A DNA stretch of 36,176 nucleotides, taken from the NCBI GenBank assembly GCA_015521735.1, contig WANQ01000016.1, forward strand, positions 1-36,176. The letters are read 5' to 3'. Below, piece by piece: positions 1 to 36,176 of this stretch (position 1 is its first letter; the number at the start of each line of letters is the position of its first letter). A program made the translations under genes and the position numbers. Below the pieces are notes generated by a model. It saw only the letters and a list, made by a program, of their open reading frames with translations. It did not search any database and was not told the DNA's origin. This stretch comes from Pyrodictiaceae archaeon. GTDB taxonomy: Archaea; Thermoproteota; Thermoprotei_A; Sulfolobales; WANQ01.

Positions 1-1
1 A

Positions 2-130
2 TACTGGGCTCAAAGCCCTCTAGGAGGACCCATGAGAAAATACTATAAAGCAAAACCCGTAGCGAAATTAGTATTAGAGAAAGTATTTAGAGAGATAGAA
101 AAACTAGTAAAAAACATCATGACTAGGTAG
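2..130 (+). CDS. C-terminal fragment of a PadR-like winged-helix regulator (5' end outside window)
   Basis: The frame is open from the window edge to the TAG at 128-130 and gives 42 residues. It begins YWAQSPLGGPMRKYYKAKP, which resembles the wing of PadR-family regulators (a G-G-P-x-R-K-Y-Y turn before the last helix). A Lys/Glu-rich helix of about 20 residues follows, as in the PadR dimerisation tail. The next gene, a membrane SdpI/DUF1648 protein, starts 6 bases later, so the two probably form one transcript of regulator plus membrane protein. An alternative is a separate 32-residue gene starting at the ATG at 32, which has GGAGG four bases upstream. The PadR reading is preferred because the upstream frame is open and fits the family. 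Only the missing 5' sequence can settle it. Confidence 0.55.
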   Translation, partial: YWAQSPLGGPMRKYYKAKPVAKLVLEKVFREIEKLVKNIMTR

Positions 131-136
131 TAAAAT

Positions 137-1015
137 TTGAAGGAAATACTATATGCTATAGCAGGCACAATAATAGTTGCAGGAATAGTATTGTATATTA
201 TAGTTCCAAGAATTAAGCCAAACCCCTTCCTAGGATTCCGTGTAGGCTACGTATATGTTTCAAGAAGATTATGGGTTAAAGCTAATAGAATTGCAAGTAT
301 CACGCTATCACTAATAGCTTTAACATCAATAATATTATCACCGATAATAGGTGAAACAGCTTCACTAATAGTATTAGTTCTTGGAGCCACTATTACCGTA
401 ATAACACTTACATTATATTTTGAAAGACTTGCCGAAAAAGAATTAATATCAATGCCTCCAATCACAGAAGAGAAAACATCCACTATGATAGAACCAATAT
501 ACCCAAGCATATACCACATAATACCACCAATAATTGCATTGACACTATTAGTCATAGGACTAATACTATATTATCCCATGCTTCCACTAGAAGTAGCAGT
601 ACACTTCAATATAGAGGGCTTACCAGACCGTTATACATCGAAAACAGAAGCATTACTAATAATAGTATCATCAGTAATAACAGTCTACTCATTGTACTCG
701 TTCATAATATTTCTAGGCTTAAAGAAACCAGAAGCATTCCATAAACCAGGACTAAGCATTAGGACCATTAGGAAAATAGTAGGTATACTTTACACCATAC
801 TATCAGTTGCAAGTACACTTGTATGTTTAGGTATGCTTGATATACTGTATTACAATGTAAACGAGACACATATTCCATTAATAAACATTATAGTAGTAGT
901 ATTCACCTTGCTAATACTATTACATTTAATACACTTAATACTGATTGTAAAGAAGGAGTATAGACTTGTTGTTAGAGCATGGATTTGGGAAAAAAGTGTA
1001 TGTGAGATTAAATAG
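137..1015 (+). CDS. SdpI/DUF1648-type integral membrane protein
   Basis: A 292-residue membrane protein with about seven hydrophobic segments. Residues 28-54 hold the SdpI-type signature (NPFLGFRVGY, then a Trp-containing helix with W-x-K-A-N). Residues 149-168 hold the DUF1648 signature (LPLEVAVHFNIEGLPDRYTSK region, with the H-F-N and G-x-P-D core). In Bacillus SdpI, the immunity protein against the SDP toxin, DUF1648 comes first and SdpI second; here the order is reversed. The start is TTG at 137, just after the PadR-like stop, with no strong ribosome site, so translational coupling is likely. It converges on the alkaline phosphatase gene with a 13-base gap. The molecular role in archaea is unknown; a signal-transducing or immunity-like membrane role is inference. 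Confidence 0.7.
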   Translation: MKEILYAIAGTIIVAGIVLYIIVPRIKPNPFLGFRVGYVYVSRRLWVKANRIASITLSLIALTSIILSPIIGETASLIVLVLGATITVITLTLYFERLAEKELISMPPITEEKTSTMIEPIYPSIYHIIPPIIALTLLVIGLILYYPMLPLEVAVHFNIEGLPDRYTSKTEALLIIVSSVITVYSLYSFIIFLGLKKPEAFHKPGLSIRTIRKIVGILYTILSVASTLVCLGMLDILYYNVNETHIPLINIIVVVFTLLILLHLIHLILIVKKEYRLVVRAWIWEKSVCEIK

Positions 1016-1028
1016 GAGCTTGTCTCCA

Positions 1029-2603
1029 TTACCTTCTGATGATTTCTAGTGCTTCTGGGTATAGTGTGGGTGTTAGTGCTTTGCCATAGTTACCAGTGTA
1101 TATTAAGTATACGTCTTCTAGGTCTATTATACCGTTATTATTCATATCAATGCGTCTCTCAATTGTACTGTCTACCTTTTCTCCAAGGAATGTTGTTAAC
1201 ACTATATAGGCGTCTTCAGCATCAACGATTCCATCACCGTTAACATCTCCTGGTATTGGTGAAAATGCTATAGTGATTTCCGTTGTAGGCTCTGTTAATC
1301 CGAATAACATTAGCTTAGCAAGTCTCCTACCAATTTCTGTTTGATGGAATAAACCAGTAAATAACTTTGATCCTGGTCCGTAAGCAAATACTGGTATTGG
1401 CTGTCCTGTATGCTTTGATGTGGCAAATGCTACTCCAATATACTTACTAATAGTTCTACCAATTTCTGTATATCCAGCATACTTGTTTACATTAAGTGCA
1501 TCTAGTATAGCTTGTGCTTCTTCATCTGTTATCTCTATTCCAGTATACTCTTTGATAACCTCCTTGGGATCAGCACCACCAAGTATGAGATTACCCATGT
1601 ATTCTGAGCTAGCCTTAACATTAAGTAGTAATGTAAAGTTTATAGTCTGACCATAACCATATCCTCCAACAGCTGTACCACCAGTCTCATGGTCAGCTGT
1701 TATTACTATTAATGTGTCTCCACGAGTTAATGCATAGTTTAATGCTAGTGCAATTACATCGTCGAGTTCCTTTGCTTCAGCAGCTAGGGTAGCAGCATCA
1801 TTACTATGTGCTGCATGGTCTACTCTACCAGCTTCAACCATTAAGAAGAAGCCATTGGGGTTATCATCTAGTACGTCGATAGCTTTTGCAACCATGTCTA
1901 CGAGGCTTGGTACGTCTTCATATTTATCTCTATCCAATACATATGGTATGTGGCTACTTGCAAATAACCCTAGAATCTTACCACTTTTAACCTCTAACAA
2001 TTGTGTTCTATTGAATACTACTGTGTAACCGTATTCTCTAGCTTTCTCTAGTAATGCTTCATCAAAGTATCTTAAACCACCGCCCAGTAAAACATCAACT
2101 CCACTCTCAACAAGTTGTACAGCTATCTCAGCCTCCATTCTTCTACTGGGTACGTGGCTAGCAAAGGCTGCAGGTGTAGCATGGGTTATCCTAGTAGTTG
2201 TTATAATACCAGTAGACTTGCCTAGCTTCTGTGCAAGCTCTACAAGAGTCATAACACTGACAGTTTTACCATCAACAGGAACCATAGCTATCATACCATT
2301 CTCAGTCTTAATCCCAGTTGCCATAGCTGTAGCTGTTGCAGCAGAATCAGGTACTTCGCCAGTTAGTGAATCAGTAAACACTATGCCTACATCAGTGAAG
2401 TACTCTAAAGCTAGTTTACCGTATGCTAATTGTGCAAGTCTTATATGTGAAAAGCTTGTTCCATCACCTATTATCAGTATAATATTCTTTGGACTACTAC
2501 TTGCTTGCGTGAATGCTATGTTCGTGTAAGCTATGGTTGTTGTAGCTGCTAGTACTACTAATACAACGCCCAGTATAGCTAGGAAACGATGTATCCTAGC
2601 CAT
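1029..2603 (-). CDS. Secreted alkaline phosphatase with C-terminal dockerin domain
   Basis: A 524-residue PhoA-superfamily phosphomonoesterase. An N-terminal hydrophobic segment (residues 8-28) is a signal peptide or anchor. Metal and catalytic motifs follow: IIGDG with Asp47; EVPDSAATATAMATG with the nucleophile Ser87; VEAGRVDHAAHSND; ITADHETGG; and KHTGQP with the late zinc His. Residues about 452-508 form two EF-hand-like Ca2+ repeats (DVNGDGIVDAEDAY and DMNNNGIIDLEDVY), a type I dockerin signature, plus a 16-residue tail. The ATG at 2603 is chosen because GGAGGTG at 2620-2614 lies ten bases upstream; the TTG at 2612 would sit on top of that site. It probably releases phosphate outside the cell, with the dockerin giving Ca2+-dependent attachment. 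A palindromic element surrounds the promoter. Confidence 0.9.
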   Translation of the reverse strand: MARIHRFLAILGVVLVVLAATTTIAYTNIAFTQASSSPKNIILIIGDGTSFSHIRLAQLAYGKLALEYFTDVGIVFTDSLTGEVPDSAATATAMATGIKTENGMIAMVPVDGKTVSVMTLVELAQKLGKSTGIITTTRITHATPAAFASHVPSRRMEAEIAVQLVESGVDVLLGGGLRYFDEALLEKAREYGYTVVFNRTQLLEVKSGKILGLFASSHIPYVLDRDKYEDVPSLVDMVAKAIDVLDDNPNGFFLMVEAGRVDHAAHSNDAATLAAEAKELDDVIALALNYALTRGDTLIVITADHETGGTAVGGYGYGQTINFTLLLNVKASSEYMGNLILGGADPKEVIKEYTGIEITDEEAQAILDALNVNKYAGYTEIGRTISKYIGVAFATSKHTGQPIPVFAYGPGSKLFTGLFHQTEIGRRLAKLMLFGLTEPTTEITIAFSPIPGDVNGDGIVDAEDAYIVLTTFLGEKVDSTIERRIDMNNNGIIDLEDVYLIYTGNYGKALTPTLYPEALEIIRR

Positions 2604-2628
2604 AGAATACAAACACCTCCTCGGTGAT

Positions 2629-2674
2629 ATAACACTGTTATTTCATAGGAGATAAACTTTACCTATAACAGTGT
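2629..2674 (-). promoter_or_regulatory. Operator-like inverted repeats around the alkaline phosphatase promoter
   Basis: ATAACA-C-TGTTAT at 2629-2641 is a perfect 13-base inverted repeat. ACACTGTTAT at 2632-2641 is matched by its exact reverse complement ATAACAGTGT at 2665-2674, so three related half-sites occur within 46 bases. Between them the minus strand carries a TATA-like AAGTTTATC near 2653. That predicts transcription from about 2627, some 24 bases before the ATG. Sites flanking TATA and covering the start point are typical of repressor binding. A phosphate-responsive repressor is only a guess. Confidence 0.5.
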
Positions 2675-2774
2675 CGTAAGATAACTTGAAAACCTATAGA
2701 AGAAAAAGTACGACTCCTCAACTATGTTATTGAATTCTAGATTCCTAGGTCTAAATGGTGGTATCACAAAGATG

Positions 2775-2782
2775 TTTAAGTA
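2775..2782 (+). promoter_or_regulatory. Possible TATA box for the GH130 gene
   Basis: TTTAAGTA lies about 55 bases upstream of the ATG at 2832 and is preceded by the A-rich stretch CACAAAGATG, which could act as BRE. It predicts transcription from about 2805 and a short leader. The match to the archaeal consensus is only fair. Confidence 0.3.
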
Positions 2783-2831
2783 GAGCAACTATTATCATAG
2801 AACTTAGATAAAGTACTAGAAGGTTAAAGCT

Positions 2832-3902
2832 ATGCAGCCTAGCAGGAGAACTGAGAAAACCCTACTTAACCAAGCATTAGATTTCATAAAGAGGTCCATG
2901 GATACTAGGAGGAATCGTGTAATAGACCTCTTTGAAAGAATAGCTTATATTTCACCAGATAACCTTGTTATAACTAATTATCTTAGGAGAAGGCCTTTAG
3001 CAGCATTTAATCCCGGTGCAGTATTAGTCAATGACGCCCTACAGGTATTTCCTAGGCTTATTTTCGACTACTACTGGTATATTTCAAGTATAGGATTCTT
3101 TGAGGTAAGTCTAAGTAAGCTTGAATCCTATAGAGATGTTTTAGTTAGTGATGAGATTAATACTAGGATTATCTTATGGCCTAGCGTAGACTGGGATCTT
3201 GTTGGGTGCGAGGATCCTAGAGTTATACTCATTGACGGCAACTACCATGTACTATATACTGCTAGAGCTATAACAAGTATTGACGGGAAATATAAGCCTC
3301 TTCAAGGATACGCCATACTATCTAGGGATTTAAGGGTCTTAGACAAGAAGTATTTCAGGATAAGAAGTAGTGATGGAGAATACATTCCTCCATCATGGAA
3401 GGATAGCGCATTTCTCGAAATAAAGGGTAATAGAGCATCAATACTTACGAGACCATCAATACCATTCCATGAAGTACTCCTTGAGATTGGATGGTGGGGT
3501 GTAATTGACTTAAGTGAAGGAGTTGTAGAGGCTGATTCACTTAAACCAGTACTCTCATTCGAGAAATGGGAGATTAAGATAGGCTGGTCTACTAATACTG
3601 TAAAGATATCATCTAATGAATACCTAGTTGGATGGCATGGTGTAGGAGAAGACTATGTATACCGTAATGGCTTAGCAGTTATTAGTCCCGAGGGAGAACT
3701 CTTAGGAATAACAGACTATTTACTAGAGCCTAGAGGACTAATTGAATACTACGGTGATAGACCTGGAGTAATCTTCGGTAATGGACTAGTACTACGCGGA
3801 GAACATGTATACTGGATTGGAGGTATAAGCGATTACGCCATAGCAGTATTTAGAGCTAAACTAGAAGACGTATTAGCTAACATTAAGTGGCTTAGAGGAT
3901 AA
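2832..3902 (+). CDS. Glycoside hydrolase family 130 (mannoside phosphorylase-like)
   Basis: A 356-residue cytoplasmic protein without signal peptide. It shows the GH130 five-bladed propeller motifs in order: FNPGAVLV near residue 58; CEDPRVILIDGNYHVLYTA near residue 123, which carries the family's conserved E-D-P-R; WKDSAFLEI near residue 187; and a late GWHGVGEDYVYRNGLAVI block. Characterised GH130 enzymes phosphorolyse beta-mannosides (mannosyl-glucose, beta-1,4- or beta-1,2-manno-oligosaccharides), releasing alpha-mannose-1-phosphate. The exact linkage cannot be read from sequence, and some members are hydrolases. The ATG at 2832 has only a weak AAGGTT site upstream. It is monocistronic, converging on the small gene at 3908 with a 5-base gap. 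It is functionally related to the phosphorolytic sugar genes 11 kb away but not physically linked. Confidence 0.82.
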   Translation: MQPSRRTEKTLLNQALDFIKRSMDTRRNRVIDLFERIAYISPDNLVITNYLRRRPLAAFNPGAVLVNDALQVFPRLIFDYYWYISSIGFFEVSLSKLESYRDVLVSDEINTRIILWPSVDWDLVGCEDPRVILIDGNYHVLYTARAITSIDGKYKPLQGYAILSRDLRVLDKKYFRIRSSDGEYIPPSWKDSAFLEIKGNRASILTRPSIPFHEVLLEIGWWGVIDLSEGVVEADSLKPVLSFEKWEIKIGWSTNTVKISSNEYLVGWHGVGEDYVYRNGLAVISPEGELLGITDYLLEPRGLIEYYGDRPGVIFGNGLVLRGEHVYWIGGISDYAIAVFRAKLEDVLANIKWLRG

Positions 3903-3907
3903 CATAT

Positions 3908-4180
3908 CTACTTAGTTGAAAAGAACCTTAGCAACTCTTGTACAATAATGTAGGTGTCAGCTATACTAGTATTAGATATAACAGTCATTGAGTCACGGTA
4001 TACTTCAAAAACTACTTCATTACCATCATCATATTCTACTCTAGCATAAACCATATCATAGACCTCATTATCATACATCATTTTACCAGTAGAAAGGCTA
4101 AGAGACTTAACCCTAACTCCATGTATTTTCTCAAATACTTTTCTAGCTTCACGAATATCAAGTTCACTTAAACTTTTCAA
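3908..4180 (-). CDS. Small conserved-looking hypothetical protein
   Basis: 90 residues from a TTG at 4180 and not recognised. The N-terminal third is helical and charged (LSELDIREARKVFEKIHG). It is followed by beta-rich sequence with alternating hydrophobic residues (VYDMVYARVEYDDGNEVVFEV), then a short C-terminal helix ending FFSTK. The pattern suggests a compact alpha/beta protein, with no transmembrane segment or metal motif. Base composition matches neighbours. It converges with the GH130 gene. Upstream on its own strand are an AGATAAG/CTTATCT inverted repeat (4229-4235 and 4254-4260) and TATA-like CTTATACTTATT. The start codon is uncertain because no clear ribosome site precedes the TTG. 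Confidence 0.55.
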   Translation of the reverse strand: MKSLSELDIREARKVFEKIHGVRVKSLSLSTGKMMYDNEVYDMVYARVEYDDGNEVVFEVYRDSMTVISNTSIADTYIIVQELLRFFSTK

Positions 4181-4404
4181 GAGTAAGCCTACTTCGCTTC
4201 CAGTAAATTCTACTATTCCATAACACCTAGATAAGTCGTTGAATAAGTATAAGCTTATCTTAACCTTGGTGCACCTCAGTAGTAGGTATCATGGAGTAGT
4301 TAAAAATGTAATCTCACTATAGTTTAGTGGGATAATAGTACACCATATCGATTTAACATAATACAACCCACTTAACAGTGTATTATAATATATTGCCAGG
4401 TAAC

Positions 4405-4428
4405 CTTAATATAGTGTATACCGTATAC
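4405..4428 (+). promoter_or_regulatory. vapBC promoter with operator-like inverted repeat
   Basis: TTAATATA at 4405-4412 is a TATA box, predicting transcription from about 4435, some 12 bases before the vapB ATG. Immediately after it lies GTATA-CCG-TATAC (4416-4428), a perfect inverted repeat between TATA and the start point. A further GTATAC occurs at 4452-4457 inside the start of vapB. This is the usual arrangement for autorepression by a ribbon-helix-helix antitoxin. The function is inferred. Confidence 0.5.
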
Positions 4429-4446
4429 TGTATATGGTGTAGTATT

Positions 4447-4656
4447 ATGCAGTATACGACTATACGTGTATCTAAAGCTACATTGAAGTTATTAGAATCC
4501 TATAAGGAGAAGATTGGTGCTAAGAGCTTTGATGAAGCTATACGTAGGCTTGTAAACGAGTATCGTAGAGCATTAGTGGAAAAATACTATGGCGTAGACC
4601 GTGGTAGACTAAGCGAGTTTACTGAGGAGGATCGTCTTGAGGATAGAGAAGTCTAG
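4447..4656 (+). CDS. vapB: VapB-type ribbon-helix-helix antitoxin
   Basis: A 69-residue antitoxin. Residues 2-40 form a ribbon-helix-helix DNA-binding fold: the strand YTTIRVSKAT, then helix LKLLESYKEKIG and helix SFDEAIRRLVNEYR. The acidic tail (DRGRLSEFTEEDRLEDREV) would be the toxin-neutralising segment. The ATG at 4447 is preferred over an in-frame upstream start at 4378, because residues added upstream overlap the TATA box and operator and are Cys/Tyr-rich, unlike the family. GGTG at 4436-4439 could serve as ribosome site. It overlaps vapC by 20 bases, so the two are translationally coupled. It is likely to repress its own promoter. Confidence 0.8.
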   Translation: MQYTTIRVSKATLKLLESYKEKIGAKSFDEAIRRLVNEYRRALVEKYYGVDRGRLSEFTEEDRLEDREV

Positions 4657-5068
4657 GGTAGTTGTCGACACCTATGCTTGGATAGAATATTTTCGGGGAA
4701 CAAGAATTGGATTAAAAGTTAAGGAATACCTTATCCAAGCGGACTACGTCTACACTCCCACTATTGTTTTAGCAGAAATAGCTAGAAAATACATACGCGA
4801 AGGCCTAGGACTAGAGGTTGTTGACAAGAGATTAAGTATAGTGGAGGAATTGTCAGCCATCGTGGGAATAGATCATGAAGTAGCATTAGAGGCTGGTAAA
4901 GCATACATGGAACTACTAGAAATAACCAGGACAAGACAATTAAAGAAAACTCCTAGCCTAAGCGACGCCATAATACTTGCTACAGCTAGAAAACTAGACG
5001 CAAACATACTTACAGGAGACGAGCATTTTAAGTACTTAGAAGAAACTATATGGTTAAAAGAAGAATAG
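4637..5068 (+). CDS. vapC: VapC-type PIN-domain ribonuclease toxin
   Basis: A 143-residue PIN-domain toxin. Acidic Mg2+ ligands are visible: Asp11 in VVVDTYAWIEYF, Glu in VLAEIARKY, Asp in SLSDAIILATA, and a last Asp in ILTGDEHF. VapC enzymes cleave RNA, often tRNA or rRNA, when released from VapB. The start is TTG at 4637, supported by GAGGAGGATC at 4624-4633 with a 6-base spacer to the GGAGG core. The stop codon at 5066-5068 lies inside the terminator hairpin region of the minus-strand small RNA candidate described next, so the 3' end of this mRNA may be antisense-paired. The length is normal for the family and no catalytic residue is missing. Confidence 0.85.
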   Translation: MRIEKSRVVVDTYAWIEYFRGTRIGLKVKEYLIQADYVYTPTIVLAEIARKYIREGLGLEVVDKRLSIVEELSAIVGIDHEVALEAGKAYMELLEITRTRQLKKTPSLSDAIILATARKLDANILTGDEHFKYLEETIWLKEE

Positions 5069-5150
5069 AGGCTCGGCCCGTGGCCTCTCTCACTCACGGT
5101 CCCCCGGTAAGTCATCAGCTGTCCGGCAGATGCTTCTTGGAGGGGGCCAC
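5055..5150 (-). ncRNA. Candidate small structured RNA antisense to the vapC tail
   Basis: A GC-rich island in an AT-rich intergenic region. Read on the minus strand from about 5150, GUGGCCCCC (5150-5142) pairs with GGGGGaCCGU (5105-5096, one bulged A). The two outermost pairs are G-U only on this strand and become A-C mismatches on the other. The enclosed part contains a CATC/GATG stem with CUGAUGA at 5118-5112, which resembles a box C or kink-turn element. Downstream, AGAGGC/GCCTCT (5088-5083 and 5072-5067) encloses a 10-base loop and is followed by U-rich ATTCTTCTTTT, a terminator-like end overlapping vapC. A strong TATA (5178-5166) sits about 26 bases upstream. No tRNA signature is visible. 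A C/D or H/ACA guide RNA is possible but the boxes are incomplete. Confidence 0.45.
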
Positions 5151-5165
5151 TACCTCATCGCCACC

Positions 5166-5178
5166 ATAATATAATATA
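5166..5178 (-). promoter_or_regulatory. TATA box for the minus-strand small RNA
   Basis: TATATTATATTAT on the minus strand gives excellent TATA matches (TTATATTA or TATATTAT). It faces no protein gene in its own direction except vapC in antisense. It predicts initiation near 5145-5150, where the first stem of the candidate RNA begins. Confidence 0.5.
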
Positions 5179-5232
5179 CAGTTTAGCTGGAAATTAACTC
5201 TTCAACACAATACAGTCATAACATAATTGAGT

Positions 5233-5276
5233 AAAAAAGCTGTTACTCCACAGACATCCAGGGAGTGTTAAAAAAA
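5233..5276 (-). terminator. T-run terminators after the MetS-like gene
   Basis: Two T-runs on the minus strand, T7 at 5276-5270 and T6 at 5238-5233, follow the stop at 5301. Archaeal RNA polymerase terminates at such runs without a hairpin. They would separate the transporter operon from the small RNA promoter downstream. Confidence 0.5.
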
Positions 5277-5300
5277 TGATTATGTTTTAAACGTAAAATA

Positions 5301-5435
5301 TTACTGCTGGGTCTTCTTCTCCTTTTCTTGTGCTTTCCTCCATGCACGGTAAATGCCTTGCCCTAAGCCTACAACGTATAGTAGTATTATACCTATTATT
5401 AACATAGCTATTGCTCCAGGACTTAACCCGGGCAT
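5301..5435 (-). CDS. MetS-like small subunit of an NSS transporter (44 residues)
   Basis: A short gene starting at ATG 5435 with GAGGTG at 5448-5443, seven bases upstream. The product is one hydrophobic helix (residues 7-25, AIAMLIIGIILLYVVGLGQG) followed by a basic cytoplasmic tail (RAWRKAQEKEKKTQQ). It starts 16 bases after the stop of the NSS transporter on the same strand. Bacterial MetPS-type Na+-coupled methionine/alanine importers use just such a tiny single-helix partner (MetS) encoded directly downstream. The assignment rests on position, size and topology, plus resemblance to the MetS pattern of a short N-terminus, one helix and a basic tail. It is easily missed by automatic annotation. 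Confidence 0.75.
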   Translation of the reverse strand: MPGLSPGAIAMLIIGIILLYVVGLGQGIYRAWRKAQEKEKKTQQ

Positions 5436-5451
5436 GAGCGTGCACCTCTAC

Positions 5452-6888
5452 TTATTTTTCTTCTCCTCTCCACTTCATTCCAGCTAGTACTACTGATGCT
5501 AGTATTATCGCTATTAGTACTACTGCTGATATAGGTGACATCTGGCCAGCTGTTACTAGGCCATAAGATAGTATGGCTACTAAGGCTATGGGTGCAACAT
5601 ATCTTATCAATACATCAAACCATGGCCCAAGCCTTAGCTCTGCGTATGGGTTAACATAGTCTCTTAGCTTCTTTAAACTAAAGTAGTATCCAGCTATTAC
5701 CGCCTCTAAGAATACAACCCATATTAGATTCGTTGAACCAGCCATAAAGTCTACTGGATCTATAAGCCCTGGCTGGAAAACAAACAATAGCCCAAGTATG
5801 AATGACAGCAGAGTTATTACTGTTACACCAGTCTTCCTGTCAACCCCAAATTTATCTCTAAATGAGGCATAGACGGGCTCTACTATTGATATTAGCGACG
5901 TATAGCCTGCTAGCCATAGGATTACGAAGAATATGGTTCCAAAGACCATTGTTGATACTGGTGCTCCTGGTAGAAGAGTTACAGCTGTAGGTATTGTTAC
6001 GAATGCTAGGCCTCCACCACCTAATGGAACACCTAGTTGCTCTGGACTAGCAACATTCTGTAACTGCATAAGATAGCCTATGATACCCCACGTAGCAAAG
6101 CCGAAGAAGAAGCTGAAACCACAGTTAGCGAAAGCTGTTATCCATGCAGAGTTCGGTAACTCTGATTTCTCTGGCATATAGCTAGCATAAACTACTAGTG
6201 GTGCAGCCATAACACTTAACGTAAACAGTATTTGCCCAAACGCATCAACCCAAACCTTACCCTCAGCAAGCTTAGCCCAGTTTGGCGTAAGATACCAGTT
6301 AATACCCTCTACACTACCGGGCAGAGTTAAGCCCCTAATAACTAGGGCTACAGATAGTATCCATAGTATTGGTATAGCAAATAATGATGCTCTCTCAATA
6401 CCACTAGCAATACCCTTATAAACAGTTAACCACGTTATAAACCATGTAATAGCAAGTGTTACTCCAACCAGCAATGGATTACCCAGTAAAGAATTGAATA
6501 GATCACCTACACCTTCAACAGTACCCCATGCAACAGTTAACGAGAAACCAACATAAGCTAAAACCCAAGCTAGTACCACAGCATAGTATAATCCTATAAC
6601 AAATACATCTATAATAGCAATCCATCCAACAACTTCAAACTGTTCACGTATCTTCCTGAAAACCTTAGGCGATGAACCCTTAAAGTAGTTCCCTAACACG
6701 AACTCCAATATTATTAATGGAACACCAACTACTATCAATGCTATAAAGTACGGTATAATAAATGCTCCACCACCATTACGATAAGTAAGCCAACTAAACC
6801 TCCAAATATTACCAAGACCTATAGCAGAACCTATAGCTGCAAGTATAAACCCCTTCCTACTCCTCCAATACTCACTAGCCGCACCCAT
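5452..6888 (-). CDS. Sodium:neurotransmitter symporter (NSS) family amino-acid transporter
   Basis: A 478-residue transporter with about 11-12 membrane segments. TM1 has the NSS hallmark (GFILAAIGSAIGLGNIWRFSWLTYRNGGGAF), whose unwound centre forms the Na+ and substrate sites in LeuT. A GxxxxxxxAGYTSLISIVEP stretch near TM8 is also typical. The ATG at 6888 is chosen over the upstream in-frame ATG at 6933. A TATA (CTTATATAC, 6943-6935) abuts the latter and predicts transcription from about 6913, downstream of it, and GGGTGTGGT precedes 6888. It is followed by the MetS-like subunit in the same operon, which points to uptake of neutral amino acids such as methionine or alanine. The substrate is inferred by analogy. 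Confidence 0.9.
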   Translation of the reverse strand: MGAASEYWRSRKGFILAAIGSAIGLGNIWRFSWLTYRNGGGAFIIPYFIALIVVGVPLIILEFVLGNYFKGSSPKVFRKIREQFEVVGWIAIIDVFVIGLYYAVVLAWVLAYVGFSLTVAWGTVEGVGDLFNSLLGNPLLVGVTLAITWFITWLTVYKGIASGIERASLFAIPILWILSVALVIRGLTLPGSVEGINWYLTPNWAKLAEGKVWVDAFGQILFTLSVMAAPLVVYASYMPEKSELPNSAWITAFANCGFSFFFGFATWGIIGYLMQLQNVASPEQLGVPLGGGGLAFVTIPTAVTLLPGAPVSTMVFGTIFFVILWLAGYTSLISIVEPVYASFRDKFGVDRKTGVTVITLLSFILGLLFVFQPGLIDPVDFMAGSTNLIWVVFLEAVIAGYYFSLKKLRDYVNPYAELRLGPWFDVLIRYVAPIALVAILSYGLVTAGQMSPISAVVLIAIILASVVLAGMKWRGEEK

Positions 6889-6934
6889 AGACCACACCCA
6901 TAGCGTGGGATTCAATGAGAAATGATAGCCCATA

Positions 6935-6943
6935 GTATATAAG
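6935..6943 (-). promoter_or_regulatory. TATA box of the NSS transporter operon
   Basis: CTTATATAC on the minus strand predicts initiation near 6913, which excludes the longest reading frame (ATG 6933) and supports the ATG at 6888 with a leader of about 25 bases. Confidence 0.55.
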
Positions 6944-7055
6944 AGTTATGTACTAGTTCTACAATTCCCTAATCCCACTAGAACATAAAACTAAGTTAAA
7001 GAAAACACATGTTAAAAACAAATACTAGTAGACAACTACTTCTATTAGGTATTAT

Positions 7056-8408
7056 TTAAGGGGATCTAGGAGGTAAAAGGTACGCTGTAACGTATTCTCC
7101 ACTATAGAATAACCTAGCTCTAGGCGGTATAGGTGGAGAAGGAGACCTCCTACCTAGGAAAGGCCCCTTATCAAATAATATGAGTATGCCCATATTTGCT
7201 GGTACATCGCTAACCCTACCATAAACTCCTTCAACTCTAAATGTTTGAACCCAGTACCTAAGCCTCGTGTCAGGTACAACTATAACAGTATTCTCGGGAA
7301 CCCTATCTAATAGCATCCTTAATTCCTCATACTCACCTAAAGGTATACTAGGCCTAGCAAACACCATCTGCAAGCCAAAGTACTGGAACATAAGCCCAGC
7401 CACAGCCAAGCCTAAAAGCAAAACCACATAGTTATCCCTAACTAAGCCTAAAATGAAACCCATACTTAAAGGCAACAATAACGCCGACATCAAGTTAAAC
7501 CTCCAAAGATACTGATGCGGTATAAACGGCAGGTTAAGCAATACAAGTACCAGAGAAGTAGACAAGACAATTACTCTACCCAAACCATCATATCTTCTTG
7601 AAACCAGTATACCAGCTAAGCCTATAACCAATGGAGTAACAGTCTTCAAAACACCTAAATCAACCTCAAATAAAGGCTCTGAAGCACCGAGAAGCTTAGC
7701 AGTAAAACTAAAGAATTTATAAGGGTCACCACCCATCAATGTATACGATATAAAACCTACCCCCAATAAACCATAAGAAACCATAAGCAACGGTAAAGTA
7801 CGCGTAATGTTTGAGCTACTCCTAAACCCAATCAATACCACTATACTGGTTAAAGTATAGATTAGTACGAGTACACCAAAATCCAGTATATGAGTTAAAC
7901 CAGTTACAATCGTAACAATACATGCTAGTAAACAATACCTACCCTTACCACTAATAAGCCATTCATAGTAGAAGAACAATGACAGAGTAAGAAATAGTAG
8001 TCCAATAGCATTCTTAATGAAATCAAACAACATTCTCACAAGAAAACCATTCAAAACAAACAATACACATGAGATAAGACCACACATACGGCAACCAGTA
8101 ATCCTAGAAACAAGCCCATATAAGGGATAAACTGTAAGTAATGTTAAAACTACTGAGCCAACCTTAACACCAGCAAACACGTTACCTAGAACAGCCGAGA
8201 ACAATGCAAGCATATAGAATGCTAGTGGAGGGTCAAGATACACTAGCCCCCTATCGCTTAGAATAGATGAAACTTGTACAACATAGTATGGGCCATCTAT
8301 ACCAAAGACTAGTGGAGAACTAAAAGCCTTAGACAAGTACAACGTTACGCCTACAACATAAACTATGGTTACATAGATAAGCCATCTACCACTAAATTCC
8401 TTAAACAT
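7056..8408 (-). CDS. Polytopic membrane protein, GT-C glycosyltransferase-like
   Basis: 450 residues with about 11 hydrophobic segments followed by a soluble C-terminal domain of about 80 residues. The first extracytoplasmic loop (residues 36-62) reads GIDGPYYVVQVSSILSDRG then YLDPPL. This is a D-G/D-P-P pattern like that in the catalytic loop of GT-C enzymes such as PMT and AglB relatives. The C-terminal part has a Rossmann-like stretch (PENTVIVVPDTRLRYW), as in membrane sugar transferases. The ATG at 8408 lies 22 bases after the stop of the membrane winged-helix gene, so the two share an operon. A transferase acting on a lipid-linked sugar is a plausible reading. A purely structural or transport protein cannot be excluded. 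Confidence 0.5.
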   Translation of the reverse strand: MFKEFSGRWLIYVTIVYVVGVTLYLSKAFSSPLVFGIDGPYYVVQVSSILSDRGLVYLDPPLAFYMLALFSAVLGNVFAGVKVGSVVLTLLTVYPLYGLVSRITGCRMCGLISCVLFVLNGFLVRMLFDFIKNAIGLLFLTLSLFFYYEWLISGKGRYCLLACIVTIVTGLTHILDFGVLVLIYTLTSIVVLIGFRSSSNITRTLPLLMVSYGLLGVGFISYTLMGGDPYKFFSFTAKLLGASEPLFEVDLGVLKTVTPLVIGLAGILVSRRYDGLGRVIVLSTSLVLVLLNLPFIPHQYLWRFNLMSALLLPLSMGFILGLVRDNYVVLLLGLAVAGLMFQYFGLQMVFARPSIPLGEYEELRMLLDRVPENTVIVVPDTRLRYWVQTFRVEGVYGRVSDVPANMGILILFDKGPFLGRRSPSPPIPPRARLFYSGEYVTAYLLPPRSP

Positions 8409-8430
8409 AATGCTAAGTCCTTTCCCACTT

Positions 8431-9744
8431 CTACTCTATCTCGCGTCTAGCCCTATCAGTCAACTCTATGATTACCTTATTCCCCTCCTCCCTAGTCCTA
8501 ACATAACCATTACGTTCAAGTCTACGTATTCTTCTCCAAACAGTAGACTTACTTAACCCAAGACTCCTAGCTAGTTCTGAAATACTCATAGGCTTACCTG
8601 CTAAAGCTTTAAGTATAGTCCTATCTCTCTCATCTAGTTCTCCTCTATAAGTAACTGTAACTCCTCCACCAGGAGATGAAGGATGAGATATGGTTTGAAG
8701 TTGTGGAGTAGAAAAACTCCTTGTAAAGAACTTCTTATAAGCTATTACTCCTCCAATAAGCAATACTATGATCACAGCTATGAAGACTACTACTATTGTT
8801 GGAAAACCACCAGTTGGCTGAGTAGTCGTTGTAGGAGTCGTAGTGGTTGCTGGTACTGTACTAGGACTAGTAGCTACTATGGGCGTTGGTGTAGTAGTTT
8901 CTGTTGGAGTTGATGTAGGGCTAGTAGTTGTTGGAGTAGACGTAGTAGTTGCTTGAGTTTCCTTGGTAGTAGTAGGTGTTGTCTGAGGAGTCGTTGGAGT
9001 AATTGTTTCAGTTTCAGTTTGAGTAGGTGTACTAGTTGGCTGAGTAGTTGTCGTTGGAGTAGTTGTTGTAGGTGTTATAGGAGTAGTGGCTTGTGTTGTA
9101 TTTGTTGTAGTTGTCTGTGTTTGAGTTACTGGGCTAGTAGCTGTAGTTGTATTGGTGGGAGCAGGGGAGCTTGTAGGTGTTGTAGTGTTTGTTGGCGTAG
9201 TAGTAGTTGTAGGTGTTGTTGTAGTTGCTGGTAAGGGTGGAATGAACTCAACCTGTATAGGTCCAGGTGAAGTATACTTTAGCTTAATGGTTTCACCTAT
9301 AACCTCGATATCAGGATTGTCGTTAAAGTATATGAGCCCTGCTCCTTCAGGTAAAACTAGTGTTGCTTGCCCCTCAACACTAATATTCACAGATACTATT
9401 CCTTCAATAGTAATTGACCCTACTACTGCCTCATACTGTACTATAACCTTATCAGTAGCATTCATAGGGTAAACCGTTATATGAGTACCATTATAGGTTA
9501 CTAAAACAACATCACCTTGCTCATCAAATGCTACTAAACTCTCATTAACAACCCTTTCACTAACAGGAAAAGAATACTCTACTAAACCACTAAGACCCGT
9601 CAAAACCACTGTAACACTAGCAGCACCATCAGAGTAAAGCTTGTAAACATAGCTCAAATTAACATTTTGGCTAAGAGTTAACTGGACGTTCAATAAAGCC
9701 AGTATCATCAAAGCCAATACCACATAAATACTCTTTAGTAGCAC
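8431..9744 (-). CDS. Membrane-anchored winged-helix protein with Thr-rich extracellular stalk
   Basis: 437 residues in five parts. A signal peptide covers residues 1-25. A beta-rich ectodomain spans about 27-170, with several N-x-S/T sequons. A low-complexity Thr/Pro/Ser stalk covers about 172-312 and is likely O-glycosylated. One membrane helix lies at about 314-336, followed by basic KKFFTR. A cytoplasmic winged helix occupies about 370-437 (LDERDRTILKALAGKPMSIS then ELARSLGLSKSTVWRRIRRLERNGYV), a MarR/IclR-like DNA-binding fold. This is a one-component transmembrane regulator topology, outside sensing to inside DNA binding. The start is GTG 9744 with GAGGGGATT upstream. Archaeal families with a membrane-tethered winged helix exist, but ligand and targets are unknown. 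Confidence 0.8.
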   Translation of the reverse strand: MLLKSIYVVLALMILALLNVQLTLSQNVNLSYVYKLYSDGAASVTVVLTGLSGLVEYSFPVSERVVNESLVAFDEQGDVVLVTYNGTHITVYPMNATDKVIVQYEAVVGSITIEGIVSVNISVEGQATLVLPEGAGLIYFNDNPDIEVIGETIKLKYTSPGPIQVEFIPPLPATTTTPTTTTTPTNTTTPTSSPAPTNTTTATSPVTQTQTTTTNTTQATTPITPTTTTPTTTTQPTSTPTQTETETITPTTPQTTPTTTKETQATTTSTPTTTSPTSTPTETTTPTPIVATSPSTVPATTTTPTTTTQPTGGFPTIVVVFIAVIIVLLIGGVIAYKKFFTRSFSTPQLQTISHPSSPGGGVTVTYRGELDERDRTILKALAGKPMSISELARSLGLSKSTVWRRIRRLERNGYVRTREEGNKVIIELTDRARREIE

Positions 9745-10024
9745 TAAGTAATCCCCTCTATTTGCATTTGATGAGCTCTAAGCTAATGTTAGTTTAGTGG
9801 AGTATATTAGTACTTCGCAACAATCACTACCAATAGAATACCCTTAAACGAAATATAAAACTTTGAGCTAAAGCTAGATTATAGTTTTCTAGCACACATA
9901 GTATTCTCCACATAGTTTATAGGTTACAGGTTAGCCTAACAAAATATAGAGCAAACTATAGGATGGGTGTAGACATATAGGCTTAGTTAGACCAATATTA
10001 CTCTTCGCACTATCACTAACATTC
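9745..10024 (+). promoter_or_regulatory. Divergent intergenic region with promoters for both flanking operons
   Basis: On the plus strand ACGAAATATAAAAC (9848-9861) is a strong BRE plus TATA, and AAAATATA (9941-9948) is a second candidate closer to the transglutaminase gene. On the minus strand ACTAATATACTCC near 9806-9815 could serve the membrane winged-helix gene. An ATG at 9963 opens only a five-codon frame, which is relevant to the odd 5' end of the transglutaminase gene. Confidence 0.4.
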
Positions 10025-11548
10025 ATGATGATAGTACTTACCGTCCCATTACCAGTAATATATAAACCGCATGGTCCAGTTATAGTCGTCTACCAGAAAT
10101 ATTTAGAAAGAATAAACATCACCAGAATGGTTGTTGGTGAAGGAATCCTAGTAAATTTATCAATAGGCAATGTTAGTGGTACTAGAATAAGCTATGTTAG
10201 ATTAACAGCATTAGATGTGTACAGTAATGGTATATGGAAGCTCAGTGATGAGGAAGAAATAGAAAAACAACTAATACCTGCAAAAACAATTAAAGACTCC
10301 AACACCACTAGTACACTAGTAACCTTCCACATAAAAGACTTAGACTATCTACCTACAGTAAAGCCTAGCTACAAAGTCATACCAATACCTCAACCAGTAG
10401 TCTATTCTAAAATAGATGATGTAATTAAGGTTATTGCTCCTAAAGCATTAAAGGATAAATATGATAGGTTTATAGCCTTAAGAACACTCTACATGTACAA
10501 TAATACATATCAAGTAGCTATCCTAGAAAACAATACATTAGAATACACTAAACCATATCCCTACAGCACTATACCATCCAAGCTACTCTCAAACATAAAA
10601 TTAAAGGAAATAGTAATAGGTAAACCCTATAATGAATCCACATGGAGAATTAGAAAACTAGCTCTAGAATTACTAGCAAGATACTGGAATAAGACACTAA
10701 AAGAACTAATAGATTATCTAATAAATTATATTAGAGCTAATAGAACATATACGCCAACACCACCTAAAACACCTATAGGCAAAGACTTAGTAGACTACTT
10801 CCTATTCGAATCACGTAAAGGCAGTTGTCTCCACTATACTTCAACCCTAGCAGTAATCTTAAGGAACATGGGCGTAAAATCAAGGGTTGTACTAGGATAC
10901 GTAGTAGACTATAACAATGGCACCCAGAGGATAGGAGGTATACCACACTTATGGGTAGAACTATATATCCCAGGCACTGGCTGGGTTGAAGTAGATCCAA
11001 CACCACCAGCATCAATAGCAAGACCTAGTGTAACAGTATTCCAAAGCGTTGACGAGCATATAAGAAGGTATGTTAATGAAACTATAGAGGAAGCACTGAA
11101 AGAATACCGTAGATCACTTATAGAAAATAGAACTAGAAGTGAAAAACCAATAATGCGCGGGAATGAAAGCATAGAAGTTAATGAAAGCAATGCAATAAAC
11201 ATATTACATCGTGGATTACAAGAATACAGCGTACCTTTACTAGCAATGCTTTCAACCATAATAGTCGTAGTAATTTTCACAAAAGCATTCACTCACACAA
11301 GGCATACTACTAGCATAGTAAAGGAAACCCTACAAGCAATAGCAGGTAAGCTAAAAGTAAACGTAAACCTAGAATTCATGACGCCACGCGAAGTAGTAGA
11401 GGAATTAGCTAAGAAAGCACCAGAAAACGTTAAACTAGAACTATATAGGTTCCTAAAACTATATGAGGAGTCAAGGTATGGTGGAAGAGTAGAGAATTTA
11501 AGTAAAACATATAGTATACTTAAGGAGATTTTAAGGATGATTAAGTAA
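10025..11548 (+). CDS. Transglutaminase-like membrane protein
   Basis: A 507-residue protein with a TgpA-like layout. An N-terminal hydrophobic segment is followed by an extracytoplasmic domain and a transglutaminase-like core. The catalytic triad is visible: Cys268 in KGSCLHYTST, His308 in GIPHLWVEL and Asp324 in WVEVDPTPP. A membrane helix follows near residues 405-425, then a cytoplasmic tail resembling DUF4129. Such proteins accompany DUF58 and MoxR genes; their cross-linking or proteolytic reaction is not established. The start is doubtful. The frame stays open upstream to 9962 and encodes a convincing signal peptide (GLVRPILLFALSLTF) but has no ATG, GTG or TTG there. The ATG at 10025 lies inside the hydrophobic segment and lacks a ribosome site. 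It overlaps the DUF58 gene by one base. Confidence 0.8.
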   Translation: MMIVLTVPLPVIYKPHGPVIVVYQKYLERINITRMVVGEGILVNLSIGNVSGTRISYVRLTALDVYSNGIWKLSDEEEIEKQLIPAKTIKDSNTTSTLVTFHIKDLDYLPTVKPSYKVIPIPQPVVYSKIDDVIKVIAPKALKDKYDRFIALRTLYMYNNTYQVAILENNTLEYTKPYPYSTIPSKLLSNIKLKEIVIGKPYNESTWRIRKLALELLARYWNKTLKELIDYLINYIRANRTYTPTPPKTPIGKDLVDYFLFESRKGSCLHYTSTLAVILRNMGVKSRVVLGYVVDYNNGTQRIGGIPHLWVELYIPGTGWVEVDPTPPASIARPSVTVFQSVDEHIRRYVNETIEEALKEYRRSLIENRTRSEKPIMRGNESIEVNESNAINILHRGLQEYSVPLLAMLSTIIVVVIFTKAFTHTRHTTSIVKETLQAIAGKLKVNVNLEFMTPREVVEELAKKAPENVKLELYRFLKLYEESRYGGRVENLSKTYSILKEILRMIK

Positions 11549-12840
11549 TGCTAAACCTATTATACTTAGAACATATTGGATTAATATCAATACTACTAGT
11601 ATACACCTACACATTATATACAATAGATAAGAGGCTACGAAAATACTTTAAACCATTAATTGTTGGGCTAAAGGGAAGGATTTACCCATTAGAAAAACTA
11701 CTAGATTGTTCGAAACCATTACTACGTGAAAACAGGCCTATAGACCCATTCCTAGTTGAATCAAAGTGTACTGGAAGAGATCTAGGCCCAGGATTTACAG
11801 CAAAGTATACTAGGATAACAGCAATACTATTAGTAGTACCCATTATAGCCTACATTCTATGGAGAACCATTACGCCAATAATACTATCGTTAACTCTACT
11901 ATTGTCAATAAACATGGTATTATACATGGTTTCCAGGAACGTTAAAGTCAATGCAACTACACGCTATACTGAGGGAAAAGGCTACCAGATAACAATAACC
12001 GTAGAATCAAGCTATCCCGTAAAAATATTAGTAGTAGATGAACCCCCTACGGGAATAGTAACTGGTGCAACCATGTGTAAAGGCAAAGGTTCATGCACAC
12101 TAACCTACTATTGGATACCAGTAGTTAAAGGAACATATACGTGGACTCCAAGCATTATACTGGTAGAAGACCCACTAGGAATACTAAGAGTAGACCTATC
12201 AGCAAAAGCAACCATAAAGCTAACTGTAGGAGAACAAATAGTATCCAAGAGTAAAGGAGTTCTTAGAGGAAGACAAGAATACCTACAACCAACCATACGT
12301 GAACCAGTAATAGACCGTATAAGAGAGTACACATTAGGTGATAGCCTAAGAGACATTATCCCACGAAGAATACTCTCACCAAGTGGTTTAGCCGTAAAAG
12401 AATACGAGAAAATGTATGAGAAACAGGTAAGGGGCAAGAACATAAGCATAATAGTACCAGGACTACTAGCAAAACACGATAAAAACTATTTTACAAAACT
12501 ATTATTCTACGCCTTAACTACTAGTGATAACATAGGATTCATGCTAGATAACGAAAACATAGCCATCACTTCTTGGGAGAGAGCACTAGAAATAATAGAG
12601 TCTGATAGAATAGAAGAAGTAATAGAGAAATCCACTAAGAAGCCATTAAAGACAGTTAACCTAGAAAACTCCATAGTATACCTTGACCCATCAACCAATA
12701 TTAGAGTTGAACAAGGTAGAATCATAGTTGTAGCACCATGTGATTGGAGAATTAGGGTTCTAGAATCATATAAGGCTATGTGGGCTAAGTACATGGAGGA
12801 GTTGAGGAAGAATATGGGGGTAGTAGCTATTGTATGCTAG
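11548..12840 (+). CDS. DUF58-family membrane protein
   Basis: 430 residues. After an N-terminal helix and a cytoplasmic linker come two adjacent membrane helices (about residues 92-130) and a beta-rich domain (VNATTRYTEGKGYQITITVESSYPV region). Then comes the DUF58 signature RIREYTLGDSLRDIIPRRILSPSGLAVKEYE near residues 255-290, equivalent to the R-E-Y-x-x-G-D-x-x-R-x-I core of the family. The C-terminal part is vWA-like but lacks a clear MIDAS. Its start overlaps the transglutaminase stop (TAATG), giving tight coupling. DUF58 proteins usually work with a MoxR AAA+ ATPase; the nearest one here is about 10 kb away on the other strand. Confidence 0.8.
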   Translation: MLNLLYLEHIGLISILLVYTYTLYTIDKRLRKYFKPLIVGLKGRIYPLEKLLDCSKPLLRENRPIDPFLVESKCTGRDLGPGFTAKYTRITAILLVVPIIAYILWRTITPIILSLTLLLSINMVLYMVSRNVKVNATTRYTEGKGYQITITVESSYPVKILVVDEPPTGIVTGATMCKGKGSCTLTYYWIPVVKGTYTWTPSIILVEDPLGILRVDLSAKATIKLTVGEQIVSKSKGVLRGRQEYLQPTIREPVIDRIREYTLGDSLRDIIPRRILSPSGLAVKEYEKMYEKQVRGKNISIIVPGLLAKHDKNYFTKLLFYALTTSDNIGFMLDNENIAITSWERALEIIESDRIEEVIEKSTKKPLKTVNLENSIVYLDPSTNIRVEQGRIIVVAPCDWRIRVLESYKAMWAKYMEELRKNMGVVAIVC

Positions 12841-13396
12841 AGATACTAGAACCCTAATAGTAAATATATTGGCTATTACCCCACTACTATATCTAACACT
12901 ATACTACATGGTAGTTGAGACTAGTCAGCCACTCATAGTTTTCTTATCAATAACACTACTACTGCTAGGTATATGGTATAATAGGTATACACTCGTAGTT
13001 GCAGTAGTATTAATAGCTACTGCTACACTATACAATATAAGCCTAGGACCACTATGCCTTAGCTCATGGCTACTAGGAATAATCGTATCACCTAAGACAT
13101 CTATAGTGGATTTAGTACTAGCATACGTAGTCGCCATATCCAGCATAGACTACGTGTTAGGCCTAAACTACGTTGAAGTAGCACTAGCTCTTCCAGTAAT
13201 AGTACTCATATTATCCAAAACAAACTTACACGTAGACAAAATAATTGAGGTAGTAAGCTTTTCAACAATAATAGTAGCACTAGTCATAGCCTTATCAAAG
13301 ACTACTACAACATATCCTGCACTAAACATGTATGCTGCTTCAACAATAACAATAATATTGTTGGCTGAAAAAATAGCTAGGCTAAGTAGGAAGTAG
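12830..13396 (+). CDS. Small polytopic membrane protein of the DUF58 operon
   Basis: 188 residues, almost entirely hydrophobic, with about six to seven membrane helices and a basic C-terminus (KIARLSRK). It starts at TTG 12830, overlapping the DUF58 gene by 11 bases, with GGGGGT nine bases upstream. No family is recognised. Position suggests a membrane partner of the transglutaminase/DUF58 pair, as third gene of the operon. An alternative reading is an unrelated passenger, but the overlap argues against it. Confidence 0.6.
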   Translation: MYARDTRTLIVNILAITPLLYLTLYYMVVETSQPLIVFLSITLLLLGIWYNRYTLVVAVVLIATATLYNISLGPLCLSSWLLGIIVSPKTSIVDLVLAYVVAISSIDYVLGLNYVEVALALPVIVLILSKTNLHVDKIIEVVSFSTIIVALVIALSKTTTTYPALNMYAASTITIILLAEKIARLSRK

Positions 13397-13411
13397 GTGG
13401 CTCAAGAAAAT

Positions 13412-13454
13412 ATACTAGTCCAGAGTAGTATCTTATTGGATAAAACTTATTTAG
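13412..13454 (+). promoter_or_regulatory. Promoter and operator-like element of the GH65-TrmB operon
   Basis: ATACTA-N8-TAGTAT (13412-13431) is a perfect 6-base inverted repeat. It is followed by CTTATTTA (13447-13454), a TATA box predicting transcription from about 13477. A near copy, ATACTA-N8-TAATAA, lies at the promoter of the sugar ABC operon at 17644-17663. A site upstream of TATA could allow activation. TrmB, encoded in this operon, is the obvious candidate regulator, but this is inferred. Confidence 0.45.
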
Positions 13455-13516
13455 CAAATCCCATACAAGTATTCTAGAGGTACAAGCAGGGTATTTAGAG
13501 TAGGAAGGGATAAGTA

Positions 13517-14209
13517 TTGACAAATACTTCTACAGCATTCATATGGGACTTCGATGGAGTAGTAGTATTTACACCACACTATGAAGCATGGAGTATTGCC
13601 TGCCAAGACTACGGGATAAAAGGGTTTACAAGAGAATTCTACGATAAGTATGTTTCGGGTAGACCTAGAGTTGAAGGAGGATTAATGATATTCAAGCTAC
13701 TAGCACCTGGAATGCTTAAAGATAAAGTCTTAGACGACTTCCTCGAGTACAAGAACAAGGTCTTCCATAGACTAGTAAGAGAAGGTAAATACAAGGTTAA
13801 CTACGACGTAGTATCATTTATACAGAAGGCTAGAAGTAAAGGAATACTACAAGTACTAGCCTCAGCTTCAAGGAATGCTATGTGGATAGCAGAAAACACG
13901 TTCATAGACAATGCGAGGCTCATAGACTTATTCGACTTAAATGTTAGTGCAATAGGCTTATCCAAGGAGAAAATATTTGCTAAAGCACTAGAAAAAATAA
14001 GGGAAGCACTGGGAAGAATAGACAATAACTGTATAGTAGTATTTGAAGACGCGATAGCCGGTATAATTGCAGCAAAAAATCTTGGCCTAAAAACCGTTGG
14101 CTACAACTTAGCCAACTATACTTCAAACAATAATCCAGACCTCGTAGTCAAGTCTCTTAAAGACATGGATCCTTTAACCCTATTATCCTTGCTTGGGTGT
14201 AAGACTTGA
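13517..14209 (+). CDS. Beta-phosphoglucomutase-like HAD hydrolase
   Basis: A 230-residue HAD-superfamily protein. Motif I is IWDFDGVV (nucleophile Asp11, acid/base Asp13); motif II Ser lies in VLASASRNA; motif III Lys is in GLSKEKIFAKAL; and motif IV is VFEDAIAGI. The cap insertion after motif I, including the SGRPRVEGG region, matches the beta-PGM subfamily. The start is TTG 13517 with GGAAGGGAT about five bases upstream. The stop overlaps the start of the GH65 phosphorylase gene. Beta-PGM converts beta-glucose-1-phosphate, the product of inverting GH65 phosphorylases, to glucose-6-phosphate, so context strongly supports that role over a generic phosphatase. Confidence 0.85.
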   Translation: MTNTSTAFIWDFDGVVVFTPHYEAWSIACQDYGIKGFTREFYDKYVSGRPRVEGGLMIFKLLAPGMLKDKVLDDFLEYKNKVFHRLVREGKYKVNYDVVSFIQKARSKGILQVLASASRNAMWIAENTFIDNARLIDLFDLNVSAIGLSKEKIFAKALEKIREALGRIDNNCIVVFEDAIAGIIAAKNLGLKTVGYNLANYTSNNNPDLVVKSLKDMDPLTLLSLLGCKT

Positions 14210-16407
14210 ATAGAGAATACGAGTTCGTATTCAAAGGCTTTAATCCTAGTAGAGAAGAATACTATGGTACAATTCTAACACTAGCTAACGGCGTAATAGG
14301 TGTTAGAGGTGAAATAGAACTATACCCATCAAAATACGGGTTCTTCGCCTCAGGTATATACGATTACACACCAATATTCTATCGTGAAATAGTTAACTTT
14401 CCTAGAGTAAATGGATTATACATTAAAGTAAACTCTAAACCCATACTACTAGCAAACTGTGATAACCTCAACCTTACACGTAGACTAAATATTTCCCAAG
14501 GAATACTCTATACAAGTCTTGAATGTAGGTTTGGTAAAGCAGAACTATCATATAATAGTCTTAGACTAGTACACCGTAAACGTAGAAACATACTCCTACA
14601 ACACTCTAGAATAAACCTGAAGAACTCTGAAAAGCTTAGCATTGAGACACCAGTAGAACTCGACAAGGTTAATCCACTAATACCAGCTAACATCTACATA
14701 AAACACTACGAAGTAGTTGACATGGACATAGGAGGTGACTATACAAGCTTACTGTTGAAAACCATTGATAATAGATACAAGGTAGCTATAGCATCTAAAA
14801 CCATAGTATTAGGACACGTAGAACACGTCGACAAGTATACTTTAACAGATAAAGTAGTTGAAGTATACGATGTAGACTTTAAAAACATGCCTATAGAGGT
14901 AACGAGAATAGTCTCAATCTCAACTAGTAGGGAAACAGAAGACCCATTAGATAAAGCTGTAGGTGAACTAGAAAAAGCTGTTAGAGATGGAAGAGACCTA
15001 CTAGTAGCAGAACATATTAGTTCTTGGAAAAGCCTCTGGGATAACATAAAGCTTAGAATAGACGGTGACGTAGAAGTTGAAGAAAAACTACTATTCTATG
15101 CATTTCATCTACTACAACTAGTAGACGATGAGCAAGAATACATTATGATACCTGCAAGAGGACTACACGGTCTAGGCTACCGTGGACACGTATTCTGGGA
15201 TACCGATATCTACACACTACCCTTCTACATAGCCTTCACCCCAGAAGCAGCTAGAAGAATACTGATGTATAGGTATAGGATACTTGATAAAGCGAGACTC
15301 AATGCACGTAAAAACGGCTATAAGGGCGCACAGTATCCCTGGGAATCCTGTGATGATGGTATTGAGGCTACTCCAAGAGAAATACCACTAGACGTACTGG
15401 GCGAGAATAGGATTAGAATACTTACCGGAGACATGGAGCATCACATTACAGCTGATGTAGCATACGCTGTACACTTATACTACGAGTTTACTGGAGATGA
15501 AGAATTCCTACTAAACTATGGACTAGAAATACTATTTGAAACAGCAAGGTTTTGGGCTAGTAGAGTAGAATACGATGACGACAAGAAAGCTTACGTCATA
15601 CGCAATGTTATGGGCCCTGACGAGTATCATCCAAGCGTAGACAATAGCTTCTACACCAACGTTATGGCTAGGAAAAACCTTGAACTAGCAGTAAAATACT
15701 ATGAACTAGCCCTAGAGAAAGGTAATAAGTGGATAGACAAGGTCATTGAAATCGGGGTAACCAGCGAAGAAGTAGCCTATTGGAGAAAAATCGTAAACAA
15801 CATATTCATACCCTGTAAAAACAATGGATTCTGCGAAGAATTTGAAGGATACAGTAATCTAAGAAACATGACCACTAAAACCAAGGGTTTAGGCATAGTA
15901 AAGGTTGGCGAAAAATTCCTTGAACTAAAAGATACACAAATAATTAAGCAAGCCGACGTAGTAGCAGCATTATTCCTACTATACGATGAATTCCCTAAAC
16001 ACGTAGTCGAGGTAAACTACAAGTACTATCTACCAAGAACAACACATGAATCATCCCTATCACTACCAATGTATGCTGGACTTGCAGCTAAACTAGGTAG
16101 AATTGACGAAGCCTACAAGCTCTTCAAACTAGCACTTAAAACAGACCTAGAAGACCTATACGGCAATACTAGTGATGGATTCCACGTAGCTACAGCTGGA
16201 GGACTATGGACAACACTACTACTAGGATTCCTAGGAATAAAGGCTTCATCAGGTAAACTTGTTAAAATAGAACCTAAACTACCAGAACACTGGAAATCAG
16301 TAGAATTAAACATAAGCATTGGTGGTAGAAAGCTACACTTAAGAGTAAGGAAAAACAGTGTGCAAGTAGACGATAAATCTAGGGGAGAGGCTAAGAGAAT
16401 TGAGTGA
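14206..16407 (+). CDS. GH65 inverting disaccharide phosphorylase (trehalose/maltose/kojibiose type)
   Basis: 733 residues. An N-terminal beta-sandwich (to about 260) leads to an (alpha/alpha)6 barrel with GYRGHVFWDTDIYTLPFY near residue 325. The catalytic acid is Glu473 in NVMGPDEYHPSVDN, IIKQADVV forms the phosphate-site region, and TTHESSLS follows. A short C-terminal beta domain ends the protein. GH65 phosphorylases split alpha-glucobioses with phosphate into glucose and beta-glucose-1-phosphate; hydrolases in the family also exist. The H-E-S-S-L-S loop and the adjoining beta-PGM gene favour a phosphorylase. Linkage specificity (trehalose, maltose, kojibiose, nigerose) cannot be told. The TTG at 14206 overlaps the HAD stop, and the stop overlaps trmB, giving one operon. 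It is cytoplasmic. Confidence 0.88.
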   Translation: MNREYEFVFKGFNPSREEYYGTILTLANGVIGVRGEIELYPSKYGFFASGIYDYTPIFYREIVNFPRVNGLYIKVNSKPILLANCDNLNLTRRLNISQGILYTSLECRFGKAELSYNSLRLVHRKRRNILLQHSRINLKNSEKLSIETPVELDKVNPLIPANIYIKHYEVVDMDIGGDYTSLLLKTIDNRYKVAIASKTIVLGHVEHVDKYTLTDKVVEVYDVDFKNMPIEVTRIVSISTSRETEDPLDKAVGELEKAVRDGRDLLVAEHISSWKSLWDNIKLRIDGDVEVEEKLLFYAFHLLQLVDDEQEYIMIPARGLHGLGYRGHVFWDTDIYTLPFYIAFTPEAARRILMYRYRILDKARLNARKNGYKGAQYPWESCDDGIEATPREIPLDVLGENRIRILTGDMEHHITADVAYAVHLYYEFTGDEEFLLNYGLEILFETARFWASRVEYDDDKKAYVIRNVMGPDEYHPSVDNSFYTNVMARKNLELAVKYYELALEKGNKWIDKVIEIGVTSEEVAYWRKIVNNIFIPCKNNGFCEEFEGYSNLRNMTTKTKGLGIVKVGEKFLELKDTQIIKQADVVAALFLLYDEFPKHVVEVNYKYYLPRTTHESSLSLPMYAGLAAKLGRIDEAYKLFKLALKTDLEDLYGNTSDGFHVATAGGLWTTLLLGFLGIKASSGKLVKIEPKLPEHWKSVELNISIGGRKLHLRVRKNSVQVDDKSRGEAKRIE

Positions 16408-17446
16408 AAGCGAGTTATTAGAAGAAATTGTTGCTAAGCTTCGTAGCCTTGGTCTTACAACTTATGAGGCTAGAGCATACCTAGTACTAGTTAAGAGAGG
16501 GGTTATGACTAGTACAGAAATTGCACGTGAAGCAAGAATTCCACAGCCTAGAGTATACGATGTACTTAGAGGGCTTGAAGAGAAAGGATTAATACTAGTA
16601 TCTGAAGGTAGGCCGAGACTATATCGTGCAGAAGAACCTAGAGTAGCATTGAAGAGACTACTAGAAGCCATTGAGAGGAGGATTAGAGAGGAGTACGAGA
16701 GAACTGTGAATATGCTGGAGAACATTATTACTCGGAGTAGTAGAACAAGTAGTGAAGATATATGGAAGATAGAGTCTACTCAGAAGATAAAAGATAAGCT
16801 TCTCGAAGTAGTAGAGAATGCTGAGTACGAACTACTAGTATCAGCATACAAGCATGTACTAAGCGATATCACTAATAGGCTTAAAAGACTTAGTAGAAGA
16901 GGAGTATCAGTATGCCTTGTAATGTTCGATGAAGTTGAACCCCAAAAATACGTTGACGAGCATAGGTTTAAGGCTACAAAAGGAATAGTAATAGCAATAC
17001 CTGATAGAAAGAATGCATTATTTGTTACAAACTGGTATAACCCGCAACAAGTAATGCCTTCTGGATTCTATACCGAGAATAAGCATTTACTCAGGTTCTT
17101 TACAGAATACTTTCTACACAATCTTAGAGATCTATCAAAACCAGTATACGTAGCCTTCGGCGAAAAAGTATTCATAAGAAAATTCGTGAACATTACTAGA
17201 GCAATAGACATGATTAGAATATTAATGAGAGAACACCGTAAAATACACGTAAAAGTATCTGGCTGGAACACTAGAACTAATGAAAGAATAGTTGTTGAAG
17301 GAGAACCAGTTAATACAGTATACGATGTATACAATAGTATTGCAAGAATAACCATTAAAACTAGTAGAGGCGAGACCATAACTATAGGTGGATGGGGAGC
17401 AACACTAGAAGATGTTGAAGCCGAGGTAATAGAGGTAATCTCCTAA
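16400..17446 (+). CDS. TrmB-family sugar-responsive transcriptional regulator
   Basis: 348 residues. An N-terminal winged helix (residues 10-80, LTTYEARAYLVLVKRGVMTS then TEIAREARIPQPRVYDVLRGLEEKGLI) is followed by a coiled-coil linker (about 85-112). A PLD-like/sugar-binding domain to the C-terminus ends in beta sequence (TIKTSRGETITIGGWGATLED). This is the full-length TrmB layout, in which the C-terminal domain binds maltose, trehalose or glucose. The TTG at 16400 overlaps the GH65 stop by eight bases. It lies between the catabolic operon and the ABC importer operon, so it likely controls both. A shared ATACTA-N8 element at both promoters is a candidate site. Confidence 0.88.
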   Translation: MSESELLEEIVAKLRSLGLTTYEARAYLVLVKRGVMTSTEIAREARIPQPRVYDVLRGLEEKGLILVSEGRPRLYRAEEPRVALKRLLEAIERRIREEYERTVNMLENIITRSSRTSSEDIWKIESTQKIKDKLLEVVENAEYELLVSAYKHVLSDITNRLKRLSRRGVSVCLVMFDEVEPQKYVDEHRFKATKGIVIAIPDRKNALFVTNWYNPQQVMPSGFYTENKHLLRFFTEYFLHNLRDLSKPVYVAFGEKVFIRKFVNITRAIDMIRILMREHRKIHVKVSGWNTRTNERIVVEGEPVNTVYDVYNSIARITIKTSRGETITIGGWGATLEDVEAEVIEVIS

Positions 17447-17497
17447 GAAACCATTCTCTAATAGCCCATCTCATCTCTTACGCTATGAATACTCTCC

Positions 17498-17573
17498 GAA
17501 AATTTTCATTGGCTTAACAATACATGCTATAATACATGCTTAAGCCGTAGTCTTGGGTTCAAGGTCTTCTACG
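17498..17573 (+). promoter_or_regulatory. Cluster of palindromes and direct repeats upstream of the ABC operon
   Basis: GAAAATTTTC (17498-17507) is a perfect palindrome. GGCTTAA/TTAAGCC (17511-17517 and 17540-17546) is a perfect inverted repeat with 22 bases between. Inside it AATACATGCT occurs twice, 12 bases apart (17519-17528 and 17531-17540). CGTAG/CTACG (17546-17550 and 17569-17573) encloses a smaller CTTG/CAAG hairpin. The cluster sits about 65-140 bases upstream of the TATA box, so it could bind an activator, or include the TrmB transcript end. Its role is unknown. Confidence 0.35.
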
Positions 17574-17638
17574 TTTGTGCTAGTCATCGCTAGAGTTGAA
17601 CGAGTGAAATAGGCTATGTACGATGTGACGGGGTAAAG

Positions 17639-17666
17639 AATATATACTACTGAGAGGTAATAACCT
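17639..17666 (+). promoter_or_regulatory. Promoter and operator-like element of the sugar ABC operon
   Basis: AATATATA (17639-17646), preceded by GGTAAAG, is a TATA box predicting transcription near 17668. Overlapping its end is ATACTA-N8-TAATAA (17644-17663), close to the ATACTA-N8-TAGTAT element of the GH65 operon. AGGT-AATA-ACCT (17655-17666) is a small inverted repeat at the start point. A protein bound here would block initiation. Confidence 0.45.
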
Positions 17667-17705
17667 ATTGAGGAGTACCCTAATTCTCCGAGAGGGGTGT
17701 GTATA

Positions 17706-19169
17706 TTGAACACTATTAGGGGAGTGTCTAAGACAACTTCTATAATAATAGCTGTTGTAGTAATCCTAGTAATAGTGATTGCAGCAGCTATAGTCTTAAC
17801 ACGTCAGCCAGCTCCTACACAAACTACTCCTACGCCAACTCCTACTACCCAAGTAGTAACTAAGACTATTGAGAAGACTGTTACACAGACAGTTCCAACT
17901 ACAGTAACTACTGTTACAACTCAAGTTACAACACAAGTTATTACAACAACTACGCCTGTCGAGAAAGTCTTCATACGGTTTGCTGGTTGGAGTGCTGGAG
18001 AAACTGAGATGAAGAATTATGAGAAGATAATTAAGATGTTTGAGGAGAAGTATCCAACAGTTGAAGTAAAATATGAAGTCATAACACAGATGTTCCATGA
18101 GAATATACTAGCATCTTATGGTGCAGGTGTAGCACCAGACGTATTCTACCTCGACTCTTCATGGGCACCAATATTCATTGAGAAAGGAGCATTATACCCA
18201 GTATCTGATCTACTAGGCAAAGACTTCTTAGACCAGTTCTACGACTTCCTACTAGTACCATTCAAAGGTAATGATGGAAAAATCTATGGTGTACCCAAGG
18301 ACTGGAGCATGCTAATGCTATTCTACAACAAGAAACTATTTGAGCAAGCAGGTTTAACAAAACCTCCAGAGACATGGGATGAACTATTAGAGTATGCTAA
18401 GATTATAACAGAGAAGACGGGTGTACCAGGACTAGCAATATATCTAGGAGGATTCAATAGATACATGCCTGTTGCGCTAAGCAATGGTGCGCCAAAGCCA
18501 TGGTTTGATAGCCCAGATGACGCGTCATGGTTTGATAACCCTGTAGTTAAGGAGACTATGGCGTGGTACATAAACTTGTACTTAAAAGGTAAAGTTGAGA
18601 GAGAAAAACAGGGACTACCACCATACGTTGTAGCACCACAAGATGTAGGAGCTGGATGGCTAGGAGATGCTTTTGGTAGCCAGAAAGTAGCTATGGTGAT
18701 AAGCGGTAACTGGATGATACCCTTCTTAGCTGACCAGTTCCCAGACTTTAAGTATGGTGTAGACTGGGATATAGCGCCACTACCTAAGGGGAAGGCTGGA
18801 AGAGTAACAATGGCCTATACTGTAGCATTAGCTATAAACGCTAAAACAGAATATCCCAAAGAAGCTGCTGAATTAGTAAAGTTCATTACAGGTAAGGAGG
18901 GTCAGAGAATACTAGTTGTTAAGATGGGACATACACTACCATCAATTAAGGGCTTAGAAGAAGACCCCAACATGTGGCCTCAACACAAGAAATCACTATC
19001 ATTCGTAAAACTATACGATCACATACAGATATTCCTATGGGGGCCTAAGTCAGGTGAATTAGAAGGAACTATAAGCGATATAATGGCTTCGGCAATGAGA
19101 GGGGAAATAAGCATAGATGAAGCATTAAACTCTATGAAGCAAGCAGTAAGAGAAATGTTTGGAGGATGA
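17706..19169 (+). CDS. ABC transporter sugar-binding protein (family 1)
   Basis: 487 residues from TTG 17706, chosen because GAGGGGTG (17692-17699) lies six bases upstream; the GTG at 17697 would fall inside that site. The N-terminus NTIRGVSKTTSIIIAVVV, with R-G before V-S and then a long hydrophobic helix, resembles class III (pilin-like) signal peptides of archaeal sugar-binding proteins. A Thr/Val-rich stalk (about 35-85) tethers the lobe domains. The binding fold starts at VFIRFAGWSAGETEMKNYEK. PDVFYLDSSWAPIF and the C-terminal ALNSMKQAVREMF are typical of MalE-type proteins. It delivers a di- or oligosaccharide to the permeases encoded next. The location beside GH65 suggests an alpha-glucobiose. 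Confidence 0.88.
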   Translation: MNTIRGVSKTTSIIIAVVVILVIVIAAAIVLTRQPAPTQTTPTPTPTTQVVTKTIEKTVTQTVPTTVTTVTTQVTTQVITTTTPVEKVFIRFAGWSAGETEMKNYEKIIKMFEEKYPTVEVKYEVITQMFHENILASYGAGVAPDVFYLDSSWAPIFIEKGALYPVSDLLGKDFLDQFYDFLLVPFKGNDGKIYGVPKDWSMLMLFYNKKLFEQAGLTKPPETWDELLEYAKIITEKTGVPGLAIYLGGFNRYMPVALSNGAPKPWFDSPDDASWFDNPVVKETMAWYINLYLKGKVEREKQGLPPYVVAPQDVGAGWLGDAFGSQKVAMVISGNWMIPFLADQFPDFKYGVDWDIAPLPKGKAGRVTMAYTVALAINAKTEYPKEAAELVKFITGKEGQRILVVKMGHTLPSIKGLEEDPNMWPQHKKSLSFVKLYDHIQIFLWGPKSGELEGTISDIMASAMRGEISIDEALNSMKQAVREMFGG

Positions 19170-19216
19170 AGCATAAAAGACTAGGACACTATGCTTGAGA
19201 AGGGAAGGGTGAGTTT

Positions 19217-20179
19217 TTGAAACCAAAACCTTTTTCCCAACTCTCCTCAAAACCTAAACGCTTACTTGAGAAGAAGAAGTATCGTGAAGCTCTAAGTGCT
19301 TTACTTTTAATAAGCCTTGCAGCTGGCCTAAACATTGTATTTGGATACTTTGCAATGTTCTTTGCATTCTACTTAAGCTTCTTTAAATGGGACTATATTG
19401 GGCCAATGGAGTTCGTAGGGTTAAAGAACTATGAAGTCATAGTTAAAGACATAATTAGGGGTTTAAGCGGTGCCTTCTATACTTTTGCACCATTTTATAC
19501 AGGTCTACGTAACATACTATTATATACAGCTATCGTAGTACCAGTACAAACCATACTAGCCATAATATTAGCAGTATTCGCTAACCAGAAGATAAAAGGT
19601 GTACAATTCTACAAGGTAGCCTACTTCCTACCAGCAGTTACGTGTCCAGTCATAGTAGCTCTTATATTCATATGGTTGTTCATGAAGAATGGCTTCATAA
19701 ACTACATGATACAGTTTATTGCTCCAGGATTTGCACCAGACTGGATAAATGATAAAAACTACTTGCTCTACGCTATAGCTCTTGTAGCAATATGGGGTAC
19801 TAGTGGACACTTCATGGTATCATTCCTAGCAGCACTACAATCAATACCTAGAGATGTATATGAGGCAGCAATGCTTGATGGAGCAGGCCCCTTTAGAAGA
19901 TTCATTTACATTACACTTCCACTACTAAGACCAATGATAGTATACGTAGTAGTTATGGGGCTTATAGGAGCACTACAAATGTTTGATCTCGCATGGGTTA
20001 TGGCTGGTTCTAGTGGTGGACCAGGTGGTGCAGGATACACTATTGCCCTAGACATATACAATGAAGCATTCATTAAGCTTAGACCTGGTGTAGCTGCAGC
20101 TAAAAGCGTGTTCTTGTTCTTCCTCATATTCATTACAACATACGTGTTCCAGAAAAAGTATAGGGTGTTGCCAAGGTGA
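19217..20179 (+). CDS. Sugar ABC transporter permease, MalF-like
   Basis: A 320-residue membrane protein with six predicted helices and a basic N-terminus (KPKRLLEKKKYREAL). The cytoplasmic EAA loop that docks the ATPase is EAAMLDGAGPFRRFIYITLPLLRP near residue 215. It starts at TTG 19217 with GGGTGA upstream, 47 bases after the binding protein stop. It overlaps the second permease gene by four bases. It works as the heterodimer partner of the MalG-like protein. Confidence 0.9.
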   Translation: MKPKPFSQLSSKPKRLLEKKKYREALSALLLISLAAGLNIVFGYFAMFFAFYLSFFKWDYIGPMEFVGLKNYEVIVKDIIRGLSGAFYTFAPFYTGLRNILLYTAIVVPVQTILAIILAVFANQKIKGVQFYKVAYFLPAVTCPVIVALIFIWLFMKNGFINYMIQFIAPGFAPDWINDKNYLLYAIALVAIWGTSGHFMVSFLAALQSIPRDVYEAAMLDGAGPFRRFIYITLPLLRPMIVYVVVMGLIGALQMFDLAWVMAGSSGGPGGAGYTIALDIYNEAFIKLRPGVAAAKSVFLFFLIFITTYVFQKKYRVLPR

Positions 20180-21012
20180 ACCCTAGGGTTAGGAAACGCT
20201 TATGGGTTATTGCAACATATGTAGTTTTATCGTTCTTTGCCTTCATATACCTAGTACCATTTATTAGATCATTCATAGCATCCTTTATGACATGGGAGCA
20301 GGCTTCAGCTTACCCACCACAATGGATTCCAAACCCCTTTACACTCATAAACTATGTTAAGCTTTTCAGACTAGAATTATTTCCTAGATGGATACTTAAT
20401 ACAGCAATCTATGCTGGAATAATTGTTGCTGGAAACATAGTGTTAACTAGTATGGCTGGCTATGCTTTTGCTAGACTAAGTTTTCCTGGAAGAGATGCCT
20501 TATTCTCAGCTCTCCTAGCACTACTCATGGTCCCAGCCTTCATAACCCTAGTACCAAACTACATCATAATATATAGGCTTGGCTTAATAGACAATATCTT
20601 AGGCCTAGCACTACTAGGAATAGCTAATGTCTCAAGCATATTCTTGATGAGACAGTACTTCCTATCCCTACCACAAGAAGTATTCGATGCTGCTCGCCTA
20701 GATGGTTGTGGGCCGGTAAAAGCATACTTCTACATAGCATTACCGTTGGCAAAGCCTGCTTTAGGAGCAGTTGCAGTATACCAATTCCTAGGTGCATGGA
20801 ATGCTTTCCTAGGACCACTAATATTCCTTAGATCACCTGAAAACTTCACCTTACCAGTAGGTCTTAGCTTCGCCTTTGCACGTACAATGTGGACTGAGTA
20901 TACCCCCATAATAGCTGGTTCTCTCGTAGCAGCTGCTCCAACCATACTATTATTCATTGTATTAAACAAGTACTTGATACGAGGTATAGCTATAACAGCA
21001 GGTAAAGGCTAG
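20176..21012 (+). CDS. Sugar ABC transporter permease, MalG-like
   Basis: 278 residues with six membrane helices. The EAA loop is DAARLDGCGPVKAYFYIALPLAKP near residue 172, slightly degenerate at the first Glu. The start (GTG 20176) overlaps the MalF-like stop, as expected for stoichiometric expression. The C-terminus NKYLIRGIAITAGKG matches the MalG family ending that contacts the ATPase. It forms the translocation channel with the preceding permease. Confidence 0.9.
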   Translation: MNPRVRKRLWVIATYVVLSFFAFIYLVPFIRSFIASFMTWEQASAYPPQWIPNPFTLINYVKLFRLELFPRWILNTAIYAGIIVAGNIVLTSMAGYAFARLSFPGRDALFSALLALLMVPAFITLVPNYIIIYRLGLIDNILGLALLGIANVSSIFLMRQYFLSLPQEVFDAARLDGCGPVKAYFYIALPLAKPALGAVAVYQFLGAWNAFLGPLIFLRSPENFTLPVGLSFAFARTMWTEYTPIIAGSLVAAAPTILLFIVLNKYLIRGIAITAGKG

Positions 21013-21025
21013 CAAGGTGTAGGCC

Positions 21026-22120
21026 ATGGCCCGTGTCCTCCTTAAAAACGTTACTAAGAGGTTTGGAAGCGTAGTAGCAGTAGACAATGTAAGACTGGAG
21101 GTAAAAGACAAGGAGTTCATGGTCCTCCTAGGACCTAGTGGTTGTGGTAAATCAACAACTCTTAGACTAATTGCTGGACTAGAAACACCAGATGAAGGAG
21201 AAATATGGATAGGTGATAGAATTGTAAACGAGGTAGACCCTACTGAGAGAAATGTTGCAATGGTATTCCAAAGCTACGCACTATACCCCCACATGACCGT
21301 GTATCAAAACATAGAGTTCCCGTTAAAAATGGCTCGAGTACCAAAACATGAGAGACATAGAAGAGTAATAGAGGTAGCAAGATTCCTGGGAATAGAGGAT
21401 CTACTAAACCGTTATCCACGCCAACTCTCAGGTGGACAACAGCAACGTGTAGCACTCGCAAGAGCTATTGTACGTGAACCAGAAGTATTCCTCCTAGACG
21501 AGCCTTTAAGTAACCTTGATGCTAAACTAAGAATACGCATGAGGTTTGAGCTTAGAAAACTATTACACGACGAGTTAAAGGTTACAACAATCTATGTTAC
21601 ACACGACCAAGTAGAAGCAATGACCATGGCTGATAGAATAGCAGTAATGAACAAGGGGAGAATACAGCAAGTAGGATCACCAAGAGAGGTATTTGAGAAA
21701 CCACAAAACTTATTCGTAGCAGGGTTCATAGGAGTACCGCCAATGAACTTCCTTGAAGGAACACTAGTTGAAGTCGAAGGTAGGATAAAACTGGATCTAG
21801 GAGAATACCAAATAGAAGTACCCAGTAATTACTGGAGTATACTCAAAAACCATGTAGGCAGGACAATAGTAATGGGTGTTAGACCCCAAGACGTATACAT
21901 AAGCATTAAGCCCGTAAAAGGATGGTACAAGGCCATCATAGTAGGCTATGAACCACTAGGTACTGAAACATACATACACTTCACCATAGACAAAAAGAAA
22001 GACTACATCGCAATAGCCAAAGACGTAGACACTATTAGACTAGGCATGGAGGTTTACTGGCACCCTAACCCGAATAGACTATACTTCTTCGACAAGAATA
22101 CAGGTAAAGCCCTATACTAG
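21026..22120 (+). CDS. Sugar ABC transporter ATPase, MalK/MsmX-like
   Basis: A 364-residue ATPase. Walker A is GPSGCGKST near residue 36, followed by a Q-loop ([13 protein letters not shown]), the signature [14 protein letters not shown], Walker [17 protein letters not shown] and switch His in [13 protein letters not shown]. From about residue 235 comes an OB-like regulatory domain ([14 protein letters not shown], then [11 protein letters not shown]), as in MalK. The start ATG lies 13 bases after the permease stop. It closes the importer operon. No transport gene is missing, so the importer looks complete and functional. Confidence 0.92.
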
Positions 22121-22361
22121 ATACACTTAATACCTATTATCTATCTAAGTTAAAAGACTAGTCAAGTAGTATACACTAATAATTATTGCTATGCTATAAC
22201 AGTCTTGTCACTAACTATATGTATAGCTTACATGATTAAACGTAAAATACTAGAACTCATTAAGCTATAAGAAATGCTAACATATTCTTGAACAAGTAAT
22301 TATTATTACATCATTTCTTGAGTCCGCTCATGTAGTAGAAATTAGATGAGGAGAGGTTAGT

Positions 22362-23300
22362 CTACCATGGTATGGGTATTTGTTTTAGGACTGATTCTAC
22401 TAGTTCACGTTTACTTACATTTACTTCCCCTGATACTATGATTCTATGTGATAGTAGTGGTACTGTAATTGCTTTTACATCATCTGGTACTACGTAGTCT
22501 CTATCATTTATAGCTGCATATGCCTTAGCAGCTCTTAGCATGTGTACTGCTGCACGAGTACTTGCTCCAACAACTACTCCCTTAATACTCCTAGTTGCTC
22601 TTACAATGTCTAGAATGTATTTCTTGATTTTCTCGTCAACGTATACCTTGGATACCTCCTCCATAGCTTGTAGTAGCTCACTCCTAGTTGTAACAGGCTT
22701 AACTCTTGGCTCTCTTAGGCCTAGTTTATCGTGTTTACTTAGAACCTTTAACTCTAGGTTATAGTCTAGGTAATTGAATTCTATGGATACCATGAATCTA
22801 TCTAGGCTTGCTACTGGTAGTGGGAATACTCCTTCACGTTCATATGGGTTTATCGTGGCTATGACCATGAATGGTTTAGGTAGCTCTATTTCCTCTCCCT
22901 CAATGTTTACTACTCCCTCCTGCATAGCCTCTAATAGTGCGCTCTGAGTTTTAGGGCTAGCACGGTTCAGCTCATCCACTAATACTATGTTAGAGTATAT
23001 TGGCCCTAATACTGTTCTAAGCTCACCTGTCTTAGGGTCAACTATTTTTGCTCCAATAATATCTCCTGGGAGCATGTCTGGAGCCATTTGGATACGCTTA
23101 AACTCTAAGCCAAGTGCTTGGGCGAAAAGCTTAGCTGTTAAAGTCTTACCCGTACCTGGTGGTCCCTCAACTAGTACGTGTCCTCCACTAAGTAGTGCTA
23201 CTAACATTAACTCTATTTCCCTATCATATCCTACAATGTATTCTCCAACTACGCTTACCACTTTATCTCTAAGCTCACGTACCCTTAACAAAACAATCAT
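22362..23300 (-). CDS. MoxR-family AAA+ ATPase
   Basis: 312 residues. Walker A is VEGPPGTGKT near residue 44, Walker B/DE is IVLVDELNRASPKTQSALLEAM, sensor 1 is MVIATINPYEREGVFPLP, and the Arg finger is in LDRFMVSIEF. The C-terminal lid has STRAAVHMLRAAKAYA and PDDVKA, typical of MoxR. MoxR ATPases act as chaperones or metal insertases for vWA/DUF58 partners. No partner is adjacent here; the DUF58/transglutaminase operon lies about 10 kb upstream on the other strand. The ATG at 23300 sits almost on a GAGGT, so TTG at 23291 is an alternative start. Confidence 0.9.
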   Translation of the reverse strand: MIVLLRVRELRDKVVSVVGEYIVGYDREIELMLVALLSGGHVLVEGPPGTGKTLTAKLFAQALGLEFKRIQMAPDMLPGDIIGAKIVDPKTGELRTVLGPIYSNIVLVDELNRASPKTQSALLEAMQEGVVNIEGEEIELPKPFMVIATINPYEREGVFPLPVASLDRFMVSIEFNYLDYNLELKVLSKHDKLGLREPRVKPVTTRSELLQAMEEVSKVYVDEKIKKYILDIVRATRSIKGVVVGASTRAAVHMLRAAKAYAAINDRDYVVPDDVKAITVPLLSHRIIVSGEVNVSKRELVESVLKQIPIPW

Positions 23301-23357
23301 TACCTCTGGTGCTACGAGGAGAGGGTATACTTAATGGGTTAAAAAATAGGTGTGTCT

Positions 23358-24704
23358 TTAAACTGTGTGCTTAGATGTATGTACTTGTCTTACTAGTACG
23401 TATGGTAGTCTTGTAGGTATTCTTACCTCCCACCACTGTATATCGTATAAGTCTCTACCTAGTCCATCAATATTTGATAGAATTCTTGGTAGCTTATCAG
23501 CTATTCTAAGCTTGTTTATAGGCTTAGTTATCCTACCATCCTCTATTAGGAATAATGCATCTCTAGTTATGGTTGAGAATTGTCCTTCAACATAGTTTTG
23601 TAGCCTAGTATACCAGTTATTTGTTACCAGTATACCTTTCTTTACCTCGCCTATGAGTTCATCTAACTTGTAGTCTCCTGCCCTAACTACTAGGTTCCAT
23701 GGAGTAGGCATTATCCATCCAGCATTACCAGTGGTCTCCGTGTTCATCTTACTAGCTGTTTTAGAGTTGTGGAGTATGGTTTTGAATACTCCATCCTCTA
23801 TTATGGGCTTGGTTCTGGTTGAAACACCTTCATCGTCAAAGCCTGTTGCACGTGGAAGTTCTTTATTTAATGGATCGTCTAGTAACGTGAACTTAGTTGA
23901 AGCAATGCTTGCTCCAGGCTTATAGTTTACGAAGAACGACATACCCATAAACATCATGAACGCTGAAGCCATGTTAGCTACATAGTTTAATAAGTTGCCG
24001 AAGACCATGGGCGATAACACTATATCGTATACTCCAGGTTCTATTTCAACACGATTACGTGATTCAACAGCGTATCTAGCAGCTATGGAGGCCATTTCCT
24101 CTAATCTACGTGTGTCTAGTCTTGTAGAGCCTAGAGCCCATTGACCACTACCATCTTCGCCAGCAAAAGCTCTTAGATAGGCTTGTAGTCTAGTAGAGTC
24201 TTCTACTAGTACATTACCTATAGCTGTTGTAGCTAATACCCTAGTAATGTAGGCTAAATCTATTGTACCAGCTACACGGTCAACTTTTTCTCTATGAGCA
24301 ACCTCTACTACTCTTTCAGCAAGATCTACTGGGTTCTCAATAGCCCTAACAACACCCTCATCAACAAGACCTTCAAGAGGTTTAGGCTCCTTTTCAGGCT
24401 TAGGTAGTGGTGCATATAGAGGTGATTCCTCAACTCTACTTGCTATCTTCAATAACTCTTTTACAGGCTTATCTATTTGCTCAATAGATGATGGCTCTAC
24501 TCTTGCAACAATTATCCTCTTATCCTTTACAAGGTATAATCCAACACTAATAGTACTCCAATGCTGTACTACACTAGGCTCACTATTAGCTATCTTAACC
24601 ATACTCCTCTTCTCATTCAATAAGAGTACAGCTACCTCACTAAAACCCTCGCTAACGGCTTTATCAATTATTTTACGGGTATACTCAACTAACTCCTCCT
24701 TCAA
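23358..24704 (-). CDS. tldE: TldE/PmbA-family protein, partner of TldD
   Basis: A 448-residue TldE-type subunit of the TldD/TldE heterodimeric metalloprotease (modulator of gyrase family). The N-terminal domain has the SVGLYLVKDKRIIVARV-type strand. The central part carries YDIVLSPMVFGNLLNYVANMASAFMM and DDEGVSTRTKPIIEDGVFK. As in other TldE proteins, the HExxxH metal motif is absent; TldD supplies catalysis. The start is TTG 24704, overlapping the TldD stop by four bases, so the pair is coupled. Known TldDE cut unfolded peptides and process microcin B17 and CcdA in bacteria. The archaeal substrate is not known. Confidence 0.85.
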   Translation of the reverse strand: MKEELVEYTRKIIDKAVSEGFSEVAVLLLNEKRSMVKIANSEPSVVQHWSTISVGLYLVKDKRIIVARVEPSSIEQIDKPVKELLKIASRVEESPLYAPLPKPEKEPKPLEGLVDEGVVRAIENPVDLAERVVEVAHREKVDRVAGTIDLAYITRVLATTAIGNVLVEDSTRLQAYLRAFAGEDGSGQWALGSTRLDTRRLEEMASIAARYAVESRNRVEIEPGVYDIVLSPMVFGNLLNYVANMASAFMMFMGMSFFVNYKPGASIASTKFTLLDDPLNKELPRATGFDDEGVSTRTKPIIEDGVFKTILHNSKTASKMNTETTGNAGWIMPTPWNLVVRAGDYKLDELIGEVKKGILVTNNWYTRLQNYVEGQFSTITRDALFLIEDGRITKPINKLRIADKLPRILSNIDGLGRDLYDIQWWEVRIPTRLPYVLVRQVHTSKHTV

Positions 24705-26137
24705 GCCATCACCCCAAGCCTAATATTTCTTAAACGTACATCTGGTCCACCAAACCATACAGGTACTCCTTGAGCAGGTTCACCCTTACCACATAAGCCT
24801 GCATAAAATCTAAGTTCTTTTCCAACAGCATCAATGTTGCTGTAGAAGGCCTTAGTTGTTATTTCTAAGACAGGGTTTCTAACATACCCCTTTAGTTCGC
24901 CATTCTCTATTAGGTATGCTTCTAATCCAACATATCTTTGACTCCACCTTGTATCATCTATATTCCATTCCATGTAGCTTTTAATGTATACACCCTTCTT
25001 AACGTCCTCTAATAGTTCATCGAAGCTATAGTTTCCTGGCTTAAGGTAAGTATTAGCCATCCTTATAATGGGTTCACTACGATAGTCCATGGATCTTGCG
25101 GAAGCATTACTTTCTACTCCAAAGATTTTTGCTGTCCACCTATTATGTAGGTGCTCGTAGACTACTCCTTCACGGTAAAGGTATCTTGGCCTAGCAGGTA
25201 CTCCCTCGTCGTCGTATAGGTAGTAGCCATAGCTACCAGGAATTGTTGGATCATCTATTACCGTAGCATTCTCATTACCTATACGGTACCCTATCATACC
25301 TGGCTTTATAAAGCTCATACCAGCTTGAGCTGCTTCACGTCCAAGTATACGGTCTGCTTCACTTGGGTGTCCACAGCTCTCATGGACTATTAATCCCACA
25401 ACTTCGCTTCCAACAATAACATCTACTGGTTCCCTAGGAGGCTCTTTAGCCGTCAATAATACTTTCTCGTAGACTTCTGCTTCTCCAACTAATCTATCAG
25501 TAAGCTTCCATTTATCAAGCCATTCTAGTCCACCACTAGCACCAAGTACATGCATTCTCTGAAGAGTACCTTTCTGTGGATGTGCTAAAACCATGTTGTA
25601 CATTAACCTAATCCTAGGTACACGGCTTTCAATGAATGCTCCATCACTATTAGCTACTATCTTCTCTTCAACCATCTCGGAGTAAGTGGTAACTAGTACA
25701 GCTAGCTTTACCTCCTTGGGTGTCTTTGAAACACTATTCCATAGGTCCTTGAGTAACCTTATCTTCTCGTCCAAGCTCATTGAGTCAAATTTCTTGGCTT
25801 CAACAACACTATACCTTGCTCTACCCATTCTGGCTTCCGCAAACTCTATAGGCTTCTTCATAAGCTTTGAATGAGCTCTTGCATACTCTACAGCTTTCTC
25901 AACGACTTCTCTAATCGACTCCCTAGTAAGCTTATTAGTTGAAGCAAAACCTAGTGCACCATTAACTAGAACTCTAACACCTATTCCTTCAACAACTCCG
26001 TAGCCTCCGCCAAGAACCATACCATTCCTCAGCATTAGCTCAGTTGAAGTATTCTTATGGTATCTTGCCTCAGCATAATCAGCTCCAATACTAAGAGCAT
26101 GGTCTACAGCATATAGTACTAGGTCTTCTAAACCCAT
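24701..26137 (-). CDS. tldD: TldD-family zinc metalloprotease subunit
   Basis: 478 residues. The Zn2+ motif HExxxH is HESCGH (His252, Glu253, His257) in VGLIVHESCGHPSEADRILG. A DDEG motif (YYLYDDEGVPARP) and a C-terminal CGKGEPAQGVPVWFGGPDVRL block, with the third metal ligand region, follow. The start ATG 26137 gives the family-like N-terminus MGLEDLVLYAVDHALSIGADYAEARY, with AAGGTG nine bases upstream. A GTG at 26173 would add 12 residues and coincides with the predicted transcription start, so leaderless translation is a real alternative. First gene of the tldD-tldE operon. Confidence 0.9.
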   Translation of the reverse strand: MGLEDLVLYAVDHALSIGADYAEARYHKNTSTELMLRNGMVLGGGYGVVEGIGVRVLVNGALGFASTNKLTRESIREVVEKAVEYARAHSKLMKKPIEFAEARMGRARYSVVEAKKFDSMSLDEKIRLLKDLWNSVSKTPKEVKLAVLVTTYSEMVEEKIVANSDGAFIESRVPRIRLMYNMVLAHPQKGTLQRMHVLGASGGLEWLDKWKLTDRLVGEAEVYEKVLLTAKEPPREPVDVIVGSEVVGLIVHESCGHPSEADRILGREAAQAGMSFIKPGMIGYRIGNENATVIDDPTIPGSYGYYLYDDEGVPARPRYLYREGVVYEHLHNRWTAKIFGVESNASARSMDYRSEPIIRMANTYLKPGNYSFDELLEDVKKGVYIKSYMEWNIDDTRWSQRYVGLEAYLIENGELKGYVRNPVLEITTKAFYSNIDAVGKELRFYAGLCGKGEPAQGVPVWFGGPDVRLRNIRLGVMA

Positions 26138-26195
26138 ACACAATAACACCTTACGGTAAAGAGAATCCTCCACTTAACATAGCTTAAGGAGAAAC

Positions 26196-26202
26196 TATTT
26201 AA
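26196..26202 (-). promoter_or_regulatory. TATA box of the tldD-tldE operon
   Basis: TTAAATA on the minus strand, preceded by GGTTAGGG, predicts initiation about 26 bases downstream, near 26173. That gives a leader of about 36 bases to the ATG at 26137, or a leaderless mRNA if GTG 26173 is used. Confidence 0.45.
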
Positions 26203-26294
26203 CCCTAACCTTAGGAATGCAGGATGTATGCTCTAATAGTGGTTAATCAATTACTTAGATTACCAGTACTCCGCCTATGTCAATGCATTTAATT

Positions 26295-26342
26295 GTTTCC
26301 GAAACATATTTCTATGATTACTACGCTATACTCTTAAGAGTA
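26295..26342 (+). promoter_or_regulatory. Promoter with perfect 14-base palindrome ahead of the orphan gene
   Basis: GTTTCCGAAAC (26295-26305) is a small inverted repeat containing a BRE-like CCGAAAC, followed by TATA-like CATATTTCT. TACTCTTAAGAGTA (26329-26342) is a perfect 14-base palindrome covering the predicted start point near 26333, nine bases before the GTG at 26351. The position suits a repressor operator. Confidence 0.45.
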
Positions 26343-26350
26343 AAATTCGT

Positions 26351-27046
26351 GTGAGTGAAATGAGTTTAGGTAACCTAAAACTTTCTCTTCAAGGCATGGA
26401 TAGGTCGTTTAAGTATACTGGCTCCTATGATGAAGTAGTTATTGGAATTGTGAATACCGACTACGTAGGTAAGCTAATAGACTATGTATCAAGGCTAAGG
26501 TATCCAGAAAACTTTGATGAAGAAGAACTATGCCCTATAGGAATATTCGTTGAGGCATGGGGGGCTACATTAAACATATACTATAATGGTGATGGAACCT
26601 TCTCTATAAGGATAATAGATGATGTAGGAAACGTAGACATGGATATAGCAGATAACGTAGATGCTTGGAAAGTAAAAGACTTTGTAAAAAGATTTGCTCA
26701 GTCAAGAGAAAGCATTGAAGAACTCCTAGGCCCTGAACCATTTAGAGAATACTTCATAAGAATTCGTGGAAAAGTATGCTGGGATGAAGGAGATGAATGG
26801 GGAGAGGTATGTCGTGATAGAGTTGAAGTTATAAGTTTAAATAAAGATAAGTTCTATGCAACCCCTATAAGCCGTATTAGAGCATTCAAGCTAGTATCTA
26901 AGTGGAAGCCTAAGCTTATAGTAGAATACTTGAACTCCAAGGGAGAAGTAAGAACAAGCGAAATGGTGTTAAAGGATAAGAAGGAACTAGAAAAAGCATA
27001 CAGGATCCTAACAATCCTCTATCCTGGGAAAGTACGTAAAGCCTAA
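26351..27046 (+). CDS. Unrecognised acidic soluble protein
   Basis: 231 residues starting GTG 26351, with no family recognised. No signal peptide or membrane helix. The N-terminal half is strand-rich and acidic (VNTDYVGKLIDYVSRL, then FVEAWGATLNIYYNGDGTFSIRIIDD). The C-terminal half has FIRIRGKVCWDEGDEWGEVCRDR, carrying two Cys eight residues apart, and KLIVEYLNSKGEVRTSEMVL. That last strand-turn-strand followed by a helix resembles a small alpha/beta module such as a PH-like fold, but this is impressionistic. Composition matches neighbours. It stands alone in its transcript behind a palindromic promoter and upstream of a thioredoxin-like gene on the same strand, 119 bases away. Confidence 0.65.
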   Translation: MSEMSLGNLKLSLQGMDRSFKYTGSYDEVVIGIVNTDYVGKLIDYVSRLRYPENFDEEELCPIGIFVEAWGATLNIYYNGDGTFSIRIIDDVGNVDMDIADNVDAWKVKDFVKRFAQSRESIEELLGPEPFREYFIRIRGKVCWDEGDEWGEVCRDRVEVISLNKDKFYATPISRIRAFKLVSKWKPKLIVEYLNSKGEVRTSEMVLKDKKELEKAYRILTILYPGKVRKA

Positions 27047-27165
27047 TTAGTTTTTACGCCCAGCATCTTCCCTTGATACTAGGATACTAGTAGTTTTTAT
27101 GAGAAAAATTATTAGTCTAAGTGCCTATTATAAAGCCTAGCCTTATATTAAAGGAGGGGCTTGCT

Positions 27166-27717
27166 TTGCCGGAAAACGATGCTGTTGAAAAACTGATACT
27201 AAGGCTTGTTGAGAAAATAGTTGCTGAAGCTAGAAGAGAAGCTAAGAGTAAGGGGAAACCTGGATTAGAGGTAAAGGAGGTCTTAACTACTAGTCCACAT
27301 GGAATATACTACTACGTACCAGAAAAAGATGTTTGGAGACTCGAAGTAGTTGATGGAGAAGCATTTACTCCCAAGAATGATGGATTCTACGTAGTATACT
27401 TTGACAATGCTCGTTGCCCTGCATGCCGTGTCTACGACTTATACTGGTTTCCATGGGTACGCGAGGTTTCTAGGAAGTACAAGGACACCTTCTTCATAAT
27501 AGTGTTGTGCTCATGGTTTGCAAGAGAATGTAGTTCTACAGCAGCATCTAGTACCTTCAAGCACTGGAATGTTAGAGCATCACCAACAACACTGTTCCTA
27601 TACGTTAAAAACGGGAAAATAGTAATGGATTCTAAGCGTGAAGGAGTAATGGATAGGGATAAACTCAATACAACTTATACATTGTTTAGAGAACTAGCCC
27701 AGAAATGCAAGCCCTAA
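27166..27717 (+). CDS. Thioredoxin-like protein with CPAC active site
   Basis: 183 residues from TTG 27166, chosen because AAGGAGGGG (27151-27159) lies six bases upstream. The GTG at 27121 would add 15 residues and could be read leaderless. The core has YVVYFDNARCPACRVYDLYW with the redox pair Cys84 and Cys87, and the cis-Pro in ASPTTLFLYVKNGKI, as in thioredoxins. Before it is an extension of about 70 residues: a charged helix (AVEKLILRLVEKIVAEARREAKSKG) and a beta segment. Two more Cys lie in VLCSWFARECSS. No signal peptide, so a cytoplasmic disulfide reductase or redox sensor is likely. The extension is unusual for a plain thioredoxin. Confidence 0.75.
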   Translation: MPENDAVEKLILRLVEKIVAEARREAKSKGKPGLEVKEVLTTSPHGIYYYVPEKDVWRLEVVDGEAFTPKNDGFYVVYFDNARCPACRVYDLYWFPWVREVSRKYKDTFFIIVLCSWFARECSSTAASSTFKHWNVRASPTTLFLYVKNGKIVMDSKREGVMDRDKLNTTYTLFRELAQKCKP

Positions 27718-27737
27718 CCCATAGCCGTACATTACAC

Positions 27738-29099
27738 TTAAAGCCTAGCTACTAGAGGTCTACCAACACCCACATACACCATGCCCTCAACTTCGTCAAC
27801 CACCAACAAGTCCCTAGCATCAACAACTGCTACCTTATCCCTACCACTAACTTCCTTAATCCAACTAGTTCTTAGACTCCTAAACTCACTGTGATCTGTT
27901 AAAACCACTATTATGTCTGACCCCCTAATACAGTCTACTAGACTACCAGTAGCTTCCACGTTTACCTTTAGTTTAAGTCTACCTAAGTCCTTTATGAATG
28001 GATCATATACTTTAATTAACCTAAACCCATCCTTCCACAACAACTCCATTACCTTGATGCTCGGCGAATTCCTTACATCACCTATACCTCCACGATAACT
28101 TAAACCCAGTAAGCATAAGCGTGCATTGCCTTCGCCTAAACCAAGTTTTCTTAAAGCCTCGTGTACTAAGCCTACAATCCACTCCGGTTGCTCCTCATTA
28201 ACTCTACGTGCTACTGCTACTAGGTCTAGGCTTAACCCTTTCTCTTCACCCACATTTATTGCAAAATACGGGTATACTGGCAAGCACATACCTCCTACTC
28301 CAGGACCCGGTTTATGTGGGTGTACGTAGGGATTAGTTGATGCTAGTAGAGCTACTTCCTCATAGTCTACACCCAATAATTGTGCGAGTCTAGCGTACTC
28401 GTTAGCCAATGCAATGTTTACGTCACGGTATATGCCCTCGTAGATCCTAGCCAACTCTAATGCTCTTACACTACTTGCAACTATTACTCCACGTCTACTA
28501 ATAGTGGAGTAGAATTGAAGGGCAAGCCTAGTACTCTTAGGACCTATACCAGCTATTATCCTTGGATAAGATTCCTCTATATCCCTTACTATTCTCTCAA
28601 CCATTACTCTCTCTGGAGCATAAGCTAGGTAGAAGTCTTCTTCAACTCTAAGACCACTAGCCCCCTCTAATAGTGTTTTCACATGATTCTCCATGGCTAG
28701 TGGAGGTAGAACTGTTTCAACTAAAACCATGTCGCCTCGCTTAAGCCCTCTAGCTATAGATTCTAAAGCTTTGTCTAGCATAGAGTAGTCTGGTCTAGAA
28801 TCCAAGCCTACTAGTAATGGCACATCTACTATCTTTACCCTAGACTTCCTAGAAGCACTTAGGCCATCAGTAGTAGCTTTTAGGAATCCTTTACTAATAG
28901 CCCATGAAACCATACTACGTACAAGAGGATCAGGATGGTCTACCAAGCCTTTACTGACTTCCTCTACTACCCTCTCATCTATATCTACGCCTATGATCCT
29001 CCTAAACCCGTTCTTAGCGAGTACAGCAATTACTCCTAAGCCTATCCTCCCTAAACCATATACTGCTACAACCTCATTCCTGAAATCTATGTTCTCCAA
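27738..29099 (-). CDS. UDP-glucose/GDP-mannose dehydrogenase family (WecC-like) nucleotide-sugar dehydrogenase
   Basis: 453 residues. The N-terminal Rossmann motif is VAVYGLGRIGLGVIAVLAKNG. The central part has VETVLPP and YAPERVM, and the catalytic Cys272 is in GPGVGGMCLPVYP, equivalent to G-G-x-C-I-P-x-D-P of WecC and UGDH. The C-terminal domain carries LLGLSYRGGIGDVRNSPSIKVMELL and VVLTDHSEF. The enzyme oxidises C6 of a UDP- or GDP-sugar twice, with two NAD+. The YAPER motif favours UDP-ManNAc or UDP-GlcNAc type substrates used in archaeal glycans. The start overlaps the antiporter gene by 13 bases, a surprising operon partner. Confidence 0.85.
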   Translation of the reverse strand: MENIDFRNEVVAVYGLGRIGLGVIAVLAKNGFRRIIGVDIDERVVEEVSKGLVDHPDPLVRSMVSWAISKGFLKATTDGLSASRKSRVKIVDVPLLVGLDSRPDYSMLDKALESIARGLKRGDMVLVETVLPPLAMENHVKTLLEGASGLRVEEDFYLAYAPERVMVERIVRDIEESYPRIIAGIGPKSTRLALQFYSTISRRGVIVASSVRALELARIYEGIYRDVNIALANEYARLAQLLGVDYEEVALLASTNPYVHPHKPGPGVGGMCLPVYPYFAINVGEEKGLSLDLVAVARRVNEEQPEWIVGLVHEALRKLGLGEGNARLCLLGLSYRGGIGDVRNSPSIKVMELLWKDGFRLIKVYDPFIKDLGRLKLKVNVEATGSLVDCIRGSDIIVVLTDHSEFRSLRTSWIKEVSGRDKVAVVDARDLLVVDEVEGMVYVGVGRPLVARL

Positions 29100-30751
29100 C
29101 GCCTTCTACCAAGTAGTACTACTAGTAGTATAGCTACTATAAGTGGTGGAAGACCTAGCATTATAAGCCATAGGTATTGTTGTGGTAAGCCTATTATACT
29201 TGAAATCCTTGAACCATACCTTACTAGGAGTACAAGACCAGTTACCTCCCATGATAGAAGAATTATTGTTGAAACAACTATGTCCTTTACAGCCTCCTCA
29301 GTTAACCTATCACTCAACCCTAACACATTCTCAATTATACGTATAGCCGCCTTCTCAGCCCTAACGCTAAGCCTATAGAATAGGTAAGCGTAGACTGAGA
29401 ACAATATTATTGCTCCTAGAACATGGTGTTCTCTTGGTAGATAGTCTAGCAGGAATACTACTACAAGTGTAGCTACAACTGCTTCACCAACACTATGCGT
29501 TACCACCTTTAATAACCTATGAACTTCTTCATGACGTGGAGATTCTATTAAACGTCTAATACTAAGTGATACGTAGTCTATCCTAGATACTAGCTGGCTT
29601 GGCAGAATCCTAGTTAAGGCTACTATGTAGCTCTCCTTACGGTAAACTAGATGTGATGCAACAATAGCTCCAAGACTCATAGCTATAGCTGCTACAACTA
29701 GTACTTCAGCTCCTATAAGTCCTACATTGTATCCCACGTAGGCTATTACTAGTGATAGCTCACTAACAGTTGAGAGATAGAAACCTGTTTCAAGCCCATA
29801 TTCTACTCCAAGACCACTTGCAATCATACTAGCAACTACTGTAGCAAACACGTGAACTAGAACAGCTAGTACACCTAGAACTAGTGCTTGAACAAGTACT
29901 TTACCAGAAGTAATTATAGCTGAAACATTAAGCCCCATAGCTACTAGAAACAACATTATGAAAATACTCCTAACAGGCTTGAATAAAGGCATAAGCTCTT
30001 CTGAGCCACGTGCACTAGAGGCGGTGAGCCCAGCAATAAATGCTCCAAGAGATGGGCTAAGACCAAGTAGTCCAGCTACAAGGCCCATGAACAAGCCATA
30101 GGTTACCAGTAATACTAGTCCTGGTTCACCAGGAGTAATTATCCGTGGTAAAACGTGTTTAGAAAACTCATAGCATGCTATGAATAATAGTAGACTTAGT
30201 CCTGCAACCTCCAATACAAACAATGGGTGAAAACCATCAACTCCACTCATAAGTGCTAGTACGGTTACAATTATTATATCTTCTACAGCAGCAACCATGA
30301 GAACAGTTTTAGGTATATCCTCATGAGTAGCTTTACGTTCTTCAAGCAACTTATAGGTAAATACTGTGCTAGAGAAGGAGGCTATAAGACCATAAACTAG
30401 TGCTTCACGTATACCTACTCCAAGAAATACCGAGAACGCCGACATAAGGCTAAGAGCTAGTATAAGCTCTATAATAGAAATGTAAAATGGAAACCCTCTA
30501 AGACTACTAAGATTCTCTACGTGAACCTCGTAGCCTATCTCGAAAAACAGTAATACAATACTAATCTCTGAAATAAATTTTAACGCTTCAATAAGCCCGT
30601 AAGGGATATTTACAATTAGCCCAGCTATTATACCAGCAAGCAAATAGCCTATAGAGGGAGATAAACCTACCCTACCAATGAGATAACCTAAGATAAATGC
30701 TAAACTAGTGAGCAGTACTATTATATAGTAAACCTCAACTTCCTCAATCAT
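29087..30751 (-). CDS. CPA2-family monovalent cation:proton antiporter
   Basis: 554 residues. The first about 395 form the CPA2/KefB core with 12-13 helices: GRVGLSPSIGYLLAGIIAGL, FFEIGYEV near residue 70, VAAVEDIIIVTVLALMSG with the ion-binding Asp, and SPSLGAFIAGLTASS. After a charged cytoplasmic stretch (about 385-415, RIDYVSLSIRRLIESPRHEEVHRLL) four more hydrophobic segments follow, in place of the TrkA-N nucleotide-binding domain of Kef proteins. It ends in GRRRWRT. It exchanges Na+ or K+ for H+ across the membrane. The start ATG 30751 lies downstream of a 397-base intergenic region. The terminal four-helix block is of unknown role. Confidence 0.82.
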   Translation of the reverse strand: MIEEVEVYYIIVLLTSLAFILGYLIGRVGLSPSIGYLLAGIIAGLIVNIPYGLIEALKFISEISIVLLFFEIGYEVHVENLSSLRGFPFYISIIELILALSLMSAFSVFLGVGIREALVYGLIASFSSTVFTYKLLEERKATHEDIPKTVLMVAAVEDIIIVTVLALMSGVDGFHPLFVLEVAGLSLLLFIACYEFSKHVLPRIITPGEPGLVLLVTYGLFMGLVAGLLGLSPSLGAFIAGLTASSARGSEELMPLFKPVRSIFIMLFLVAMGLNVSAIITSGKVLVQALVLGVLAVLVHVFATVVASMIASGLGVEYGLETGFYLSTVSELSLVIAYVGYNVGLIGAEVLVVAAIAMSLGAIVASHLVYRKESYIVALTRILPSQLVSRIDYVSLSIRRLIESPRHEEVHRLLKVVTHSVGEAVVATLVVVFLLDYLPREHHVLGAIILFSVYAYLFYRLSVRAEKAAIRIIENVLGLSDRLTEEAVKDIVVSTIILLSWEVTGLVLLVRYGSRISSIIGLPQQYLWLIMLGLPPLIVAILLVVLLGRRRWRT

Positions 30752-31148
30752 AATACTTCAGCCCTAAACATGGTAAACACAGGATATTATATTGCTAAAT
30801 AGTAGCATTATAGCATATACACCCCATTACTGTATAGAGGAATTCTAGGTGGATTACAGGAAGGTAAGCCAGCTATATAGCTATTGTTAAACACGTTTTC
30901 AGTTCCAAAGAATAAGAATTAGCTCAATAAATAGGTAGTATACACAAAATTCTTCTCAACAGTAATAGTTGTATTCCCATATTCTATTAATCATTGTCCA
31001 TGGAATACCGGGAAAACCTATGTTCATTGGGATACTCTTAGGTGTAGTTATTAAAGGTGTAGTCTACTATATTACATGTACATGACAACTTATCCGTAAA
31101 AGCCTAGCCTAATAAGAGTCTAAGGTATAAACTAGGAGGTGATACGCC
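30752..31148 (+). promoter_or_regulatory. 397-base intergenic region with aminotransferase promoter and palindrome
   Basis: No convincing gene is visible; the longest plus-strand frame with a start gives about 21 residues. Near the right end CTATATTA (31067-31074) is a TATA box, and CATGTACATG (31075-31084) is a perfect palindrome directly after it, between TATA and the predicted start near 31096. GGAGGTGAT (31135-31143) is a near-ideal ribosome site for the ATG at 31149. The left part is AT-rich, and I see no RNA or repeat in it. Confidence 0.45.
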
Positions 31149-32303
31149 ATGTTATCTTCTAGAGCTAGGAGATTGTACTGGTCACCTATAGAGATTGTCT
31201 CTAAGAAGCTAAAGAGGCTTAAGAGCATTAAAGTAGACTTTGCTAGTGGAGCTCCTGATCCAGAGCTAATACCCTTAAACGAGATAAGAGAATCTACGCT
31301 AAGAGTACTAGAAGATCCAGGATCACTAAGTTACCCTGGAACTGGTGGCTTAGCTGAGTTAAGGAGAGAACTAGTACACCTCCTATCCAATCTAGGCGTA
31401 AGCGTGCATGGTAGAGAAGTTATAGTAACTAGTGGTGCTCAAAACGCACTCCACATAATAGCAGACTTATTCCTAGACGAAGAAGACTACCTACTAGTAG
31501 AGAACCCTACATTCATTGAAGCATTCATAGCATTCAATCACTACACAAACAACTACTACACCATAAACGTAGGACTAGATGGGTCTAGGACAACACCGAG
31601 CAAAAACACGCTAGTACAAGTTAAGCTCTTATACACTATGCCTGAACTACATAACCCTACAGGTACTGTAATGGACTACGATTACCGTAAGAGAATAATA
31701 GAGTGGGCTAGAGATTACGATCTAATAGTAGTAGAAGACGACCCCTATAGACCACTAGTACCCGACCCAAGAGAACCACTAGTAAACATGGATAAAAACC
31801 AAAGAGTACTCTACGTTACAAGCCTAAGCAAGGTGGTAGCGCCAGGGCTAAGAATAGGGCTAATACTAGCTCCAAGAGAGTACTCCGAGAAAATAGAGCA
31901 AGCACAACAACTAGACTTCTCACTAAACACTCTATCAATGCACATAGTACTAGACCTACTAAAGAAGAAGGTAATCAGTAAAATAGCTAGTAAGGCTAGA
32001 AGAGAATACATGAATAGAATTAAAACGCTATTAGACCTACTAGAAGACCACATGCCAGGTGAAGTTGAGTGGAGTAGGCCTCGTGGAGGCTTCTACGTAT
32101 TCATAAACACGAGGGTAGACATGGATAAACTACTAGGTAAAGCACTGTCTATGGGAATAGCCTACGTACCAGGTAAATACTTCTACATAGAAAACCGGGA
32201 AGCGTATAAGGGTACTGCAAGGCTAAGCATTAGTAGGGTACGAGAACAAGATATTGAGTACGGAGTTAAAGTATTAGCTAAGCTGATAAGAGATTACTCA
32301 TAG
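31149..32303 (+). CDS. PLP-dependent class I/II aminotransferase
   Basis: 384 residues, fold type I. Motifs are DFASGAPDPELIPL near the N-terminus; SYPGTGGLAELRREL; TSGAQNALHIIADLF; the substrate/PLP segment PELHNPTGTVM with the conserved Asn-Pro-x-Gly; VVEDDPY with the pyridine-binding Asp; and Lys228 of the Schiff base in TSLSKVVAPGLRIG. RLSISR carries the carboxylate-binding Arg. The D-P-Y and S-L-S-K-V-x-A-P-G patterns fit the 2-aminoadipate/aromatic aminotransferase (LysN/MocR catalytic domain) subgroup, without any N-terminal DNA-binding domain. The substrate is not determined. A strong ribosome site precedes the ATG. It is followed after 18 bases by a membrane protein gene. Confidence 0.87.
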   Translation: MLSSRARRLYWSPIEIVSKKLKRLKSIKVDFASGAPDPELIPLNEIRESTLRVLEDPGSLSYPGTGGLAELRRELVHLLSNLGVSVHGREVIVTSGAQNALHIIADLFLDEEDYLLVENPTFIEAFIAFNHYTNNYYTINVGLDGSRTTPSKNTLVQVKLLYTMPELHNPTGTVMDYDYRKRIIEWARDYDLIVVEDDPYRPLVPDPREPLVNMDKNQRVLYVTSLSKVVAPGLRIGLILAPREYSEKIEQAQQLDFSLNTLSMHIVLDLLKKKVISKIASKARREYMNRIKTLLDLLEDHMPGEVEWSRPRGGFYVFINTRVDMDKLLGKALSMGIAYVPGKYFYIENREAYKGTARLSISRVREQDIEYGVKVLAKLIRDYS

Positions 32304-32321
32304 GGTTAGAGGGGCTATGAA

Positions 32322-33074
32322 ATGGTTGAAGGAAGACGTAGTACTATTGGAGTACTCGGCCTAATAGCCTACCTACTACTTGCTATAGGAGTAATACTAT
32401 CCCTAATACCCTACGTAGGCTTCATAGCTATGGCCGGTATGATACTAGCTGGAGTAGTATGGATTATGCTAGGCTTAGAGGAGAAAGATAAATTCTACCT
32501 CATAGCAGGAGCTATGCTCGTAGCCGTAATAATCATAGTCTATGCTTCAGCTTACATATGGTTTTATAGTCTAATGAGCTATGCTATCCAAGTAGCTCCA
32601 GAGAAGAGCCCAGAAGAACTCATAGCAAGTGTCCTAGAACAAGCAGTAACATATGTAGCAGTACTAGCCCTCATAATATGGCCTATGGAAGCAGTACACT
32701 CAATAGCCCATATAAGACTAGGTAAAACAGAGGACATAGGAGTCCTAAAGTTCTCAGGATACACTAGAATAGCAGTACTATTACTAAACATTGTAGCAGC
32801 AATAACGCTAACCCAAGCACTACTCGACAACAAGTACGAGATAGCAAGAACATTAAAGGAGCTAGCTAAGCAGAACGTAAGCCAGCAAGAGCTAAGCCAA
32901 CAACTAATCCCCTTAATAAGCAAGTTCACCCTACCCCTAAGCCTAGGACTAATCGCACTAATACTATCAATAGCAGCAAACATAATGAGCGCAATAGGTT
33001 TCAACAAGATAAGAGCGACTCCCTCAACTACTAGTATAGAGGAGAAACCTAAACCCCTACCACCGCCACCATAA
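32322..33074 (+). CDS. DUF996-like membrane protein
   Basis: 250 residues with about six membrane helices arranged as paired hairpins (13-30, 34-52, 61-85, 107-122, 145-165, 210-232) and a Pro-rich C-terminus (KPKPLPPPP). The first segments (TIGVLGLIAYLLLAIGVILSLIPYVGFIAMAGMILAGV) resemble archaeal DUF996 proteins. A charged, Gln-rich loop (KELAKQNVSQQELSQQL) separates the last two helices. The function is unknown. It is co-directional with the aminotransferase and probably shares its transcript. Confidence 0.6.
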   Translation: MVEGRRSTIGVLGLIAYLLLAIGVILSLIPYVGFIAMAGMILAGVVWIMLGLEEKDKFYLIAGAMLVAVIIIVYASAYIWFYSLMSYAIQVAPEKSPEELIASVLEQAVTYVAVLALIIWPMEAVHSIAHIRLGKTEDIGVLKFSGYTRIAVLLLNIVAAITLTQALLDNKYEIARTLKELAKQNVSQQELSQQLIPLISKFTLPLSLGLIALILSIAANIMSAIGFNKIRATPSTTSIEEKPKPLPPPP

Positions 33075-33116
33075 CCCATTAACCCTGGAGTATAACAAGT
33101 GTTCAACACAACAACA

Positions 33117-33126
33117 CTTTTATATT
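33117..33126 (+). promoter_or_regulatory. TATA box of the winged-helix gene
   Basis: CTTTTATATT predicts initiation near 33148, about 22 bases before ATG 33170. The ten bases ACTTTTATAT recur exactly at the ParA-like promoter (33603-33612). Confidence 0.55.
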
Positions 33127-33169
33127 CTAGAACACACATAGTACACAGATACCCAAGCATAGAAACAAT

Positions 33170-33598
33170 ATGATTAGAGCTGAGCAACAAATGAATGAAA
33201 CAGGTAAGCATGGAAATAGAGCTACCAGTATGGTTGATAGTAAGAGCTTAGACTTACTAGTAGAGCTAAACAATAAGCTAGATAGAATCATAAGCCTCTT
33301 AGAGAGAATTCTTAGGGCAATGGAGGTTCAAGCAAAGGTTAAGTTAAGAGAAGAGTTGAGGGGAGTAGAAGAATACCTTGACGCTGTAACCCTACTATCA
33401 CTACCAGATCATCTTAGAAGAACAGTACTATCACTAGCAAAGCTTGGAGGAGAAGCTACAGCAGAAGAAGTATCAAGAGTAACAGGGAGAGCTAGAGCAG
33501 TTGAAAGCGCATACCTTAACCAACTCGTAGCTATGGGCTACTTGGGTAAGAAGCGAAAGGGTAGAAAAGTCTACTTTTACTTCCCTAGAGAAGAGTAG
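33170..33598 (+). CDS. Coiled-coil plus winged-helix DNA-binding protein
   Basis: 142 residues. A polar N-terminus is followed by a coiled coil (about 25-70, SLDLLVELNNKLDRIISLLER continuing ILRAMEVQAKVKLREEL). A winged helix comes next (about 80-142: LPDHLRRTVLSLAKLGGEAT, EEVSRVTGRARAVESAYLNQ, LVAMGYLGKKRKGRKVYFYF). The wing is strongly basic. It is likely a DNA-binding dimer. The start ATG 33170 is supported by the TATA box; ATG 33230 would remove 20 poorly conserved-looking residues and is possible. It stands directly upstream of a ParA/MinD-like ATPase with its own near-identical promoter. Confidence 0.75.
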   Translation: MIRAEQQMNETGKHGNRATSMVDSKSLDLLVELNNKLDRIISLLERILRAMEVQAKVKLREELRGVEEYLDAVTLLSLPDHLRRTVLSLAKLGGEATAEEVSRVTGRARAVESAYLNQLVAMGYLGKKRKGRKVYFYFPREE

Positions 33599-33603
33599 GG
33601 ATA

Positions 33604-33613
33604 CTTTTATATG
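33604..33613 (+). promoter_or_regulatory. TATA box of the ParA-like gene
   Basis: CTTTTATATG, six bases after the winged-helix stop, predicts initiation near 33635. AGGGGT at about 33638-33643 then serves as ribosome site for GTG 33651. The ACTTTTATAT core is identical to that of the preceding gene. Confidence 0.55.
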
Positions 33614-33650
33614 CACTCCAGTCTATAAAGTGAGAAAAGGGGTAGTATAA

Positions 33651-34415
33651 GTGAAACCTAGAACATACACAATACACTCACATCGCGGAGGTTCTGGTAA
33701 AAGCGTTATAGCCTCTAGTATTGCATTAGAACTAGCATTAAGGGGCTACAACGTCCTACTAGTAGACATGGACTTAAGAGCACCAAGCCTCTACTATATA
33801 TTCCATGAACCACTCGTAAAATACTGGATAAACGACTACCTAGACGGTGAATGTGGTTTCGAGGAAACACTAGTAGATGTATCAGAAAAATACGGTCTTA
33901 GAGGAAGACTAACACTAAGCCTAGCTAACCCCGACATAGAAGTAGTAAAAGACGCATTAACAAAGACACGTAAATGGGAGATGAATGCGTTAAAGAAGCT
34001 TGTTAAAGCTAGGAAACTTGCAAGTGAACTAGGATTCAACATACTAATATACGATACTAGCCCGGGAATACATTACTCCTCCCTAAACACTCTAATAGCA
34101 AGCGACTACGCAATACTAGTAGTTGTACCAGACAACGTTGATGTTAAAGGAGCACTATCATTCGTAAGAGAAATATATGATACAATAAAAACTAAAGCCT
34201 TCCTAATAGTAAACAAGGTTCCTACAAGTAATAGAGATGAAGCTAAAAACATAGCTAAAACCCTAGCAGATCAACTAAAACTACCACTACTAGGAGCTAT
34301 ACCATACTATCACGAAGTAGTAAGGTACAATGGAGTAAAGCATATGGTGTTAGAAGTACCAGAACACCCATACGTATCAGATATAAGGAACATAGTAGAT
34401 AAAATGTTATCCTAG
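33651..34415 (+). CDS. ParA/MinD-superfamily ATPase with variant Walker A
   Basis: 254 residues. The deviant Walker A reads HRGGSGKS (residues 9-16). The second lysine (GK) is kept, but the signature lysine of ParA/MinD (K-G-G-x-G-K) is an arginine. Other motifs are VLLVDMDLRAPS (switch I, D-x-D), ILIYDTSPGIHYSS (Walker B and switch II), and a base-recognition region near FLIVNKVPTSNRDE. Such ATPases move DNA or protein complexes (ParA, SegA, MinD). Its pairing with a coiled-coil DNA-binding protein suggests DNA segregation or nucleoid positioning. GTG 33651 follows a clear AGGGGT site. The domain is complete; length is typical. Confidence 0.82.
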   Translation: MKPRTYTIHSHRGGSGKSVIASSIALELALRGYNVLLVDMDLRAPSLYYIFHEPLVKYWINDYLDGECGFEETLVDVSEKYGLRGRLTLSLANPDIEVVKDALTKTRKWEMNALKKLVKARKLASELGFNILIYDTSPGIHYSSLNTLIASDYAILVVVPDNVDVKGALSFVREIYDTIKTKAFLIVNKVPTSNRDEAKNIAKTLADQLKLPLLGAIPYYHEVVRYNGVKHMVLEVPEHPYVSDIRNIVDKMLS

Positions 34416-34424
34416 AATAGAAGA

Positions 34425-35663
34425 TTACTCTCTAATCTTCTTTGCCTCCCTTATATACTTCATAAGTGCTCTACGTATAATAATCTCTTTAGGTAATGTT
34501 TCTGGTACACGTATAAGGTTGATAATACTTGCTAGTAGTATTAGTAGTCCAAGGATAAGTGATATCTTGTAAGCACTAATACCTTCAATAATTAGCTTAG
34601 AAGCATAGTTACCAATAACTAGTCCAACTAGTATACCGCTAACACCAGTAGCATAGACTAAACCCCTAATCCTCCTAGCACATAGGTCTACGAGAACTGT
34701 TACAGAATACACGTCAACAAAGCCATAGGCTATTTGCTCTACAGCAAAAACCATTACCAGTGCCTGTAAGCTTACTACATCTACTTCACCATAAACTAAT
34801 CCAAGCAGGGTATTACTTAGACCAAGTAGTATGAAGCCAACAATACCTACAGGCCTACGACCAATACTATCAGCTAGTAGTCCAGCAGCAATAGCTACGA
34901 AGAAGTATGGTATGGAGGACATGTAGGCTAATAGAAACTCTGAAACCCCGCCAAGAAGCGGGTAGAGTAGGCCATAGATAACTCCACCAAGAGAATAGAA
35001 TGCGAGAAGACTTAAGGATAGAGAGATAACTCCTCTACTAAGCACAGATCTTATTCGTGAAAAAGATGTTCTCCTAACACTACATTCTACTCCTACAAAG
35101 CGATTAAACAATAAACCAGACAATACTATAGCTAACGCGATAATAACTATAGACATAATACTAGAATGGACACTAACTTCAAACAACAGATACGATAAGA
35201 GATTAGCTAGGCCAATACCTAAGCCAAATACAACACCACGCCCCCATACAACAACTTTTTCATATACATAGTAGACAGTTAATATTGGAGCAAACCCGGT
35301 AAGCAACGAAGCAATAACAACAACTAGTAAAACCATGTAACCAGGAGCCCAGATTAAGGTAACAAGCATTATAGGTACACCTAAAACATAAGACCAAAAC
35401 AACCACCTATGCATGCACAGGAAATCCACGCCAACACCAGCAATGATTACGCCAATCATATATGATACCACAGAAACCATGAAAACACTACCATGATCTA
35501 TATCCCATCCATAACGAATAGAGTGAATTCTAAAAACGGATCCAGCAAACAACAACGATATAGTAACCAGTACCTGAGCAATCACAAACAATATCATAGA
35601 CGTAAACACTGAAACACGCTTACAAATACCACTAACACGCTTAACTAACACACTAGCACACAT
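34425..35663 (-). CDS. Major facilitator superfamily transporter
   Basis: 412 residues with 12 predicted membrane helices in two halves, separated by a basic cytoplasmic loop near residue 210 (VRRTSFSRIRSVLSR). MFS motif A-like sequence appears in the second half (GLLADSIGRRPVGIVGF). A basic N-terminus and a C-terminus rich in Lys/Arg/Glu (LMKYIREAKKIRE) place both ends inside. ATG 35663 is preferred over TTG 35675, because the AT-rich TATA at 35706-35691 predicts initiation near 35672. The substrate is unknown; no operon partner is present. It converges on the ParA-like gene with a 9-base gap. Confidence 0.82.
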   Translation of the reverse strand: MCASVLVKRVSGICKRVSVFTSMILFVIAQVLVTISLLFAGSVFRIHSIRYGWDIDHGSVFMVSVVSYMIGVIIAGVGVDFLCMHRWLFWSYVLGVPIMLVTLIWAPGYMVLLVVVIASLLTGFAPILTVYYVYEKVVVWGRGVVFGLGIGLANLLSYLLFEVSVHSSIMSIVIIALAIVLSGLLFNRFVGVECSVRRTSFSRIRSVLSRGVISLSLSLLAFYSLGGVIYGLLYPLLGGVSEFLLAYMSSIPYFFVAIAAGLLADSIGRRPVGIVGFILLGLSNTLLGLVYGEVDVVSLQALVMVFAVEQIAYGFVDVYSVTVLVDLCARRIRGLVYATGVSGILVGLVIGNYASKLIIEGISAYKISLILGLLILLASIINLIRVPETLPKEIIIRRALMKYIREAKKIRE

Positions 35664-35690
35664 CGCCTTACGCAATTAAGAACTCGTAGC

Positions 35691-35706
35691 AATAATATAT
35701 ATTATT
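35691..35706 (-). promoter_or_regulatory. Perfectly palindromic TATA region upstream of the MFS gene
   Basis: AATAATATATATTATT is a 16-base perfect palindrome containing TATATATA, so TBP could bind in either orientation. Leftward initiation near 35672 serves the MFS gene. Rightward initiation near 35725 has no protein gene in front of it in the window. Confidence 0.45.
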
Positions 35707-35769
35707 TTCCTACAAATGAGAATAAGTAAACCCTCATCCAAGACAATGAAAAACCACGAATTGAAAGAT

Positions 35770-35774
35770 AAAAA
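35770..35774 (-). terminator. T5 run downstream of the structured RNA (minus strand)
   Basis: GCGGTTTTTATC on the minus strand lies about 55 bases beyond the last stem of the RNA candidate, with earlier CCCTTCTTT near 35813-35805. Either could end a minus-strand transcript. Confidence 0.3.
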
Positions 35775-35804
35775 CCGCTAACACAAGTCATTAACCATTA
35801 AAGA

Positions 35805-36142
35805 AGGGTGCATAGCCCCCAACCCACCGAGATCGAGGCCATAACCCCCTAGCCCTAGGCCCGCCGGGCGACCTAGAGCTAAGGAGTTATGGCCTCGATC
35901 CCACCAACCCCTAGGACTCATGCCTAGGAGACCCCTAAGAGATCCCAGGGAACAGCCCCGCGGGTAGCTGCTCCCCAGGATCTCTTAAGGGCCTCCTAGG
36001 CCCCGGCGGAGCCCTAGGGGTCGGTCGTAGTCTCTTGTTGGGCTATGATATCTCTTCCCCTTTGAGCCCAACGCTTAGAGCTCTAATCCATCCCTCCCTG
36101 GGAGATGAGCTCTAAGGAGAAGAACGAGCTCAGGGAGGGCCA
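35805..36142 (-). ncRNA. Large GC-rich structured RNA of unknown family (candidate)
   Basis: An island of about 60% GC by hand count over 35821-36120, with no open reading frame. Four consecutive hairpins are visible. First, GATCGAGGCCATAAC (35831-35845) pairs perfectly with 35886-35900, enclosing a 10-pair inner stem. Second, a long rod runs 35907-36021 (9 bp, 9 bp perfect at 35922-35930/35993-36001, 13 bp with one bulge, and 9 bp with one mismatch). Third is GTTGGGCT (36037-36044) with 36065-36072. Fourth is CTTAGAGCTC (36074-36083) with 36107-36116. The two stem mismatches (35854/35877 and 35952/35971) are A-C on plus but G-U on minus, so the RNA is probably minus. I find no SRP RNA helix 8, RNase P core, tRNA or rRNA signature. 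Its 5' end may lie outside the window. Confidence 0.6.
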
Positions 36143-36176
36143 AACCCCTCACAGAATAGAGAACCAAACCCAACCA

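Follow-up and report, generated by a model that had tools for sequence, protein, structure and literature searches.

The window, i.e., the whole stretch of 36,176 nucleotides that was analysed, is the complete contig C16 of a 44-contig draft assembly (genome G000), and its last protein-coding gene, which encodes an MFS transporter, is followed on the right by a GC-rich island (Table 1). Further to the left, a gene for a ParA/MinD-like ATPase (33651-34415) lies just downstream of a small gene (33170-33598) without a Pfam match. The island itself (35805-36142) has a GC fraction of 0.607, compared with 0.391 in the window overall, which confirms the island of about 330 bases and about 60% GC described in the first-pass annotation, and it is the only one in the window, with 200-nt windows peaking at 0.48 elsewhere. 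The final ~370 bases are also by far the most stably folding stretch of the window, given that the minus strand of 35790-36176 folds at -240.5 kcal/mol (z -12.5, reached by 0 of 100 shuffles) and the plus strand at -182.3 kcal/mol (z -8.8), and that a 200-nt minus-strand window at 35801 reaches -149 kcal/mol where the background averages -42.4 (s.d. 8.7). A 24-codon open stretch with a start codon on the plus strand, near 36104, lies inside a repeat arm and is not a credible gene.

The window stops within an inverted repeat that is perfect over at least 151 bp, in which positions 36026-36176 are identical to the terminal 151 bases of contig C44 (151/151), where the second arm is found; apart from this arm, the element is single copy in its own genome. 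A complete element on one contig was found, initially through a weak match, in a genome of the other genus of the same family, a 'Desulfurococcales archaeon' MAG (locus L008, genome G001, JALVFK010000226.1), where it runs uninterrupted between a nuclease gene, which also ends C44, and an MFS gene whose product has 30% identity to that of the window's last gene. Since the genes that flank the element in L008 correspond to the end gene of C44 and the last gene of the window, C44 and C16 are oriented towards each other, and the sequence shared by their ends thus represents both arms of one long inverted repeat. The arms of L008 have 170 nt each, are 99% complementary (168/170), and are separated by 207 nt. 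The element is also carried, split at the repeat, by G002 (contigs C140 and C233) and, partially, by G003 (C43), which places it in both genera known for a single archaeal family of thermophiles, at the same locus in the two genera. The remaining parts of the G000 element are on C44 or unassembled; the P1 tip, for example, was looked for in the contigs of this genome and is not assembled.

Table 1. Parts of the predicted RNA and the adjoining gene, in window coordinates unless another locus is named.
Feature	Position	Strand	Description
P1, 3' arm	36026..36176	-	Giant rod, running past the contig end; 5' arm at C44:28831-28981, 151/151 identical
P1, complete rod of 170 bp	L008, arms 990-1159/1367-1536		Seen in the relative
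P2	35904..36024	-	Nested hairpin of ~54 pairs with one 7-nt bulge; 8 G-U, 0 A-C
P2 bulge CGCCGGG	36002..36008	-	Within the block UCCGCCGG, invariant in three genomes
P2 apical palindrome CCCGCGGG	35957..35964	-	Inside an invariant 13-nt block; possible self-kissing loop
P3	35828..35903	-	Uninterrupted 34-pair hairpin; 6 G-U, 0 A-C
P3 apical loop GCCCGGCG	35862..35869	-	Inside the invariant block CCGGCGGGC
Closing helix, 3' strand GGUGGGUUGGGGGCU	35814..35828	-	Partner GGCCAAACCCAACCCACC on C44, about 28809-28830
U-rich stretch	35796..35810	-	Right after the closing helix; probable 3' end of the transcript
MFS transporter gene	34425..35675	-	Downstream, same strand; in L008 the element is flanked by its positional homologue

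The RNA of L008 is predicted to fold into a single four-way junction, formed by a closing helix, a P1 rod branched at its tip, a bulged P2, and P3, with a free energy of -689 kcal/mol for the whole RNA versus -609 on the opposite strand, and a z of -26 for a 751-nt part of it. The closing helix pairs GGCCAAACCCAACCCA with UGGGUUGGGGGCC in this fold, and its two strands vary hardly at all among the genomes in which they are present. On this basis, the minus strand of the window at 35800-36176 would be the 3' half of a structured RNA gene of ~780 nt, and the presence here of a real gene for a structured RNA is considered very likely. The structured RNA of the first-pass annotation thus stands, with the amendment that it covered the 3' half only, of a gene that runs past the contig end. 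Its four hairpins, with stems of 8-15 pairs, were right as to the strong folding and wrong as to the stem lengths, the real ones being longer (34 pairs in P3, ~54 in P2), and the two right-hand hairpins (~36033-36142) are only local folds of one single-stranded arm, the true partner of which is off the contig.

The sense strand is marked by the wobble pairs, which number 26 G-U on this strand of L008 and 0 on the opposite one, and 14 G-U with 0 A-C in P2 and P3 of G000 on the minus strand, where the first-pass annotation had counted two mismatches of the A-C/G-U type. The bias is repeated in each part, with ratios of 8:0 in the P1 tip, 8:0 in P2 of each genome, and 6:0, 9:0, and 11:1 in P3. 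In addition, 23 of the 89 pairs are changed on both sides between the genera, a number reached in 0 of 500 shuffles and compared with 1-7 in slid controls, in a sample where P2-P3 are covered by three sequences, two of them closely related, so that the covariation rests on one deep split. The P2 helices alone have 17 two-sided compensatory changes relative to the relatives, and such changes across homologues, by which functional structured RNAs are recognised, are found in two lineages. The earlier proposal that the pairing has been selected as RNA on the minus strand is thus upheld by the 14:0 bias, the compensatory changes, and the better folding of that strand.

Four sites hold the longest unchanged blocks, namely UCCGCCGG at the P2 bulge, CCCGCGGGGCUGU at the P2 loop, CCGGCGGGC at the P3 loop, and UGGGUUGGGGGC in the closing strand. 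Stems that covary while their loops stay unchanged are typically seen in functional RNA; template-switch correction can also hold hairpins complementary, but it does so without a one-sided excess of G-U.

The ends of the gene are suggested by a conserved, TATA-like AATATAC, located ~30 nt before the closing helix at the 5' end in all four genomes, and by a U-rich tract that follows the closing helix in the relatives L008 and L118 (UCUUUUUGUUUUUG) and is weaker in the window. These signals fit an archaeal promoter and terminator and are not proof of transcription, which would start from the RNA's own TATA-box promoter and end at the U-rich tract. The gene beside the element on C44 (L002:851-1360) encodes a small PD-(D/E)xK nuclease-like protein that is weakly similar to the Holliday-junction resolvase Hjc (PF01870, E 0.002, below the cut-off), and, within the order, its occurrence is limited to this family and 31 genomes of one other family. 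The 26 loci folded from these 31 genomes have no comparable fold adjoining the nuclease gene, and the Hjc-like neighbour was accordingly rejected as an obligatory partner of the RNA. On the same contig, L002:1-726 has a weak likeness (E 0.0018, falling far short of the curated cut-off) to HalB, the nucleotidyltransferase of the Hailong anti-phage system.

The element resembles archaeal SRP RNA in being a GC-rich, long helical RNA in an AT-rich archaeon, and archaeal RNase P RNA in being GC-rich and structured. The window has no match to either (RF01857 and RF00373, respectively), and the genome's own copies are found elsewhere with high scores, at G000:C38:13648-13956 (169 bits) for the SRP RNA and at G000:C12:4862-5187 (178 bits) for the RNase P RNA, in agreement with the poor fit to both that had been noted from the sequence. 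The G001 assembly has two SRP RNA genes above the cut-off (C244:21372-21682 and C57:3975-4285), perhaps from two strains in one bin. Searched against Rfam 15, the window matches no family at the gathering score, its weak matches to miRNA models reflecting hairpin shape only and being far below those scores, and the complete homologue in L008 also yields only weak matches, all far below the gathering scores; the Rfam models of the large bacterial RNAs OLE, ROOL, and GOLLD are included in this result for both sequences. Together with homologues in another genus that show strong compensatory change, this supports the first-pass suggestion of a new or very divergent structured RNA.

A covariance model of P2 and P3 matched three of 214 genomes of the order, G000, G001, and G002, and one of 398 sampled from the phylum, G000. 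No match to the element was found in the plasmids and viral contigs searched, and the literature search found nothing that describes such an RNA in Desulfurococcales-type archaea. Given this, the element seems to represent a new RNA class within the limits of the searched collections, restricted to one small family. The novelty is that of the RNA family and of its rod-and-junction layout, large ornate RNAs being already known as a broad idea.

The arms of the rod are identical or nearly so within a genome (151/151 and 168/170) and clearly different, yet recognisably related, between the genera, a pattern that points to gene conversion or inversion between the arms, through which recombination would keep P1 identical at the DNA level. 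Given that only two positions in 170 are mismatched, the perfection of the rod would be due to DNA homogenisation more than to pair-by-pair selection on the RNA. Moreover, G002 and G001 have the segment between the P1 arms in opposite orientations (L118:1-680 versus L008:960-1745), and the tip folds better in the orientation of G001 in both genomes. The difference could reflect either an inversion that really took place through the repeat or an ambiguity of assembly; short reads cannot separate the two.

Arms that are perfect or 99% complementary over at least 151 and 170 bp, and a tip that is inverted between two genomes, would also be expected if the element worked as DNA, either by extruding as a cruciform or by serving as an invertible recombination site on which the adjoining nuclease might act, given its weak likeness to Hjc, with any transcription being incidental. 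However, a G-U excess on one side only (26:0 and 14:0) would have no meaning in DNA, P2 and P3 covary around conserved loops, the nuclease gene of the other family lacks such an element beside it in the 26 loci folded, and the inversion of the tip may itself be an artefact of assembling the repeat, all of which make a DNA function decidedly improbable.

A precursor, in which the hairpins are processing signals and the mature product is something else, as in an rRNA trailer or a small-RNA precursor, was suggested by the long processing stems that archaeal pre-rRNAs carry, by the contig break at the repeat, and by 16S and 23S searches of the assembly that returned no match, in which three short contigs, C2, C32, and C40, consist only of N, which limits the weight of this absence. 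The trailer was rejected because the contig ends that read into the 16S (C5) and the 23S (C15), as seen by eye in the end sequences, are located elsewhere, and because, judged by the relative, the shared ends meet from opposite sides of a single locus, at which the element lies between two protein genes and contains no Rfam family; a precursor of any kind is considered very improbable. The long inverted repeat around a 207-bp centre recalls, in turn, what is left of a mobile element bounded by long terminal inverted repeats, an origin that is scarcely credible for a sequence with one copy in its genome apart from the second arm, the same place in two genera, no match among plasmids and viral contigs, and a structure conserved outside the repeat. 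Copy number and synteny also rule out a dispersed repeat or IS.

The reading that is preferred here, and considered very likely, is of a stand-alone gene for a non-coding RNA of ~780 nt, organised as a four-way junction of the closing helix, a P1 of ~170 bp, P2, and P3, and acting as an architectural RNA; the fold, its conservation, the sense strand, the syntenic position, and the lack of known relatives are all read from the sequence, while the scaffold role, when judged by itself, falls somewhat below an even chance. The RNA would be a rigid scaffold with conserved contact parts, namely the bulge of P2 and the apical loops of P2 and P3. Between the P2 bulge and the P3 loop, complementarity is perfect over 7 nt (CCGCCGG/CCGGCGG), and the two may kiss, with the caveat that complementarity between loops made only of G and C can arise by chance. 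The bulge lies 17 pairs from the junction and the P3 loop 34 pairs, distances that fit poorly within one molecule, and the contacts might therefore join copies of the RNA into oligomers; contact between molecules would thus be at least as likely as contact within one. As signs of an oligomer, the palindromic P2 loop and the complementary bulge and loop are suggestive only, and the formation of a homo-oligomer is regarded as rather doubtful.

RNAs of such size and conserved complexity have usually proved either to work as central machines or to form large RNA-only assemblies, and archaea have few known families of this kind. The layout itself is unusual, in that two covarying arms with invariant loops are carried by a rod that matches a small gene in length and is homogenised in the DNA, and such a rod, at growth near the boiling point, would rank among the most stable RNA structures proposed. 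One of the closest parallels is provided by OLE, ROOL, and GOLLD, which form RNA-only homo-oligomers whose multimers are built by kissing loops (PMC12286853). The element shares with these RNAs the large size of its predicted non-coding RNA, the multi-helix architecture, and the conserved loops able to kiss, but it is archaeal, has no sequence or Rfam match to them, forms an oligomer only putatively, and is dominated by a 170-bp inverted-repeat rod that evolves in concert. It is conceivable, if on balance unlikely, that the element represents a giant archaeal RNA class, with a ~170-bp rod kept perfect by recombination of its DNA arms and an RNA-only multimer built through loop contacts, as a separately evolved counterpart of these bacterial RNAs.

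Finally, short-read contigs break at the inverted repeat, where three of the family's four assemblies are split, and comparable RNAs may hide in other draft genomes. Other contig ends of the window's assembly also have features of their own: the left end of the window (1-260) has a repeat of ~140 bp in common with the start of contig C35, and the ends of contigs C13, C25, and C28 carry CTGTCTCTTATACACATCT, the Nextera transposon end (a near match in C28), which is untrimmed adapter in the public assembly.
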